Notes under the pieces: generated by a model
What the model was told of the DNA's origin: nothing
Databases searched by the model: none
The model's input: only the letters and a program-made list of their open reading frames with translations
Assembly: GCA_003202005.1 (NCBI GenBank)
Contig: QJJF01000009.1
Coordinates: 1-64,000 of the forward strand
Reading direction: 5' to 3'
Source of the DNA: Williamsia faeni
Lineage (GTDB): Bacteria; Actinomycetota; Actinomycetes; Mycobacteriales; Mycobacteriaceae
Length of the DNA: 64,000 nucleotides
Made by a program: the position numbers and the translations under genes
Shown here: positions 1 through 64,000 of the stretch, piece by piece
How the letters are laid out: every line of letters begins with the position of its first letter
How positions within the stretch are numbered: the first letter of the stretch is position 1

Positions 1-194
1 GTGACAGACACAGCACCTAAATTGGCACTAACAATCCATCGACACACTATCGAGTTCTCAAAGAACACACCCACAACCAACTTCGACACCCACATCGTGA
101 GGCCATCCTGGAAGGGATATTTGTTGTCTTACCGCAAGCTGTCTCGTTTCCGAGGCAACTTTTCAAGCTTACCCGACTCACATCCGGTCCGCAA
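1..194 (-). promoter_or_regulatory. rRNA operon promoter and leader (16S beyond left edge)
   Basis: Read on the minus strand, this stretch carries a -35-like TTGCGG (189-194), a 17-bp spacer and a -10-like TAAGCT (166-171). It is followed by a leader containing the boxA-type element TGTTCTTTGAGAACTC (52-67). That element, followed by AATAGTGTG-like sequence, is characteristic of actinobacterial rRNA leaders involved in antitermination. Transcription runs leftward out of the window, so the rrs gene should lie just past position 1. A TTGACC at 271-276 may be the -35 of a second upstream promoter, but its -10 is poor. The leader assignment is strong; exact start sites are inferred. Confidence 0.8.
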
Positions 195-640
195 CTCGCC
201 GCCTTCGCGGTCCGTCACCACCCGCGCTGAAACACCCCACTCGAAAGCGGATCTGATTCATAACTTGGGCGGTCAACGTTGTTCCTTCAGGAAAGACTCC
301 CTGTCGGTGTTACCGGCCCCGGCCTTCTTGCTCTCCAGTGCCTCACTCGCTGACTCGACAAAAGTTACGGGAACACCACACCCACCGTCAAATCGCCTGG
401 TCCGCAATCGATTCGAGATGCATCAGTGCAGGTCAAGGCCCTGCCGCGTTAGCCAAAACCCTGGGCCGGCGCCCCTTGCCGGCGAAAGTTGTCATTGTGA
501 TGACCGCCACCGAGGCGATCGCTGCGCGTTGGATTGACAACACGTCTGGCGCCACTGCAGCCGAGGCCTGACCGGAAAGTGCTCTCCTACCCACCTTTTG
601 GACAGTTACTCCAGAGCCCGGGTGGTCGTACCGTCAGGGA
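195..640. other. intergenic, no convincing gene
   Basis: This holds the upstream part of the leftward rRNA promoter region and the region before mftM. Open frames run across it in both directions but lack conserved features or plausible ribosome binding sites. A TTGACA hexamer at 534-539 could be a -35 for mftM, but no matching -10 is visible. I see no RNA gene here. Confidence 0.5.
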
Positions 641-1486
641 ATGGCGATCGCAACGCTCAACTCCGGCCGATACGAATCGAATGGTGTTGCGGTGCAACGC
701 CTTCTGCACGAGATCCCAGGACTGGCCGCGATCGACGTGAAAGCACATCGGACTGCCGGCCAGGCCGTCCACCTGACCCACAGCTTCGGGCTCGAGTCGA
801 TCTCCGACGCGGCGATGGTTGCCGAACTGCTGAAGCTGGTGGAGTGCGGCGCCTTGTCCGGACAGGACGACTTCGAATCCGCGGCGCTCGGTCTTGTGCT
901 CACCTGCGCTGACGATCCGGCGCTGTGCTGGCAGGCATTCTACGACAACTCCCTCGACGAGCTGGCGAGCGGCAGGTCGCCGTTTGCGTCCGTCCACCAT
1001 CGAGCTCTGTCCCAACTCGCCGGGTCCAGTGTCCTGGAGGTGGGAAGTTGCTTCGGTTTCTTCGCACTACGTGCGGCACTCGCCGGGTTCGACGTGCAGG
1101 CCTGCGACATCTCTTCGGGCGCGGTGAATCTCCTGCGCACCGCCGCCGGGCGCCTCGGGCTGCAGGTGCAGGCGCGCGTCGGGGACGCACTCGCCCTCCC
1201 GTACCCCGACTCCTCGGTCGACACCGTGACGCTGATCCACCTGCTCGAACACCTTCCATCGCATGTTGACCAGGCGATTTCCGAGGCGCTACGAGTGGCT
1301 CGCAAACGGGTGGTCATCGCGGTGCCGTACGAGGATGAGCCCAGCCCCCACTTCGGTCACCGTCACGTCGTCACGCCCCAGACACTTGTCGCCTGGGCGA
1401 GGCAGGCCGACCATGCCGGCGCGGAGATCTTCGAGGACAACGGCGGATGGCTGATCCTCGACGTACCGCCGGCTCACGCCTCCTAG
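641..1486 (+). CDS. mftM: SAM-dependent methyltransferase, probable mycofactocin oligosaccharide methyltransferase MftM
   Basis: A 281-residue class I methyltransferase. The SAM-binding motif I is seen as VLEVGSCFGFFAL (about residues 131-143), followed by the acidic DVQACDIS strand and a motif IV/post-I region near VDTVTLIHLLEHL. MftM methylates the glucose chain of mycofactocin, the peptide-derived redox cofactor that re-oxidises NDMA-dependent dehydrogenases. In M. smegmatis the gene lies beside the mnoSR/mno locus. Here it is convergent with mnoR and close to mno, which is the main reason for the specific name. Position 641 is the first start codon after the in-frame stop at 569-571; the upstream AGGGA is unusually close to the ATG. 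The methyltransferase fold is certain and the substrate is inferred from context. Confidence 0.75.
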   Translation: MAIATLNSGRYESNGVAVQRLLHEIPGLAAIDVKAHRTAGQAVHLTHSFGLESISDAAMVAELLKLVECGALSGQDDFESAALGLVLTCADDPALCWQAFYDNSLDELASGRSPFASVHHRALSQLAGSSVLEVGSCFGFFALRAALAGFDVQACDISSGAVNLLRTAAGRLGLQVQARVGDALALPYPDSSVDTVTLIHLLEHLPSHVDQAISEALRVARKRVVIAVPYEDEPSPHFGHRHVVTPQTLVAWARQADHAGAEIFEDNGGWLILDVPPAHAS

Positions 1487-1508
1487 ATCAACTGCCTCCT
1501 AGATCAAC
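1478..1508. repeat. 15-bp tandem direct repeat over two convergent stop codons
   Basis: The sequence GCCTCCTAGATCAAC occurs at 1478-1492 and again at 1494-1508. The first copy contains the TAG that ends mftM on the plus strand. The second contains the CTA that is the TAG stop of mnoR on the minus strand. Each copy carries a TAG in both orientations, so a local duplication appears to have separated two 3' ends that once shared sequence. Confidence 0.85.
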
Positions 1509-2170
1509 CCCCGCTTGCTGGCCAGGTACACCGCTTCGGTGCGCTTACTGACTCCCAGCTTGCGGATGATGTTCCTGATGTGGAACTTCACCGTCGACGG
1601 CGAGATGTACAGCGTCTCGCCGATCTTCTTGTTGGCACAGCCATCCGCCAGAAGGCGAAGTACCTGCCGTTCGCGCTCGGTGAGTGTCTCGGGGTTCCCC
1701 TGACCGGTCACCGCCCGGAGCACCACCGCGGCGCTGCGTGGGTCGAAAGCACTGTCACCTCGTGATACCGACTTGATCGCCCGCACCAGTTCGGTGGTGT
1801 CGATGTCTTTGACCACGTATCCCTTGGCGCCACTGCGGACCGCACGGACCACCAGTTCGTCGTCGAGGAAAGTGGTGAGAACCAGTGTCGCGATCGATGG
1901 ATGCAGTCTCGACAACTCGCTGATCAGGCGCAGTCCCTCATAGTCGGCGCCCGCGGTCAGCTTGAGGTCCACGACCACCACGTCGGGGGCACACACACCG
2001 ACGCCTTCGAGTGCTTCCTCGACCGTATTGGCCTCTCCGACAACCGATATGGACTCCTCGCGTTCCAGAAGGGATCGCATCCCCTCCCGGAGCAGCGCAT
2101 GATCGTCCACCAGCATCGTCCGGATCGGTCCGGGACGCTCCCGACGGACGTGTTCGGCAGTACTCATCAC
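1499..2170 (-). CDS. mnoR: NarL/LuxR-type response regulator MnoR
   Basis: A 223-residue two-domain regulator. The receiver domain spans about residues 15-135, with the acidic pair D22/D23, phospho-acceptor D68, T100 and K121. A LuxR-type helix-turn-helix spans about 160-220 (LTERERQVLRLLADG, then STVKFHIRNI). It starts inside the stop codon of the kinase gene (ATGA overlap), so the two are translationally coupled partners. In M. smegmatis the MnoSR pair controls methanol dehydrogenase expression; the same arrangement here supports that role. Likely targets are the mno promoter and its own operon. Family assignment is certain; the name rests on synteny. Confidence 0.85.
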   Translation of the reverse strand: MMSTAEHVRRERPGPIRTMLVDDHALLREGMRSLLEREESISVVGEANTVEEALEGVGVCAPDVVVVDLKLTAGADYEGLRLISELSRLHPSIATLVLTTFLDDELVVRAVRSGAKGYVVKDIDTTELVRAIKSVSRGDSAFDPRSAAVVLRAVTGQGNPETLTERERQVLRLLADGCANKKIGETLYISPSTVKFHIRNIIRKLGVSKRTEAVYLASKRGLI

Positions 2171-3528
2171 GTGTTCCCCTTGTGCTCGGTCGGGATCTCG
2201 ACAACCACCCGGACGCCTCCCAGCCGAGAACGGAGGATCCGAAGATCACCGCCCAATTCCAGTGCGCGCGAGCGCATGTTGGCCAATCCATGGTGCCGTC
2301 CGGACAGATCACCGACGGTTGCTGCCCGCATCACCCGGCGCATGTGGTCGGGATCGCCGGTGCCGTCGTCGTCGACTGTGAGCCGGACATCATCCTCGCC
2401 GTACGTGAGCGCGACCTTGGCATGTGCGGCCCGGGCATGGATCGCGGTGTTGAACAGCGCCTCTCCCGCGATGCGCAGGATGGCGTGCTGCAGTTCGTGG
2501 GAGAGATCGCGTTGATTTCCGACCACCCTCACGTCGGTGCTCAGGTCTGCAGGCATGTGCATCGAACACAGTTCTTCGAGGATTGCGGTCAGGTCTCCCG
2601 TGCCGGCGGACGGCGTGTGGTTGAGCGTGTAGATGACCGATCGCACCTGCTCCACCGCGTCTCTGGTCAGCCTGCCGGCCACCTCGAGGCGCTGCGCGGT
2701 CTCCGGTTCGGCGTCGATGCGACAGACCTCGATCTGCACACCGGCCGACAACACCGACTGCGCCACCGAGTCGTGCAACTCGCGAGCGATCCGGGCCCGC
2801 TCGGTGTTGAGCACTTCCTGGCGCATCGCGGCGGACAGTTCCCGCTGCGTCTGTTCGAGTTCATGATTGCGTTCGGCCAGGTGTGTCGCGTGGCGCTGGC
2901 TCTCCTCGTACGCGCGCTCGACCTGGACCAGCAGCGCCTTGCTCTCTTCGAACAATGCCGCGTTCAGCAACGCAACGGTCGCCTGGCCGGCCAGGATCCT
3001 CAGCACCACGACGTCCGTCGGATCTATCCCCTGCGTGAGGGGGACCCAGGCGGAGAGTCCCCCGACGACCTCACCGTTGAGTTCCACCGGGACGTGGACG
3101 TGATGGTCCTCGATGACCGGCCGGCCCAGGCTCGCCACCTGACCACGCAGAATGTCGTTGAGGCGGTTGAGGACGACGTCGGGCAGACCGCCCGGTTCGA
3201 TCGCGGCGTCCACGCCTTCGAATGCGTAGACCACACCCGCAGCATCCATCATCAGATGCCGGGGTCCTGTCCGTTCCAGCCGACCGTCGGTGAGCGCAAA
3301 CAGCACCCATTCGGCGCCGAGGTGTTCCCGGGCGGCATCGACCACCGCGATCACCAGCGCCTCGGGCCCCGCTGCGGTCTGCACCAATGCTCGGGAAATC
3401 CGTTCCAGGGCACCGACAACACGTGTGAGCCGCTGCTCCACGCCACGAAACTGGGCGTAATGCGTCTTCTTGACCGACCGGAGCCCGACGAGTGTTTCGA
3501 GGTTGTCGGCCTTGCCCTCGGGAGTCAC
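2167..3528 (-). CDS. mnoS: GAF-domain sensor histidine kinase MnoS
   Basis: A 453-residue cytoplasmic kinase with no membrane segment or signal peptide. A GAF-like sensing domain covers roughly residues 40-195 and a coiled coil 200-245. The HisKA_3 dimerisation helix carries phospho-acceptor H252 in ARELHDS. The ATPase domain follows, with an N box near residue 360 (FNTAIHA), the DDDGTG box near 386 and a GLANM box near 415. The gene starts within the stop of the upstream alcohol dehydrogenase-like gene and its own stop overlaps mnoR, so all three should be made together. A soluble kinase implies an intracellular signal, perhaps an alcohol, aldehyde or redox state of the pathway (inference). 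Confidence 0.85.
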   Translation of the reverse strand: MTPEGKADNLETLVGLRSVKKTHYAQFRGVEQRLTRVVGALERISRALVQTAAGPEALVIAVVDAAREHLGAEWVLFALTDGRLERTGPRHLMMDAAGVVYAFEGVDAAIEPGGLPDVVLNRLNDILRGQVASLGRPVIEDHHVHVPVELNGEVVGGLSAWVPLTQGIDPTDVVVLRILAGQATVALLNAALFEESKALLVQVERAYEESQRHATHLAERNHELEQTQRELSAAMRQEVLNTERARIARELHDSVAQSVLSAGVQIEVCRIDAEPETAQRLEVAGRLTRDAVEQVRSVIYTLNHTPSAGTGDLTAILEELCSMHMPADLSTDVRVVGNQRDLSHELQHAILRIAGEALFNTAIHARAAHAKVALTYGEDDVRLTVDDDGTGDPDHMRRVMRAATVGDLSGRHHGLANMRSRALELGGDLRILRSRLGGVRVVVEIPTEHKGNT

Positions 3529-4691
3529 AGCGCGTCCAGATAGAGACCGGCGACCGTGTCCTGGTCCGGTTGGCGCGGATTGGTGGTCATACAGGAATCG
3601 GCCAGCGCATGGACGGACAACGTGGTGACATCGGACTTCTGCACACCCAGCGGCGTCAGGCTGCTGGGCATACCGATCCGGGCCGCGAACTTCGCGACCT
3701 CATCAGCCAGGCGGTCGGCGACCGTCATCGGCGACCCGTCCGTCGCAATCCCGATCGCACCGGCCAAATCTACGAATCCGTCGGCGCACACATGCGCGTT
3801 GTACCGGATGACATGGGGCAACAGCACTGAATTGATCGCTCCGTGTGGGGCGTCGCAACGGCCGCCGACAGGATGACTCATCGCGTGCGCGGCCCCGAGG
3901 ATCGCATTGGTGAACGCCATCCCGGCCTCGAGCGACGCGTACGCCATCGCCACCGACGCCTGCGGATCCGACGGCTCGTCGACAAGCCTTTCCAGATTGC
4001 GCCAGGTTGTCGAAATAGATTGCAGTGCAAGGTTATCTGTCATGCGGCTACGCGCAATCGAGACGTACGCCTCGATGCAGTGCGTCAACACGTCCATCCC
4101 GCACTGTGCGGTCACATCTGACGGAACGGTGGCGAGTACCCGGGGATCGACCACTGTCACATCCGGGACCAGCCCGCGTCCGATGATCGTGATCTTGGTG
4201 GCGCGCGCCGGATCGTTGACGATGCAGAACTGCGATACGTCGGATCCACTGCCCGCGGTCGTCGGGATCGCGACCACCGGCGGCAACGGCTTGCTCGCTC
4301 GATCGATGCCCTCGTATTCGAGGATGTGTCCGCCGTTGGAGGCAATGATCGCAACGCCTTTGGCGGCATCGATCACCGAGCCACCACCGAGCGCGATGAT
4401 CCCGTCGCAACCGGCGTGTGTGTACGTTTCGAACGCCGCGGTGATCTCTCCGGCGCGAGGATTGGGTGATACGCCGGTGAAGTGTTTCGCATGCAGTCCC
4501 ACGGCCACGATCCGGGTGATCAACTCGTCGAACCAGGCGGTCGCGGCAACCCTGGCGTCGGACACCAACAGGGGACGGCGCATCCCGAGCCGCGAGGCCG
4601 CCAGCGCGGCCTCGGCGAGTGCACCTTCACCGATGATCATCTCGGGTGCGTGGAACTTGACCACCCGAGGCGACGGACTACTGCGCGTCAT
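3525..4691 (-). CDS. iron-containing alcohol dehydrogenase, possible ErcA-type regulatory protein
   Basis: A 388-residue type III (iron-dependent) alcohol dehydrogenase. The nucleotide-binding GGGS is at 102-105. The metal ligands appear intact with canonical spacing: D200, H204, H269 and H283. Family members oxidise alcohols or reduce aldehydes with NAD(P). This gene overlaps mnoS by an ATGA junction and so belongs to the sensor operon rather than directly to mno. In Pseudomonas an ADH-like protein, ErcA, acts with sensor kinases in control of ethanol oxidation, so a sensing role is possible here. With all ligands present it could equally be an active enzyme. AGGAATGGAAG before the ATG supports the start. 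Confidence 0.8.
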   Translation of the reverse strand: MTRSSPSPRVVKFHAPEMIIGEGALAEAALAASRLGMRRPLLVSDARVAATAWFDELITRIVAVGLHAKHFTGVSPNPRAGEITAAFETYTHAGCDGIIALGGGSVIDAAKGVAIIASNGGHILEYEGIDRASKPLPPVVAIPTTAGSGSDVSQFCIVNDPARATKITIIGRGLVPDVTVVDPRVLATVPSDVTAQCGMDVLTHCIEAYVSIARSRMTDNLALQSISTTWRNLERLVDEPSDPQASVAMAYASLEAGMAFTNAILGAAHAMSHPVGGRCDAPHGAINSVLLPHVIRYNAHVCADGFVDLAGAIGIATDGSPMTVADRLADEVAKFAARIGMPSSLTPLGVQKSDVTTLSVHALADSCMTTNPRQPDQDTVAGLYLDAL

Positions 4692-4818
4692 CTTCCATTC
4701 CTACTCCGGCTCCGCCCCGTCGCACGCCGCGATTCCGACCCAGGTCCAACCCTAGTGAAGTGCCCGGCCACCCGGACTGTTTCGCACGCCTCGCTGCAAA
4801 CCTTCCCGCCGGCACCTG

Positions 4819-6348
4819 TCACGACAGCGCGTTCCCGACCTCATCGGCGCGCTCGATCAGTTCGGCGGCATCACGTGCCGACACCACGGCGTCGCAGTGG
4901 GCCGAGTAGTCGGTCATCCCACATCCCGCCTGCTTCCAGTAGCGCGGTGGCTCCGGCGTGACCCAGGCCAGACGATGGGTGCGGCGGCGCAGCTCGCCCA
5001 GCAGCTCGGGCCGGGCCGGGAATCCATTGCTGCGGGCGTCTCCGACGAACAGCACGCTCGTCCGCCGGTCCAGCAGGCCACCGTGAGTGGTCAGCAACCT
5101 CTCCAACACCTGCCCGTAGTCGCTGGTGGCGGCCAGGTCGAGTCCCGGCGCCGACAAAACCCGCGTCAGCGCATCGTCGCCATGGCCGACGAGCAGAGGA
5201 GTGGTCACGTCCACCGGATCGTCGACAAACGCCAACACGGTGCAGCGATCAGCGATCTCGTGCATCGACTGGGCCATCCGCAGGATGAAGCCGGCGACCG
5301 GTCGTACGGACAGGGACACATCCGCGACGATGAGCAACCTGATCCGTCCCGGGACCCGGGTGCGGCGGTACAGATGTACCGGGTCACCGTCGGTCTTCAG
5401 CGCCGCCCGCAGTGTGTGCCGGATTGCGAGTCGTCCGCTCCCCTGTTGCCGGGCGCGGGTACGCGGGGCACCCCGCATCCGGCGCACGATCCGGTGACAG
5501 GCCTGATCGATGTCGGCGCGGGACACCGGCGCGGTCTCGGTGGACGCCCCCGCAGCCCCGGTGACGTTCGCCGGTGGCGTCCAGGCGGCCACAAAGGCCT
5601 CGATGGCGGCGAGCAGATGATCGAGCTGGGCGCTGCCGAGATCGTCGCCGGTGGCCCGGCCGTACACCCGCCGAGCGTCGTAGTTGTCGAGGCCGGCCAG
5701 TACCGCGGCGGCATCAGCGACGGTGAGAACACCGGACCGGACCCGCATCGGCGAGGATGCCATGTCCCCGACGTCTGCGGCGCCGGCGTTGTCAACTTCG
5801 ATCGTGTAGGTGATTCCGCCGGACACCGAGTCCGAATCAGGGTCCACGGCAAGGGATTCCGCGCCGGACGAGACGGTAAAGTCATTCTCTTCGCGGTGCG
5901 CGGAATCGCCGTGCCGCTGCTCGGCTTCCGGATCGTCGTCGAAGAGATCGCCGATCTCCTCGGTGTGTTCGTCGGCACCGATCATCCGGGAGGCACCTTC
6001 GAACTCCCCGTCCCACCCGAATTCCTCTGGCAGACCACCGGGCGTACCGCGGACCTTCGGCAACGAGTCCGCGTCAGCGGTGGCGGGCGGTCCATCGACG
6101 AACAACGCCTGGAAGACCGCCTCGAAAGCCTCGACCTCATAGCCGTACTTGACGGTCACCGACTTCAGCGCCGGACGCAGTGTCGACAGCTCGCTGCCAT
6201 AGATCGCGAGCACCCGGCGCACTTCGATCGTCTCGGCGGGCGACACCCGGACCCCACACCGGCGCAACATCCGGCTGAATGCGCCGGCCACCACATCGAG
6301 CACCGGGTCGCGACGGGCCGGTTCGCGAGACATGGTGCCGCGGTGCAT
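4819..6348 (-). CDS. CoxE-like VWA-domain protein
   Basis: A 509-residue protein with a C-terminal von Willebrand A domain. The metal (MIDAS) motif is visible as D343-x-S345-x-S347, with T408 and D437 (GDARSN) in the expected order. The N-terminal third is helical, and residues about 85-205 are acidic and probably disordered. CoxE-like VWA proteins work with MoxR AAA+ ATPases to remodel or mature enzymes, as in CO dehydrogenase (CoxD/E), nitric oxide reductase (NorQ/D) and Rubisco (CbbQ/O). AGGAGGT inside the end of the upstream moxR gene sets the start, with only 6 bp between the genes. Maturation of the neighbouring methanol dehydrogenase is the likely job (inference). Confidence 0.8.
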   Translation of the reverse strand: MHRGTMSREPARRDPVLDVVAGAFSRMLRRCGVRVSPAETIEVRRVLAIYGSELSTLRPALKSVTVKYGYEVEAFEAVFQALFVDGPPATADADSLPKVRGTPGGLPEEFGWDGEFEGASRMIGADEHTEEIGDLFDDDPEAEQRHGDSAHREENDFTVSSGAESLAVDPDSDSVSGGITYTIEVDNAGAADVGDMASSPMRVRSGVLTVADAAAVLAGLDNYDARRVYGRATGDDLGSAQLDHLLAAIEAFVAAWTPPANVTGAAGASTETAPVSRADIDQACHRIVRRMRGAPRTRARQQGSGRLAIRHTLRAALKTDGDPVHLYRRTRVPGRIRLLIVADVSLSVRPVAGFILRMAQSMHEIADRCTVLAFVDDPVDVTTPLLVGHGDDALTRVLSAPGLDLAATSDYGQVLERLLTTHGGLLDRRTSVLFVGDARSNGFPARPELLGELRRRTHRLAWVTPEPPRYWKQAGCGMTDYSAHCDAVVSARDAAELIERADEVGNALS

Positions 6349-6354
6349 GATCCG

Positions 6355-7440
6355 CTACCTCCTGCTCGCCGACCGGGCCCGGCCGGCACCGAATGCCGCC
6401 GCGGTCACCGAGGCCCCCGGACTGCTGCCGTCCGCGGCGATCTCGGTGGAACCCCGGGACTGGTCCGGCTGCTTTTCCCGGCCGAGATTCTCCAGTGCGG
6501 TGTCGACATCGGCACCGAACTTGACCAGGAGTGACAACAAGGCCCGGGTCCGGTCAGGTGAGTCGACACCCAGGAATGAGGTGGCCCGCGCCGCATCGAT
6601 GACCTCGGCGATCGACGGGCTCTTGCGCAGCGCCATCGCCCGCAACCGGCCGGCCAGCGCCACCACATCGGCGATCGCGGACTCCTCGATCTCCGGGGCT
6701 CGCGTGGCGATGATCTCGCGTTCGGTGGCCGCATCGGGATAGTCCACCGCGTAATGGATACAACGCCGCTTGAGCGCCGCGGACAGCTCTCGAGTGTCGT
6801 TGGACGTCAGGATGATCCACGGCTCCGAGCGTGCCGTGAAACTTCCCAGCTCGGGGATGCTGACCTGTCGTTCGGCGAGCACCTCCAGCATCACCGCCTC
6901 CATCGCCTCGTCGGTGCGGTCGATCTCGTCGATCAACAGCACCACCGGTTCAGGCGACAGAATTGCCGCCAGCAGCGGCCTGGCCACCAGGAAATCCTCG
7001 GTGAAAACACCGACGTCCTTGCGGGCCAGGGCCGCCGAGGCGGACGCCAGATCCTCGTACTCGGCGAGTTCCGCGGTGATCCGATCGCGGAGCATCTGGA
7101 CATGAAGAAGTTGGCGGGCGTAATCCCACTCGTACAGTGCCCGGGCATCATCGAGGCCCTCGTAGCACTGCAAGCGGATCAGCCGACGTCCTGATGCCGC
7201 TGCCAGGGCTTTGGCGAGTTCGGTTTTACCCACGCCCGCCGGCCCTTCCAACAGCAACGGTCGTTCCAGTGCGGTCGCGAGGTGCGTCACCACCGACAGG
7301 TCGCGGTCGATGACGTAATCCACCTCCCGGAGTGCGGCGGCCAACGCCGCCGGACTGTCGAACCCCACCGAATCGAATTCCACAGAACCCGAACCACTTT
7401 CGCTTGCATCGGAATGAGCTACTTCCGCCAACTCGGTCAT
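6355..7440 (-). CDS. MoxR-family AAA+ ATPase
   Basis: A 361-residue AAA+ ATPase. Walker A is GPAGVGKT (66-73), Walker B is VVLLIDE (166-172), sensor 1 is in ILTSNDTREL, and an arginine-finger region follows in LKRRC. The C-terminal tail of about 50 residues is Ser/Ala/Gly-rich and probably disordered. MoxR ATPases act as chaperones with a VWA partner, which here is the next gene downstream (6-bp gap). It lies 43 bp after mno and is probably cotranscribed with it. Similar MoxR genes occur in PQQ-type methanol dehydrogenase operons, although Mno is an unrelated enzyme. The substrate is not shown by the sequence. Confidence 0.85.
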   Translation of the reverse strand: MTELAEVAHSDASESGSGSVEFDSVGFDSPAALAAALREVDYVIDRDLSVVTHLATALERPLLLEGPAGVGKTELAKALAAASGRRLIRLQCYEGLDDARALYEWDYARQLLHVQMLRDRITAELAEYEDLASASAALARKDVGVFTEDFLVARPLLAAILSPEPVVLLIDEIDRTDEAMEAVMLEVLAERQVSIPELGSFTARSEPWIILTSNDTRELSAALKRRCIHYAVDYPDAATEREIIATRAPEIEESAIADVVALAGRLRAMALRKSPSIAEVIDAARATSFLGVDSPDRTRALLSLLVKFGADVDTALENLGREKQPDQSRGSTEIAADGSSPGASVTAAAFGAGRARSASRR

Positions 7441-7483
7441 GCTGTCCTTCCCTGCCGTATGCCTCGCCCGCGTCTACCGGATG

Positions 7484-8755
7484 TCAGTACGTACCGGTGA
7501 ACGCGTGGGTGACCAACGGGATCAACGAGTTGACGGTGGACTCACGCGGGTTGCCCGGTGTGCACCAGTCCCCCATCATGTGTTCGGCGACTGCCTGGAT
7601 CTGCTTGTCCGAGGTGTCCATCTTCTCGCCGCGGCCCTCGTACTTGCCGGTGTTCATCCGGTTCTTGTCGTAGGTGTTGGTCCGCAATGCACCGAAGTTG
7701 TCCGGGATACCGAGATCCTTCGACAACCGGATCGCCTCTTCGACCGCGGCGTCTGCCGCCTGAACGGTGGTCATCTTCGAGGTGTCCACGCCCATCAGGG
7801 CCGCGATCTCGGCATAGCGCTCGAAGCGGGCCGGCAGGTTGTACTCCCAGACGCGCGGCAACGCGATGGCGTTGTTCAGACCGTGATGGCTGTCGTAGAA
7901 CGCGCTGACCGCATGCGACACCGAGTGGACCAGACCCAGACCGCCCGAGTTGAATGCCTGTGCCGCAATGTATTGCGCGTGCATCATGCCGGTACGGGCT
8001 TCGAGATTACGGGGATCGTAGACCGCGGTCCGCAGGTGCTTGGTGATCAGTTCGATCGAATATTTTGCGTTACCCAGTGATGGCGCGAAGTCCAGCCGCG
8101 ACACATAGGGCTCGCTGGCATGTGCCAGGACATCGAACCCACAGAACGCGGTGAAATGCTCGGGGCACGAGTAGTACAGCAGCGGATCGTCCATCGCCAG
8201 GTCGACCAGGCAGGTGTCATCGAAAGCCACCCACTTATGGGGATTGTTCATGTCGGAGGTGTCGGTGATGACGTACGCCCACGACGTCTCCGACCCGGTT
8301 CCGGCCGTGGTCGACACCGCGATGTGCTTCGGGTTCTCCTTGTTGGTCGCCTTCGAGAATCCCTCGAACTCATTGATGTTGCGCCCGTCGTGGGCGATCA
8401 CCATTCGGGCACCCTTGGCCGCGTCATGGCTCGAGCCACCACCGACCGAGATGATGCCGTCGCACTTCTCCGACTGGTACAGCGCGGCGGCGTCCATGCA
8501 GTTGTAGTCCTTGGGGTTGGACTCCACCTGATCGAAGAGCACCACGTCGACGCCCTGGTACTCGATCTTGCCGATCAATTCTTCGATGATCCCCGAACCG
8601 CGCAGGCCCGTGGTCATGAGCAGGATCCGGGACATCCCGAGATCCTTCGCCTCGACACCGATCATGTCGTGGGCGCCGACGCCCAGTTTGGCTTTGGGGA
8701 AAGGATGGAACTCCTTGATGGGGAAATCCCAGATCTGGTTGAGCTCGATGGCCAT
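7484..8755 (-). CDS. mno: NDMA-dependent methanol dehydrogenase (Mno/Mdo)
   Basis: A 423-residue iron-type alcohol dehydrogenase relative that oxidises methanol and other primary alcohols to aldehydes. It keeps its NAD(P) tightly bound and passes electrons to an external carrier, NDMA in vitro and mycofactocin in vivo. The start MAIELNQIWDFPIKEFHPFP is typical of actinobacterial Mno. The nucleotide GGGSSHD motif and the metal-ligand regions DVLAHASEPYVS and HSVSHAVSAFYDSHHG are visible. I chose the ATG at 8755 over one 14 codons upstream because AAGGAGA lies 8 bp before it. It heads the minus-strand run into moxR and the VWA gene, with MnoSR and mftM nearby. Confidence 0.9.
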   Translation of the reverse strand: MAIELNQIWDFPIKEFHPFPKAKLGVGAHDMIGVEAKDLGMSRILLMTTGLRGSGIIEELIGKIEYQGVDVVLFDQVESNPKDYNCMDAAALYQSEKCDGIISVGGGSSHDAAKGARMVIAHDGRNINEFEGFSKATNKENPKHIAVSTTAGTGSETSWAYVITDTSDMNNPHKWVAFDDTCLVDLAMDDPLLYYSCPEHFTAFCGFDVLAHASEPYVSRLDFAPSLGNAKYSIELITKHLRTAVYDPRNLEARTGMMHAQYIAAQAFNSGGLGLVHSVSHAVSAFYDSHHGLNNAIALPRVWEYNLPARFERYAEIAALMGVDTSKMTTVQAADAAVEEAIRLSKDLGIPDNFGALRTNTYDKNRMNTGKYEGRGEKMDTSDKQIQAVAEHMMGDWCTPGNPRESTVNSLIPLVTHAFTGTY

Positions 8756-8876
8756 GGCCTGACTCTCCTTGTTCGAGGGCAAAAACTGTTGCCCCACAAG
8801 GATGTTGCCCAGATCACAGTCAGGACAAGGTCACCTGTCCGTGCCCCGGCAAACAACGTCCGGACCGCCAGCTACC
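8756..8876 (-). promoter_or_regulatory. mno upstream region with direct repeats
   Basis: On the minus strand the leader of mno carries GGGCAACA twice, at 8803-8810 and 8787-8794, exactly 16 bp apart and just upstream of the ribosome binding site. Direct repeats spaced by about one and a half helical turns are possible contacts for a NarL-type regulator such as MnoR, or could lie in the transcribed leader. I see no convincing -35/-10 pair. Confidence 0.4.
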
Positions 8877-8900
8877 GCACCTGCCCAAAGGGTCAGGTGC
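8877..8900 (-). terminator. hairpin terminator after murA
   Basis: The sequence GCACCTGCCC-AAA-GGGTCAGGTGC forms a stem of ten pairs with one bulged base and a three-base loop, starting 10 bp after the murA stop. It separates murA from the mno locus. No clear U tract follows, which is common for actinobacterial terminators. Confidence 0.6.
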
Positions 8901-8909
8901 CCGCACGGG

Positions 8910-10187
8910 TCAGTACCCCGGCTTCGAATCCATCGTCACGCGGACGATCTCGCCGCCGAGGCTGCGCATGATCTCCACAAAATCGGGATAGCCACGATCG
9001 ATGTGCGAGACGTCGTGCACCTCGGTCACACCGTCGGCCACCAGGCCGGCGAGGACCAGCCCGGCCCCGGCGCGGATGTCCGAACTCCAGACCGGCGCGC
9101 TCGAGAGCTGTTCGATACCCCGGATGACCGCGTGATGACCATCGGTCCGCGCGTCGGCGCCGAGCCGCACCATCTCCTCGACAAAGCGGAATCGCGCCTC
9201 GAAGACGTTTTCGGTGATGACCGACATGCCATCGCTGATGGCCGCCAAACCGATGGCCATCGGCTGGAGATCGGTCGGGAACCCCGGAAACGGCAGTGTC
9301 GAGTAGTTGACCGCCTTCGGCCGGTCGTCCTGGACGACACGGAACCCGTCGTCGAACTGGGTGACCTTCGCCCCGGCCCCCACCAGTTTGGACAGCACCA
9401 GCTGCAGGTGCCTCGGATCGACGCCACGCACCGTGATGTCGCCGCGGGTCATGACCGCTGCGATCGCCCAGGTGGCGCCGACAATTCGGTCGCCGATCAC
9501 CCGGTGGGTCACCGGCATCAGCCGCTCGACGCCCTCCACCGTCAGAGTCGAGGTACCTTCGCCGCTGATCTTGGCGCCCATCTGCTGCAACATCACGCAC
9601 AGATCGACGATCTCCGGCTCCCGGGCCGCGTTGTCGATGGTCGTCACACCCTCGGCCAGCACCGCCGCCATCAGGATGTTCTCGGTGGCGCCGACCGACG
9701 GGAACTCGAGACTGATCGGCGCACCGATCAGCTTGTCCGCCTCGGCGACCACGCAGCCGTGTTCGATCACACTGTGAGCGCCCAGCAGTCGTAGGCCGGC
9801 CTGGTGCATGTCCAGCGGCCGTGAACCGATCGCGTCTCCACCGGGGAGTGCGACAACGGCGCGGCGGCAACGCGCCACCAGTGGTCCGAGCACGCAGACC
9901 GAGGCCCGGAACTGCTTCACCGCATCGAAGTCGGCGTGGAACTTGGGTTCTGCCGGCGTATCGATCACCACGGTGTCGCCGTCATGGCTGACAACAGCAC
10001 CCAGACCTCGCAAGACCTCGGCCATCAACGGAACATCGAGGATCTGCGGGCAATTGGTGATGGTCGTCCTGCCCTCTGCGAGCAACGCCGCAGCCATCAA
10101 CTTCAGAACGCTGTTCTTGGCGCCCACGACTTCGACCTCACCGGTCAGTCGTGCGCCCCCGGTCACCAGAAAACGATCATCAACCAC
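8910..10187 (-). CDS. murA: UDP-N-acetylglucosamine 1-carboxyvinyltransferase MurA
   Basis: A 425-residue cytoplasmic enzyme for the first committed step of peptidoglycan synthesis, transferring enolpyruvate from PEP to UDP-GlcNAc. The conserved K24-N25 pair is near the N terminus. The PEP-site loop reads [11 protein letters not shown] with D118 where most bacteria have the fosfomycin-reactive cysteine. The same Cys-to-Asp change explains intrinsic fosfomycin resistance in mycobacteria. The GTG at 10187 is the only start after the in-frame stop at 10197-10199. It follows the SRPBCC gene by 54 bp on the same strand and is followed by a hairpin. Confidence 0.95.
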
Positions 10188-10241
10188 GGATGTAGCCTAG
10201 GCGACCGGCCACGGACCGCAGGCGACGGCCCGCCATAGTCA

Positions 10242-10715
10242 TCATCGGTTCTCGGCGACGAGCTTCAGGGAGGCCAGACCCTTCTCGAAATCCCGGCCCA
10301 CCAGCTTGTCCGTGGAAACGATCTTCGCGAATAGCTTTGCCAGCCCGGCATTTTCACCGGTCATGGTCCACTCAACCTCGGTTCCCGCCGCCGCCGGAAC
10401 CTCAGTGAGCGTGAACACCGCCCGATTGGAAGCCTTGAACGGCTTGAGGAAATCCAGCTTCACCGACACCGAATCGGGCACAGCCAGATCCGTCACGGTC
10501 ATCGACCCCGCACCCGCCTTACGGTTCCCCTTCCAGGCATAGGTGCTGCCCACCGCTCCCGTCGGGCCGCCATACGTCCGTTCCAGCGCAGGATCCAAAC
10601 CCTCCCAGGGTGACCAGAGCTTCCACTGATGAAAATCCACGATGAACGGGAAAATCGCCTCGGCCGGAGCCGCGATCGTGATGGAACGTTCGATGGAGAA
10701 TGCCTGTGGCGCCAA
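10242..10715 (-). CDS. SRPBCC/polyketide cyclase-like protein
   Basis: About 157 residues of the START-like SRPBCC fold, a hydrophobic-pocket fold that binds small lipophilic molecules. Visible features are the opening FSIERSITIAAPAEAIFPFI, the W-rich segment after it (WKLWSPWEG) and a C-terminal helix (FEKGLASLKLVAENR). The open frame extends upstream into the divergent adenosyltransferase gene. I therefore place the start at the TTG at 10715, preceded by GGGAGA with a 5-bp spacer; this start is uncertain. Function is unknown. It is divergent from the cobalamin adenosyltransferase and upstream of murA. Confidence 0.75.
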   Translation of the reverse strand: MAPQAFSIERSITIAAPAEAIFPFIVDFHQWKLWSPWEGLDPALERTYGGPTGAVGSTYAWKGNRKAGAGSMTVTDLAVPDSVSVKLDFLKPFKASNRAVFTLTEVPAAAGTEVEWTMTGENAGLAKLFAKIVSTDKLVGRDFEKGLASLKLVAENR

Positions 10716-10783
10716 CGGTGTCTCCCGCAGTTGTGGTCGCGGCCCTGACCGGACTGGGCCATTACCACTGCGAGGATACCGGG

Positions 10784-10797
10784 TAGGTTTGCTGTCA
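10784..10797 (+). promoter_or_regulatory. predicted leaderless promoter for the adenosyltransferase
   Basis: A -10-like TAGGTT at 10784-10789 lies 7 bp before the ATG at 10797. Transcription would start at or next to the start codon, and no ribosome binding site is visible. Leaderless mRNAs are common in Mycobacteriales. The -35 is weak. Confidence 0.45.
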
Positions 10798-11444
10798 TGG
10801 CTGTTCATCTGACCCGCATCTACACCCGTACCGGCGACGCGGGAACCACTGGACTCAGCGACTTTTCGCGCGTATCCAAGAATGACCCCCGAGTGCTGGC
10901 ATATGCGGACTGCGACGAGGCCAACGCCGCCATCGGCGTTGCGCTGGCGATGGGCAATCCGTCCACAGAGATCGCCGACGTCCTGCGGCGCGTGCAGAAT
11001 GACCTCTTCGATGCCGGTGCCGATCTCTCGACCCCGGTCGTCGACGACCCGAAGTATCCGCCGCTGCGCATTCTGCAGAGCTACATCGACGACCTCGAGG
11101 TCTGGTGTGATCACTACACCGACCAGCTCGAACCGCTCAATTCGTTCATCCTGCCCGGCGGCAGCCCACTGAGTGCGTATCTACACGTCGCTCGCACGGT
11201 CACCCGCCGTGCGGAACGAACGGCGTGGGCGGCCATCGAAGCATTCCCGGACGACACCAGTCCACTGCCGGCGCAGTACCTGAACCGGCTGTCCGATCTG
11301 CTGTTCATCCTCTCCAGAATCGCCAACCCGGGCGGCGACATCCTGTGGCAGCCGGGCGAGCAGCGCACGCGGGCCCAGTCGGACCAGTCGGCTGCCGAAC
11401 ACAGCACAGCCGACAACGATCTTGCTGCAGCGCAAGAAGATTGA
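10797..11444 (+). CDS. PduO-type ATP:cob(I)alamin adenosyltransferase
   Basis: A 215-residue enzyme that transfers the adenosyl group of ATP to cob(I)alamin to make coenzyme B12. The ATP-binding TRTGDAGTTGL motif is at the N terminus. The RRAER segment and the NRLSDLLFILSR motif, which holds active-site residues of the trimer, follow. The last 35 residues are a polar tail outside the family core. It is divergent from the SRPBCC gene and abuts the DUF2550 gene tail to tail with no gap. The orthologous position in M. tuberculosis is Rv1314c. Confidence 0.9.
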   Translation: MAVHLTRIYTRTGDAGTTGLSDFSRVSKNDPRVLAYADCDEANAAIGVALAMGNPSTEIADVLRRVQNDLFDAGADLSTPVVDDPKYPPLRILQSYIDDLEVWCDHYTDQLEPLNSFILPGGSPLSAYLHVARTVTRRAERTAWAAIEAFPDDTSPLPAQYLNRLSDLLFILSRIANPGGDILWQPGEQRTRAQSDQSAAEHSTADNDLAAAQED

Positions 11445-11879
11445 TCAGTCGTCGCGGTAGCGCCGTTGGGCCCGCTGAGACGGCCGCGATTCGAGCCACG
11501 ACTGAAATGCGGTCACGCCGCCGCTGTCGAGGGCGAGTTCGAACTCCCCATCCCGGTCGGCCAGCTCGAGGATCACGATGCTGTCGTCGAGGAAGTCCGC
11601 TTCGCATGCGGTCGGTGACCGCCGGCCGCTGACCGTCACCACCTGACGCAGTACCAGCCGCTGCGGTCCGGGCAGGACCCTGCGCAGGCGGAAGTATTCG
11701 AGGGCGTTGTCGTCGTACCGGACCACGCCGTGTCGCCAGGCCCGACCGTCGTCTGCGGGCAATTCACGCAGCAGCGCCGAGGTTCCTGAACCACGCAGTT
11801 CGTTGATCCGGTAGAGCATGTACAGCGCAAATGCGACGACGAGCACGATCACCGTCAGGGCAATGAGACTCCAGTCCAC
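11445..11879 (-). CDS. DUF2550 membrane-anchored protein
   Basis: A 144-residue protein with one N-terminal membrane helix (about residues 4-24, LIALTVIVLVVAFALYMLY) and a basic, beta-rich domain of unknown function. DUF2550 proteins lie downstream of atpC in mycobacteria and relatives (Rv1312). I chose the GTG at 11879, giving MDWSL, because AGGAGGTG lies at ideal spacing; the open frame itself extends further upstream. A strong hairpin separates it from atpC, so it may be expressed separately from the ATP synthase. Role unknown. Confidence 0.85.
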   Translation of the reverse strand: MDWSLIALTVIVLVVAFALYMLYRINELRGSGTSALLRELPADDGRAWRHGVVRYDDNALEYFRLRRVLPGPQRLVLRQVVTVSGRRSPTACEADFLDDSIVILELADRDGEFELALDSGGVTAFQSWLESRPSQRAQRRYRDD

Positions 11880-11919
11880 AGCTGACACCTCCTTTGGCCC
11901 CCGGTGAATATGCAACGAT

Positions 11920-11948
11920 CCCCGCAAACTTGTCTTAAGTTTGCGGGG
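11920..11948 (-). terminator. perfect 12-bp hairpin after atpC
   Basis: CCCCGCAAACTT (11920-11931) and AAGTTTGCGGGG (11937-11948) form a perfect 12-bp stem with a 5-base loop, 63 bp after the atpC stop. It is the likely end of the ATP synthase transcript. No long U run follows. Confidence 0.75.
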
Positions 11949-12010
11949 ACCGGAGAAAGTCTGGCCATTCGAATGGTACCTGCGCTAGAGGAAGCCATTC
12001 GATCGGCACC

Positions 12011-12397
12011 CTATTTGACTTGTTGCAGAACGTCCACCGCGCGAAGACGAGATTCCGCACGCAAGAACTCGACACTACCCTTTTCGGCAGATTCGAGCAC
12101 TGAACGCTCGGCGGCCTCGTCGACATCGCCGGCCCACTCGGCGGCCTCGGCGAGGATCGTGACGACCTCACCGGTCACCGAGATGAAACCACCCTGAACA
12201 GCTGCCACGAGGCGCTTGCCACCGACCTCGTCGATCGCGACATATCCGCCCGGTGCCAACTGACCCAGCGTGGGCTCGTGATGGGCCAACAAACCAATTG
12301 CACCCTCGGTGGTCTGAGCCACCACAAACGTTGCTTCGCCGGAGTAGATACGCGACTCAACCGCGACCAACTCGACTTGAAATGGTGTGTCAGGCAT
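12011..12397 (-). CDS. atpC: F0F1 ATP synthase subunit epsilon
   Basis: A 128-residue central-stalk subunit that couples and regulates the F1 motor. The N-terminal beta-sandwich (FQVELVAVESRIYSGEA, then GAIGLLAHHEPTLGQLAPG) and a short C-terminal helical region are visible. It is the last gene of the atp cluster, 9 bp after atpD. Length is close to the mycobacterial subunit, which has a shorter C-terminal helical domain than that of E. coli. Confidence 0.95.
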   Translation of the reverse strand: MPDTPFQVELVAVESRIYSGEATFVVAQTTEGAIGLLAHHEPTLGQLAPGGYVAIDEVGGKRLVAAVQGGFISVTGEVVTILAEAAEWAGDVDEAAERSVLESAEKGSVEFLRAESRLRAVDVLQQVK

Positions 12398-12406
12398 CGA
12401 GTGATG

Positions 12407-13942
<1,536 letters not shown>

Positions 13943-14860
13943 TTACGCAAGGGCATCCACACCACCGACGATCTCGCTGATCTCTTGGGTGATCTTTGCC
14001 TGGCGGAGCTGGTTGGCCTCGCGGGACAAGGTGGTGACCAATTCTTCGGCGTTGTCGGTGGCCGCTTTCATCGCGGTCCGGCGGGCTGCCGATTCAGAGG
14101 CAGCCGAGTCGAGAAGCGCCGAGAACACCCGGGTTGCAACGTATTTCGGCAGCAATGCCGTCAGTAACGTTTCTGCGCTCGGCTCGAATTCGTAGTTCCG
14201 GGCTAACCCGGTGCTCTCCCCGGACTCGTCTTCGGTGACGACCAACGGTGCGACCCGACGAACGACCGGTGTCTGCGTCAGCATGCTCACGAAACGCGTG
14301 TACACGAGATGCAGCTCGTCCACGCCCTCGATCTCCCCGCCGTCAGGCGAGTCGATCGTCGTGCCGGATCCGGCCATGAAGAGGTCGATCAGGTGCTCTG
14401 TGGACGCCCTCGCATCGGCGTAGGCCGGCTGCTGTGAGAACCCGGTCCAGCTACCTGCGAGCGGCATCTTCCGGAACGTGAAGTACGTGGTGCCCTTCTG
14501 CCCGGTGACGAAGAGGACAACATCCTTGCCCTCGTCGGTCAGCAACTCGATCAGCTGGCGAGCTTCGCGCAGCACGTTCGAGTTGTAGCCGCCGCACATG
14601 CCGCGATCGCTGGTGACGATCAACACCGCAGCACGTTTCGGCTCAGCACGTTCCGTCAGCAACGGATGCGTGAGCGAGGTGGCGCTCGAAGCCAACTCAG
14701 AGAGGACCGCAGTGATCTCCTGTGAGTACGGCTTCGAGGCCTTCACTCGTGCCTGAGCCTTGGTGATGCGCGAAGTCGCGATCAGCTCCTGTGCCTTCGT
14801 GATCTTCTTGGTCGATTGCACAGACCGGATGCGCGAACGTAGCTCGCGAATGCTAGCCAT
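13943..14860 (-). CDS. atpG: F0F1 ATP synthase subunit gamma
   Basis: A 305-residue rotor shaft with N-terminal helix ([20 protein letters not shown]) and C-terminal helix (ending [16 protein letters not shown]). It is about 18 residues longer than the E. coli subunit. The extra sequence lies around [13 protein letters not shown], matching the mycobacterial-specific gamma loop thought to limit ATP hydrolysis. It lies 58 bp after atpA. Confidence 0.96.
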
Positions 14861-14918
14861 CTACTGTCACAGCCCTTCCCGGCCCGTCAAACCTTTGCCA
14901 ATCATCAAAACCGATTCC

Positions 14919-16550
14919 CTAGGACTTGCGAACTTTGACGGTCTCGTCCTCGACCTTGTCTGCCGAGAGAGCGGACGCTGCTGCTTCGTTCACGACCTGA
15001 GACTTCTCGTCGGCCCAGAAGGTCTCCTTGAACGAGTCGGCTGCCTTCACGAGAGCGTGAGCAGCTTCGTCGGTGAGGGCCTTGCCGCCTGCGATGGTCT
15101 CGTAGACGCCGGATGCCGAGCGATGCAGCTCGTTGATCAGTTCGGCCTCGTAGCGACGAACTTCGTCGACGTCGACCGAGTCGAAGTGGCCTTCACCGGC
15201 GAGGTAGATCGAGACGATCTGATCCTCGACTGCGACGGGCGAGAACTGATCCTGCTTGAGCAGCTCCACCCAGCGGGCACCACGATCGAGCTGAGCCTTC
15301 GAGGCGTCGTCCAGGTCCGAGGCGAAGGCCGAGAAGGCTTCCAGCTCACGGAACTGTGCGAGCTCCAGACGCAGCGAACCCGAGACCTTCTTGAGGCCCT
15401 TGGTCTGTGCGGCGCCACCAACACGGGAGACGGACGTACCGACGTTGATCGCCGGGCGAACACCCTTGTTGAAGAGGTCGGACTCGAGGAAGACCTGGCC
15501 GTCGGTGATCGAGATGACGTTGGTCGGGATGAACGCCGAGACGTCGTTGGCCTTGGTCTCGATGATCGGCAGACCGGTCATCGATCCACCACCCATTGCG
15601 TCCGACAACTTGGCGCAACGCTCCAGCAGACGCGAGTGCAAGTAGAAGACGTCACCGGGGTAGGCCTCGCGGCCCGGCGGACGACGCAGCAGCAGCGAGA
15701 TGGCGCGGTAGGCCTCGGCCTGCTTCGACAGATCGTCGAACACGATGAGGACGTGCTTGCCCTCGTACATCCAGTGCTGACCGATGGCCGAGCCGGTGTA
15801 CGGAGCGAGCCACTTGAAGCCGGCCGAATCGGAGGCGGGAGCAGCCACGATGGTGGTGTACTCCATGGCGCCCGACTCTTCGAGAGCAGTCTTGACGCCC
15901 GCGATGGTCGAACCCTTCTGGCCGATTGCCACATAGATGCAGCGAACCTGCTTGTCGGGGTTACCGGTCTCCCAGTTGGCCTTCTGGTTCATGATCGCGT
16001 CGATGCAGACCGCGGTCTTGCCGGTCTTGCGGTCGCCGATGATCAGCTGACGCTGTCCACGACCGATGGCGGTCATGGCGTCGATGGCCTTGATACCGGT
16101 TGCCAGCGACTCCTCGACGGGCTGGCGCTCGAGCACCGAAGCCGCCTGGAGTTCGAGGACGCGGTTCTCCGAGGAGACGATGTCTCCGCGGCCGTCGATC
16201 GGCTTACCGAGCGGGTCGATAACGCGACCGAGGAAGTTGTCGCCGACGGGAACCGACAGCACGTCTCCGGTACGGCGGACTTCCTGGCCTTCTTCGAGAG
16301 TGTTGTAGTCACCGAGGATGACTGCACCGATCTCGGATTCGTCAAGGTTCAGTGCGACGCCGAGGACGCCGCCGGGGAACTCGAGGAGCTCGTTCGACAT
16401 CGCGGACGGCAGTCCGCTGATGTGTGCGATTCCGTCACTGGTGTCAGTGACATACCCGACCTCGTCGCGTGCAACTTCCGTTGAGAAATTCGAGGTGTAG
16501 GTTTCAATCGCACTTCGGATCTCATCGGAGGTGATCGTCAACTCCGCCAT
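14919..16550 (-). CDS. atpA: F0F1 ATP synthase subunit alpha
   Basis: A 543-residue non-catalytic nucleotide-binding F1 subunit. Walker A is GDRKTGKT (172-179). The start [11 protein letters not shown] at 16550 has a purine-rich ribosome binding site (AGGAAGAGCAGGG); upstream sequence in the same frame is not conserved. The C-terminal tail of about 30 residues beyond the E. coli end ([15 protein letters not shown] onward) matches the extension that suppresses ATP hydrolysis in mycobacteria. Confidence 0.97.
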
Positions 16551-16626
16551 ATTCTTGCCCTGCTCTTCCTGCGTGGTCGTGAGTTTTGTGGAATCGGTGT
16601 GGTGCGCATCGGCTCGGGCGGAATCG

Positions 16627-17460
16627 TCAGCCCAGCGACTTGCGGATCGTGGCCAGTCGTCCGGCGCCGGAGCCGTCGATGACCTCGTCGCCGATCTTGA
16701 TGACCATGCCCGAGAGCAGGTCCTCGTCGACAACAACGTGAGTGACGATCGGCTGGTTGTAGATGCGCGTCAGCGTGGCCGTCAACGCCTCGACCTGCGA
16801 ACCCGTCAAATCGACAGACGCCCGGACCTTCGCGACCAGACGGTCCCGCTGGCCGGCGGCCAGGTTCGACAAAGCGTCGAATACATCGGCCGGTTTCTCG
16901 TCGGACAACCGGCCGATGGCCTGTAGGGCCAGTGCTTCGGTGACCGATGACACCTTGCCGGTGGTCAGCGACGCCAGCAGTTCCTGGCGTGCCTTTGCCG
17001 CCCGCGATTTGTCTCCGAGGGCGACCTCGAGGTTCGGGTTGGCGGCGACCGTGCGGCCGAGCAAGAAGAGTTCTTCCTCGACCGTGTCGAGCGCGCCGGT
17101 TTCGGACGCCGACTTGAGGTAGGACTCGCGTCCGAGGAGTTCGAGCCCGCTGAGCAGATCAGAGTTGTTCGACCAGTCACGGCCGACCGCCTCCAACACC
17201 ACCGCAAGTGAGCCGGCTCCGATCTGGCTGCCGAACAACTGGCGTGCCAGACCCTGCCGGACGTCCACCGGTGCGGAGACGTCGCCGAACGCGGTACGCA
17301 ACGATCGCTCGCTGTCGAGGAACCCGACAACCGCGAACAGATCAGAACCGATCTGCTCCGCGGCCGTGGCGGCATCGCCGCCTGCAGCTGAAATCGTCTC
17401 GGCCAGGGTTGCCCGGGTACCACTCAAAGCTTCGCGGCTGGCTGCGTACATTGGCTTCAC
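16627..17460 (-). CDS. atpH: F0F1 ATP synthase subunit delta (long form)
   Basis: A 277-residue peripheral-stalk subunit, about 100 residues longer than the E. coli delta. The extra length lies inside the protein, as in Mycobacteriales. The canonical C-terminal end is recognisable ([22 protein letters not shown]). Unlike mycobacteria, where delta is fused behind a second b subunit, here it is a free protein that begins in the stop codon of atpF (ATGA overlap). The two are probably made in equal amounts by coupled translation. Confidence 0.93.
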
Positions 17461-18008
17461 TTCCTCTGCGCAGAAGTAGCGTCGAGATCAGCCAGGAACC
17501 GGTCGACGGTCTGGCCTCGCTTGACACTGTCTTCGAGGTGCTCACCGACGATCTTCTCCGCCAGGTCAACGGCGGTGCGACCGAGGTCGGCACGAAGTTC
17601 GGCGACGATCTGATCGCGCTCGGCCCTCAGCTGCGAGCGGCCGGCGGCGACGATGCGCGCGCTCTCCGCTTCACCCTGGGTGCGGAGCTCGGCGATGATC
17701 TCTTGCCCGCGGAGACGTGCGTCCTCACGAATCTGAGCCGCGACTGCGCGGGTTTCGAGCAGCTGCTCTTCACGCTGCTTGAGCAGGGCGTCGGCTTCTA
17801 GTTGTGCATCAGAGGCCCGCTTGAGCCCACCGACGATACCGTCGGTGCGCTCGGCGAGAACTTCCTGAGCACGTGGAAGAACGAACTTCCAGAAGACGAG
17901 TCCCACAATCGCCAGGGCCACGATGGACCAGACGATGTCGTAGGTCGCAGGCAGGAGAGGATTATGAGATTCCTCTTCTGCGGCGAGAATCAAGGAGTTG
18001 GCACTCAT
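17457..18008 (-). CDS. atpF: F0F1 ATP synthase subunit b
   Basis: A 183-residue peripheral-stalk subunit with one N-terminal membrane helix (about residues 21-42, [18 protein letters not shown]) and a long charged coiled coil to the C terminus. The ATG at 18008 ([13 protein letters not shown]) is 4 bp after the atpE stop and is preferred over an upstream ATG inside atpE. It overlaps atpH by an ATGA junction. Confidence 0.94.
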
Positions 18009-18012
18009 CGGA

Positions 18013-18267
<255 letters not shown>

Positions 18268-18342
18268 TCATGATCCGCTGGGCGAGGTTTAGCCGCAGCG
18301 GCCAGTTTGTTGGTCGAGATGTTTCTGGGGGTAAAACTTCGG

Positions 18343-19146
18343 TCAGTGATCCGCGGCGTGGTCGGCCAGGTCGATGTAGACGGCCGTCAGCAAGCAGAAG
18401 ATGTAGGCCTGCAACACGATCACCAGGAGTTCGAAGAAAGTGAATGCGATGCCGCCGAGCAGTGCCGGGAAGCCGAAGATCCAGGTCCAGGCGTCCGTGG
18501 TGAAGAAGAAGTACTGGGTGGCGCTGAAGAACAGTACCAACAGGATGTGGCCGGCAAGCATGTTGGCCATCAGACGGACGGTCAGCGTGAACGGCCGCAA
18601 GATGAAGGTGGAGAGGAACTCGATCGGTATCAGCAACAAGTGCAGGGCAACCGGGACATCGGGGACGATGATGCTCGACTTGACGTAACCGAAGAAGCCG
18701 TACTTCTTGATACCGACGTAGTTGAAGGTGATGTACGACAGGGCCGCCAGGACGATCGGCATACCGATCAGACCGTTGGACGAGATGTTCAGGAACGGGA
18801 TGACGCCGGTCATGTTCGTGAACAGCACCGTGAAGAAGATCGTCACGAGAACCGGGAGGAAACGCTTCCCGTTCTCTTTCCCGAGGACACTCTCTGCGAT
18901 CTGGATGCGGACGAAGTCCAGTGCCAACTCACCGACATTCTGCAGACCCCGTGGAACCAGCTTCGGGCTGCGGAAGGCCAGCGCGAAGAAGACTGCACAG
19001 ACCACAGCCATCAACACGCGGATCAGCATCAGACGATCGACTTCGAAGATCGTTCCTTCGAAAAGGACTGCATCAGGGTAAAAGTCGGACAGCGAAGGCG
19101 GGTGGTAACCCCCATCGCCTGCCGCGAGGTTCAAGACGCTCAGCAC
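18343..19146 (-). CDS. atpB: F0F1 ATP synthase subunit a
   Basis: A 267-residue polytopic membrane subunit that forms the proton half-channels. The signature LRPFTLTVRLMANMLAGHILL contains the essential arginine facing the c ring. The start is a GTG with GGGAGAGA directly before it; a slightly later start cannot be excluded. It is the first core atp gene and follows a 281-bp non-coding leader after the AtpI-like gene. Confidence 0.95.
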   Translation of the reverse strand: MLSVLNLAAGDGGYHPPSLSDFYPDAVLFEGTIFEVDRLMLIRVLMAVVCAVFFALAFRSPKLVPRGLQNVGELALDFVRIQIAESVLGKENGKRFLPVLVTIFFTVLFTNMTGVIPFLNISSNGLIGMPIVLAALSYITFNYVGIKKYGFFGYVKSSIIVPDVPVALHLLLIPIEFLSTFILRPFTLTVRLMANMLAGHILLVLFFSATQYFFFTTDAWTWIFGFPALLGGIAFTFFELLVIVLQAYIFCLLTAVYIDLADHAADH

Positions 19147-19427
19147 TCTCTCCCGTGCTCTGGCCGCAGGTCAGCATGCCTGCAGTTCGACCGGACATAA
19201 TTCAGATCAAGCAAAAGTTCTTTACAGACTTCGTGCCGTACACGGCCCCTGGGTTTCATAGGCTGAAGTCGCATCGTCTGCGCCTTCTCGCGTGGCACGG
19301 CAGTTCGATCACCGGACTGGTCAAGTCCGGTTCTCTTCCGCGCGCCAACGATAGCAACCGGCTGACAACCGTCATAGTGCGGGTATCTACCAGAGGCCAT
19401 TACTACCCTGTGTAGTATGTCCGGATT
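19147..19427 (-). promoter_or_regulatory. atp operon leader with hairpins
   Basis: A 281-bp gap before atpB. ACCGGACT (19311-19318) and AGTCCGGT (19324-19331) form a perfect 8-bp stem with a 5-base loop. A weaker TACTAC/GTAGTA stem (19401-19417) lies just after the AtpI-like stop and may terminate that transcript. A -10-like TTATGT (19195-19200, minus) could start the atp transcript, but its -35 is weak. No gene is visible. Confidence 0.4.
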
Positions 19428-19898
19428 CTAACCGTCTTCGTCCGCGTTGTCATCATCAGCGGTGTCGACGTAGGGGATCTTGGTGGTCATGATCGCGTAG
19501 GTCTCGCACCCGAGCACGATGACCATGGCAAACAGAGCCGTCACACCCAGCGCGACGTGATTGAGCGATTCGACGTTCCTCAACGCCGCCAGTGCCAACA
19601 TCGCCAGCAACAGCTTCAGCAGCCAGGTCCCCATCAGGATCGCGCCACCGGTCGTCGGCGACGCATCGGCCGTCAGAACCACTACGACCACGGTGAACAG
19701 GATGAATCCGCCACCGAACGCTGCACCCACCAGCGCGCCCCAGAAGCCTTCGCTGCCGTCGATCAATCCCCAGACGATCGTGCTGAGCACGGTCAGCACG
19801 ACCAGGCTGAGCGCGCCGTAGCGGATCGCCTTCTGCAGCGGGGTGATCGGTTTGGCGTTGTTCGGGGTGGTCAGTGCTGGATCAGAAGCTTCGCTCAC
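19428..19898 (-). CDS. AtpI-like small membrane protein of the ATP synthase cluster
   Basis: A 156-residue protein with four predicted membrane helices (near residues 28-48, 52-76, 86-107 and 115-136) and an acidic C-terminal tail (TADDDNADEDG). It occupies the place of Rv1303 between wecA and atpB. AtpI proteins help assemble the c ring; similarity here is by topology and position, not by a clear motif. The open frame runs far upstream into wecA, so I place the start at the GTG at 19898, 20 bp after wecA ends and preceded by GGAAGG. Confidence 0.75.
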   Translation of the reverse strand: MSEASDPALTTPNNAKPITPLQKAIRYGALSLVVLTVLSTIVWGLIDGSEGFWGALVGAAFGGGFILFTVVVVVLTADASPTTGGAILMGTWLLKLLLAMLALAALRNVESLNHVALGVTALFAMVIVLGCETYAIMTTKIPYVDTADDDNADEDG

Positions 19899-19918
19899 CC
19901 TTCCAGGGTAAGGGGCGC

Positions 19919-21142
19919 TCAGGAAGCGCTGATACCGACACCGGTTCGGTGACGGTTGCGGAGCCGGGGAACGATCGTCGCGAGCATCGCGATGATCAGG
20001 CCTCCACCCAATACCGGCAGCACCACCGAGGCCGAGAACAGTGTGCTGGCGGCCGCACTGAATGCCAGTACACCGACCCACAGGTAGATGACCAGGACCA
20101 CGCGACGATGGGAATGGCCGAGCTCGAGAAGCCGGTGATGCAGATGCATCTTGTCCGGTGTGTAGAAGCCGACGCCGGCGCGCGTACGCCGGATCACCGC
20201 CAGCAACATGTCGAGCATCGGGATGAACATGACCGCCGCCACCAGGATGATCGGCGAGAGCAGCGTGAAAACGTCCGCCGGACCGTAAGCATTGATCGCG
20301 ATACGTCCGGAGGCGCTGGTCGAGGCCGCAGCGAGCATCAGGCCGATGAGCATCGAACCGGAATCGCCCATGAAGATGCGGGCCGGCTGGAAGTTGTGTG
20401 GGAGGAAGCCGAGGCAGGCGCCGGCAAGAATCGCCGCGATGAGGGCAGGCGGGTAATAGCTGACATCGCCGCCCTGATCGTGGAGAAGTCCCAGCGAGAA
20501 GGCACAGATCGCCAGTGCCGCGATCAGCGCGAGACCCGCCGCCAGTCCGTCGAGACCGTCGACGAAATTCATCGCGTTGACCGTTGCGACGGTGACCGCG
20601 ATGGTGAGCAGGCCCGATTGCAGCGGGTCGAGGATGACGGTCCCGATATCCCCGAACGGGACCGCGACGACTGTCCAGCTCAGACCCATGAGCACCAGAA
20701 CGCCGGCAGCGGTGAGCTGACCGACGAATTTGGTGAGCGCGTCGATACCCCACCTGTCGTCGATGATGCCGACCAGCACGATGACCCCACCGGCCACCAC
20801 CACGGCGTTCATGTCGTCGGTGTAGTCGAACCCTCGGGTCAGTGCCGGCAGTTCGCCGGCCAGGATCATGCCTGCCAGCACACCGATATACATGCCGACG
20901 CCACCCAGACGTGGGGTCGGAATCGCATGGACGTCGCGGTTACGAGGCACCGCGACAGCGCCGGTCCGGGTGGCGACAACGCGCACCAGGCCGGTGATCA
21001 GGTAGGTGATGAGTGCCGCACACAAGCCGACCAGCATCAACTCACGCAGCGGTACACCGGCACCGCTGCTGGTGAGACCGGACTGGGCGGCGATCAACAC
21101 ACCGTTGCCCTCACTCACCGACGTCGAATAGGCCACGGGCAC
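19919..21142 (-). CDS. wecA: decaprenyl-phosphate GlcNAc-1-phosphate transferase (WecA/Rfe family)
   Basis: A 407-residue polytopic membrane enzyme with about ten or eleven helices. It moves GlcNAc-1-phosphate from UDP-GlcNAc to decaprenyl phosphate, the first step of the arabinogalactan linker unit. The metal-binding MNFVDGLDGLAAG loop and the later MGDSGSMLIG and HLHHRLLELGHSHR motifs are clear. The position between sua5 and the AtpI-like gene equals Rv1302. Its presence supports a mycolata cell wall. Confidence 0.92.
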   Translation of the reverse strand: MPVAYSTSVSEGNGVLIAAQSGLTSSGAGVPLRELMLVGLCAALITYLITGLVRVVATRTGAVAVPRNRDVHAIPTPRLGGVGMYIGVLAGMILAGELPALTRGFDYTDDMNAVVVAGGVIVLVGIIDDRWGIDALTKFVGQLTAAGVLVLMGLSWTVVAVPFGDIGTVILDPLQSGLLTIAVTVATVNAMNFVDGLDGLAAGLALIAALAICAFSLGLLHDQGGDVSYYPPALIAAILAGACLGFLPHNFQPARIFMGDSGSMLIGLMLAAASTSASGRIAINAYGPADVFTLLSPIILVAAVMFIPMLDMLLAVIRRTRAGVGFYTPDKMHLHHRLLELGHSHRRVVLVIYLWVGVLAFSAAASTLFSASVVLPVLGGGLIIAMLATIVPRLRNRHRTGVGISAS

Positions 21143-21169
21143 AAACGATACTGGTGACAGACATTCGGG

Positions 21170-21832
21170 TCAGACCCGCAGACTCTCGACGTCGGTGCCG
21201 ATGACCTCGGCGATCTCCTCGGAGCTGATCGCACCTTCGCGCAGGATCTTGGGGGTGACATCGGTCAGGTCGACGATCGTCGACGGCACGGCTTTCGCCG
21301 CTGGTCCGCCATCGAGGTAGACCGCGACGGACTCCCCCAGCTGCTCGCGGGCCTGCTCTGCGGTCGTGGCCGGTGACCGGCCGGAGATGTTCGCACTCGA
21401 CACCGCCATCGGGCCCACCTCGCGCAACACCTCGATCGCCACCGGGTGCAGCGGCATCCGCAGCATCACGGTGCCCCTGGTGTCACCAAGATCCCAGGCC
21501 AGCGACGGGGCCTGGTGCACGACCAGGCTCAAACCGCCGGGCCAGAACGCCCGGGTCAGCTCGCGCGCCGTCGGTGACACCGACAGGACCAGCCCGTCGA
21601 TGGTCGTCCACGACCCCACCAGAACCGGCACCGGCATGTCACGGCCTCGGCCCTTTGCGGCCAGCAGGCTGTTGACCGCCTCGGAATCAAAAGCGTCGCA
21701 ACCGATCCCATAAAGGGTGTCGGTAGGCATGACGATCAGGCGGCCACCCTTGGCGGCGCCGACCGCGGCGCGCAGGCCTGCGGACCGCGCTCCGGGATTA
21801 CTGCAATCGAACGTAGTGCTCACGGCGTCCAT
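21170..21832 (-). CDS. L-threonylcarbamoyladenylate synthase (Sua5/YrdC/TsaC family)
   Basis: A 220-residue single YrdC-domain enzyme that makes threonylcarbamoyl-AMP from threonine, bicarbonate and ATP for the t6A37 modification of tRNAs reading ANN codons. Visible motifs are PTDTLYGIGCDA near the N terminus, KGRGRDMP and the SSANISGRSP segment near residue 150. It lies between prmC (23-bp gap) and wecA (27-bp gap) in one minus-strand run, as in mycobacteria (Rv1301). Confidence 0.92.
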   Translation of the reverse strand: MDAVSTTFDCSNPGARSAGLRAAVGAAKGGRLIVMPTDTLYGIGCDAFDSEAVNSLLAAKGRGRDMPVPVLVGSWTTIDGLVLSVSPTARELTRAFWPGGLSLVVHQAPSLAWDLGDTRGTVMLRMPLHPVAIEVLREVGPMAVSSANISGRSPATTAEQAREQLGESVAVYLDGGPAAKAVPSTIVDLTDVTPKILREGAISSEEIAEVIGTDVESLRV

Positions 21833-21855
21833 CCTTGCACGTTGCCCGAGGCCGA

Positions 21856-22704
21856 TCAGCGACGCGTGGCGGTGACAAACCGCGCACGGTCGGCGAGATC
21901 GTGGTTCTGGGTGATCGAACCGAAGCGCCCGTCGGTCTCGAGCGCGTCCATCACGAGGTTGCCGGTGGTGTCGTCGTGTTCAATCCCGACCGCACAGCCG
22001 GGGCGCAGAATGCGGGCGACGACCGAGATCATCGGTGTGATCACGCTCATCCCGTCGGCACCACCGAACAACGCAGTCGCCGGGTCGTAGTCGGCCACCT
22101 CGACCGGGAGCTCTGCCCCCACCGGGATATACGGCGGATTCGACACCACGAGATCGGCATGGACCTCCGGCAAGATGTTCGGATCGGCCGCGTCGCCGAG
22201 GTGTACGGTGACCCGGTCCCGAACCTCGGCCGGCATTCGAGACAGGTTGTGGCACAGCCATTTGTGTGCAGCGTCGTCGATTTCGACGGCATGGACCTCG
22301 GCGCCGGAATGGCCGACGGCCAGTGCCAGCGCCAATGCACCGCTACCGCTGCACAGATCGACCACCACCGGGTGCGACATCTGCTCAATCTGCTCCAGGG
22401 CCCACGCGTAGAGCAGTTCCGTCTCCATCCGTGGGATGAAGACCCCGGGACCGACGTCGAGTTCGATCGGTCCGAAAGCAACGTGGCCGACGATGTGCTG
22501 AAGGGGTTCACGCCGTGCACGTCGATCGACGAGTTCGCGATAGCGACGTGCCTCGGCGTCCGACAGCTCGTCGACCACGATCAGCTCACCGACCGACCGG
22601 CCGAGTACAAACGCGAGCAGCAGGCCCGCATCGACCTGCGCGTTGGGCACTCCGGCCGCGGACAGTTGCACCGCAGCAGCCCGGCGAACTTCCTTGGCGC
22701 TCAC
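21856..22704 (-). CDS. prmC: peptide chain release factor N5-glutamine methyltransferase PrmC/HemK
   Basis: A 282-residue SAM-dependent methyltransferase that methylates the glutamine of the GGQ motif in release factors. It has an N-terminal helical domain (1-100), SAM motif [16 protein letters not shown] (113-128) and the catalytic NPPY (189-192). It starts in the prfA stop codon, so it is translationally coupled to the gene for its own substrate. Confidence 0.95.
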
Positions 22705-23777
22705 TCCGCCTCGAGGCGAGCCTGACGATCCGCAGCGCTGAGCGCGTCGAGGAGCGCATCCATGTCGCCGGCGAGCACCGCGTCGAGATTCTGCGCCTTG
22801 TAACCGATGCGATGGTCGGTCACGCGGTTCTCCGGGTAGTTGTAGGTGCGGATCCGCTCAGAACGGTCGACCGTACGGATCTGAGCTGCCCGGCCCTGCG
22901 ACGCCTCGGCGTTGGCGGCTTCTTCCGCGACGACTTGCAACCGGGCCGCGAGGACCTGCATGGCACGCGCCTTGTTCTGCAACTGAGATCGTTCGTTCTG
23001 GCAGGTCACCACGATCCCGGTGGGCAGGTGGGTGAGCCGGACCGCGGAGTCGGTGGTGTTGACACCCTGTCCGCCTTTGCCGGAGCTGCGATAGACGTCG
23101 ACTCGGAGATCGTTTTCGTCGATCTGGACCTGTTCGACCTCGTCGGGTTCGGGGAAGATCAGGACACCGGCCGCCGAGGTGTGGATGCGACCTTGCGATT
23201 CGGTGACCGGAACGCGCTGCACCCGGTGGACTCCGCCTTCGAACTTCAACCGGGCCCACACGCCGTCGAGTCCCTCGCCCTTGGACTTGATGGAGATGGT
23301 GGCATCTTTGTATCCGCCCAGGTCGGATTCCGTCAGACCCAGGGTCTGGGCCTTCCATCCTTGGCGCTCACAGTATTTGAGGTACATCCGCGCGAGATCG
23401 GAGGCGAACAGCGCCGATTCCTCACCACCGGCACCGGATTTGATCTCCAGCACCACGTCGTCGGCGTCATGCGGATCGCGGGGCGACAGCAGATCGGTCA
23501 GTGCCTCATCGAGGGTGGCGACGGTCTCCTCGAGCTCCGGGATCTCGGCGGCAAACGCACTGTCGTCGGCTGCGAGTTCGCGCGCCGCTTCCAAATCGTC
23601 CTGTGCTGCCTGAAGTTTCGTGTACGTCGCCATGATCGGGGCGAGTTCGGCGAACCGCTTGCCCACCCGCCGCGCGGCAGTCGGATCGTTGTGCAACGAG
23701 GGATCGGACATCTGGCTCTGCAAGCCGGCATGCTCGGCAAGGATGTCGTCGATCGCGGATGGATCGGAAGTACTCAT
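22701..23777 (-). CDS. prfA: peptide chain release factor 1
   Basis: A 358-residue RF1 that reads UAA and UAG and triggers peptide release. The codon-recognition tripeptide is P190-V-T192 (RF1 type), and the catalytic GGQ is at 235-237. It lies 135 bp after rpmE, with a strong terminator between them, so it probably has its own promoter in that gap. It overlaps prmC by 4 bp. Confidence 0.97.
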
Positions 23778-23862
23778 GACTTGATTCCTTGACGATGTGG
23801 CTGCGACGAAATGGCTGCGGAGCCGTGACGGGGTGGCCGGGGATGGACGCAGGGAAAAGAAA

Positions 23863-23905
23863 AACCGGCGCCTGACCCGCCACAGGGCAGAGTCAGACGC
23901 CGGTT
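23863..23905 (-). terminator. rho-independent terminator of rpmE
   Basis: AACCGGCGCCTGAC (23863-23876) and GTCAGACGCCGGTT (23892-23905) pair with one mismatch. On the minus strand the stem is followed by a T-rich run (TTTTCTTTTCCC), giving a classic intrinsic terminator 8 bp after the rpmE stop. Confidence 0.88.
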
Positions 23906-23912
23906 GTCCAAG

Positions 23913-24149
23913 CTAGTTGTCTGCTGCGTCTTTCTTTGCAGCGGCCCGCTTGCCGTAACGCTTCTCGAAGCGCGCAACACGGCCGCCGGTGTCGAGAATC
24001 TTCTGCTTGCCCGTGTAGAACGGGTGGCACTGCGAGCAGACCTCGACGTTGATCCGACCCGACGCCTGGGTGGAGTGGGTCTGGAAAGTGTTCCCGCAGC
24101 CGCAGACCACAGTGGTCTCGACGTAGTCGGGGTGGATTCCCTGCTTCAT
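23913..24149 (-). CDS. rpmE: 50S ribosomal protein L31 (zinc-binding form)
   Basis: A 78-residue L31 with four cysteines (C16, C18, C37, C40) in the CGCG and CSQC segments. It is therefore the zinc-containing C+ type, not the zinc-free paralog made in zinc starvation. A lysine/alanine-rich tail ends the protein. It is monocistronic: a terminator follows directly, and the next upstream gene on that strand is rho, beyond the inserted DUF3105 gene. Confidence 0.96.
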
Positions 24150-24470
24150 TCTGGTGTCCCTTTCATGGTCGCCGGGTCACCTTCGCGGATCGAAGGTGTG
24201 AACCGGAACCGGACTCGACCGCTCAGTATGCCAGAACAGCCTCCCGACCTGCGAATCGCCTTCGCGCGATCGAGCTGACGGCCTGCATTGCGGCACGGTT
24301 ATGTCAACAACGATGTGCCCCGGATATTCCAGCGGACAGGGTCGCTGTCTCCCCTCCCGATCCCCCACCGTTCGAGCCCGGACCAGGGACGGTCGCCGAG
24401 TTCTGACATCTGACAGGATGGTGCCGCAGCAGATCCATCGCGGATCGGGGCCGAGCAGACAGGTGACAAC
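24150..24470. other. 321-bp gap between rpmE and the DUF3105 gene
   Basis: This holds the divergent upstream regions of rpmE and the DUF3105 lipoprotein gene. It also holds the eroded 3' end of a second DUF3105 copy (24345-24407). No other gene, RNA or operator is visible. Confidence 0.5.
24345..24407 (+). pseudogene. remnant of a DUF3105 gene 3' end
   Basis: Bases 24358-24407 match 25131-25180, the last codons of the intact gene just downstream, at 41 of 50 positions. In frame they read PDPPPFEPGPGTVAEF then stop, against TDPPPFEPGPGTVPES then stop in the intact gene. Further upstream the similarity fades. This looks like what remains of a tandem duplicate after recombination or decay. Confidence 0.7.
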
Positions 24471-25178
24471 GTGAAACCAGCGGTACTACTCGCGGCGACC
24501 GGATTATTGCTGGTCATCGGCCTCAGTGGTTGCACGTCGGAGCATTCGGGTGACCCCGTCGCCGGCGGCGGCAGTGGTTCCGGCGGCAGTACAACCCAGG
24601 ATTTCATTCCCAGCCGCTCCAATCCCGACCCGACCGATCAGATCGAGGGCGTGCTGAAGGTCTACTACCCTTCTGCCGAGCATGTCCTCGACTCCCAGAA
24701 GGTTGCATACACGTACGAGCCGCCGATCGGCGGTCGTCACGACTCCGTCTGGGCAACCTGCACCGGCATTGTGTACCCCATCGCGATCCGGACCGAAAAC
24801 GCCGTCCACTCCCTCGAACACGGCGCTGTGTGGGTCACGTACAACCCCGACGACGTCGACGCGGACCAGATCAGCGAACTCGAGCAGCGGGTCGATGGCC
24901 TCAACTACATGCTCATGTCACCGTATCCGGGTCTCGACCAACCGATCTCATTGCAGTCATGGGGCCACCAGCTGAAGGTCTCGGACGTCGACGACCCTCG
25001 GATCGACCAGTTCATCACCGCGACCAGGCAGAACACGCAGGCCGGGGTGTACGACGAAAATCCCACGGCGACCGGCTATCCCGAACCCGGCGCCACCTGC
25101 GCGATGGTGCCGGGGCGCTTCGACCCGACCGATCCCCCACCCTTCGAGCCGGGACCGGGCACCGTACCCGAGAGCTGA
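24471..25178 (+). CDS. DUF3105 lipoprotein
   Basis: A 235-residue secreted lipoprotein: signal peptide with lipobox LSGC and lipidated C21, a Gly/Ser-rich linker, then a DUF3105 domain. Conserved features shared with the paralog at 34387 include IEGVxKVYYP, WATCTGIVYP and RTENAVHSLEHGAVW. The His/Cys-rich core suggests metal or redox chemistry, but function is unknown. It is inserted, on the opposite strand, between rho and rpmE, which are neighbours in mycobacteria. The start is a GTG. A long-stem hairpin follows. Confidence 0.85.
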   Translation: MKPAVLLAATGLLLVIGLSGCTSEHSGDPVAGGGSGSGGSTTQDFIPSRSNPDPTDQIEGVLKVYYPSAEHVLDSQKVAYTYEPPIGGRHDSVWATCTGIVYPIAIRTENAVHSLEHGAVWVTYNPDDVDADQISELEQRVDGLNYMLMSPYPGLDQPISLQSWGHQLKVSDVDDPRIDQFITATRQNTQAGVYDENPTATGYPEPGATCAMVPGRFDPTDPPPFEPGPGTVPES

Positions 25179-25204
25179 CCCCGCGCAACCGCCAGACGAC
25201 GAAC

Positions 25205-25277
25205 AAACCCACCTCTTCCGGCCGTTTCCACACGTTGCACGTTGCAAAAGGTGGATATGGCTGAAAGAGGTGGGTTT
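25205..25277 (+). terminator. hairpin between the convergent DUF3105 and rho genes
   Basis: AAACCCACCTCTT (25205-25217) and AAGAGGTGGGTTT (25265-25277) form a perfect 13-bp stem around a 47-base loop. It is followed on the plus strand by a T-rich TTATTGTT. It sits between the converging ends of the DUF3105 gene and rho and could serve both. Confidence 0.6.
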
Positions 25278-25298
25278 ATTGTTGGTGCTGGGGACGAT

Positions 25299-27422
25299 TC
25301 AGTCGTCCTTCATGTTCCCCGGTGCGGTCTTTTGCACCTGCATCAGGAACTCCATGTTGTTCTTGGTCTTCTTCAACTGGCTGACCAACAGATCGATGGC
25401 CTGCTGCGAGTCCAGTCCGGAAAGCACCCGGCGCAGCTTGTGCACGATGGAGAACTCCTCCGGCGACAGCAGCAGCTCGTCCTTACGGGTACTGGACAGA
25501 TTGACGTCCACCGCCGGGAACACGCGACGCTCCGAGATCTTGCGATCCAGTTTGAGCTCCGCGTTACCGGTGCCCTTGAACTCCTCGAAAATGACGGTGT
25601 CACCGGTGGATCCGGTCTCGACCAGGGCCGAGGCGATGATCGTCAGTGATCCACCGTTTTCGATGTTCCGGGCCGCACCGAGGAAGCGCTTCGGCGGGTA
25701 GAGCGCCGTGGAATCGACACCACCGGACAGGATTCGGCCAGAGGCCGGTGACGCGTTGTTGTAGGCACGACCCAGGCGGGTGATCGAATCAAGCAGGACG
25801 ACAACGTCTTTGCCGTCTTCGACGAGACGCTTGGCCCGCTCGATGGCGAGCTCGGCGACCGACGTGTGATCTGACGGCGGCCGGTCGAAGGTGGAGGCGA
25901 TGACCTCACCCTTGACCGAGCGCTGCATGTCGGTGACCTCTTCAGGCCGCTCGTCGACGAGGACAACCATGAGGTAGCACTCGGGGTTGTTGATCGAGAT
26001 CGCGTTGGCGATGTTCTGCAGGATCGTGGTCTTACCCGCCTTGGGCGGTGAGACGATCAGCGCGCGCTGGCCCTTTCCGATGGGCATGACCAGGTCGATG
26101 ACGCGGGTCGAGATCCGCTCGCTCGTGGTTTCCAGACGCAGTCGCTGGTTCGGGTACAGCGGAGTCAGCTTGTTGAATTCCGGTCGCCGCTTGGCGGTTT
26201 CGACGTCGGCACCGTTCACCGAATCGAGGCGGACGAGCGGATTGAACTTCTGACGCTGGTTGGACTGGTCGCCTTCACGGGCCACCTTGACCGCACCGGT
26301 GATCGCGTCACCGCGACGCAGACCGTTCTTGCGGATCAGGTTCATCGACACGTAAACGTCGTTCTGGCCTGCGAGGTAACCGGAAGTGCGGACGAATGCG
26401 TAGTTGTCGAGGACGTCGAGAATGCCCGCGACCGGCTGCAACACATCGTCGTCGGAGATCTGCGGTTCGCCGCCACCGGCTGGGCCGTCGGTGCGATCGC
26501 GTCCACGGCGACGCTCGCGGAAGCGGCGACCGCGACGACCGCGGCCGTCTCCGTCGTCGTCGGGACCGTTGTCGCGGTTGTTGTCGCGGTTGTTGTTGCG
26601 CGGCCCGCTGCCCTGACCATCGGAATTGCGGTTGTCCGCGTTGCGACTGTCACGGTTGTCGACGCGGGTATCGGAACCACGGTTGTCACCGCGGTTGTCG
26701 GCGCCCCGATTGTCGCGGTTCTGACCGCCCTCGCGATTCTGGCCGCCGGATGCTCCGTCGCGCCCACCCTGGTTGTCCCGGGCGGTGTTCTGGCCGTCAC
26801 GGTTCTGCTGCCCGTCACGATTTTGCCCGTCACGTCCACGACGACGCTGACGACGCTGGTCAGAGCCATCGCCGGAGTCATTGTCGTCGCCTGAATCGGC
26901 GTTTTCGGTGGTGACTGCGGCATTCGAGCCGGCGTCATCGGCAGGCACGTCGGTCCTGTCGGCAGGCGCACCACGGCGACGCTCACGACGACCGGACTCG
27001 GCCGGAGCCGATTCAGCAGTGGCGTCGGCGGCCGGGGCCTGCTTGGTTTCGGCGCCCCTGGCCTCGGCGACCTGGTCGGCCTTCGCCGGGGCGGGCTGTT
27101 CGGCCGGGGCGCTCGTCGGCGCCGCAGCATCGGCCTTGACCTCGGCCTTCTCGGCCGGAGCCCTGGTGGCCGCAGCTTTGGTCTTGGCGGGCGCAGCAGC
27201 GGCCGAACCGCTCTGACGCTCCTTGATGGCAGCGATCAGGTCGCTCTTGCGCATACCTGATGTGCCTTTGATCCCGAGCTCGCCGGCGAGGCCGCGCAAC
27301 TCGGTGAGAACCATCCCCGACAGTCCGGTGCCACGACGACGTTCGGCTTTGGGAGTATCGACTCCGCCGAGGTCAAGCGTGTTTTCCGCACCCGATGCGT
27401 TGATGAGGTCCGTATCCGTCAA
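25299..27422 (-). CDS. rho: transcription termination factor Rho
   Basis: A 707-residue hexameric RNA-dependent ATPase. Order of parts: an N-terminal Rho_N/SAP-like segment (about 30-75); an Ala/Lys/Glu-rich stretch; an Asn/Arg/Asp/Gly-rich disordered insertion (about 155-310) full of NRDG, DNRG and QNRD units; the cold-shock RNA-binding domain; and the motor with Walker A SPPKAGKTT. E. coli Rho is about 419 residues; the insertion is typical of actinobacteria but long here. I chose the TTG at 27422 (MTDTDLINA) because AAAGGA precedes it and mycobacterial Rho starts the same way. It has its own promoter and a long leader. Confidence 0.95.
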   Translation of the reverse strand: MTDTDLINASGAENTLDLGGVDTPKAERRRGTGLSGMVLTELRGLAGELGIKGTSGMRKSDLIAAIKERQSGSAAAAPAKTKAAATRAPAEKAEVKADAAAPTSAPAEQPAPAKADQVAEARGAETKQAPAADATAESAPAESGRRERRRGAPADRTDVPADDAGSNAAVTTENADSGDDNDSGDGSDQRRQRRRGRDGQNRDGQQNRDGQNTARDNQGGRDGASGGQNREGGQNRDNRGADNRGDNRGSDTRVDNRDSRNADNRNSDGQGSGPRNNNRDNNRDNGPDDDGDGRGRRGRRFRERRRGRDRTDGPAGGGEPQISDDDVLQPVAGILDVLDNYAFVRTSGYLAGQNDVYVSMNLIRKNGLRRGDAITGAVKVAREGDQSNQRQKFNPLVRLDSVNGADVETAKRRPEFNKLTPLYPNQRLRLETTSERISTRVIDLVMPIGKGQRALIVSPPKAGKTTILQNIANAISINNPECYLMVVLVDERPEEVTDMQRSVKGEVIASTFDRPPSDHTSVAELAIERAKRLVEDGKDVVVLLDSITRLGRAYNNASPASGRILSGGVDSTALYPPKRFLGAARNIENGGSLTIIASALVETGSTGDTVIFEEFKGTGNAELKLDRKISERRVFPAVDVNLSSTRKDELLLSPEEFSIVHKLRRVLSGLDSQQAIDLLVSQLKKTKNNMEFLMQVQKTAPGNMKDD

Positions 27423-27727
27423 CGGATATCCTTTCCTTCCCCCGCCGGTAGATTCGCGAGGGCCAGTTTCTCGCACCCGGAGACCAGGTGAGAGGTGCCG
27501 CTATTTTGAGCGGTCTATCAGGCTTTGTGTCGTGTGCCGCACTTCAATTTCACGGACTGACGTCCGCGGGCTGTGACCGTTGAATTTCACAATTTCGTGA
27601 GAAGCGCGCGTGGTGAAACTTTCGCGGCGGGACGGGTACATGCTAACCACGATCAACGATATGAGCAACACTTTGCACTGACGGCGTGTTCCCTGAGGGT
27701 GGACGGGCCAGATGGCCCGACCCTTCC
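27423..27727 (-). promoter_or_regulatory. rho promoter and about 210-nt leader
   Basis: On the minus strand TTGCTC (27663-27668) and TAGCAT (27640-27645) are spaced by 17 bp, giving a good sigA-type promoter with start near 27633. The resulting 5' leader is about 210 nt. It contains a CGGAC-GTCA-GTCCG hairpin and repeated TGAAATT segments. Long leaders before rho allow autoregulation by premature termination in other bacteria; here that is inference. Confidence 0.55.
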
Positions 27728-27730
27728 TCA
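27692..27730 (-). terminator. hairpin at the end of thrB
   Basis: CGGGCC-AGAT-GGCCCG (27704-27719) forms a tight stem that can extend outward with GGGT/ACCC and CTGAGG/CCTCAG-like pairs. It starts at the thrB stop codon and probably ends the argS-to-thrB transcript. Confidence 0.55.
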
Positions 27731-28687
27731 GTGTACGACTACTCCCGGCGCGATCTCTACCTCGCCCAGCGCGAATCCCAGTTCTGCTGCCATCTCCTGG
27801 GATCCGGGGGGCAACGGCGATGCCGTCAGCGCGAGGACGGTCGGCCCGGCACCGGACACGGTGGCCGGAACATCCCGGTCCCGTAGCCACCGAACCAATT
27901 CCGCGGTGGCCGGCATGACCGGAGCGCGGTACTCCTGGTGCAGACGATCCTCCGTCGCCGCGAACAGGAGACCGGGATCGGTGGTGAGCGCCACAACCGC
28001 CAGGGCCGCACGGCTCACGTTGAACACCGCGTCGCCGCGCGCGACCGCATCCGGCAGCAGCCCCCGGGTGACTGCGGTCGACGACTCGACCTGCGGAATC
28101 ATCACAAACGCGCGGATCGACGGATGGAGGTCGAGTTTGCTGGCGAAATAGCGCGCCTCGTGCGGCGCGTCGGTCTCCAGTGCCGGATGCATGTGACCGC
28201 CCGCAACGTCCGACCAGGACACGACAGCCGAGCCGAGCACACTCGCCGACGCGTTGTCCGGGTGCCCTTCGAACTCCGAGGCGAGCTGAACCAGCATGTC
28301 GGTCGAGAGCGGGGTGCCGACACCCGCTGCGCGAATCAGTCCCGCCGCCGCCGCCAATCCCCCGACCACTGCAGATGCCGACGATCCCAGACCCCTGGAG
28401 TGCGGAATGCTGTTCCGGCACTCGACATCAAGCCCTGGGACCGTCACTCCGGCCGCCGAGAGCCCGCGATTGATCGCCCGGACCACGAGATGGGTCGCGT
28501 CCAGGGGAACCCCTTGGGCGCCTTCCCCGCTCACGCTGATCCGCAGTCCGGGTCCGGCGACGGTCACCGAGACATCGTCGTAGATGCCCAGTGCAATACC
28601 GAGGGTGTCGAAGCCGGGTCCGAGATTGGCACTCGACGCCGGAACGCGAGCGCGCGCCTGCAGACCGGCCGGCAGAACAAAATTCAT
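27728..28687 (-). CDS. thrB: homoserine kinase
   Basis: A 319-residue GHMP-family kinase that phosphorylates homoserine for threonine synthesis. The ATP-binding [15 protein letters not shown] is at the N terminus and [14 protein letters not shown] is the second GHMP motif. I start it at the ATG at 28687 ([10 protein letters not shown]); an upstream ATG at 28723 in the same frame is possible. It is the last gene of the argS-lysA-hom-thrC-thrB run. Confidence 0.93.
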
Positions 28688-28741
28688 ACCGCGCGCTTCA
28701 ACTTGCCGGCGCGTTCGGAACAACGTGTGCGAAGGTGCCCA

Positions 28742-29821
28742 TCAGCTCAACCCCAGCGCCCTGGCAACCGCAACCGGGTCCACCGGGATCGCTTCGACCG
28801 GCGGAATGCCCGCCAGCGCGGTGTCAGGGTCCTTCAAGCCATTGCCCGTGACAGTGCAGACCACCAGTTCACCGGCAGAGATCCAGCCGTCGGCGCGAGC
28901 CGCCAGCAGACCGGCCACACTCGCCGCCGAAGCCGGCTCCACGAAAACGCCCTCGTGTCCGGCGATCAACCGGTAGGCCTCGAGCAGTTTCTCGTCGGTC
29001 GCCGCCCGGAACTGACCGCCCGACTCCTCCTTGGCCGCCACGGCCTGGTTCCAGCTGGCCGGAGATCCGATGCGGATCGCGGTGGCGATGGTCTCGGGAT
29101 TCTTGACCGGTGCGCCGTTCACCAGCGGCGCAGCGCCGGCCGCCTGGACACCGAGCATCCGCGGCAACGAATCGACGACACCGTCGCGGTGGTATTCGGT
29201 GTAGCCCTTCCAGTATGCGGTGATGTTTCCGGCGTTTCCGACCGGCAAGGCATGCACATCGGGAGCGCGGCCGAGCACGTCCATGATCTCGAAGGCCGCA
29301 GTCTTCTGGCCCTCGATGCGCGCCGGGTTGACCGAGTTCACCAGCTCGATCTCGGGGAACTCAGCGGTCGCCTTACGCGCGAGTTCGAGGCAGTCGTCGA
29401 AATTGCCCTGCACCTGAATGATTTTCGCGCCGTGCATGATTGCCTGGGCGAGCTTGCCCATGGCGATCTTGCCCTCGGGGATCAGAACCGCGCAGGTGAT
29501 TCCGGCGCGCGTCGCGTAGGCGGCGGCGGACGCCGAGGTGTTGCCGGTCGACGCACACAGGACGGCGGTCTTGCCGTTGTTGACGGCATTGCTGACCGCC
29601 ATCGTCATCCCACGGTCCTTGAACGAACCGGTCGGGTTGAGGCCTTCGACCTTGAGATAGACCTCGCAGCCGGTGATCTCGGACAGATGCGGGGCGCTGA
29701 TCAGCGGGGTGCCGCCTTCGAGGAGGGTGACAACCTTCCAGTCGTCGCCCACCGGGAGCCGATCCCGGTAGGCCTCGATCAGGCCGGGCCATGCACTGTG
29801 CACGGCTGCTGACTCACTCAT
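28742..29821 (-). CDS. thrC: threonine synthase
   Basis: A 359-residue PLP enzyme converting O-phosphohomoserine to threonine. The PLP lysine lies in [11 protein letters not shown], and a phosphate-binding [15 protein letters not shown] loop follows. The ATG at 29821 has GGAGGGA at good spacing and overlaps the end of hom by 8 bp, which suggests coupled translation. It is 54 bp before thrB. Confidence 0.95.
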
Positions 29822-31124
29822 TGGTTCCCTCCAGTCGCAAAACACTCGAAACGCTCAACACCGAATCCATTTTCTCCAGCGCCGCAACGGTTTCCGACAA
29901 CGCGGCATCCGGTGCACGATGCGTGACAACCACCAGCCGGGCATCTTCACCGGCGCCCTCCTGGCGGACCGTGGAGATACTGATGTTGCGCGAGCTGAAC
30001 TCACCGGCAACCGTCGACAGCACACCGGGCTTGTCGGCAACCCGCATCGACACGTAGTAGCGCGTCCGGACGTCGCCCATCGGGGCGATCGGCAACGACG
30101 CATAGGTCGATTCCAATGGCCCACGGCCACCGTGAACCTTGTTACGCGCCGCCATCACCAGGTCTCCCAACACTGCGGAGGCGGTCGGTGCGCCACCGGC
30201 TCCCTGGCCGTAGAACATGAGCCGACCGGCGTTCTCGGCCTCCACGACCACGGCGTTGAACGCGCCGTTGACCGCGGCGAGTGGATGCTCCAGCGGCACC
30301 AGCGCGGGATAGACGCGAGCCGAAATCCGTTGTGTACCATCCTCGGCGACGATGCGCTCGCAGATGGACAGCAACTTGACCGTGCAGTCGAGCGCTTTCG
30401 CCGATGCGAGGTCGTGCGCGGTGATGTTCGAGATGCCCTCGCGGTAGACGTTCAGCGCGGTCACCCGCGAGTGAAACGCGATCGATGCGAGGATCGCGGC
30501 CTTGGCCGCGGCGTCGTATCCTTCGACGTCGGCTGTCGGATCGGCTTCGGCGTATCCGAGCCGGCCGGCCTCGGCCAGCGTCTCGTTGTAGTCGCTGCCG
30601 TCCGCGTCCATCGCCGAGAGGATGAAGTTGGTGGTGCCGTTGACGATTCCCGCCACCTTGGTCACCGTATCGCCGGCCAGCGACTGCATCAACGGCCGGA
30701 TCACGGGGATCGCTCCGGCCACGGCCGCCTCGAAGTAGAGGTCGACCTTGGCGGTCGCGGCGGCCGTCGCGAGCTCACCGGTGTAGTCGGCAAGGAGCGC
30801 CTTGTTGGCGGTCACGACCGACTTACCGCTCTGCAATGCCTCGCGAATGAGCATTCGCGGCGGATCGATTCCGCCCATCAGTTCGACAACGATGTCGACG
30901 TCCTCGCGGGCGACGAGGTCTTCTGGCTTGTCGGTGAGCAGCGCCGGATCGATACCACGCGGTTTACCGAGGTCGCGGACCGCAACGCCACGAATCTCCA
31001 TCGGCGCACCGACGCGGGCCGTCAGATCTGCGGCATTGTCGGTGAGGATGCGTACCACCTCGGTACCGACGTTGCCCATTCCGAGAATCGCGACACCAAT
31101 GGCGCGCGTGCTGTTCTCCGTCAT
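29814..31124 (-). CDS. hom: homoserine dehydrogenase with ACT domain
   Basis: A 436-residue NAD(P)-dependent enzyme making homoserine from aspartate semialdehyde, at the branch to threonine and methionine. The Rossmann motif GMGNVGTEV is at about 16-24, and the catalytic region has VNGTTNFIL and the conserved [18 protein letters not shown]-terminal ACT domain (about 350-436) provides feedback control by threonine. It starts in the stop codon of lysA (ATGA overlap). Often named thrA in mycobacteria. Confidence 0.95.
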
Positions 31125-32545
31125 TCGTTCACCTCCAAGCTCAACAAATCCTCAACGGTCTCGCGCCGCAGCATCACCCGCGAGGCACCGCCCTTCACCG
31201 CGACCACTGCCGGTCGCGTCACCATGTTGTACCGACTCGACATCGTGTAGCAGTACGCACCGGTGGCGCCGACCATCAGAATGTCTCCGGGTGCGACGTC
31301 TCCGGGCAGCCAGCAATCCTTCACTACGATGTCGCCGCTCTCGCAGTGCTTTCCGACGACCCGGCTCACCACCGCATCGGCGGACGACACCCGCGAGGCC
31401 AGGCGCACATCGTATTCCGCCTGGTACAGCGCGGTCCGGATGTTGTCACTCATGCCACCGTCGACCGACACGTAGCGCCGTTGCGCCCCGCCCGCCGCGA
31501 GCTGCACGTCCTTGACGGTGCCGACGGTGTAGAGCGTGACACCGGCCGGACCCGCGATCGCACGGCCCGGTTCGACAGCGATCGTCGGCGTGGGCAGCCC
31601 AAGTGCAGCCGACTCCCGCTCGACGATGATCGCAAGCTTGTCGGCAACTTCCTGAACAGGCGGTGGATCATCCGACGGGAGGTAGGAAATACCAAGTCCG
31701 CCACCGAGATCCAGAATCGACAGTTGCGCGGTCTTCTCGACACCGAATTCACCGACAACCTCCTTGAGGAGGCCGAGCACCCGATGCGCAGCCAATTCGA
31801 ACCCATCGACCTCGAAGATCTGCGAACCGATGTGGCTGTGCAGACCGACCAGCCGGAGGTTGTCCGTGGCAAAGACCCGTCGGACCGCATCCATCGCCAT
31901 CCCGCCGGCCAGGGAGAACCCGAACTTCTGGTCCTCGTGGGCGGTGGAGATGAACTCGTGCGTGTGCGCCTCGACACCGACGGTGATCCGGATGAGAACG
32001 TCCTGGACCACCCCGAGCCGGCCGGCGATCTCGTCGAGTCGCTCGATCTCGATCATCGAATCGAGTACCACGTGCTCGACGCCCGACGATGCGGCCAACT
32101 CGAGTTCCGGAATCGATTTATTGTTGCCGTGCAACGCAATCCGATTGGCCGGGAACCCCGCGCGCAGAGCCACGGTCAACTCCCCTGACGAACACACGTC
32201 CAGGGACAGCCCCTCGGACTGCACCCAGCGGGCGATTTCCGACGACAGAAATGCCTTGGACGCGTAGTGCACGTGTTCTGCGGAACCAAAAGCCTTGGCC
32301 ATCTCGGCGCAACGGGCGCGGAAATCGTCCTCGTTGATGACGAACAGAGGCGTGTCGTACTTCTCCGCCAACTCGGTGACCGGAATGCCGCCGATCCGCG
32401 CGACGTCGTTGCTGTCGCGGTCGGTGCTCTGCGGATAGACATGAGCCGGCAACTGTGCCAGATCGGCTGCGCTGTTGGGCCGTTCGGCGAGACGAGGTGC
32501 TGCCAGGGCCTCCGCGTGGCGAGGGCCGGCGGGGTGTGCGTTCAC
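31121..32545 (-). CDS. lysA: diaminopimelate decarboxylase
   Basis: A 474-residue PLP enzyme (alanine-racemase fold) that decarboxylates meso-diaminopimelate to lysine. The PLP lysine is in HYASKAFLS, the glycine-rich phosphate loop in [10 protein letters not shown], and the C-terminal active-site Cys in [10 protein letters not shown]. The GTG at 32545 overlaps the argS stop (GTGA); upstream sequence in the frame is not conserved. This argS-lysA coupling is standard in actinobacteria. Confidence 0.95.
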
Positions 32546-34194
32546 ATTCGCTCCGGTGCGCTGACGCCGACCATCGCCAAACCGTTGGCGACGACCTGCT
32601 TGGTGGCGCCGCACAGTGCCAGCCGTGCGGCGTGGATATCGGTCGGTTCCTCGTCGCCCTGGGGCAGCACGCGGCACCGATCGTAGAACTTGTGATACGT
32701 GCTGGCCAGCGATTCGAGGTAGCGACAGATGCGGTGTGGCTCACGCAATTCCGCGGCCGTGGAGACCACCGCCGGGAAGTCACCGAGCGTGCGGATCAGG
32801 TCGCCTTCGGCCGGATCGACCAGCAACTCGAGGTGGTCTGTAGAGGCCACCAGCCCCAGCGTCTCGGCGTTGCGGCCGATCGCGCTGAGCCGGGCGTGTG
32901 CGTATTGCACGTAGTAGACCGGGTTTTCGTTCGACTGGCTGACCAGCAGATCCAGGTCGATGTCGATGTTGACGTCGACCGACGAACGGATCAGCGAGTA
33001 ACGGGCGGCGTCCACACCCACCGCCTCGACGAGATCGTCGAGCGTGATCACGGTTCCGGCGCGCTTGCTCATCCGGACCGGTTGGCCGTCCTTGACCAGA
33101 TTCACCATCTGGCCGATCAGGACCTCGAGCCGATCCGGGTCGTCGCCGAGGGCGGCCGCGGCCGCCTTCAGGCGCACCACATAGCCGTGGTGATCGGCGC
33201 CGAGCATGTAGATGCAGAGGTCGAAGCCACGATCGCGCTTGTCCTTGAAATACGCGATATCGCCGGCGATGTAGGCGGCTTCGCCGTCACTCTTGATCAC
33301 AACCCGGTCTTTGTCATCACCGAACGCGGTGGATCGCAGCCACCAGGCGCCATCGTTCTCGTACAGGTTGCCGTTCGCCTTGAGCTCGACGATCGCCTTG
33401 TCGACCTGTCCGGAGTCGAACATCTTGTTCTCGTGCGTGTAGACGTCGAAGTCGACGCCGAACTCGTGAAGGTTCTGCTTGATCTGCGTGAACATCAGGT
33501 CCACGCCGTGGGCGCGGAAGGTTTCGAGCCGATCGGCTTCGGGGCGGGCCAGTGCGTCGGGCACCTCGGCGACGATCTGCGACGCGATGTCGTTGATGTA
33601 CGCGCCGGCGTAGCCGTCTTCGGGTGCCGGCTCGCCCAGGGCGGCGGCCAGGAGCGACCGCGCGAACCGGTCGATCTGGGCACCGTGGTCGTTGAAGTAA
33701 TACTCGCGGGTCACCGCGGCACCCGCGGCCGACAACACCCGTCCCAGGGCGTCACCGACGGCAGCCCAGCGAGTACCACCGAGATGGATGGGACCGGTGG
33801 GGTTGGCCGAGACGAACTCGAGGTTCACCTTCAGGCCGTCGTAGATCATGCCGGTGCCGTAGGCCTCGCCACCGGTCAGCACGTTCGCGACAACCGCGTT
33901 CTGCGCGTCCGCGGCGAGGCGGATGTTCACGAATCCGGGCCCGGCGATGTCGGCGGTGGCGATCCCGTCACGCGAGATCAGTTCAGTGGCCAGCCATCCG
34001 GCCAGCTCACGGGGATTTGCTCCGACCTTCTTGCCGAGTTGGAGTGCAATATTGGTGGCGTAATCGCCATGTTCGGGATTTCGGGGGCGCTCCACGACAA
34101 CAGAGTCCGGCAGCGCGGACACATCGAGTCCGTGGTCGGTGAGCACTGTGGAGGTGGCGGCATGCAGGAGTACCGCGAGGTCGGCGGGGGTCAC
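32542..34194 (-). CDS. argS: arginyl-tRNA synthetase
   Basis: A 550-residue class I synthetase. The HIGH-type motif appears as IHLGG in [14 protein letters not shown], and the KMSKS loop as MSKRAG. The C-terminal DALR anticodon-binding domain is recognisable at the end. The GTG at 34194 has AGGATGG at good spacing, and the length equals the mycobacterial enzyme. It heads the argS-lysA-hom-thrC-thrB run. A tRNA-Arg gene lies 3.7 kb away. Confidence 0.96.
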
Positions 34195-34386
34195 GATGCA
34201 CCATCCTATTGGCCGACCGATCGTCAAAGACAATCGCATTGACTTGGCACCCGTCACCGCGGGAGCACGCCGCAGGTTTTGTCAACACTCGGCGAGGCCG
34301 AGGTGCCCACGTAGACTCTCATATCGCCGACGAACAAGCCGGCAGTGCGACGTTCGCTCTCCATAGAATTGCACCGAAAGAGATCC

Positions 34387-35250
34387 ATGGCTGACGCCAA
34401 GAACAAAGGCAACATCCCGAAGAGGCCCGCGGGCTCCGGGAAGAAGAAAAAAGCTGGTCAGATACCGGTTGTCAAAGCCGGCGGTGGACGGCAGATCCCA
34501 TGGGGCACCATCGGTGGAATCGCGGTGATCGTGCTCATCATCGCCGGTCTCGCCATCTATCTGGTGCCCAAGTACGAGGACAAACAAGAGGTGGCGAAGT
34601 ACACGCCGTCGTCCTCGAACCCGGATCCTTCGGACAAGATCGAGGGCGTCACCAAGGTCTATTACCCGGCGGGCCAGCACGTCGAACCGACCCAACGGGT
34701 CGCCTACGACCAGTCGCCGCCGTTCGGCGGACCACATGACGCGGTGTGGGCCACGTGTACCGGCATCGTCTATCCGGGCGAGTTGCGCACCGAAAATGCG
34801 GTGCACTCGCTTGAGCACGGCGCGGTCTGGATCGCCTACAACCCCACGACAATCGCCCCGGGAGACCTCGACACACTGAAGTCGAAGGTCGAGGGCAAGC
34901 AGTACATGCTGCTCTCGCCGTATCCGTCGCTGGACCGGCCGATCTCGCTGCAATCGTGGGGCCACCAGCTGAAAGTCGACTCGGCGGGTGACAAGCGCGT
35001 CGACCAGTTCATCGAAGCGCTCCGCCAGAACGGCAACACCGGCGTCTATCCGGATCACCCCGAGGCCACCGCGTATCCCGAGGTCGGCGCGCAGTGTGCG
35101 GCGATACCCGGATCATTCGATCCGAGCAACCCGCCTCCGGCCGATGTCGGCGACCTTCCCGCCGACGCCGTCCAGATGGATGGCAGCGGCGCCACGGAGG
35201 CCACCAATGAGGCCGGCATGGTTCCGACCCAGCCGGTCCCGGCAGGCTGA
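34387..35250 (+). CDS. DUF3105 membrane-anchored protein
   Basis: A 287-residue paralog of the DUF3105 lipoprotein at 24471, but anchored by a membrane helix (about residues 42-60, TIGGIAVIVLIIAGLAIYL) after a lysine-rich cytoplasmic N terminus. The external domain shares WATCTGIVYP, RTENAVHSLEHGAVW and SLQSWGHQLKV. A 40-residue low-complexity tail follows. The ATG at 34387 has AAAGAGA before it. Its stop shares a base with the next start (TGATG), so it is coupled to the DUF305 gene. Function unknown; metal handling at the cell surface is plausible from the partner. Confidence 0.85.
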   Translation: MADAKNKGNIPKRPAGSGKKKKAGQIPVVKAGGGRQIPWGTIGGIAVIVLIIAGLAIYLVPKYEDKQEVAKYTPSSSNPDPSDKIEGVTKVYYPAGQHVEPTQRVAYDQSPPFGGPHDAVWATCTGIVYPGELRTENAVHSLEHGAVWIAYNPTTIAPGDLDTLKSKVEGKQYMLLSPYPSLDRPISLQSWGHQLKVDSAGDKRVDQFIEALRQNGNTGVYPDHPEATAYPEVGAQCAAIPGSFDPSNPPPADVGDLPADAVQMDGSGATEATNEAGMVPTQPVPAG

Positions 35251-36281
35251 TGACGACATCGGACGACACTCCTGACGGTGCATCCGATCGGGACAAAACC
35301 GCTCAGGACGAAACGGTTCAGAACGAAACCGATCGGGACGAAACCGCCCAGGACGAGCCGGAACAGGACGAAGCCCCCCGGGGTGAAACAGATCAGGACG
35401 AATCCGAACGCGACGACTCTGATCAGGACGAAATCCCACAGGACAAGACCGATCAGGACGCATCTGACCGCAACGAATCTGGTCAGGACGAGACGGTTCA
35501 GGACGACACCGGCCGCGCTGATCCCACTCGGGTCGATTCCGCCAACGACGCGGCTGATCGGGACGCGCCGCGCGGCCGCCGGAGCCAGCAGACCGCTGTG
35601 CTCGTCCTCGGCGCGATCGCAGTGCTGCTGATCGGCGTCGTGGTCGGGTTGCTTCTCCGCATGACGTTCGACGGTGACGACGACAGCAACAAACCTGCGG
35701 CGGATTCGGCGGCTGTCGGGTTCTCGCAGGACATGATCCGGCATCACCAGCAGGCCGTCGAGATGGCCACGCTGGAGCTGTACGGCGGCAGCGACCCGCA
35801 GGTCCGAAGCCTGGCCTACGACATCTTGACGTCTCAGGTCAACCAGATCGGGCAAATGCAGTCGTGGCTGGCCCGGTGGGACTACCCGATCGATAATCCG
35901 GGTGAACCGATGGCGTGGATGACCGACCACGGCTCCGGGCACCACCACGATGGTTCGGACCACGCGGGATCGACCGAACCCAGCATGGATATGGACATGT
36001 CGGCGTCCGGTGTTCCGATGCCGGGAATGGCGACCACCGAGGAGATGAACCAGCTGCGCAGCCTGCAGGGCAGCGAGCTCGACCTCTACTTCCTGCAGCT
36101 GATGTTGCGCCATCACCAGGGCGGCATCGAGATGATGGAGTACGCAGTCGAGCCCGATCACGTCAGCGAGGACTATGTCCGCAACCTGGCCCAGCAGATG
36201 ATCAATGTCCAGGAATCCGAATCGGAGACCATGACCAAGATGATCGAAAGTCGCGGCGCTGCACCGCTTCCGATGAACTGA
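35250..36281 (+). CDS. DUF305 membrane protein with acidic 5-residue repeats
   Basis: A 343-residue protein. Residues about 13-110 are tandem 5-residue acidic repeats of the form QDETx/RDExx. One membrane helix follows (about 117-137, VLVLGAIAVLLIGVVVGLLL), then an external DUF305 domain with two HH motifs (DMIRHHQQAVEMA and LMLRHHQGGIEMM). A His/Asp/Met-rich loop lies between them. DUF305 proteins are four-helix, ferritin-like folds often found with copper or metal resistance genes. The orientation of the acidic tail as cytoplasmic is predicted. Confidence 0.85.
   Translation: MTTSDDTPDGASDRDKTAQDETVQNETDRDETAQDEPEQDEAPRGETDQDESERDDSDQDEIPQDKTDQDASDRNESGQDETVQDDTGRADPTRVDSANDAADRDAPRGRRSQQTAVLVLGAIAVLLIGVVVGLLLRMTFDGDDDSNKPAADSAAVGFSQDMIRHHQQAVEMATLELYGGSDPQVRSLAYDILTSQVNQIGQMQSWLARWDYPIDNPGEPMAWMTDHGSGHHHDGSDHAGSTEPSMDMDMSASGVPMPGMATTEEMNQLRSLQGSELDLYFLQLMLRHHQGGIEMMEYAVEPDHVSEDYVRNLAQQMINVQESESETMTKMIESRGAAPLPMN
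35284..35560 (+). repeat. degenerate 15-bp tandem repeats in the DUF305 gene
   Basis: About 18 degenerate 15-bp units around the core CAGGACGAAAC or GATCAGGACGAA encode the acidic pentapeptide array. Reading frame is kept throughout, so the array is under protein-level constraint and may vary in copy number between strains. Confidence 0.75.
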
Positions 36282-36294
36282 TCGTCTTTTCACA

Positions 36295-36330
36295 CAAAAG
36301 CCCCTGTCCGACATCGGACAGGGGCTTTTG
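36295..36330. terminator. bidirectional terminator
   Basis: CAAAAGCCCCTGTCCGA (36295-36311) and TCGGACAGGGGCTTTTG (36314-36330) form a perfect 17-bp stem ending in A/T-rich arms. It therefore works as an intrinsic terminator in both directions, between the convergent DUF305 and DUF5313 genes. Confidence 0.9.
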
Positions 36331-36378
36331 TTGACTCCGGGCCTTTGTTGACTCAGGGGCCTTGCCAACTCGCGGCGA

Positions 36379-36789
36379 TCAGCGGACTTGCCGGCGCCGC
36401 GGTACCGGGACACTGCGGCCGTGGATCTTCTCGTAGGCCGCGCGGTTGGCATCGTGCTTCCGCACCCGCTCGGGACTCTCGAGATCGGCAGGCAGGCCAT
36501 GGAGTTCGAGGCGGTGTTCACGATTGGGCTGCATGTAGGCACCGCAGTAGAACAGCGCCAGGATGAGGCCGAGCAGAATCATCGCGAGCCGCAAGTAGAT
36601 CGGCCCGGGGAACAGCAGGAAGACCGCGAACACGGGAAAGAACGGGATCATGCCGCGCAGCAGGTGTCGCGGCACCCGCCAGCGGCCGGTCAAGTCGTGC
36701 CGGACCCAGTCCTGCAGCTCGTCGGGCAGCTTGCGGCCCCAACTGTAGGTGATCCACTGCCACGGATTGGGCCGGGCGCGCTGCGTCAT
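36379..36789 (-). CDS. DUF5313 small membrane protein
   Basis: A 136-residue protein opening with the family signature RPNPWQWITYSWGRKLPDE, then HDLTGRWRVPRHLLRG. Two close membrane helices follow (about residues 52-88) and a basic C-terminal tail. DUF5313 is confined to mycolic-acid bacteria and has no known function. The ATG at 36789 has AGGAG 7 bp before it. It lies 29 bp downstream of the MarR-type gene and is probably cotranscribed with it. Confidence 0.82.
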   Translation of the reverse strand: MTQRARPNPWQWITYSWGRKLPDELQDWVRHDLTGRWRVPRHLLRGMIPFFPVFAVFLLFPGPIYLRLAMILLGLILALFYCGAYMQPNREHRLELHGLPADLESPERVRKHDANRAAYEKIHGRSVPVPRRRQVR

Positions 36790-36818
36790 CGTGTTACTCC
36801 TGAAATACATCGGAACCC

Positions 36819-37301
36819 TCAGGGTTCCAGGGTGATCGAGCCGGATGCGATGGCCGCTTCCGCAGCCTGATTGACGGTGCCCAGGACGCGGTGCAGCTCC
36901 TCGAGAAGCGCAAGGTCGACGCCGAGGGTGCGGACGACGGCGAACGGAATCTTCTCCGCCTCGCTGCGTAGTTCGCGTCCGGCTTCGGTGAGCTGGACAA
37001 CCAATTGCCGCTCATCGGTGACACTGCGTGTGCGGGTGATCAATCCGGCCGCCTCGAGTCGCTTGAGCAGCGGCGAGAGGGTCGGGGAATCGAGCCGCAG
37101 GGCATCGGCGATCTCACGCACCGACATCGGCGCCCGCTCCCACAGGGCCAACATGACCAGATACTGCGGATGAGTGAGCCCCAGCGGCTCCAACAGCGGC
37201 CGGTACACCCCCAGAACGGTCCGGTTGGCCACCGCGAGCGCGAAACAGACCTGACGCTCGAGAGCCAGCGGATCGCCCTCGATCACGAGTTCGTCGGACA
37301 T
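36819..37301 (-). CDS. MarR-family regulator, OhrR-like
   Basis: A 160-residue winged-helix repressor. The segment RQVCFALAVANRTVLGVYRP and the following LLEPLGLTHPQYLVMLALWE resembles OhrR, and C19 sits where the peroxide-sensing cysteine of OhrR lies. The recognition helix is in SPTLSPLLKRLEAAGLI. No ohr gene is nearby; instead a small unknown gene is divergent. A perfect palindrome in between is the likely operator. Sensing of organic hydroperoxides or another oxidant through C19 is inference. Confidence 0.85.
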   Translation of the reverse strand: MSDELVIEGDPLALERQVCFALAVANRTVLGVYRPLLEPLGLTHPQYLVMLALWERAPMSVREIADALRLDSPTLSPLLKRLEAAGLITRTRSVTDERQLVVQLTEAGRELRSEAEKIPFAVVRTLGVDLALLEELHRVLGTVNQAAEAAIASGSITLEP

Positions 37302-37324
37302 CGCACCCCTTTGGTCGTGCCTAC

Positions 37325-37344
37325 ATAGTTATTGCACTAACTAT
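37325..37344. promoter_or_regulatory. probable MarR/OhrR operator
   Basis: ATAGTTA (37325-37331) and TAACTAT (37338-37344) are perfect inverted repeats around a 6-bp spacer, 24 bp before the repressor start and between divergent genes. Length and AT-rich half sites fit a MarR-type dimer. It would allow autoregulation and control of the downstream 117-residue protein gene. Confidence 0.7.
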
Positions 37345-37472
37345 ATGCCCACGAAGGAGTTGAAGCAATCTCCGCGACAGCGGGTTTGACGAAACGCCTG
37401 CTCACAGCTGTGACTCGGAACACACTTGATACTGGCAAAGTGCTGATTCACCCGTTAGGAAGGGCAAGAATT

Positions 37473-37826
37473 ATGGCTGAGGCTGGTCTATGCATAACTT
37501 TCGGAGAAGTGGTGACGGGGCGCGAGAAGCGAGCGCTCGAGGTCTACGGCGACACGTTGGAGTATTTCGGGCGACTTCAGACAGAGGGGAAGCTCGAACG
37601 CTTTGACGTGGTCATACTCGGACCAACCGGTGGAGACGTCGGATTCTGGCTGTTGCGGGGCACGGCCGAGCAGATCGACTCGCTCCGCCGCTCCCAGGAG
37701 TACATCCAGCTGATCCAGCGTGTGCAGCTGGACGTCAACGGGCTCAGGGTCACTGATGCCTTCGTTGACGAGGGACTCGTCGAAATCATGGGCAGTTTCC
37801 AAAAACTCGTCGCCGAGCTCAACTGA
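37473..37826 (+). CDS. conserved small protein of unknown function
   Basis: A 117-residue soluble protein, starting MAEAGLCITFGEVVTGREKR, with an alternating alpha/beta pattern suggestive of a dimeric ferredoxin-like fold: strand at start, helix ALEVYGDTLEYFGRL, strand ERFDVVILGPTGG, helix AEQIDSLRRSQEYIQL. It resembles a family common in actinobacteria that I cannot name. The ATG at 37473 has AGGAAGGG upstream. It is divergent from the OhrR-like gene with a palindrome between, so it may be induced by the same signal. Confidence 0.7.
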   Translation: MAEAGLCITFGEVVTGREKRALEVYGDTLEYFGRLQTEGKLERFDVVILGPTGGDVGFWLLRGTAEQIDSLRRSQEYIQLIQRVQLDVNGLRVTDAFVDEGLVEIMGSFQKLVAELN

Positions 37827-37936
37827 CCGACAGCCCTGTCACACCAGGCGTTATCGGTGAGCAAGGCTGCAGGTTGGGGCGACCAGCAGGATTGCCGCGA
37901 AGACTGCGGCGACGAGAAACTGCGGCGAAATATGTG

Positions 37937-38009
37937 TGCCCCCGGCAGGATTCGAACCTGCGGCCTTCCGCTCCGGAGGCGGACGCTCTATCCCCTGAGC
38001 TACGGGGGC
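37937..38009 (-). tRNA. tRNA-Arg (anticodon CCG)
   Basis: A 73-nt cloverleaf on the minus strand. Acceptor stem is GCCCCCG/CGGGGGC, D stem GCTC/GAGC, anticodon stem TCCGC/GCGGA with loop CTCCGGA (anticodon CCG, reading CGG), and T arm GCAGG-TTCGAAT-CCTGC. The discriminator is A73 and CCA is not encoded. Confidence 0.96.
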
Positions 38010-38075
38010 TCTACGGGCGAGGATCAGCGTAGCGCATCAGCCTCGGCCAGCCCAAAACGCCTGGGTTGGCGCGTT

Positions 38076-40691
38076 TCAGACCGCCACCAGTTGCGCACCG
38101 CCGACACCGGAATAGCGCGCCGGAGTACACGTCAGGACAATCACCTGGGTCTGTCGGCCGGCGTGCGCGAGCACAGCGGACATGCCGGCCAAACGTCCCG
38201 GGTCGGTATATCCGAGCGCGTCATCGATGATCACCGGCACTCCGTCGACGGGGTCGACGAGCATCGCGCAGGCAAGACGACTGATGATGCCGAGCTGTTC
38301 CTTCGCTCCCCCGGACAACGCGTCATGGTCGACGGTCACCCCGTCGAGTGTGCGCGTGGTGATCCGCAGCTCCTCGTCCACACCGATCTGCAGGCTGGAG
38401 CCGAACACCACCTTGCCGAGTCGCAGAATCTGCTCGGAGAACGGCGACACATACCGGCGCCGCGTGTTGTCGCGATGGCGCTCCAAAGTCCGCATCAGCA
38501 GGGCGACGGCATTCGCCCGCGTCTGGACGCGGCTGTATTCGGCTCGGGCACCATCCAATTCGCTTGCCGCCCGGTTGAACTGATCGAGCTTGCCGTCATC
38601 ACGCCGGATGTCGATGCGGGTCCGGAGTTCGTTGATCTCCTCGGTGAGTGCGTTGAGCTTGGGTTGCCCCTGCTCGACCACCGCCGCCTTGTTCGAGTAC
38701 TGCATCTCGAGACTCTCGAGATCGGCGTCGGCGATCTGGGTGTCGATCCGGGCCAGCGTCTGCTCGGCGGCGGCCAGTCGATCGACCAGCTCGCCGCGGC
38801 GGCGGTCGAGGTCTGCGTCATCTGCGGTTTCGTTCAGCTGGGCGCGCTGCGTCAGCAGTTCGTCACGCTGACGCCGGAGTTCTGCCGCGTTATCGCCGAG
38901 CCGCTGCAGCTCAACTTCGAAACCACGGCGACGGCTTCGTAGTTCGGCGGCCTCTTCGGCCAGGCGAGAGACGGCTGCGGCCGCCAGATTCGACGCCTGC
39001 TCGGCTTGCGCCACATCGAGGACGTCCTCGGATTCGGATCGGGTGTGCGATACGCCCACGCGCCCATCGAGTTCGGCGTATTCGGCGCGCAGCACCTCTT
39101 CGTCGTGGTCGCCGAGAATCCCGGCGAGCTGAGCCCGCAGAGCCTCGACGGCACTCTCTGCCCGCTCACGTCGACGGACAAGCGCCCGAAGCTCCGCCAC
39201 GTCACCGACACCGCGCCCGGCCAAGAAGTCGGCCAGCGCCCGCTGCGCCTGCGTCACGCGATGCGCCAGTGTCGCGGACTCGGCGCCGGGCGAGACCACG
39301 ACCCGCACCACCCCGGCGACATCGACGACGGTCTCGCCCGTCACCGCGAACTCGGTGCCGTCTGCGCCCGGCGCGTTGTCGCCCACCGCCCCCGCGACAG
39401 TGACATCGTGTCCGCCGAGCCTGGTCACCGTCATCGTCGCGGCGGCGGCCTCGGAGTGCGCGCGAGCGACGGTCACGTCGTCCGAGAGCGCTTCGGCGAC
39501 GCGGATCTCGTTGCTGCCGTACGGCGCCGCGGCCACATCACGCCGACAGCGCACCAACTCGGTGTGCACCTGATCCACTCGATCGAGGATGCCCGCGAGC
39601 TCACGGTGGCGTGACCGCGCGCCATCGAGCCGGGCTCTCATCCGCGCCGTCGCCACCTGCTCGGTTGCGTCCACATCGCGACGGCGGGCGTCGTCGAGGC
39701 TCACCTGAGCGGCATCGGCTTCACGTACACAGTCATCAAGGTTCTCGCGCAGATCGGCCACGGCCCGGTCGACGTCGTCGATACCGCTGTTGCGGTCGGC
39801 GATCTGCCGGTCGATGTCGGCGCGCGCCGACAGATCGCGGTCGAGCAAGGCGCGTTCCTGGTCGACCAGCCGGACAGCCAGCTGCGCATCATGCCGGTGG
39901 ACGTGCAGACTCGTGGCCTGTTCGCGTTCGTAGCTCAGCTCCGCCAACTCGACCTTCGCCAATTCCACAGAGTTGGCCACCTCACGACGAGAGACGGTCA
40001 GCGAATCGAGGCGAGCAGAATCTTTGGCGATCTCGGCCATGACCGCGGTCATCTCCGCATGGCGTACCTCCGCCGCCTCCAAGTTGGCTGCCGCTGCAGC
40101 CAATTCGCGAGACGGCCGCCCCTGCGACGCGGTGAAGTACCGCTCGTACTCGGTGCGCACCGTGGAGACCAGTGCCGAATTGCCGTCGGTGTCGTCGGCA
40201 TCGGAGTGGACCGAACCCGCGTCCAGCGCCCGGGACAATGCCGAGCTGCCGCTGAGGTCACCGACACTCGGATCGGCCGACTGCATCAACCGCAAGGCCT
40301 TGAACAGGCCCATGTCTACTGCACCGTCAAGGATTTCCGACACCTTGTCGTGTGCGGTCCGTCCACTGAGCTGCTCCGGCGCCGGTTCATGGATCACCAG
40401 TTCGGTCCGGGCTCCGCGATTGTACTGTTTGGTGTACGTGAATCGATAAGGGCCACAACTGATATCGGCCTCCACGAGGCTACCCGCATCGACACCGGCC
40501 GGGGCAACCGCGCGCACCCGGGTGCTCTTGCTGTCCGATCGGACCTCCAGCAGCAGGTCGAGCGCCTCGATCATCGACGATTTGCCGGCCTCGTTCGCAC
40601 CCTCGACAACCGTCACGCCAACGGTGGCGAACTCGATCTCGCGCTCGACGATCCCCCGAAAATTGCCGAGTCGCAGCCGATGCAGCTTCAC
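38076..40691 (-). CDS. SbcC/Rad50-like AAA ATPase
   Basis: An 871-residue SMC-like ATPase. The N-terminal half of the nucleotide site has Walker A EGANEAGKSS near residue 32. A long coiled coil occupies about 190-720, broken near the middle by a globular stretch (about 410-480). The C-terminal half has the signature LSGGAKEQLGII and a Walker B in GVPVIIDDALGYTD. It has no CxxC zinc hook, so it is closer to YhaN-type proteins than to Rad50. The GTG at 40691 overlaps the nuclease stop (GTGA). Together they likely process DNA ends. The pair matches Rv1277-Rv1278. Confidence 0.88.
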   Translation of the reverse strand: MKLHRLRLGNFRGIVEREIEFATVGVTVVEGANEAGKSSMIEALDLLLEVRSDSKSTRVRAVAPAGVDAGSLVEADISCGPYRFTYTKQYNRGARTELVIHEPAPEQLSGRTAHDKVSEILDGAVDMGLFKALRLMQSADPSVGDLSGSSALSRALDAGSVHSDADDTDGNSALVSTVRTEYERYFTASQGRPSRELAAAAANLEAAEVRHAEMTAVMAEIAKDSARLDSLTVSRREVANSVELAKVELAELSYEREQATSLHVHRHDAQLAVRLVDQERALLDRDLSARADIDRQIADRNSGIDDVDRAVADLRENLDDCVREADAAQVSLDDARRRDVDATEQVATARMRARLDGARSRHRELAGILDRVDQVHTELVRCRRDVAAAPYGSNEIRVAEALSDDVTVARAHSEAAAATMTVTRLGGHDVTVAGAVGDNAPGADGTEFAVTGETVVDVAGVVRVVVSPGAESATLAHRVTQAQRALADFLAGRGVGDVAELRALVRRRERAESAVEALRAQLAGILGDHDEEVLRAEYAELDGRVGVSHTRSESEDVLDVAQAEQASNLAAAAVSRLAEEAAELRSRRRGFEVELQRLGDNAAELRRQRDELLTQRAQLNETADDADLDRRRGELVDRLAAAEQTLARIDTQIADADLESLEMQYSNKAAVVEQGQPKLNALTEEINELRTRIDIRRDDGKLDQFNRAASELDGARAEYSRVQTRANAVALLMRTLERHRDNTRRRYVSPFSEQILRLGKVVFGSSLQIGVDEELRITTRTLDGVTVDHDALSGGAKEQLGIISRLACAMLVDPVDGVPVIIDDALGYTDPGRLAGMSAVLAHAGRQTQVIVLTCTPARYSGVGGAQLVAV

Positions 40692-41899
40692 CGGCTCTCC
40701 CCTGCCAGCCGGAACAGGAGCGCCAGGGCCTCCTGCGCCGGACCGGCGTCCGGATCCGTGCCACGTGCCGCCGCCGCCAGTTCTTCGACGGCATCGCCGA
40801 TGAAGCCACTGCATGCCAGCTGATCGAAATCGTCTGCACCGGGACGGATCACCAGATTGTGGCGCAGTGCCCAGAAATTCAATGCCGCGAAGCGGTCGGC
40901 GAATTGCTCGAGCGTCGCGTCGAGGCCGGCGCGCTCGGTGATCGTGACGGCACCGCGCAGCGCGAGCTGAACCACTGTCCGCGACTTGTTCTCGACCTCA
41001 TCCAGCAGGCGTTTTAGATCGGCGATGTCGTCGGCACCGTTCACATCGTGCTCGATGGTACGAAATGACCACTGCCCCACCGTATGTGGTGTCACGGTCA
41101 CCGATTGGGGGCCGGCTTCGGGGTGCTCGCCCGGCAGACCTGCCCCGCGGGTCAGTGTGACCACCAGCGCCTGCCCGGAGCCGGATTCCTTGTGGTCGTA
41201 GTTGGTGACCTCTTGGGCACCGGAGTACCAGATCCGTCCACTGCGCCCGACATCGGTGGCCGAGTGCCGATCCCCCAGTGCCACATAGTCGATCAGGCCG
41301 TCGTCGATCGCGCGCTCGATCTCGCCGACGCCGATCAGGGTCGGATCATCCGAATCGGGTGCGAGGTAGTCGACGCGTCCGTGCCCGGCGAGGATCCGGA
41401 TGTCTTCGCTCGGAGCCAGCCCGTCGACCTGCCTGGCCAGCAGATCGGACAGGGGAACCTTGCTGGTCCACGGTGCCGCGATGATCCGGACCCCGGGCCG
41501 TACCTGCACCGGACCCGGAGTGCCGAGAACGTGCACGTTCGCCGGCCGATGTTCGGTGAAGACCCTCGCGTTGTAAATGCTCGACGCATCCATCGGATCA
41601 TGGTTGCCCGGCAGGAGATACACCGGCACGGGCACCTGCGACAGTTCGTCGAGGCTCTGCCGGATCACGCGCGACGAGACCTGCTTGTCCTCGAACACGT
41701 CGCCGCAGACCAGGACGAACTCCGCGTTGTGCTCGGCGGCCAACCGTCCGATACGACCGATCCCCTCTTGCCGTGCAGCGGTGTAACGCGCCTGCGCATC
41801 CCCTTTGAGGAAGTGCCGAGTCATACCCAACTGCCAGTCGGCGGTGTGGATGAATGTCACCTGGGTCGCGGGTTCGAACAGTGGGAGTGCGGCACTCAC
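40688..41899 (-). CDS. SbcD/Mre11-like metallophosphoesterase
   Basis: A 403-residue calcineurin-like nuclease. Metal-binding motifs are in order: IHTADWQLG (D19, H17 region), VLVCGDVFED, LLPGNHDP and the later GDRH. It is the DNA exonuclease partner of the coupled ATPase. The last 80 residues probably form the capping and partner-binding region. The start MSAALPLFEP is the first in frame. Confidence 0.88.
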   Translation of the reverse strand: MSAALPLFEPATQVTFIHTADWQLGMTRHFLKGDAQARYTAARQEGIGRIGRLAAEHNAEFVLVCGDVFEDKQVSSRVIRQSLDELSQVPVPVYLLPGNHDPMDASSIYNARVFTEHRPANVHVLGTPGPVQVRPGVRIIAAPWTSKVPLSDLLARQVDGLAPSEDIRILAGHGRVDYLAPDSDDPTLIGVGEIERAIDDGLIDYVALGDRHSATDVGRSGRIWYSGAQEVTNYDHKESGSGQALVVTLTRGAGLPGEHPEAGPQSVTVTPHTVGQWSFRTIEHDVNGADDIADLKRLLDEVENKSRTVVQLALRGAVTITERAGLDATLEQFADRFAALNFWALRHNLVIRPGADDFDQLACSGFIGDAVEELAAAARGTDPDAGPAQEALALLFRLAGESR

Positions 41900-42025
41900 A
41901 GGTGACTCCTCTCGTGTTTCGTCGGCAACTGCGCCGATCCTATGAGGGCACTACGACAGATCGTCGGACCTGCATCGGTGGGTCACCAACCAATGCCCGA
42001 GGTAACCGGCGAGGATACTGGCCGT

Positions 42026-43624
42026 ATGTCTTTCTCACCGCGCGAACGCGCCCTCGCAGCGGGGGTCAGCGGAGTCCTGTGCGCTGCCCTCGGTGTCGGC
42101 ATCGGTTACCTGTGTGCGCTCGCCGTCGACCGCGGCTCGGCCCCACTCCATGCCGTTGGTTCCACCGTCATCGACAACGCACCGGCGGAGATGCGGGAGT
42201 GGGCCATCGAGACTTTCGGGACCAACGACAAGCCGGTACTCCTCACCTCGATCGCGATCATCATGGCCGTCCTCGCAGCGATGGCCGGGATCGCAGAGTT
42301 CAAACGGCCACCGGCCGGGCTGGTGATCTTCGGCATTGTCGGCGTCGTCGGTGTTTTCGCCGCGCTGGACCGGCCGACCGCGGTGTGGACGTGGGCGCTG
42401 CCCACGCTGATCGGTGTCGGGGTCGCGATGGGCGCACTCCATGTCCTCATCGGCCGCCTTCGACCCGGTGTCAGCGGCACGGCCACAGCCCCGGATCCGC
42501 AGTTGGATCAATCAACTGACACCCACACGCCGGCCGTGCCGTCCGAAGGTGAGTACGGCGATGTCGAACGCCGCCGTTTCCTCGTCGGCGCATCGGTGGT
42601 GGGTGGGGCGGTCGCGGCGACCGGCCTCGGCGGGTGGGCGCTGTGGCGCACCACCGGATCGGTGGGCGCCGATCGAGCGGCATTCGATGTCCCGGCCGCG
42701 ACCAATACTGTGCCCACCGCCGCGCCGGAATTGAAGGACGTGACCACGTTCATCACTCCCAACAGTGACTTCTACCGGATCGACACCGCGCTCACCGTGC
42801 CCCAGATCAAGAGCGATTCCTGGTCGCTGCGGATCCACGGCATGGTCGACCGCGAGATCCGCCTCGATCTCGACCAATTGCGCCGAGAACACACCCCGTT
42901 CGATGCGGTGGTGACACTGACATGTGTGTCGAACAGCGTCGGCGGGGATCTGATCGGCAACGCCACCTGGACCGGCTACCGGATCAGTGATCTCCTCGCG
43001 CTCGCCGGACCGGCCGAAGATGCCGACATGGTGTTGTCCACGAGCGCGGACGGCTGGACGGCCGGCACACCGTTGACGGCGCTGACCGACAACCGCGACG
43101 CGATGCTCGCCGTCGGGATGAATGACGAACCGCTTCCGGTGGAACACGGTTACCCGGTGCGGATGGTCGTCCCGGGTTTGTACGGCTATGTCTCGGCGAC
43201 CAAGTGGGTGGTGTCGCTGGAGGTGACGCGATTCGATCGCGCCAAGGCCTACTGGACGTCGCTCGGATGGGCTGAAAAGGGCCCGATCAAGACCAGTTCA
43301 CGCATCGACGTTCCCCGGCCGAACTCGACCGTCCCGACCGGACCGGTGACCGTGGGTGGTGTCGCCTGGGCCCAGCATCGCGGGATCGCCGGTCTCCAGG
43401 TCCGGGTCGACGACGGACCATGGAACGACGCCGAGCTCTTGCCACCGGACCTGCTCGATGCCTGGCGTTTGTGGAAATGGGACTGGAATGCCGAACCCGG
43501 CAAACATCAGCTGACCGTGCGGGCGGTCGACGGCGACGGTCAACCGCAGATCGAGACCGAAGAACCCCCGGTTCCGGACGGCGCCACCGGATTGCACACC
43601 ATCGCCGTGTCGGTGCGGAGCTGA
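42026..43624 (+). CDS. membrane-anchored molybdopterin oxidoreductase (sulfite oxidase family)
   Basis: A 532-residue protein. The N-terminal part (about 1-150) has four or five membrane helices. A twin-basic ERRRFLVGAS motif and another helix follow, then a sulfite-oxidase-type Moco domain in which VTLTCVSNSVGG carries the cysteine that ligates molybdenum. A C-terminal immunoglobulin-like dimerisation domain completes the protein. The internal twin-arginine-like stretch suggests the catalytic domain is folded and moved outside by Tat. Substrate unknown. Start uncertain: in-frame ATGs also lie at 41942 and 41993. Confidence 0.82.
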   Translation: MSFSPRERALAAGVSGVLCAALGVGIGYLCALAVDRGSAPLHAVGSTVIDNAPAEMREWAIETFGTNDKPVLLTSIAIIMAVLAAMAGIAEFKRPPAGLVIFGIVGVVGVFAALDRPTAVWTWALPTLIGVGVAMGALHVLIGRLRPGVSGTATAPDPQLDQSTDTHTPAVPSEGEYGDVERRRFLVGASVVGGAVAATGLGGWALWRTTGSVGADRAAFDVPAATNTVPTAAPELKDVTTFITPNSDFYRIDTALTVPQIKSDSWSLRIHGMVDREIRLDLDQLRREHTPFDAVVTLTCVSNSVGGDLIGNATWTGYRISDLLALAGPAEDADMVLSTSADGWTAGTPLTALTDNRDAMLAVGMNDEPLPVEHGYPVRMVVPGLYGYVSATKWVVSLEVTRFDRAKAYWTSLGWAEKGPIKTSSRIDVPRPNSTVPTGPVTVGGVAWAQHRGIAGLQVRVDDGPWNDAELLPPDLLDAWRLWKWDWNAEPGKHQLTVRAVDGDGQPQIETEEPPVPDGATGLHTIAVSVRS

Positions 43625-43642
43625 CCGGGATCGGGTGGGGAA

Positions 43643-44287
43643 CTATTTCGGTGATGCCGAATCGGCGATCCAGCCGGCCACCACCGTGAGCGAGTTGCGG
43701 GCGGCGGCGTCATCGCGATCGACCAGCCACCACTGAACGGTTCCGAACAACATCTGCAACGCTGCCCGCACCAGGGTCCGTTCTTCGATGTCCCACCGCA
43801 TCTGACAGCGCTCACCGATCTCCGACAGATAAGCGCGGCCGTACTTCTCGGCGGTCTGGTGCTGCACCATCGCCTGGCCCGCCGATGCCGATTCGATCGG
43901 CTGGCGCAACGAGAACAGCATCGACTCGATCATCAGCAGCCACCGATCCGGGTACTCGGCGGCGCGGCGCCACACCGCGGTGAGTGCTTCGTCCACCCAG
44001 GTACGCAACGCATCTCGACCGGTGGCGAGTGTGCCCGTCGGGATCGAGCCGATCAGCGCCTCGAGTTGTTCGGCGATCACCTTCTCGATCATCGCCGCAA
44101 CAAGTTGCTCTTTGTCGTCGAAGCAGTAATGCACAACGCCCAGTGAGACTTTCGCCTCTTCGGCAACGCCGCGCACGGTCACCGCGCTCATCCCGCCGCG
44201 ATCGGCCAGGGTCAGCGCGCACTCCACCAGCTGCGCACGCCGATCCTCGACGGAGAGCCGGCGCGTACCCGGAACGTCACTGCGCAT
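43643..44287 (-). CDS. TetR-family regulator
   Basis: A 214-residue repressor. The N-terminal helix-turn-helix is in VTVRGVAEEAKVSLGVVHYCFDD form (about residues 36-58), followed by an all-helical ligand domain. It lies downstream on the same strand as the DHA2 efflux gene (33-bp gap) and converges on the molybdopterin oxidoreductase. Either neighbour could be its target; no operator is visible. Confidence 0.85.
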   Translation of the reverse strand: MRSDVPGTRRLSVEDRRAQLVECALTLADRGGMSAVTVRGVAEEAKVSLGVVHYCFDDKEQLVAAMIEKVIAEQLEALIGSIPTGTLATGRDALRTWVDEALTAVWRRAAEYPDRWLLMIESMLFSLRQPIESASAGQAMVQHQTAEKYGRAYLSEIGERCQMRWDIEERTLVRAALQMLFGTVQWWLVDRDDAAARNSLTVVAGWIADSASPK

Positions 44288-44320
44288 GCCGCCCAGTACA
44301 TCCCGATCCGCGCGGTGCCG

Positions 44321-45871
44321 TCAAACAACTCCGCGTTCGCGCGAGCCGACCTCTGTGGCTTCCACCGGTACTGCCGGGACCGAAACCGGCGCGAGGGGCG
44401 CCCCCATATGCCGCGGTCGAGCAAAGAACAGCGCGGCAACCACACCCACCAACAATGCTGCGGCCGGCAGCAGCAGGGTCTGCCCCATCGCGGTGGCGAA
44501 ATCGTCCAGGACCTGTTCCGGCAGTGCTCCGCCCATCTGATCCATCGAGATCCCGTCGAACTGCGGTATTTCTGCGGCCAGGCGGGTCTGTATCAAGGCG
44601 CCCACGGCCGCACTTCCGAGCACCGAACCGATGAGGCGCGTGGTGTTGTAGACACCGGAACCCGCTCCGGCACTGCTCATCGGAAGGTTACGGGTGGCGG
44701 TTGCCGCCAAGGGCGCCCAGATGCCGGAGCTCGCGATACCCATCAGTCCCACGGGCAGCAGCAGCTGCCAGATCGGTGTGGTCGGGGTCGCGAGAACTGC
44801 GATCCAGGCGATTGCGATCGCATTGAGAAGGAACGCGGTGGCGATGATGTATCGCGGATGGATCCGGTCGACCTGCCGCCCCACGATCGGGGCGAGCACA
44901 CCGGTGAGGACCGCCATCGGAATCGTCACCAAAGCCGACTGTGTCGGGGTCAGACCGGCGACGAGCTGCAGGAAGTACATCAGCGGGACCATCATGCCGG
45001 CAGTCGCGAATCCCATGGTCGCGATACCCAGACTCGCCAACGAGAAGTTGCGGTCCCGGAAGAGATTCAACGGGACCAGCGGCTGGGATCCGGGGCGCAG
45101 CTCGACCAGCTTGTGCTGCCAGTAGACGAACAGTGCCATCAACAGGAGTCCGATCGCGATCAGGGTCCAGATCCAGCCCGCCCAGTCGTACTTCTCGCCG
45201 TCCTGGATCGCGAACACGAGGCAGGTCAGACCCAGGCCACTCAAACCCACACCGACGAGATCGAAGTTGCGCTTGCTGGTCGGAACGGTGGGCACCAGCT
45301 TCCAGGCCAGTCCCAACCCGATCACACCGACCGGCACATTGACGAAGAAGATCCATTCCCAGCCCAGACCGTCGACCAGAATGCCACCGGCCAGTGGGCC
45401 GACCAGTGTCGCCACTCCGGCGACCGTGCCCCACACACCCATGGCCGCACCGCGTTTGTCGGCCGGGAACATCCGGGTGATCAGGGCCATGGTCTGCGGC
45501 GTGATCAACGCCGCCCCGACACCCTGGAGCCCGCGAGCGATGATCAGCATCTCGATCGACGGCGCGAGACCACACAGCACACTGGCCACGGTGAAGACGA
45601 CCAACCCGAGTTGGTAGATGTTCTTGGGCCCGAATCGATCACCGAGCCGGCCGGCGAGAAGCATCGGTACCGCATAGGTGAGCAGGTAGGCGCTCGACAC
45701 CCAGATGACGCCGTTGACGTCGGTGTCCAGCTCCCGCTGAATGGCCGGCTGGGCCACGGCGACGATGGTCATGTCGACCAGGATCATGAAAAACCCGATA
45801 CACAACGCGCCCAACGCCAACCATGGCCTGGTGGTGATCGGCGCAGCGGGTGCTGCCGTCGGACTACTCAC
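44321..45871 (-). CDS. DHA2-family drug efflux transporter (EmrB/QacA type)
   Basis: A 516-residue major-facilitator exporter with fourteen predicted helices. Motif D1-like DMTIVAVAQPAIQREL is in helix 1, GRLGDRFGPKNIYQLGL is motif A, and GVGAALITPQTMALI is a motif C-like helix. It probably expels hydrophobic drugs with the proton gradient. The GTG at 45871 overlaps the stop of the PadR gene (GTGA), so the regulator and pump are one coupled operon. The position near kgd matches Rv1250. Confidence 0.88.
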   Translation of the reverse strand: MSSPTAAPAAPITTRPWLALGALCIGFFMILVDMTIVAVAQPAIQRELDTDVNGVIWVSSAYLLTYAVPMLLAGRLGDRFGPKNIYQLGLVVFTVASVLCGLAPSIEMLIIARGLQGVGAALITPQTMALITRMFPADKRGAAMGVWGTVAGVATLVGPLAGGILVDGLGWEWIFFVNVPVGVIGLGLAWKLVPTVPTSKRNFDLVGVGLSGLGLTCLVFAIQDGEKYDWAGWIWTLIAIGLLLMALFVYWQHKLVELRPGSQPLVPLNLFRDRNFSLASLGIATMGFATAGMMVPLMYFLQLVAGLTPTQSALVTIPMAVLTGVLAPIVGRQVDRIHPRYIIATAFLLNAIAIAWIAVLATPTTPIWQLLLPVGLMGIASSGIWAPLAATATRNLPMSSAGAGSGVYNTTRLIGSVLGSAAVGALIQTRLAAEIPQFDGISMDQMGGALPEQVLDDFATAMGQTLLLPAAALLVGVVAALFFARPRHMGAPLAPVSVPAVPVEATEVGSRERGVV

Positions 45872-46542
45872 GTGACTACCTCGTTCTCTGATCGGGCGAT
45901 ATGCCCGGTGACTTCTGTGTGACCCTGCTGGGTGTTGACACGTTTGAGCTCCTCGTACTCGTCCAGCCACATCAACTCGCCCGTCGCGAGCCTCGTGCGC
46001 AGCTGCTCCAACCAGGTGACCTGGGCATCGAGTACCGCAAGTCGGCATCCGGCGTCGAGCAGGAACATCTCGGGATGTCCTCGTTCGAGTGCCTCGGACA
46101 TCGCCGTACGAATGTCTGCCCGGTCGGCGCGCATCATCGCCACACGTTCATCGAGCAGCGCCACCACGTCGCCCTTGCCGAGAGTATGGGCTTCTGCCAA
46201 CGCGAGGTAGAGGGCGGGATACTCCATTGCCGGCGTGCGCAACATCGATGTGAGCGCACTGCCCAGCGCGTCGCGTCCGGTGTCGGTGATGGCGTAGACG
46301 GTCCGCTCCGGCCGATTCCCATCGCGATGAACATCGCTGACCCGCAACAACTCTCGGCTACAGAGCCGATCAACGGTGTGGTAGAGCGAGCCAGGGCGCA
46401 GTTTCGCGAACCGGTCCTCCTTGCGAGCGAGCAGCGTCTGGAACATCTCGTACGGGTGCATCGGGCGTTCGCTGAGGAGCCCGAGCACCAACACGCCCAG
46501 CGGCGTCAATGCAGTCGTCGCTCCCTCTCCGCGCGCTGTCAT
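45868..46542 (-). CDS. PadR-family regulator
   Basis: A 224-residue repressor with an N-terminal winged helix (LTPLGVLVLGLLSERPMHPYEMFQ, split as LGVLVLGLL and RPMHPYEM, through LRPGSLYHTVDRL) and a C-terminal helical dimerisation domain (PadR C-terminal type). It is coupled to the efflux pump gene. A palindrome overlaps its predicted promoter. I chose the ATG at 46542; the frame extends further upstream across the operator, which argues against an earlier start. Confidence 0.87.
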   Translation of the reverse strand: MTARGEGATTALTPLGVLVLGLLSERPMHPYEMFQTLLARKEDRFAKLRPGSLYHTVDRLCSRELLRVSDVHRDGNRPERTVYAITDTGRDALGSALTSMLRTPAMEYPALYLALAEAHTLGKGDVVALLDERVAMMRADRADIRTAMSEALERGHPEMFLLDAGCRLAVLDAQVTWLEQLRTRLATGELMWLDEYEELKRVNTQQGHTEVTGHIARSENEVVT

Positions 46543-46565
46543 CCCAGACTCCAGATCATTACTCG

Positions 46566-46595
46566 GCACCGAATACTCGGTGCGGAATATACCGC
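46566..46595. promoter_or_regulatory. probable PadR operator and promoter
   Basis: GCACCGA-ATAC-TCGGTGC (46566-46583) is a perfect palindrome 24 bp before the padR start, and GCGG-AATATA-CCGC (46582-46595) abuts it. On the minus strand the latter contains TATATT, a good -10. A repressor bound here would block its own promoter and possibly that of the divergent transferase. Confidence 0.6.
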
Positions 46596-46642
46596 ATCGA
46601 AGGCGCGGTGCCCAACCCCTGTCAACGGCTACCCTGGTGACG

Positions 46643-47710
46643 ATGCGTACTGCGGCGACCTCTCCCGATCCTGGTTCGACCGATGGTGAATTGGCCGACG
46701 GCCAGGTGACCACCGGCCAGGAATTCGTGCGCGACACCGACTACATCGACAACCGGATCACCCGTGGCGGGGGCGGCCCCGCGGGTGAGACCTTCCCGGT
46801 CGAGGCCGGCCGCTACCGCCTGATCGTCGCCCGCGCCTGTCCCTGGGCCAATCGCGCGATCATCGTGCGCCGACTGCTCGGTCTGGAGGGCGCATTGTCG
46901 ATGGGGCTGTGCGGGCCCACCCACGACAGCGACAGCTGGACCTTCGATCTCGATCCCGGTGGTGTCGACCCGGTTCTGAAGATTCCCCGGCTGAAGGACG
47001 CCTACCTCACCCGCTATCGGGGGTACCCGCGTGGAATCACGGTGCCGGCGATCGTCGACATCCCCACCGGTGCGGTCATCACCAACGATTTCGGGCCGAT
47101 GACACTCGACTTCTCCACCGAATGGATCGACTTCCACCGCGACGGTGCCCCCGATCTCTACCCCGGCCACCTCCGCGCGGAGATCGACGAGATCAACGAC
47201 GTCATCTTCACCGATGTGAACAACGGCGTGTATCGCTGCGGTTTCGCCGGCGACCAGAAGAGTTACGACGACGCCTTCGATCGGCTGTTCACCCGGCTCG
47301 ACGCACTGTCGGACCGATTGGGCCGGCAGCGCTACCTGGTGGGCGACACGATCACTGAAGCCGATGTCCGGCTGTTCACGACGCTCGTCCGCTTCGACGC
47401 GGTCTATCACGGGCACTTCAAATGCAATCGATCAACGCTCACCGACATGCCGGTGCTCTGGGCCTACGCCCGAGATCTGTTCCAGACCCCCGGATTCGGT
47501 GACACCGTCGACTTCACCCAGATCAAGCAGCACTATTACATCGTCCACCGCGACATCAACCCCAGCCGGATCGTGCCGCGCGGGCCCGATCTGTCCGGAT
47601 GGCGCATTGCGCATCACCGCGAGCAACTCGGTGGCCGCCCCTTCGGCGAGGGCACCCCGCCCGCGCCCCCACTCGACACCGAACGCGTTCCAGCCGGACA
47701 AGGAGCCTGA
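46643..47710 (+). CDS. glutathionyl-hydroquinone-reductase-like transferase (Xi/Omega GST)
   Basis: A 355-residue protein of the YqjG/ECM4/PcpF family. The thioredoxin-like domain carries the nucleophile C66 in ACPWANRA; the C-terminal helical domain contains GDTITEADVRLFTTLVRFDAVY. Family members reduce glutathionyl-hydroquinones with glutathione. Mycolata make mycothiol and generally not glutathione, so the natural thiol here is in question. It is divergent from the PadR-pump operon and may share its control region. It is followed after 5 bp by the next gene. Confidence 0.88.
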   Translation: MRTAATSPDPGSTDGELADGQVTTGQEFVRDTDYIDNRITRGGGGPAGETFPVEAGRYRLIVARACPWANRAIIVRRLLGLEGALSMGLCGPTHDSDSWTFDLDPGGVDPVLKIPRLKDAYLTRYRGYPRGITVPAIVDIPTGAVITNDFGPMTLDFSTEWIDFHRDGAPDLYPGHLRAEIDEINDVIFTDVNNGVYRCGFAGDQKSYDDAFDRLFTRLDALSDRLGRQRYLVGDTITEADVRLFTTLVRFDAVYHGHFKCNRSTLTDMPVLWAYARDLFQTPGFGDTVDFTQIKQHYYIVHRDINPSRIVPRGPDLSGWRIAHHREQLGGRPFGEGTPPAPPLDTERVPAGQGA

Positions 47711-47715
47711 AAGAC

Positions 47716-48495
47716 GTGGCAAAGAAACAACTTTCGTCAATCGGAGACGGCAACGTGGTCGGTGCGACCCGCAAAACCGAGGGCATGATCGACGCTCTGG
47801 TCGATCACGCCCAACATCTGCAGGCGCCGGCGGTCACGAAATACATCCATCACCTCCGCCGCGAGTACCCACAGGATTCACCTGCGCAGATCATCGAGCG
47901 CCTCGAACACCGATTCCTGCTCGCGGTCACCGGCTCGGGCGGCGCGGTGGGTGCGGCCGCGGCGTTCCCCGGCATCGGGACGATGGTGTCGCTTGCCTCG
48001 CTGGGCGCCGAAACCGCCTTCTTCGTCGAGGTGTCGGCCCTGCTCTCCCTGGCGGTCGCCGAGGTCCACGGAATCCCGATCACCGATCGGGAACGTCGCA
48101 AGGCCCTGGTACTGACGGTGGCACTGGGTGAATCCGGTCTGGCCGTGGTCCGGGATTCCCTGGGCGCCAAGTCGGGCACGCTGGCCCGCGCGTTCAGTGG
48201 ATTCATCCCCGCGTCCGCCCTGCGCACGCTGAATCAGAAGCTCGTCCGCACCTACTTCAGGAAGTACGCGCTGCAGAAGCTGCCACTGGCCTTCGGCAAG
48301 CTGCTCCCGGCAGGATTCGGCGCGGTCATCGGCAGTGTCGGCAACCGTGCGCTGGGCAAGATCATCGTCAACAACTCTCGGCAGGTCTTCGGACCGCCGC
48401 CGGCTCTCTGGCCGGTGCGCGATCCCCGGGTGCCGCTGTATGCCGTGGGCAACCCGCAGATCGTTGCCTCCGGCGATGGGCCGAGCGCTAGTTGA
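47716..48495 (+). CDS. membrane-associated protein of unknown function next to kgd
   Basis: A 260-residue protein with a hydrophobic glycine/alanine-rich hairpin (about residues 66-115, LLAVTGSGGAVGAAAAF and GAETAFFVEVSALLSL) and a second glycine-rich segment near 195-225. It resembles the membrane protein that neighbours kgd in mycobacteria (Rv1249c). No catalytic motif is recognisable. The GTG at 47716 has AGGAG upstream. Its stop overlaps the TTG start of the ABC exporter by 4 bp, so the two are coupled. Confidence 0.75.
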   Translation: MAKKQLSSIGDGNVVGATRKTEGMIDALVDHAQHLQAPAVTKYIHHLRREYPQDSPAQIIERLEHRFLLAVTGSGGAVGAAAAFPGIGTMVSLASLGAETAFFVEVSALLSLAVAEVHGIPITDRERRKALVLTVALGESGLAVVRDSLGAKSGTLARAFSGFIPASALRTLNQKLVRTYFRKYALQKLPLAFGKLLPAGFGAVIGSVGNRALGKIIVNNSRQVFGPPPALWPVRDPRVPLYAVGNPQIVASGDGPSAS

Positions 48496-51400
48496 CCCAG
48501 ACACACACCGACACCCCCGGGCCCGGTTGGATCCGACGTCTACTCGCCGAGTGCCGCCGCCATCCCCGGCTGGTTGCTATCACCCTGAGTGTCACCGCTT
48601 TGGCCGTCCTGATCGACCTCTCCGTGCCGTTGCTGACCAAGGCGGCAATCGACGAAGCGACCGGTGTGGCCACTCACGGCTACACGATCGGCGCGATCGC
48701 GCTGGTCATGGTGGTTCTGGCATTTCTGCGATATGGATGCCAATACGGCCGCCGGCTCACTGCCGGGAAACTGTCACTCAACGTGCAGAACTCGTTGCGC
48801 CTGTCGGTGCTGGACACCGTGCTCCGGACCGACGGCGCCGCACAGGACCAGATCCGCACCGGCCAGGTCGTCTCCCGGTCGATCACCGACCTGCAGCTCG
48901 TCCAGGGTCTGCTCGCGATGGTGCCGTTGTCGCTGGGCGCCGCCCTCCAGGTGGTCCTTGCCATCGGCGTGATGTTCTACCTGTCTCCGGTGCTGACGCT
49001 GGTTGCCTTGCTGGTCATCCCCGGCGTCGCAGCCATCGCCTTCAACAGCCGCAAGCGGATGTTCGCCGCGACCTGGTCGGCGCAGCAGTCCGCCGCGGAT
49101 CTGGCACAGCACGTCGAAGAGACCGTCACCGGTGTGCGCGTGGTCAAAGGATTCGGTCAGGAAGACCGTGCGGTCGACGAACTGGTCGGATACGGACGGC
49201 GCCTGTATTCGCTGCGGTTGCGGGCCGCAAAGACCAACGCCCGGTTCGCTCCCTCGCTCGCCGCGGTTCCGCAGCTCGGAATGGTCGCGATCATCGCGCT
49301 CGGCGGCTACCTGACGATGACCGGATCCATCACGGTCGGAACCTTCCTGGCCTTTGCCACCTACGTCACGACGATGACCGGGCTGGCCCGGATTCTGACC
49401 TCGCTGATCGTCTCCGCGCAGCTCGCCCGGGCCGCCGTGGAACGGGTGTACGGCGTGATCGACGAACCGACCGATCCCGGCCTGTCGGCGACCGGCCGGC
49501 TGCCCGACGGCGCACTCGGACTCGAACTGCGCGACGTCACGTTCACCTATCCCGGCGCCGCCGAGCCGGTGCTGCGTGATCTGGATCTGAGCATCGCCCC
49601 CGGTGAGGTCGTCGCGGTGGTCGGGGCACCGGGCTCCGGGAAATCGACGCTCGCGATGCTGGCCGACCGGTTCTACCGGCCGGACTCCGGGTCCGTGGAA
49701 CTGACCACCCACACCGGTTCGGTCCCACGGCAATTCACCGCGGCATTCGACATCGAGACGATCGCGACCGAGGACCTGCGGGGCGCGGTCGGTGTGGTGT
49801 TCGACGACCCCTTCCTCTACTCCGACACCATCGCCGCGAACATCGCACCGAATGCCCACGTCGGAAAGTTCGACGAGGAGGGTGCGATTCCGCCCGGCAT
49901 CGTCGATGCCGCATCGCAGGCACAGGCCTCCGGGTTCGTCGATGCGCTCGACGACGGTTTCCGGAGCATCGTCGGCGAACGCGGGCTGACCTTGTCCGGT
50001 GGCCAACGACAGCGGATTGCCCTGGCACGAGCCCTGTACGCCGACCCCCGGGTCCTGATCCTGGATGACGCCACCTCCGCGGTCGACGCCCAGACCGAGG
50101 CAAGGATCTTTGCCCACCTACGGACCTCCACCCGCACCATGCTGTTGCTGGCGCATCGCCGATCGACACTGTCACTGGCCGACCGGGTGGCAGTCCTCGA
50201 CGGCGGCCGCATCATCGACATCGGAACCGACGCCGAGTTGACCGTGCGATGCCCCGAGTTCCGGGCCCTGATGATCACCGAGCTCGACGACCTGCCGGAC
50301 CTCGCCGAGGATGTCATCGCCGCCGACATCGCGGTGGACACCAGCGCACTGTGGCCGGCCGACGCACCCGATGCCCTCGAACCGGCGCGTGCGGTGACCA
50401 ACGCTATCGGTGGTCGGGGCCGCGGCGGTGGCGGCGGGATGGCGGGAGCCCTCGGTGCGATGCCCGCGACTCCTGAACTCCTCGAGGCCGTCGCCGCGCT
50501 GCCGCCTGCGGACGAAGCGCCCACCGACGACGACGCCGACATCCGCAAGGACCGTCCGGACTTCTCGTTGCGTCAGTTGTTGCGGCCGGTGCGATGGCTG
50601 TTGGCCGTGGTGGTCGTCTGCATCTCGATCGACACACTGGTCGGTCTGGCGTTCCCGACCATCGCAAGATTCGGCATCGACGGCGCCACCGACGAACAGT
50701 CCGGACATCTGTGGACGGCCACGGGACTGGGCCTGATTCTGGTGGCCATCGGATTTGTTGCCGCCGCGGTGATGACGGTGATCACCGCGCGCAGCGGCGA
50801 GCGCGTTCTCTACGCACTGCGCGTCCGCAGCTATGCCCACCTGCAGCGACTCGGCCTCGACTACTACGAGCGGGAATTGTCCGGCCGCATCATGACCCGG
50901 ATGACCACCGACGTCGACGCTTTGTCCACGTTCCTGCAGACCGGGTTGTCGTCGGCAATCGTGAGCTCGCTGACAATCATCGGGGTCGGTGTGGCGGTAG
51001 TGCTCACCGATCTGTCCCTGGGCCTGCTGATGCTGGTCGTGTTCCCGCCGATCATCATCGCGACGGTCATCTTCCGGCGGATCTCGTCTCGGGCCTACAC
51101 GCGATCGCGCGAGCTGATCAGCGAGGTCAACGCCGATTTCCAGGAGAATGTCGGCGGCGTCCGCACCACGCAGGCCTACCGTCACGACGGCTTCGCGATG
51201 GCCAGGTTCACCACCCGCGCGGCGGCATATGTGCGGGCCCGCATGGTCTCCCAGCAGGCGATCTCCATCTACTTCCCGTTCATCACGCTGATGGCCGACC
51301 TGGCCACTGCCGGCATCATCGCGTTCGGCGCCCATCAGGTCGCCGAGGGGCAGACCAGCGCGGGCACCCTGGTCGCGTTCGTCCTCTACCTGGGCATGCT

Positions 51401-52355
51401 GTTCGGTCCCGTCCAGCAGTTGTCGCAGGTGTTCGACGGCTATCAACAGGCGCTGGTCGGACTCCGCCGCATCTCCGATCTACTCGGCACCCGCAGCAGC
51501 GTGCAATGTCCCGACAGCATCGACACCCCGGACGATCTGTCACCGACCACCACCCCACCACCGATCAACGACTTCGACGGGCACGCCCAACTCGTCGACG
51601 TGACGTTCCGCTATTCCGGTGCAACACGCGACGCGCTGTCGGGCGTCGACCTCGATCTGCCGGCCGGGACCTCACTGGCACTGGTCGGCGAGACCGGGGC
51701 CGGCAAGTCGACGATCGTGAAACTGCTGGCGCGTTTCTACGACCCCACCACCGGTTCGGTGCGGATGGACGGCACCGACATCCGCGGCTTCCGGCTCGGC
51801 TACTACCGGTCCCGGCTCGGTGTGGTGCCGCAGGAACCGCACCTGTTCACCGGCACCGTGGCCGACAACATCGCGTACGGCCGGCCCGATGCCACCCATG
51901 AACAGATCGCGGCCGCGGCGGCCGCCGTCGGAGCACTGCCGATGATCATGGGCCTGGACGGGGCGATGAATCACCCGATCGGAGAACGTGGAAAAGGGCT
52001 GTCCTCAGGGCAGCGCCAGCTGATCGCCCTGGCCCGCGCCGAACTCGTCGACCCCGATCTGCTGCTGCTCGACGAGGCCACCGCCACCCTCGACCAGTCG
52101 ACGGAACGCCGGGTGCTGGCGGCCGGAAGGCACCTCACCGGGTCCCGGACCTCGGTGATCGTCGCTCATCGGCTTGCCACGGCCGCCCGTGCCGACCGCA
52201 TTGCGGTGGTCGCCGACGGCCGAATCGTCGAACTGGGAACACATCTCGATTTGCTGGCGTTGAATGGTCGGTATCAGGCCCTTTGGACCGCAGGTATCAC
52301 ACCGGACGAGTTCGGACAGAGTGACCCACGCCACGAAGGCAGCCAACCGGCATAG
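48492..52355 (+). CDS. fused two-half ABC exporter (permease-ATPase, twice)
   Basis: A 1287-residue full exporter in one chain: six helices and NBD1 (about 1-595), a Gly/Ala-rich linker (about 600-690), six helices and NBD2 (about 695-1287). NBD1 has Walker A GAPGSGKST (378-386), LSGGQ (501-505) and LDD with D526 in place of the catalytic glutamate; its Q-loop position reads FDD. NBD2 has GETGAGKST (1066-1074), Q1114, LSSGQ (1170-1174) and catalytic E1195. This gives one degenerate and one competent ATP site. The start is a TTG. A similar large exporter precedes odhA in Corynebacterium. Substrate unknown. Confidence 0.9.
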   Translation: MTQTHTDTPGPGWIRRLLAECRRHPRLVAITLSVTALAVLIDLSVPLLTKAAIDEATGVATHGYTIGAIALVMVVLAFLRYGCQYGRRLTAGKLSLNVQNSLRLSVLDTVLRTDGAAQDQIRTGQVVSRSITDLQLVQGLLAMVPLSLGAALQVVLAIGVMFYLSPVLTLVALLVIPGVAAIAFNSRKRMFAATWSAQQSAADLAQHVEETVTGVRVVKGFGQEDRAVDELVGYGRRLYSLRLRAAKTNARFAPSLAAVPQLGMVAIIALGGYLTMTGSITVGTFLAFATYVTTMTGLARILTSLIVSAQLARAAVERVYGVIDEPTDPGLSATGRLPDGALGLELRDVTFTYPGAAEPVLRDLDLSIAPGEVVAVVGAPGSGKSTLAMLADRFYRPDSGSVELTTHTGSVPRQFTAAFDIETIATEDLRGAVGVVFDDPFLYSDTIAANIAPNAHVGKFDEEGAIPPGIVDAASQAQASGFVDALDDGFRSIVGERGLTLSGGQRQRIALARALYADPRVLILDDATSAVDAQTEARIFAHLRTSTRTMLLLAHRRSTLSLADRVAVLDGGRIIDIGTDAELTVRCPEFRALMITELDDLPDLAEDVIAADIAVDTSALWPADAPDALEPARAVTNAIGGRGRGGGGGMAGALGAMPATPELLEAVAALPPADEAPTDDDADIRKDRPDFSLRQLLRPVRWLLAVVVVCISIDTLVGLAFPTIARFGIDGATDEQSGHLWTATGLGLILVAIGFVAAAVMTVITARSGERVLYALRVRSYAHLQRLGLDYYERELSGRIMTRMTTDVDALSTFLQTGLSSAIVSSLTIIGVGVAVVLTDLSLGLLMLVVFPPIIIATVIFRRISSRAYTRSRELISEVNADFQENVGGVRTTQAYRHDGFAMARFTTRAAAYVRARMVSQQAISIYFPFITLMADLATAGIIAFGAHQVAEGQTSAGTLVAFVLYLGMLFGPVQQLSQVFDGYQQALVGLRRISDLLGTRSSVQCPDSIDTPDDLSPTTTPPPINDFDGHAQLVDVTFRYSGATRDALSGVDLDLPAGTSLALVGETGAGKSTIVKLLARFYDPTTGSVRMDGTDIRGFRLGYYRSRLGVVPQEPHLFTGTVADNIAYGRPDATHEQIAAAAAAVGALPMIMGLDGAMNHPIGERGKGLSSGQRQLIALARAELVDPDLLLLDEATATLDQSTERRVLAAGRHLTGSRTSVIVAHRLATAARADRIAVVADGRIVELGTHLDLLALNGRYQALWTAGITPDEFGQSDPRHEGSQPA

Positions 52356-52399
52356 CCTCGCAGTGCAGTGGGGTCTAACCTGTTTATCTGGGACTTCGC

Positions 52400-52431
52400 A
52401 AACGCACGCAGGTCGGAAACGCACGCCGACC
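52400..52431 (+). repeat. direct and inverted repeats before kgd
   Basis: AAACGCACGC occurs at 52400-52409 and 52417-52426. GGTCGG (52411-52416) and CCGACC (52426-52431) can pair around the second copy. The element is 29 bp before the kgd GTG and could be a regulator site or a leader hairpin. Confidence 0.5.
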
Positions 52432-52459
52432 AACCAAGGAATTGAGGCGAGATACTGCC

Positions 52460-55400
52460 GTGAGCAGCAGTTCGATATCAGACTTCGGACAGAACGAGTG
52501 GCTGGTCGAGGAAATGTACCAGCGCTTCCAAAAAGACCCGAACTCGGTTGATCCGAGTTGGCATGAGTTCCTGACGAACTATGCCGACAAGGCAAATGGG
52601 GCAAACACAACCACCGGCGGAGCGGCGAAGGCCACACCCGCGTCCCCATCCAAGAGTTCGGTCTCGAGCAAGCCGGCAGTCGATTCGACACCCGCCAGCA
52701 AGGCCGCGGCCGGTAAGTCGGACATCAGTCGCGACGGTTCCAACGCCACCACCGCACCCGCGGACAAGGAAGACGCGCCCAAGGCCCCGGCCAAGGCGAA
52801 GGCGCCTGCGCCCGTGAAGGACACCCCCACCTCCAAGAAGTCCGCCACCGCGAAGAAGCCGGTGCCGCCGGCCCCTTCCGAGGCGTCCTCGCAGGTGTTG
52901 CGCGGCGCGGCGGCCACTGTTGCCAAGAACATGGCAGCGTCCCTCCAGATCCCGACCGCCACCAGTGTGCGCGCGATCCCGGCGAAGCTGATGATCGACA
53001 ACCGGACGGTCATCAACAACCATCTGGCCCGGACCCGCGGCGGCAAGATCTCGTTCACCCACATCCTGGGTTACGCGATCGTGCAGGCCATCAAGTCGTT
53101 CCCCAACCTCAACCGTCACTTCGACGAGGTCGACGGAAAGCCGAACATCGTCGAGCCCGCGAACACCAACCTGGGTCTGGCCATCGATCTTCCCGGCAAG
53201 GGAGGGTCGCGCATGCTCGTTGTCGCTGCCATCAAGCGCTGCGAGACCATGAACTTCGCCGAGTTCCACGCCGCCTATGAAGACATCGTGCGCCGGGCCC
53301 GCGAGGGCAAGCTCACCGGCGACGACTTCGCCGGAGTGACCATCTCACTCACCAACCCCGGCACCATCGGCACCGTACATTCGGTTCCCCGGTTGATGAA
53401 GGGCCAGGGCGCGATCATCGGCGCCGGCGCGATGGAGTACCCCGCCGAGTTCCAGGGCGCGAGCGACGAGCGGATCGCCGAGATGGGCGTCGGGAAACTG
53501 ATGACCCTGACCTCGACCTACGATCACCGCATCATCCAGGGCGCCGAGTCCGGCGACTTCCTGCGCACGATCCACCAGTTGCTGCTGTCCGATGACTTCT
53601 TCGACGAGATATTCACGACGCTGCACATCCCGTACGAGCCGATCCGCTGGCGCCGCGACATCTCCGAAGGTGAAGTCGACAAGAACGCCCGGGTGCTGGA
53701 ACTGATTGCGGCATACCGTAATCGGGGCCACCTCATGGCCGACATCGATCCGTTGATGATCGATTCGGATGCGCGCTCGGCACACCCCGACCTCAACGTC
53801 CTGACCTACGGTCTGACCCTCTGGGACCTGGACCGCAGCTTCAAGGTCGGCGGGTTCCACGGCGAGACCAAGATGAAGCTCCGCGACATCTTGTCGGTGC
53901 TGCGCGACGCCTACTGCCGCCACGTGGGTGTCGAGTACACGCACATCCTCGAGCCCGAACAGCAGCAGTGGCTCCAGGATCGTGTCGAGATCAAGCACGT
54001 CAAACCGCCGGTGGCCGAGCAGAAGTACATTCTGTCCAAGCTCAACGCGGCCGAGGCATTCGAGACGTTCCTGCAGACCAAGTACGTCGGTCAGAAGCGC
54101 TTCTCGCTCGAAGGTGCCGAAGCCGTCATCCCGATGATGGACGGTGTCATCGATCAGAGCGCGGAGTACGGCCTCGACGAGGTCGTCGTCGGCATGCCGC
54201 ACCGTGGTCGCCTGAATGTCCTGGCGAACATCGTCGGCAAGCCGTACTCGAAGATCTTCACCGAGTTCGAGGGCAACCTGAACCCGTCACAGGCACACGG
54301 TTCCGGCGACGTGAAGTACCACCTCGGCGCCGAGGGCAAGTACTACCAGATGTTCGGTGACAACGAGATCAACGTCTCGCTGACCGCCAACCCGTCGCAC
54401 CTCGAAGCCGTCGACCCGGTCCTCGAGGGCCTGGTCCGCGCCAAGCAGGACCTGCACAACAAGGGTGGCGAAGAAGCCTTCACCGTGCTGCCGCTGATGC
54501 TGCACGGCGACGCGGCCTTCGCCGGCCAGGGTGTGGTCGCCGAGACACTCAACCTGGCGATGCTCCCCGGTTACCGCACCGGCGGCACGATTCACATCGT
54601 CGTCAACAACCAGGTCGGATTCACCACCGCACCGGAGGCGTCACGGTCGACGGAGTACTGCACCGATGTGGCAAAGATGATCGGTGCGCCGATCTTCCAC
54701 GTCAACGGCGACGACCCCGAGGCGTGCGTCTGGGCTGCCAAGCTGGCCGTCGACTACCGCCAGGCGTTCAACAAGGACGTCATCATCGACCTCGTCTGCT
54801 ACCGCCGTCGCGGCCACAACGAGGGTGACGATCCCTCGATGACCCAGCCGGCCATGTACGACGTCATCGACACCAAGCGCAGCGTTCGTAAGAGCTACAC
54901 CGAAGCCCTCATCGGCCGCGGTGACATCTCGCTCAAAGAGGCCGAAGACGCCCTGCGTGACTACCAGGGTCAGCTCGAACGGGTCTTCAACGAGGTCCGT
55001 GAACTCGAGAAGTACCAGGCCGCACCGAGCCCGTCCGTCGAATCCGATCAGGCGCTCCCGGTGAAGCTGGAGACCAAGGTCAGCAAAGAGACCGTGGAAC
55101 GGATCGGCGATGCGTTCGCCAACGTGCCCGAGGGCTTCACCGTGCACCAGCGGGTTCAGCCGGTGCTCAAGAAGCGCCAGGACATGTCGCGAAATGGCAA
55201 CATCGACTGGGCGTTCGGCGAACTCCTCGCCTTCGGCTCACTTGTCGAAGAGGGTCGTACCGTGCGCCTGTCGGGCCAGGACTCCCGTCGCGGCACGTTC
55301 ACGCAGCGTCACTCGGTGCTCATCGACCGGGAAACCGGCGACGAGTACACGCCGCTACGGTCGATCGCCGATACCAACCCCGAAAACCCCGGTCAGTTCC

Positions 55401-56251
55401 TCGTCTACGACTCGGCACTGAGCGAGTACGCAGTGGTCGGATTCGAGTACGGCTACTCCGTGGGCGACCCCGACGCACTGGTGTTGTGGGAAGCCCAGTT
55501 CGGTGACTTCGTCAACGGCGCGCAGTCGATCATCGACGAGTTCATCTCGTCCGGTGAGGCCAAGTGGGGCCAGACCTCTGACGTGGTCCTGCTCCTGCCT
55601 CACGGCCACGAGGGTCAGGGCCCCGACCACACGTCGGGCCGCATCGAGCGGTTCCTGCAGCTGTGTGCCGAGGGTTCGATGACCGTCGCGCTGCCGTCGA
55701 CTCCGGCGAGCTACTTCCACCTGTTGCGTCGCCACGTCCTCGACGGCATCAGCCGGCCGCTGGTCGTGTTCACGCCGAAGTCGATGCTGCGCAACAAGGC
55801 AGCGGTGTCACCGGTCTCCGAGTTCACGGACGGCAAGTTCCACTCGGTCATCGACGATCCGTCGTTCGACGGCGGGGGCGATCGCAGCAAGGTCGAGCGG
55901 GTGCTGCTGGTGTCCGGCAAGCTCTATTACGAACTGGCCGCACGCAAGGCCAAGGACAACCGCGACGACATCGCGATCGTCCGGATCGAGCAGCTCTACC
56001 CGATTCCGCACAAGCGACTGAAGGCCGCGCTCGAGCAGTACCCGAACATGAAAGAAGTGTTCTGGGTGCAGGAAGAGCCGAAGAACCAGGGTGCGTGGCC
56101 GTACTTCGGGCTCGCGCTCCCCGAGATGCTGCCCGAGTACTTCACCGGGCTGCGCCGGGTATCGCGTCGTGCGATGTCCGCGCCGTCCTCCGGCTCGTCG
56201 AAGGTCCATGCCGTCGAGCAGCAGGAGATCGTGGATACCGCGTTCGGCTGA
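52460..56251 (+). CDS. kgd: multifunctional 2-oxoglutarate dehydrogenase E1/E2 (Kgd/OdhA)
   Basis: A 1263-residue TCA-cycle enzyme. Parts in order: the N-terminal [19 protein letters not shown] segment; a Lys/Ala/Pro-rich linker (about 45-150); an E2 succinyltransferase-like domain (about 150-380) ending in [13 protein letters not shown]; and the thiamine-diphosphate E1 domain, with [14 protein letters not shown] and [11 protein letters not shown] among others. The E2 fused to E1 without its own lipoyl domain is characteristic of Mycobacteriales and Corynebacteriales, where the complex also uses pyruvate dehydrogenase parts and is inhibited by GarA/OdhI. A GTG start fits the family N terminus. 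Confidence 0.96.
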
Positions 56252-56267
56252 TCCCCAACCCCGATGA

Positions 56268-56318
56268 TGTGCCCTTTTGGCGGCGCCCACCTGGGCTTTT
56301 CGTCGCCAAAAGGGCACA
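56268..56318 (+). terminator. kgd terminator
   Basis: TGTGCCCTTTTGGCGGCG (56268-56285) and CGTCGCCAAAAGGGCACA (56301-56318) pair with one mismatch around a 15-base loop, followed on the plus strand by TTTTCGG. It lies between convergent kgd and the TetR gene and may act both ways. Confidence 0.85.
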
Positions 56319-56350
56319 TTTTCGGTATGTGGGGGCTCGACGGTTTGGGG

Positions 56351-56965
56351 CTAGGCGTCGGAGGTGCTCAGGCCTGAGGCGGTGGTCGCCAGAAGCGGCA
56401 GCGATTGCGTGATCAGTTCGATGAGGGCCTCGCGCGTCACGCCGTTCTCATCACGCAACCAGCGCACGGTGACCTGTTCGCTGAAGGTGACCCAGCCGTG
56501 CACCGCCAGCTCGAGGAGCGGTGTGCGCTGCAGGTGCAGCAGGTCTGCCAGATTCAGAACGCGTTCGGCCATCACCGCCCGGGTGTCGTCGGCTACTTTC
56601 CGCATCGCCGGGTCCGAGGCACCGACGCCCTGCAGGATCGCGAGATATGCCGACCGGTTTGCCGAGACGTAGTCGATGAACGCGGCTAGGGACGCCCGCG
56701 CGATCGCAAGGGGGTCTCCCAGGCTCAGTTCGGGTTCGGTGCATTCGAGCATCCGCTGACTCTGGGCGGTGGTCAGCGCCACCAGAAAGTCCTGCTTGGA
56801 CTCGAAATAGTGGAAAAGCAGGGCCCGCGAGACACCGGCGGCTTCGGCCACTTCCTCGACCGAGACCTGGTCCAGTGCACGGTCGGAGAGCATCCGTAGT
56901 CCGTGCTCGATCAGCTGATCGCGACGGGCCTGCGGGCTCATCCGGGTACGGCGGGCGGTGGTCAT
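56351..56965 (-). CDS. TetR-family repressor of the BVMO cluster
   Basis: A 204-residue TetR regulator. The helix-turn-helix is in VSVEEVAEAAGVSRALLFHYF (about residues 34-54, split as EEVAEAAGVSR and ALLFHYFESK). The ligand domain begins near 65 and contains a W-rich segment (VHGWVTFSEQVTVRWL). It is divergent from the Baeyer-Villiger monooxygenase gene. Two copies of one operator-like element lie in the shared gap, one next to each gene, so it probably represses both. The inducer is likely a ketone or related substrate (inference). Confidence 0.87.
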   Translation of the reverse strand: MTTARRTRMSPQARRDQLIEHGLRMLSDRALDQVSVEEVAEAAGVSRALLFHYFESKQDFLVALTTAQSQRMLECTEPELSLGDPLAIARASLAAFIDYVSANRSAYLAILQGVGASDPAMRKVADDTRAVMAERVLNLADLLHLQRTPLLELAVHGWVTFSEQVTVRWLRDENGVTREALIELITQSLPLLATTASGLSTSDA

Positions 56966-56975
56966 GACTCATCAT

Positions 56976-56997
56976 CTTACTGACTTTTCGTCAATAG
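56976..56997 (-). promoter_or_regulatory. operator copy 1 (TetR side)
   Basis: On the minus strand this reads CTATTGAC-N5-GTCAGTAA. It is an imperfect palindrome just upstream of the TetR start (11 bp) and nearly identical in half-sites and spacing to the copy at 57031-57052, in opposite orientation. Confidence 0.7.
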
Positions 56998-57030
56998 CGG
57001 ACACGAAGCGCAGCGGAGCTGGACCGATCC

Positions 57031-57061
57031 CTATTGACACTGGGTCAGTAGTGGGTATCTT
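57031..57061 (+). promoter_or_regulatory. operator copy 2 and leaderless BVMO promoter
   Basis: CTATTGAC-N5-GTCAGTAG (57031-57052) overlaps a -35 TTGACA (57034-57039), followed after 16 bp by -10 TATCTT (57056-57061). The ATG at 57069 lies 7 bp after the -10, so the mRNA should start at or next to the start codon. Repressor binding would cover the -35 directly. Confidence 0.72.
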
Positions 57062-57068
57062 CGTACCC

Positions 57069-58598
57069 ATGAACGTTGTAAAGATCGCCATCATCGGTGC
57101 AGGCTTCTCCGGACTCGGCGCCGCGATCAAGCTGCGGCAAGAAGGTATCGACGACTTCGTGATCCTCGATCGCGGACAGAACTTCGGCGGCACCTGGCGC
57201 GACAACACCTATCCCGGTGCCGCCTGTGATGTGCCCTCGCACCTGTACTCCTATTCGTTTGCGCCCAACCCGACGTGGAGCCGCTCGTTCTCCGAACAGC
57301 CCGAGATCCACCGGTACATCAACAACGTCGCAGCCAAGAACGACCTCGAGTCGTACACGCGGTGGAACACCGAGGTCACCGGCATCGTCTGGAATGAGGC
57401 GGACGGCCAATGGGTCATCACCACCTCGGCCGGCGAGTACCGCGCGAACTTTGTGATCGCCGGCGTCGGACCACTCTGCGAACCAAAGCTCCCCGACCTC
57501 AAGGGCATCGACGACTTCGCCGGCGAGATCTTCCACTCGGCGCGGTGGAACCACGACTACAACCTGGAAGGCAAGCGTGTCGCGGTCATCGGCACCGGCG
57601 CCTCGGCCATCCAGATCATCCCGGAGTTGGCGAAGAAGGTCGGCCGACTCGACGTCTACCAGCGCACCGCAGCCTGGGTACTGCCACGGTTGGATCGGCC
57701 GTACTCCAACACCGAGAGCTGGGCGTTCAAGAACATCCCGGGGTTCCAGACGGCCGCCCGGGCCGGTATCTACGCCTCCCGCGAGCTGGTCTCCTTCGGC
57801 CTGACGCATGCTCCAGGCGTGCTCGCCCCCGCCAAGGTCCTCGGCAAACAGAACATCGCCCGCGGCATCTCCGACCGCAAGCTGCGCGCGGCGGTCACCC
57901 CGAAGTGGAAGGTCGGCTGCAAGCGCATCCTCCTGTCGAACACCTATTACCCGGCACTGAACCAGGCGAATGTCGATCTGGTCACCGACCCCATCAAGGA
58001 GGTCACCACCACCGGGATCGTCACCGCCGACGGCGTCGCCCGGGACGTCGACGCGATTGTCGTCGCCACCGGGTTCCATGTCACCGACTCCCCCGCGTTC
58101 GAGCACATCATCGGCAAGGACGGCAGCAGCCTTGCGCAGGTCTGGGAGTCAACCGGTATCAATGCCTACAAGGGGACGACGGTGCACGGCTTCCCCAACC
58201 TGTTCCTGATGGTGGGCCCCGCCACCGGCCTGGGCCACACCTCGATCATCTACATGATCGAGTCGCAGCTGAATTATCTGGTCGACTACCTCAAGCTGCA
58301 ACGCAAGTACGACATCGCCCGGGTCGAGGTCCGCTCCGACGTGCAGCACGACTACAACGTGGGCATCCAGAAGAACCTCAAGTCGAGCGTCTGGGAGACC
58401 GGCGGCTGCGCCAGCTGGTACAAAGACGTCTTCGGTAACATCACGACCCTCTGGCCCGGCTTCACGTTCCGATACCGCCACATCACGCGTAAGTTCGACC
58501 TGGCCGCATATGACACGTCCAGTGCCGCCGCCACCGGTGCGCGCACCAGCGCCGCGCCCGTAACCTCCCACCCCGCAACAGAAACGGTGACATCGTGA
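57069..58598 (+). CDS. type I Baeyer-Villiger monooxygenase
   Basis: A 509-residue FAD- and NADPH-dependent enzyme that inserts oxygen next to a ketone to give an ester or lactone. The FAD motif is GAGFSGLG (10-17). The BVMO fingerprint is F150-x-G152-x3-H156-x3-W160. The NADPH Rossmann motif is GTGASA (175-180), and an ATG motif (VVATGF) follows near 340. It heads the cluster with the dehydrogenase and the esterase. A preceding TTGACA/TATCTT promoter predicts a leaderless start at this ATG. The exact ketone is unknown. Confidence 0.9.
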   Translation: MNVVKIAIIGAGFSGLGAAIKLRQEGIDDFVILDRGQNFGGTWRDNTYPGAACDVPSHLYSYSFAPNPTWSRSFSEQPEIHRYINNVAAKNDLESYTRWNTEVTGIVWNEADGQWVITTSAGEYRANFVIAGVGPLCEPKLPDLKGIDDFAGEIFHSARWNHDYNLEGKRVAVIGTGASAIQIIPELAKKVGRLDVYQRTAAWVLPRLDRPYSNTESWAFKNIPGFQTAARAGIYASRELVSFGLTHAPGVLAPAKVLGKQNIARGISDRKLRAAVTPKWKVGCKRILLSNTYYPALNQANVDLVTDPIKEVTTTGIVTADGVARDVDAIVVATGFHVTDSPAFEHIIGKDGSSLAQVWESTGINAYKGTTVHGFPNLFLMVGPATGLGHTSIIYMIESQLNYLVDYLKLQRKYDIARVEVRSDVQHDYNVGIQKNLKSSVWETGGCASWYKDVFGNITTLWPGFTFRYRHITRKFDLAAYDTSSAAATGARTSAAPVTSHPATETVTS

Positions 58599-59455
58599 AA
58601 GATTTCAAGGGCAAAGTTGCCGTCGTGACCGGAGCCGGATCGGGCATGGGCCGCGACCTGGCACTGCAACTGGCCGCCAAAGGCGCGCTGATCGCGATCA
58701 GCGACGTCAACCCGGCCGGCCTGGATGAGACCGAGCGGCTCCTGAAAGACCAAGGTGCACAAGTCCATTCGCAGCTGCTCAATGTCGCCGAACGCGAAGC
58801 CGTCCTCGAATACGCCGATACTGTGGCAGCGCATTTCGGCAAGGTCAACCTGGTCATCAACAATGCCGGCATCGCCCATCACGGGGAAGTGGAGATCACC
58901 GAGTTCAAGCAGTACGAACGCGTGATGGACGTCGATTTCTGGGGTGTCGTCAACGGCACGAAGGCCTTCCTCCCCTATCTCATCGCATCCGGCGACGGCC
59001 ACATCGTAAATACCTCATCATTGTTCGGAATTTTGGCGACACCCGGCCAAAGCGCTTACAACGCTGCAAAATTCGCAGTTCGCGGTTTCACCGAGTCGCT
59101 GTATCAGGAGATGAAGCTCGCCGGATATCCGGTGGAGGTCACCTGCGTCCATCCCGGTGGCATCAAAACCGCGATCGCCCGCAACTCGACGGTGTCCGAG
59201 GGGCACGACCAGAGCCGGGCCGCCGATTTCTTCGACAAGAAGCTGGCCCGGACATCCTCACCCCGCGCCGCCGAGATCATCATCGCCGCCATCGAAAAGA
59301 ATCGCCCGCGCGTGCTGGTCGGCGCTGATGCCAAGGTCGTCGACGTGCTCGTCCGCCTCGGCGGATCAATGTACGAGGTCGTGATGGGCAAGTTCGGCGG
59401 CCGCCTCGCACCAAGGGCCGAAAATGTCGCGCACAATCCCTCGTCCGTTCTTTGA
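58595..59455 (+). CDS. short-chain dehydrogenase/reductase
   Basis: A 286-residue classical SDR. The cofactor motif TGAGSGMG is at 12-19, NNAG at 89-92, and the catalytic S142, Y155 and K159 (YNAAK) are present. D37 after the second strand suggests NAD preference. The GTG start overlaps the BVMO stop (GTGA), so the two are coupled. A natural role is oxidising a secondary alcohol to the ketone used by the BVMO. Confidence 0.9.
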   Translation: MKDFKGKVAVVTGAGSGMGRDLALQLAAKGALIAISDVNPAGLDETERLLKDQGAQVHSQLLNVAEREAVLEYADTVAAHFGKVNLVINNAGIAHHGEVEITEFKQYERVMDVDFWGVVNGTKAFLPYLIASGDGHIVNTSSLFGILATPGQSAYNAAKFAVRGFTESLYQEMKLAGYPVEVTCVHPGGIKTAIARNSTVSEGHDQSRAADFFDKKLARTSSPRAAEIIIAAIEKNRPRVLVGADAKVVDVLVRLGGSMYEVVMGKFGGRLAPRAENVAHNPSSVL

Positions 59456-60380
59456 TCAGGTGATGAGTCCGTCTGTGGCACTGTCCATCCCGATCAGCGA
59501 GCGTCTGTTCAAACCCCTTTTCCGCGTGGCGTTGAACGCCCGATTGTCACCGACGATGCAGCGACAACTGCTCGATACGAGTGCACGGGTGCTTCCGCCG
59601 GTTCCCGACCAGGTGATCCGCGAGGTCGTTCTGGGAGGACTGCCGGCCGAACGGATCACGGTCGGCCCGACGCAGCAGGGTCAAGCAATCCTCTACCTTC
59701 ACGGGGGCGGCTACGTCACCGGTTCACCGAAATCCCATCGCGGTCTGACGACCAGTTTGGCCGCGGCCGCCGAGGCCGAGGTCTACGTCCTCGACTACCG
59801 GCTGGCACCAGAACATCCGTGCCCGGCCGCGGTCGACGACGCGGTCGCAGCCTTCCGGGATCTGGTGACGCGGGGATACGACCCCGAATCGATTGCGATC
59901 GCCGGCGACTCGGCCGGTGGCGGATTGACCGTGGCGGCGGCCCGGGTACTGATCGACGAACACGACCTGCGCCCGGCCGCTCTGGGACTCATCTCGCCCT
60001 GGGTTGATCCCGCAGCGCGGCAGGACGACAACGGCACCGACATCGTGGTGAGCGCCGCCTGGTCCGGCCAGAGCGCCGACATGTACCTCGGTGATGGAGA
60101 TCCCGACGATCCGCGGTATGCGCCCGGGCGCGGCAACCTCGCCGGGCTACCGCCGACGCTGGTACAGATCGGCCGGCCGGAGATGTTGTGGCAGCAGGTC
60201 AACGACTTCGCCACCGATCTCGAGGCCGCCGGGGTCGATGTCACGCTCAGCGATCTCGGCCGGCTCTGGCATGTCGGTCACGTGGCCGCACCGTTGATGC
60301 CGGCTGCCGCCGCAGCGGTCGAAGAACTCGGCGACTACCTGTCCAGACACCTGACCCGAACCGCCGGGTTCACCGCGTAG
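59424..60380 (+). CDS. alpha/beta hydrolase, hormone-sensitive-lipase family esterase
   Basis: A 318-residue esterase. The oxyanion HGGG is at 93-96, the nucleophile S163 in GDSAGG, and the C-terminal catalytic histidine in LWHVGHV. It would cleave the ester made by the BVMO. The ATG at 59424, with AAGGG at good spacing, overlaps the dehydrogenase gene by 32 bp; an alternative ATG at 59463 just follows that gene's stop. Confidence 0.88.
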   Translation: MSRTIPRPFFDQVMSPSVALSIPISERLFKPLFRVALNARLSPTMQRQLLDTSARVLPPVPDQVIREVVLGGLPAERITVGPTQQGQAILYLHGGGYVTGSPKSHRGLTTSLAAAAEAEVYVLDYRLAPEHPCPAAVDDAVAAFRDLVTRGYDPESIAIAGDSAGGGLTVAAARVLIDEHDLRPAALGLISPWVDPAARQDDNGTDIVVSAAWSGQSADMYLGDGDPDDPRYAPGRGNLAGLPPTLVQIGRPEMLWQQVNDFATDLEAAGVDVTLSDLGRLWHVGHVAAPLMPAAAAAVEELGDYLSRHLTRTAGFTA

Positions 60381-60400
60381 CAATCAGGCACCGCCCTGGT

Positions 60401-61279
60401 TCAGCTCCCGTGTTCGGCCAGCCAGCGACCGGCAACCGCCGACACCTCCGCACCGCCGTCGACCTCAGCCGCCATCGTGGTGAGGTCGGCGGTGGTCAGC
60501 TCACCGGCGACCTTGTTCATCGCGCGAAACAGGTTGCGGTCCAATGCCGCGGTCCGGAAGACCGGCACCAGGTCCTGTGCACGCATGGTGTCTGTGGCAT
60601 CGGTCAGGGCCTGCAGGCCGGAGTCATCGCCGACCACACCGAGCGCCGAGAAGAGTCCGGCTGCCCGCCCGGCGGCGACCTCCGCGATGGCCTCGTCGTC
60701 CGTGAGCACCACCGGAGGGGCGAAAGCGCAACCGGCACCGGCCAACTCGGTGAGGGTGACGGGGGCGGGTTCGGCAACGGCGACCAGTGGCAGCCCGGCC
60801 GGCAGCCGACCACAATCTGCGAGCTCGTCGGCGTCGGCCGCGGTGGCGAGTTCCGCCGAGACGTACACCAGTTGCTTGTTCTGCACGGAGGTCGCGTCGC
60901 CCACCGAGACACCCTGCGGCAGAGCTTGATTCAGTTCGCTGTAGACGTCTTCGGAACTTCGTCCGGCGGCGCCGGGGTTGAGTTGCCCGAGCAGCTCCCC
61001 TGACCAGGCCGGCATCAGATCGACCGAACGATCGTCCATGCCCTCGAGTAGTTGACCGTAGTCACCGACCGGATGATCGTCGGAGACGTCGGCTCCCGCG
61101 TTGCGCAGCGCTCCGGCGTAGATGGCCGTGACGACGCGGCTCGGGGTGTCCGCAGTCGACCCGGTGACCAGCGGCTGCGCCGCCGGACCGGGTTCCGAGC
61201 AACCCGCGAGTACCAATGCGCCGGTCAGTACCAACGCCGACAGCATCCACCGATACCCGCGGATCATGGAACCGTTCAC
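60401..61279 (-). CDS. ProX/OpuAC-like substrate-binding lipoprotein, orphan
   Basis: A 292-residue lipoprotein: signal peptide with lipobox LAGC (C27), then a glycine-betaine/choline-type binding fold (RVVTAIYAGALRNAG, DLMPAWSGELLGQL). No permease or ATPase gene is adjacent. The GTG at 61279 overlaps the malic enzyme stop (GTGA); an in-frame ATG at 61267 is the alternative. Whether it binds betaine, choline or another small ligand is not shown. Confidence 0.82.
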   Translation of the reverse strand: MNGSMIRGYRWMLSALVLTGALVLAGCSEPGPAAQPLVTGSTADTPSRVVTAIYAGALRNAGADVSDDHPVGDYGQLLEGMDDRSVDLMPAWSGELLGQLNPGAAGRSSEDVYSELNQALPQGVSVGDATSVQNKQLVYVSAELATAADADELADCGRLPAGLPLVAVAEPAPVTLTELAGAGCAFAPPVVLTDDEAIAEVAAGRAAGLFSALGVVGDDSGLQALTDATDTMRAQDLVPVFRTAALDRNLFRAMNKVAGELTTADLTTMAAEVDGGAEVSAVAGRWLAEHGS

Positions 61280-62469
61280 TCAGCGGCGACCCGGGCAACT
61301 GCAGCCGCGACCGCCGTGGCGACCCGTGGATCGAGCGGACTGGGCACGATCATGTCCGCCGCGAGATCGTCGCCGAGAACCTCGACGATCGCGTCCGCGG
61401 CAGCGAGCTTCATGGCCTCGGTGATGCGCCGGGCACCGGCGTCGAGCGCACCGCGGAACACTCCGGGGAAGGCCAGCACGTTGTTGATCTGGTTGGGGTA
61501 GTCGCTCCGGCCGGTGGCGACCACTGCCGCATACTTCGCGGCGACCTCGGGATGGACCTCGGGATCGGGGTTCGACAGCGCAAAGATGACCGCGTCGGCG
61601 TTCATGGCCGCCAGGCCGGCTTCGGGCACGGTTCCCGCACTGACGCCCACGAAGACGTCGGCGCCGACCAGCGCATCCGACAACGATCCGGTGCGGCCGT
61701 CAGGGTTGGTGCGAGCGGCCAGTTCGGCCTTCACGTCGTTGAGGTCGGTGCGGCCGGAATGCACGATGCCCTTGCTGTCGATCACCGTGACATCGGCGAT
61801 GCCATCGGCCAGCAGGATGTTGCTACAGGCCACCCCGGCGGCACCGGCGCCGGAGATCACGACCTTCAGGCCGCCGCGGGGCTTGCCCAGGAGCTTGGTC
61901 GCGGCTTTCAGCGCGGCCAGGACCACAATCGCGGTGCCGTGCTGATCGTCGTGCATCACCGGGCAGTCGAGCGCCTCGATGACCCGCTTCTCGATCTCGA
62001 AGCAACGGGGCGCGGAGATGTCCTCCAGGTTCACCGCACCGAAGGAATGCCGCAGCCGGACCAGGGTCTCGACGATCTCGTCGGGATCCTGCGTGCTCAG
62101 TACCAGCGGGATCGAATCGAGCCCGGCGAAGTTCTTGAACAGGGCAGACTTGCCCTCCATGACCGGGAGCGAGGCGCTCGGGCCGATGTCACCGAGTCCG
62201 AGTACAGCGCTGCCGTCACTGACAACGGCCACCAGCCGACTGGTCCAGGTGTAGCGGCGGGCCAGTTCGGGGTCGGCGGCAATCGCACGCGACACCTCGG
62301 CAACGCCGGGTGTGTAAGCAATGGACAGCGCTTTCTTCGTGTCGAGTGGAGCGGTGATGCTCACCGACAGCTTGCCGCCTTCATGGCCGGCAAAGATCTC
62401 CTCACGGGTGATCGCCAATGCTGCATTGTCTTCGTTTACGGGCGCTTCTACGCCCCCAGTCTCGGTCAC
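61276..62469 (-). CDS. NAD(P)-dependent malic enzyme
   Basis: A 397-residue short bacterial malic enzyme converting malate to pyruvate and CO2. The catalytic tyrosine region is SIAYTPGVAEV, the catalytic lysine lies in MEGKSALFKNFAG, metal ligands are in NLEDISAPRCFEIE and HDDQHGTA, and the cofactor motif is SGAGAAGVA. It is the first gene of a two-gene run with the ProX-like lipoprotein. NAD versus NADP preference cannot be read with confidence. Confidence 0.92.
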   Translation of the reverse strand: MTETGGVEAPVNEDNAALAITREEIFAGHEGGKLSVSITAPLDTKKALSIAYTPGVAEVSRAIAADPELARRYTWTSRLVAVVSDGSAVLGLGDIGPSASLPVMEGKSALFKNFAGLDSIPLVLSTQDPDEIVETLVRLRHSFGAVNLEDISAPRCFEIEKRVIEALDCPVMHDDQHGTAIVVLAALKAATKLLGKPRGGLKVVISGAGAAGVACSNILLADGIADVTVIDSKGIVHSGRTDLNDVKAELAARTNPDGRTGSLSDALVGADVFVGVSAGTVPEAGLAAMNADAVIFALSNPDPEVHPEVAAKYAAVVATGRSDYPNQINNVLAFPGVFRGALDAGARRITEAMKLAAADAIVEVLGDDLAADMIVPSPLDPRVATAVAAAVARVAAE

Positions 62470-62760
62470 GGCGACAACGCTACTTCAGATGGCCGAACTC
62501 ACACCTAAAGACCTCCGGATCGTGAGCAACAGGCAACATTCCAGCGTGGTTCACATCACCAGCCTGCAACGATGACGCCGCGCGCGGAGCCGACGATGAA
62601 AACCACCCCGATCGCGACCACGGTGATCACCAGGAAGGTCACAACCGGGCCAACCAGGCTGCCCCGTGGTGCACGACAAGGGGACGATGACCGCAGGCGC
62701 GGCGTACAGTCTCCGATGGACCAGAACGGTCATCGGCGACCACAGGACAGGAGGCTGCAC
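62470..62760. other. 291-bp gap between the malic enzyme and corA
   Basis: A divergent intergenic region. A hydrophobic reading frame on the minus strand (about 62566-62670, PVVTFLVITVVAIGVVFIVG) could be a small membrane peptide but has no proper start codon in frame. No clear promoter pair or operator is visible. Confidence 0.35.
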
Positions 62761-63831
62761 ATGCCACCGCGGCCACACCTTCGAACCGGGTCGGTAGAAC
62801 CGAAAGTCACCGCGCCGGTTCCGATTCCCCCGTCCCGGGCGGTGGTCGACTGCGCGGTATACGTCGACGGACACCGATTGCCCGGTATGCGCACATTCTC
62901 CGGCGCCCTCCGCGAGGTCCGGACAACGGGCCAGGGCTATGTCTGGGTCGGACTGCACGCCCCCGAAAACCGCCAGATGGAAGGCGTCGCAGAAGCTTTC
63001 GGCCTCCACGAACTGGTCGTCGAGGACGCGGTGCTGGCCCATCAGCGACCCAAGCTCGAGCAGTACGACAACATCCTCTTCCTGGTCCTCAAGACCGTGA
63101 AATATGTTGAACACGAAACACTTCAGGTCGCAAACGAGGTCGTCGAAACCGGAGAGATCATGGTGATCTCGGGTCCCGACTTCGTCATCACGGTCCGCCA
63201 CGGCGACCACACCGGTCTGGCCGGGGTCCGCAAACAGCTCGAAGCACGCCCCGAACAACTCGCGCTGGGCCCGAGCGCCGTGATGCACGCGGTCGCCGAC
63301 CACGTTGTCGACACCTACATCGACGTGACCGCAAGAATCGAACACGATGTGGACGCTGTGGAAGTGAATGTGTTCTCACCGGGCCGGCGGGTGGAGATCG
63401 AACCGGTGTACCTCCTCAAGCGTGAGGTGATGGAGCTACGGCGAGCCGTTGCACCCCTCGACATCGCACTCCGCCGCCTCACCGGGTCCGAGGACAAGCT
63501 GGTTCCCAAGGAAGTGCGACGGTACTTCCGCGACGTCTCGGACCATCACAGCAGCGTCAATGAACGGATCACCAGCTACGACGAGGTTCTGACCTCCCTG
63601 ATCGATGCCGCACTGGCCAAGGTCGGCATCCAGCAGAACACCGACATGCGAAAGATCTCGGCGTGGGTTGCCATCGCGTCTGTGCCGACCATGGTCGCGG
63701 GCATCTACGGGATGAACTTCGAGAACATGCCGGAGTTGGGGTGGAAGTACAGCTACTACTTTGTGCTGTTGTTCCTGGTCTGCGTCTGCACTGCACTGTG
63801 GCGAACGTTCCGCCGAAACCATTGGCTCTGA
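62761..63831 (+). CDS. corA: CorA-family Mg2+/Co2+ channel
   Basis: A 356-residue pentameric divalent-cation channel: a large cytoplasmic N-terminal domain with the long stalk helix, then two C-terminal membrane helices. The signature YGMNF lies at the end of the first, followed by the ENMPEL loop and the second helix (YYFVLLFLVCVCTALW). The ATG at 62761 has AGGAGG at ideal spacing, so the longer open frame upstream is not used. The position matches the mycobacterial CorA type. Confidence 0.92.
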   Translation: MPPRPHLRTGSVEPKVTAPVPIPPSRAVVDCAVYVDGHRLPGMRTFSGALREVRTTGQGYVWVGLHAPENRQMEGVAEAFGLHELVVEDAVLAHQRPKLEQYDNILFLVLKTVKYVEHETLQVANEVVETGEIMVISGPDFVITVRHGDHTGLAGVRKQLEARPEQLALGPSAVMHAVADHVVDTYIDVTARIEHDVDAVEVNVFSPGRRVEIEPVYLLKREVMELRRAVAPLDIALRRLTGSEDKLVPKEVRRYFRDVSDHHSSVNERITSYDEVLTSLIDAALAKVGIQQNTDMRKISAWVAIASVPTMVAGIYGMNFENMPELGWKYSYYFVLLFLVCVCTALWRTFRRNHWL

Positions 63832-63868
63832 AAGCTTCTCACCCGGTCCTGGCAATCAGTTCACTACC

Positions 63869-64000
63869 TCAGGTGTCGAGCCCGGCAACCCGGCGAAGCT
63901 GGGCGAGAAACGACCGTCCGTCGTCGTCTTCGGGAAAAAGATAGTGGCAGATCGCAATACGTGCGATCGCCCCGGCGATCGTATGACCGGCCGGGCCTTC
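63869..64000 (-). CDS. 3' end of a probable transcriptional regulator (partial)
   Basis: The last 43 codons of a minus-strand gene that continues past the right edge, ending in CHYLFPEDDDGRSFLAQLRR and a short tail. The pattern of a helix, then LFPEDD, then a short helix is common at the C terminus of actinobacterial TetR proteins; that identification is tentative. It converges on corA with 37 bp between the stops. Confidence 0.5.
   Translation of the reverse strand, partial: EGPAGHTIAGAIARIAICHYLFPEDDDGRSFLAQLRRVAGLDT

Follow-up and report, generated by a model that had tools for sequence, protein, structure and literature searches.

The window, a 64,000-nucleotide stretch of the Williamsia faeni genome, carries a block of seven genes, bordered by murA on one side and by the upstream region of an rRNA operon on the other. 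Next to murA lies mno (also mdo; 7484..8755, minus strand), whose ATG we read at 8755 and whose type I product matches the NDMA-dependent (mycofactocin-linked) methanol/alcohol dehydrogenases with 842 bits (TIGR04266, cut-off 625). It is followed on the same strand by a type I madB, encoding a MoxR-type AAA+ ATPase (6355..7440; NF047784, 524 bits, cut-off 475), and by madC, encoding a CoxE-like VWA protein (4819..6348; PF05762; NF047783, 743 bits, cut-off 600). Further along the minus strand come a gene for an Fe-containing, ErcA-like alcohol dehydrogenase (Fe-ADH; 3525..4691), mnoS or madS (2167..3528; NF047786, 653 bits, cut-off 500) and mnoR or madR (1499..2170; NF047785, 342 bits, cut-off 300), with 4-bp overlaps at both Fe-ADH/mnoS and mnoS/mnoR. 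MnoS is a GAF-like histidine kinase with HisKA_3 and HATPase_c domains and a GAF_2 match under that model's cut-off, and MnoR is a LuxR/NarL-type response regulator. The last gene, mftM (641..1486, plus strand), encodes a mycofactocin oligosaccharide methyltransferase (NF041255, 359.6 bits, cut-off 200) and converges with mnoR across 12 bp; among 94 loci with the two genes found face to face and no more than 3 kb apart, the gap has a median of 9 bp. On the far side of mno, murA (8910..10187, minus strand; TIGR01072, 535 bits, cut-off 393) flanks the slot. All of these genes had been named in a first-pass annotation of the window and were recovered in place, and MadB, MadC, MadS and MadR each exceed their NCBIfam cut-offs within the one block. 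We conclude, with a probability of about 70% for the explanation as a whole, that this is the mno/Mad mycofactocin-linked alcohol-oxidation module, lodged between murA and the upstream region of the rRNA operon. The module itself is already known; what is new is its arrangement and its predicted regulon.

The core genes for mycofactocin biosynthesis had been thought absent from the block, and they indeed lie elsewhere, on contig C1. Our scoring there covered mftC (642 bits), mftE, mftF and mftR, and an mftA-like peptide ending in MCGVY was found separately on the same contig.

At the other end of the slot, positions 1..402 (minus strand) appear to be the upstream or leader region of the rRNA operon. 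The same sequence is found again at the end of contig C12 (96%), positions 163-405 recur at C16 (97%), and contig C14 has two pieces of the window's left end (82% and 100%). Because the window starts at base 1 of its contig (C9) and no 16S gene was found in this genome's assembly (0/1, with the same search positive in 9/14 control genomes), the 16S gene is not directly visible. The counterpart of window position 1 in Williamsia sp. 1138 (L010) is located some 200 bp before the 16S gene, and the first 75 bases of the window match leaders that adjoin rrn in other genera. Judging from these relatives, the 16S gene should lie past the left contig end, at a distance of about 200 bases from position 1.

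The position next to murA is conserved in two genera. Both mno and MadS follow murA in 9/9 genomes of the window's own genus. In Gordonia, 52 of 59 genomes have an mno gene on the murA strand and no more than 5 kb downstream of it; of the 52 genomes with MadS, 51 place it no further than 11 kb downstream of murA; and 16S was found beyond mftM in all 17 module loci from large-contig genomes. Given such loci in other genomes, we rejected a contig artefact. Among 19 murA loci from 12 other genera, eight of which come from a single genus, 14 have the rrn leader or 16S within 1 kb of murA; in three the contig ends within about 0.5 kb, and two (L182 and L188) have a murA that does not adjoin rrn. 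Three further murA loci also deviate, with the leader about 2.3-2.5 kb off in L122 and neither 16S nor leader within about 7 kb in L123 and L124. In Rhodococcus, Mycobacterium and Tsukamurella the mno/Mad genes are found away from murA. Distances outside Williamsia and Gordonia rest on the matches listed in a family-wide murA search; 11 pairs that share a contig are separated by 1.1 to 5.4 Mb. The presence of mno is tied almost perfectly to that of MadS: of 251 genomes, 112 have both, one has MadS alone and none has mno alone. The loci share ancestry and the same species may occur twice, so the counts given here and below are not independent. The murA-rrn adjacency in most loci of other genera bears out the earlier claim that the module is inserted between the two, and comparing the murA-rrs interval across genomes showed a block that is conserved, not scattered, in Williamsia and Gordonia.

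One possible reason for this position is that it couples expression of the module to growth, or rrn to alcohol. The arrangement is maintained across Williamsia and most Gordonia, and in 12 scanned loci a match of at least 12/14 bases to the palindrome described below stands 484-985 bp upstream of 16S, before a divergent mftM. However, the rrn upstream region of the window is common to other contig ends of the same genome and gave no operator match within positions 1-402 (best 8/14), the convergent mftM stands in between, and the same genes occur away from murA in the three genera just named. In addition, 6/59 Gordonia genomes have neither mno nor MadS, and in four of them murA is followed by 16S or the leader within 0.6 kb; in another of the six (L204), neither was found within 3.1 kb. 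On sequence grounds, then, we reject growth coupling through rrn as very improbable. The first-pass annotation had offered it beside a tolerant insertion site, and the latter fits better, with at least five different slot contents within Gordonia. The rRNA neighbour would retain an upstream region of its own and, to judge by the sequence, take no part.

Gordonia genomes with an mno in the slot carry one of two alternative enzyme cassettes there. We found mno1-madB-madC in 30 genomes, mno2-madB2-madC2 in 22 and both in none (n = 59). The gap from murA to mno is 150-941 bp for mno1 and 3.1-4.8 kb for mno2; in the cassette II loci that we read, cbiMNQO lies ahead of mno2-madB2-madC2, and an ArsR/SmtB-type regulator is mostly present as well. 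In a FastTree phylogeny of 56 rows of concatenated AtpD and MurA, the nodes that divide Williamsia from neighbouring genera have hardly any support (0.009-0.04), and the type I G. alkanivorans group nests inside type II Gordonia (0.961, 0.978), which makes at least one cassette change likely. A second tree, of Fe-ADH, mnoS and mnoR from the 66 rows in which each of the three genes was well matched, places 46 murA-slot rows in one clade (0.999). Within this clade the type I and type II trios separate, except in G. effusa, which has a type I enzyme but a trio that groups with type II. The separation opposes a simple story of a fixed sensor half; the exchange may have involved the enzyme cassette alone or larger parts of the block.

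Upstream of mno, at 8880..8897, lies the palindrome CCTGACC-N4-GGGCAGG, centred about 133 bp before the ATG, which we predict, with high likelihood, to be the operator of MnoR. For M. smegmatis, binding of MnoR ahead of mno has been published, with the site 137 bp upstream of msmeg_6242 in the available part of that report (PMC11303327). In the window alone the palindrome does not exceed chance, with 3 matches at up to 3 mismatches against 5.6 expected. Across genomes, a match of at least 12/14 bases precedes mno in 8/8 Williamsia-type loci (centre -132 to -134) and, in Gordonia, 24/25 mno1 genes in the slot, 7/7 mno1 genes away from murA and 16/18 mno2 genes, counts that are partly circular because the consensus was built from mno upstream regions. 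Outside these two genera the signal is weaker, at 12/51 mno1 and 2/16 mno2, even though most of these loci or genomes did show mnoS. A consensus-free count of exact inverted repeats also ranks the palindrome first, in a tie, for mno.

This repeat had previously been read as a hairpin that ends murA, and it does begin only 12 bp past the murA stop codon. Against that reading, no T-run follows the repeat, a terminator scan did not list 8880-8897, and the repeat is kept both before the mno1 genes distant from murA and before Gordonia mno2, where cbiMNQO separates murA from the enzyme gene. Its position in relatives refutes a murA terminator, to which we assign almost no likelihood; the repeat is real, and it belongs to mno.

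The predicted operator also precedes other genes, for which the counts are not circular. Matches of at least 12/14 lie before Fe-ADH in 20/115 loci, before mftM in 26/91 and before cbiM in 9/19, the last rising to 18/19 at a threshold of at least 11/14. The sole cbiM locus without the palindrome (L135) comes from the only one of these genomes that has neither mno nor MadS. Control upstream regions gave 0/77 for murA, 0/72 for cobO, 0/128 for moxR and 1/112 for mnoS. This gene-by-gene count covers loci other than the short ones (L088-L114), the flank loci (L193-L212) and those with too little upstream sequence and, for mno only, loci other than the window copy (L003), L086 and L087. In the window itself, the regions upstream of mftM and Fe-ADH match at only 9 and 10 of 14 bases, and in the consensus-free count mftM had no common repeat (best 3/91) and cbiM was led by a different one. 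The result for cbiM stands beside a published observation: in the accessible part of PMC11303327, removal of mnoSR lowers msmeg_2607-2610, including CbiM-type cobalt transport. We also tried the pattern TAGAAC..GTTCTA, taken from a Rhodococcus promoter primer, as a general operator; it occurs before 18/91 mno1 and 0/36 mno2 genes and is absent from the window, so it is not general.

Fe-ADH stands directly upstream of mnoS in all 116 loci in which mnoS was matched over at least 60% of its length. These include 12/12 genomes that we looked up through MadS, in 11 of which mnoS had not been seen in the fetched mno locus (in three of the 11 it was only about 10-19 kb off, and in one the mno contig was just 4.7 kb). 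In G304, mno and mnoS are on different contigs and the pairing with Fe-ADH is still present. The best NCBIfam match of Fe-ADH is the regulatory protein ErcA (NF041833), at 434 bits against a cut-off of 550; because it falls under the cut-off we liken the protein to ErcA and do not file it as such, yet it is invariably paired with a histidine kinase. We infer from this constancy that Fe-ADH may be the alcohol-sensing partner of MnoS. It could instead be a second catabolic enzyme, a 1,3-propanediol dehydrogenase: it has the typical Fe-ADH domains, and MSMEG_6239, which MnoSR regulates, is termed a putative 1,3-propanediol dehydrogenase in the portion of PMC11303327 at hand. A purely catabolic role seems less likely given the unbroken pairing and the regulatory nature of the best match, and also because the ped cluster of Pseudomonas is under the control of an Fe-ADH and a kinase whose genes are co-cistronic, according to the available text of PMC12997753.

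The MoxR and VWA genes had been described as possible maturation factors, and the type II form of MadB strengthens this view. At least 8 histidines occur in the tails of type II MadB in 33/38 loci, compared with 1/90 for type I, that one being an over-long read, and the Co/Ni importer cbiMNQO of cassette II shares the mno palindrome. We propose that MadB and MadC serve as activators of Mno and most likely assist in the loading of its metal; because MadB of the window has no His-rich tail, the idea of metal loading derives from the sister cassette. Alternatively, the two proteins could be general chaperones, or factors that insert NAD(H) into the nicotinoprotein Mno, and the metal link would be special to cassette II. 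Published work portrays MoxR ATPases as chaperone-like maturation factors (PMC3893208, in part), and the near absence of His-rich tails from type I MadB counts in favour of this alternative. The tails of type II MadB speak against it, as does the fact that cassette II of Gordonia brings its own cbiMNQO and, mostly, an ArsR/SmtB-type regulator. We regard it as a serious possibility, if on balance an improbable one, and retain metal loading as the working explanation.

Taken together, these findings suggest how the module might work. An alcohol, or its oxidation state, would be read by Fe-ADH together with the kinase MnoS, and MnoR would then bind the conserved palindrome at 8880-8897. Bound MnoR would turn on mno-madB-madC and Fe-ADH-mnoS-mnoR, with or without separate starts. 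The AAA+/VWA pair MadB/MadC would activate Mno, probably by metal loading, a step suggested mainly by cassette II with its His-rich MadB and its Co/Ni importer. From the roles assigned in the literature, Mno would oxidise primary alcohols and pass the electrons to mycofactocin; the mft cluster on contig C1 would supply this cofactor, and MftM would methylate it. In M. smegmatis, Mno is held to be necessary for alcohol use with mycofactocin as its partner, as the consulted part of PMC11778925 has it.

A bolder and tentative version, which as a whole we consider possible but rather unlikely, is that MnoSR runs a compact regulon marked by CCTGTCC-N4-GGACAGG. Such a regulon would couple alcohol sensing (Fe-ADH and MnoS), enzyme synthesis, methylation by MftM and metal import by CbiMNQO; MadB/MadC would be a metal-loading machine, and the murA-rrn slot would be a site where type I and type II cassettes replace each other. 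If this were true, the type II mycofactocin-linked dehydrogenases of Gordonia, and those of plasmids with methane/ammonia-monooxygenase-type genes, would be Co or Ni enzymes. The alternating cassettes, the Fe-ADH-mnoS pairing and the palindrome at the Co/Ni importer make sensing by MnoS, the role of MadB/MadC and the metal of Mno directly testable. These three observations also offer another reading of the reported drop of cobalt-transport genes in a mutant lacking mnoSR, a drop that its authors connect with cobalamin in their discussion (PMC11303327, in part).

Several known systems resemble parts of this module. An AAA+ ATPase beside a VWA partner is also the layout of maturation pairs of the RavA-ViaA type; the Mno pair differs in being tied to an Fe-ADH-type nicotinoprotein and in the His-rich tail of its type II form. 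The ErcA/YiaY and ErcS/PP_2683 proteins of the Pseudomonas ped cluster likewise place an Fe-ADH, co-cistronic with a kinase, above the control of alcohol oxidation (PMC12997753, in the text available), but that system uses a hybrid kinase and PQQ enzymes, whereas in the window a GAF-like kinase comes with a dedicated LuxR-type regulator and the enzyme is linked to mycofactocin. A further counterpart is the mno operon of M. smegmatis (msmeg_6242-6238, with mnoR as msmeg_6236), which shares mno, Fe-ADH, mnoS and mnoR under the MnoSR two-component system; the predicted operator distance in the window, about 133 bp, compares with the published 137 bp (PMC11303327, in part). In contrast to M. smegmatis, the module of the window sits between murA and rrn, and the enzyme half in Gordonia comes as two alternative cassettes. 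The available part of PMC11303327 reports the MnoR consensus in a single genomic copy of M. smegmatis, whereas we predict operators before cbiM, Fe-ADH and mftM in some relatives. Finally, the mycobacterial rrnA locus downstream of murA has the same flanks as the window (PMC10218544, as far as available). In that rrnA-murA locus of the Mycobacteriales murA is followed directly by 16S, whereas in the window it is followed by the module, with a murA-16S distance of about 9 kb provided that 16S stands where relatives have it, and in Gordonia about 8.5-13 kb of module lies between murA and rrn.

Contig C9, one of the 44 contigs in the genome assembly, opens with the window, and its leftmost element is the rRNA operon upstream region (1-402). 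To the right lie mftM on the forward strand and then mnoR, mnoS, Fe-ADH, madC, madB, mno and murA, all on the reverse strand; the module from mftM to mno occupies 641-8755. The mnoR/mnoS and mnoS/Fe-ADH pairs overlap by 4 bp, madB and madC are 6 bp apart and mno and madB 43 bp, leaving the 127 bp before Fe-ADH as the only larger gap inside the gene row. mftM and mnoR point towards each other across 12 bp, an arrangement that is widespread: in the 94 loci where the two genes are convergent and no more than 3 kb apart, the gap has a median of 9 bp and is at most 100 bp in 83. Beyond murA, 10797-11444 is presumably cobO, a cobalamin adenosyltransferase-like gene. Irrespective of the content of the murA-rrn interval (hereafter the slot), almost all loci read have a gene so labelled next to murA.

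All nine Williamsia genomes, including this one, have a strong mno, with mno and MadS (MnoS) following murA in 9/9, and the closest named relatives of the window mno come from Williamsia. One record titled Kitasatospora arboriphila NRRL B-24581 (L013) carries a block with layout and identities close to Williamsia muralis, and is probably a mislabelled or mixed genome.

We did not find 16S in the window's assembly (0/1), in a search whose sensitivity is limited because it was positive in only 9 of 14 control genomes. The first 402 bases of the window are repeated at the end of contig C12 (96%) and positions 163-405 at C16 (97%), with pieces at C14. In Williamsia sp. 1138 (L010), the counterpart of base 1 lies ~200 bp before 16S. 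16S motifs occur beyond mftM in nine mno-fetched loci adjoining murA (L009, L010, L011, L014, L015, L028, L029, L031 and L083); the other such loci end before any 16S motif. 16S also follows mftM, on murA's strand, in 17/17 module loci from large-contig Gordonia genomes, and six further Gordonia loci (L167-L172) reach a contig end after mftM without 16S.

The first-pass annotation had placed the module between murA and an rRNA operon, and a comparison across genera bears this out for Williamsia and Gordonia, with rrn mostly beside murA outside the group. There we surveyed 19 murA loci from 12 genera, eight of them from one genus (a twentieth fetched region was no murA locus and was omitted). 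rrn lies within 1 kb of murA in 14 of the 19, and contigs end within ~0.5 kb of murA in three. In L182, from genus g16, ~3.3 kb of other DNA (about 6222-9572) separates murA from the rrn leader and is another occupant of the slot; L188 has no rrn within 4.3 kb of murA. Among loci fetched earlier, L099, L104 and L107 have 16S within 1 kb of murA, and L122, L123 and L124 depart from this adjacency. The prevailing adjacency agrees with the reported placement of mycobacterial rrnA downstream of murA (PMC10218544).

We searched 59 Gordonia genomes for murA, mno and MadS and tallied their places. In 52, murA has an mno downstream on its own strand: type I, as in the window, in 30 (murA-mno gaps of 150-941 bp) and type II (mno2-madB2-madC2; mno ~61% identical to type I) in 22 (gaps of 3.1-4.8 kb). 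None of the 52 holds both in the slot. Ten genomes have type I mno elsewhere, nine of them with type II in the slot; the tenth, OPL2 (L117), has arsR and a type II madC remnant before FeADH-mnoS-mnoR. Of the 52 Gordonia genomes with MadS, 51 have it at most 11 kb downstream of murA and the remaining one on a different contig. Six of the 59 have neither mno nor MadS: in L133, L134, L205 and L206, 16S or the rrn leader follows murA within ~0.6 kb, L135 retains arsR-cbiMNQO before 16S, and L204 has no rrn within 3.1 kb of murA. In genus g7 (L153), murA adjoins an inverted type II trio, after which come the sensor trio and mftM and, ~6 kb past mftM, a leader match. The sensor-trio tree (FeADH+mnoS+mnoR) divides along cassette type; deep support is weak in the AtpD+MurA tree. 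The module itself is already known. Among the matches listed in a search of titles and abstract openings, with subscription literature mostly outside its reach, we found no publication on its position at murA-rrn, on the two Gordonia cassettes or on a shared MnoR/CbiMNQO operator.

In the Gordonia loci read, the murA-mno2 gap holds arsR-cbiMNQO or cbiMNQO, encoding an ArsR/SmtB-type regulator (unmatched in L140 and L168), CbiM, CbiN, CbiQ and an ECF ATPase. In the one type II locus scanned, the NCBIfam cut-offs are exceeded by CbiQ and ArsR but not by CbiM, CbiN and the ATPase, which match with lower scores; mno2 exceeds the TIGR04266 cut-off (690/625), and MadB (365/475 bits/cut-off) and MadC (264/600) are divergent. 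MadB tails with at least eight histidines occur in 33/38 type II loci versus 1/90 type I loci, the latter (L058) being an over-long read. The richest tails, with 27 and 24 histidines, belong to mno-madB loci of Anaerolineae and Geminicoccaceae MAGs (L086 and L087), where a weak MftM match (30-32%) also lies nearby. Type II loci fetched outside Gordonia lack a close cbiMNQO beside mno2. Three plasmid-borne copies, from Mycolicibacterium chubuense (L129), Mycobacterium dioxanotrophicus (L130) and Rhodococcus sp. ZPP (L131), share 83-85% identity with the sputi-type mno2. Methane/ammonia-monooxygenase-type genes accompany two of these mno2-madB2-madC2 regions (L129 and L131). Fe-ADH/mnoSR is not directly beside the trio on any of the three plasmids, and one has an MnoS-like kinase ~6 kb beyond madC.

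Aligned mno upstream regions share one strong element, CCTGTCC-N4-GGACAGG. When exact inverted repeats were counted without a consensus, it ranked first for mno1 (18/91, tied with TAGAAC-N2-GTTCTA) and mno2 (5/35), and its variants did for FeADH (19/115); a different repeat leads before cbiM (12/19), and mftM has no common repeat (best 3/91). The tied TAGAAC-N2-GTTCTA, found for example in Rhodococcus L035 and L080, is absent from the window. Across 2.8 Mb of fetched loci, 141 sites match at least 12 of 14 consensus bases; a single base shuffle gives 25. Of the 141, 128 are no more than 350 bp upstream of mno (51), mftM (27), FeADH (20), mno2 (19), cbiM (9) or mnoS (2). Control upstream regions gave 0/77 for murA, 0/72 for cobO, 0/128 for moxR and 1/112 for mnoS. 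From the window alone, the mno palindrome (8880-8897) would not stand out, and its mftM and FeADH upstream regions hold weak versions only. Matches to at least 11 bases precede cbiM in 18/19 loci, the exception being L135, from a genome lacking both mno and MadS, and the plasmid mno2 copies (L129-L131) match at only 9, 10 and 9, although one of these plasmids carries the MnoS-like kinase mentioned above; such natural controls are few. Outside Gordonia and Williamsia, at least 12 bases match in 12/51 mno1 and 2/16 mno2 regions, and many sites are variants such as CCTACCCGATCGGACAGT. Between the mno-type palindrome and cbiM, Gordonia loci such as L118, L137 and L141 contain another conserved element, ~CATCTGAATAAGTGGACAGATG, that could be a site for the ArsR/SmtB-type regulator.

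Fe-ADH lies directly upstream of mnoS on the same strand in 116/116 loci, comprising every locus with a well-matched mnoS. Twelve of these genomes were reached through MadS; in 11, mnoS was not seen in the fetched mno locus, although in three of the 11 the distance is only ~10-19 kb. mno and MadS occur together in 112 of 251 family genomes, and MadS alone in one. MnoS has matches to kinase domains and a weak one to GAF, with no membrane segment seen by eye. In Pseudomonas, an Fe-ADH and a co-cistronic kinase are described as acting above the alcohol regulon (PMC12997753). Given this pair, the invariant gene pairing and the co-occurrence, we propose that Fe-ADH reports alcohol to MnoS. The window Fe-ADH scores below the ErcA cut-off, so we liken it to this regulatory family without filing it there.

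Taken together, alcohol perceived via Fe-ADH/MnoS would signal to MnoR, which would bind the predicted operator ahead of mno-madB-madC. Mno, putatively metal-loaded, would pass electrons to mycofactocin, methylated by MftM, whose reported role is this methylation (PMC11778925). The mft genes that make mycofactocin, which the first-pass annotation had found missing from the module and proposed to look for elsewhere in the genome, are located on contig C1. Within this scheme, gene content and conservation are demonstrated, and binding, sensing and metal loading are inferred. Counting against it are the relatedness of the genomes compared, the weak deep support in the AtpD+MurA tree and the division of the sensor-trio tree along cassette type. 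In an mnoSR mutant study (PMC11303327), removal lowers msmeg_2607-2610, including CbiM-type cobalt transport genes, on glucose; its authors discuss the drop in terms of cobalamin, and it fits a metal link.

The palindrome centre lies 132-134 bp before the mno ATG in 8/8 Williamsia-type loci and 127-129 bp in 7/7 mno1 copies away from murA. In Gordonia slots the mno1 distance is 127-151 bp, and 24/25 sites match 12 or more of the 14 bases; the G. effusa copy matches only 10. In M. smegmatis, the reported MnoR site precedes msmeg_6242 by 137 bp (PMC11303327), and this distance to the mno start is the basis on which we compare the window and its relatives with that species.
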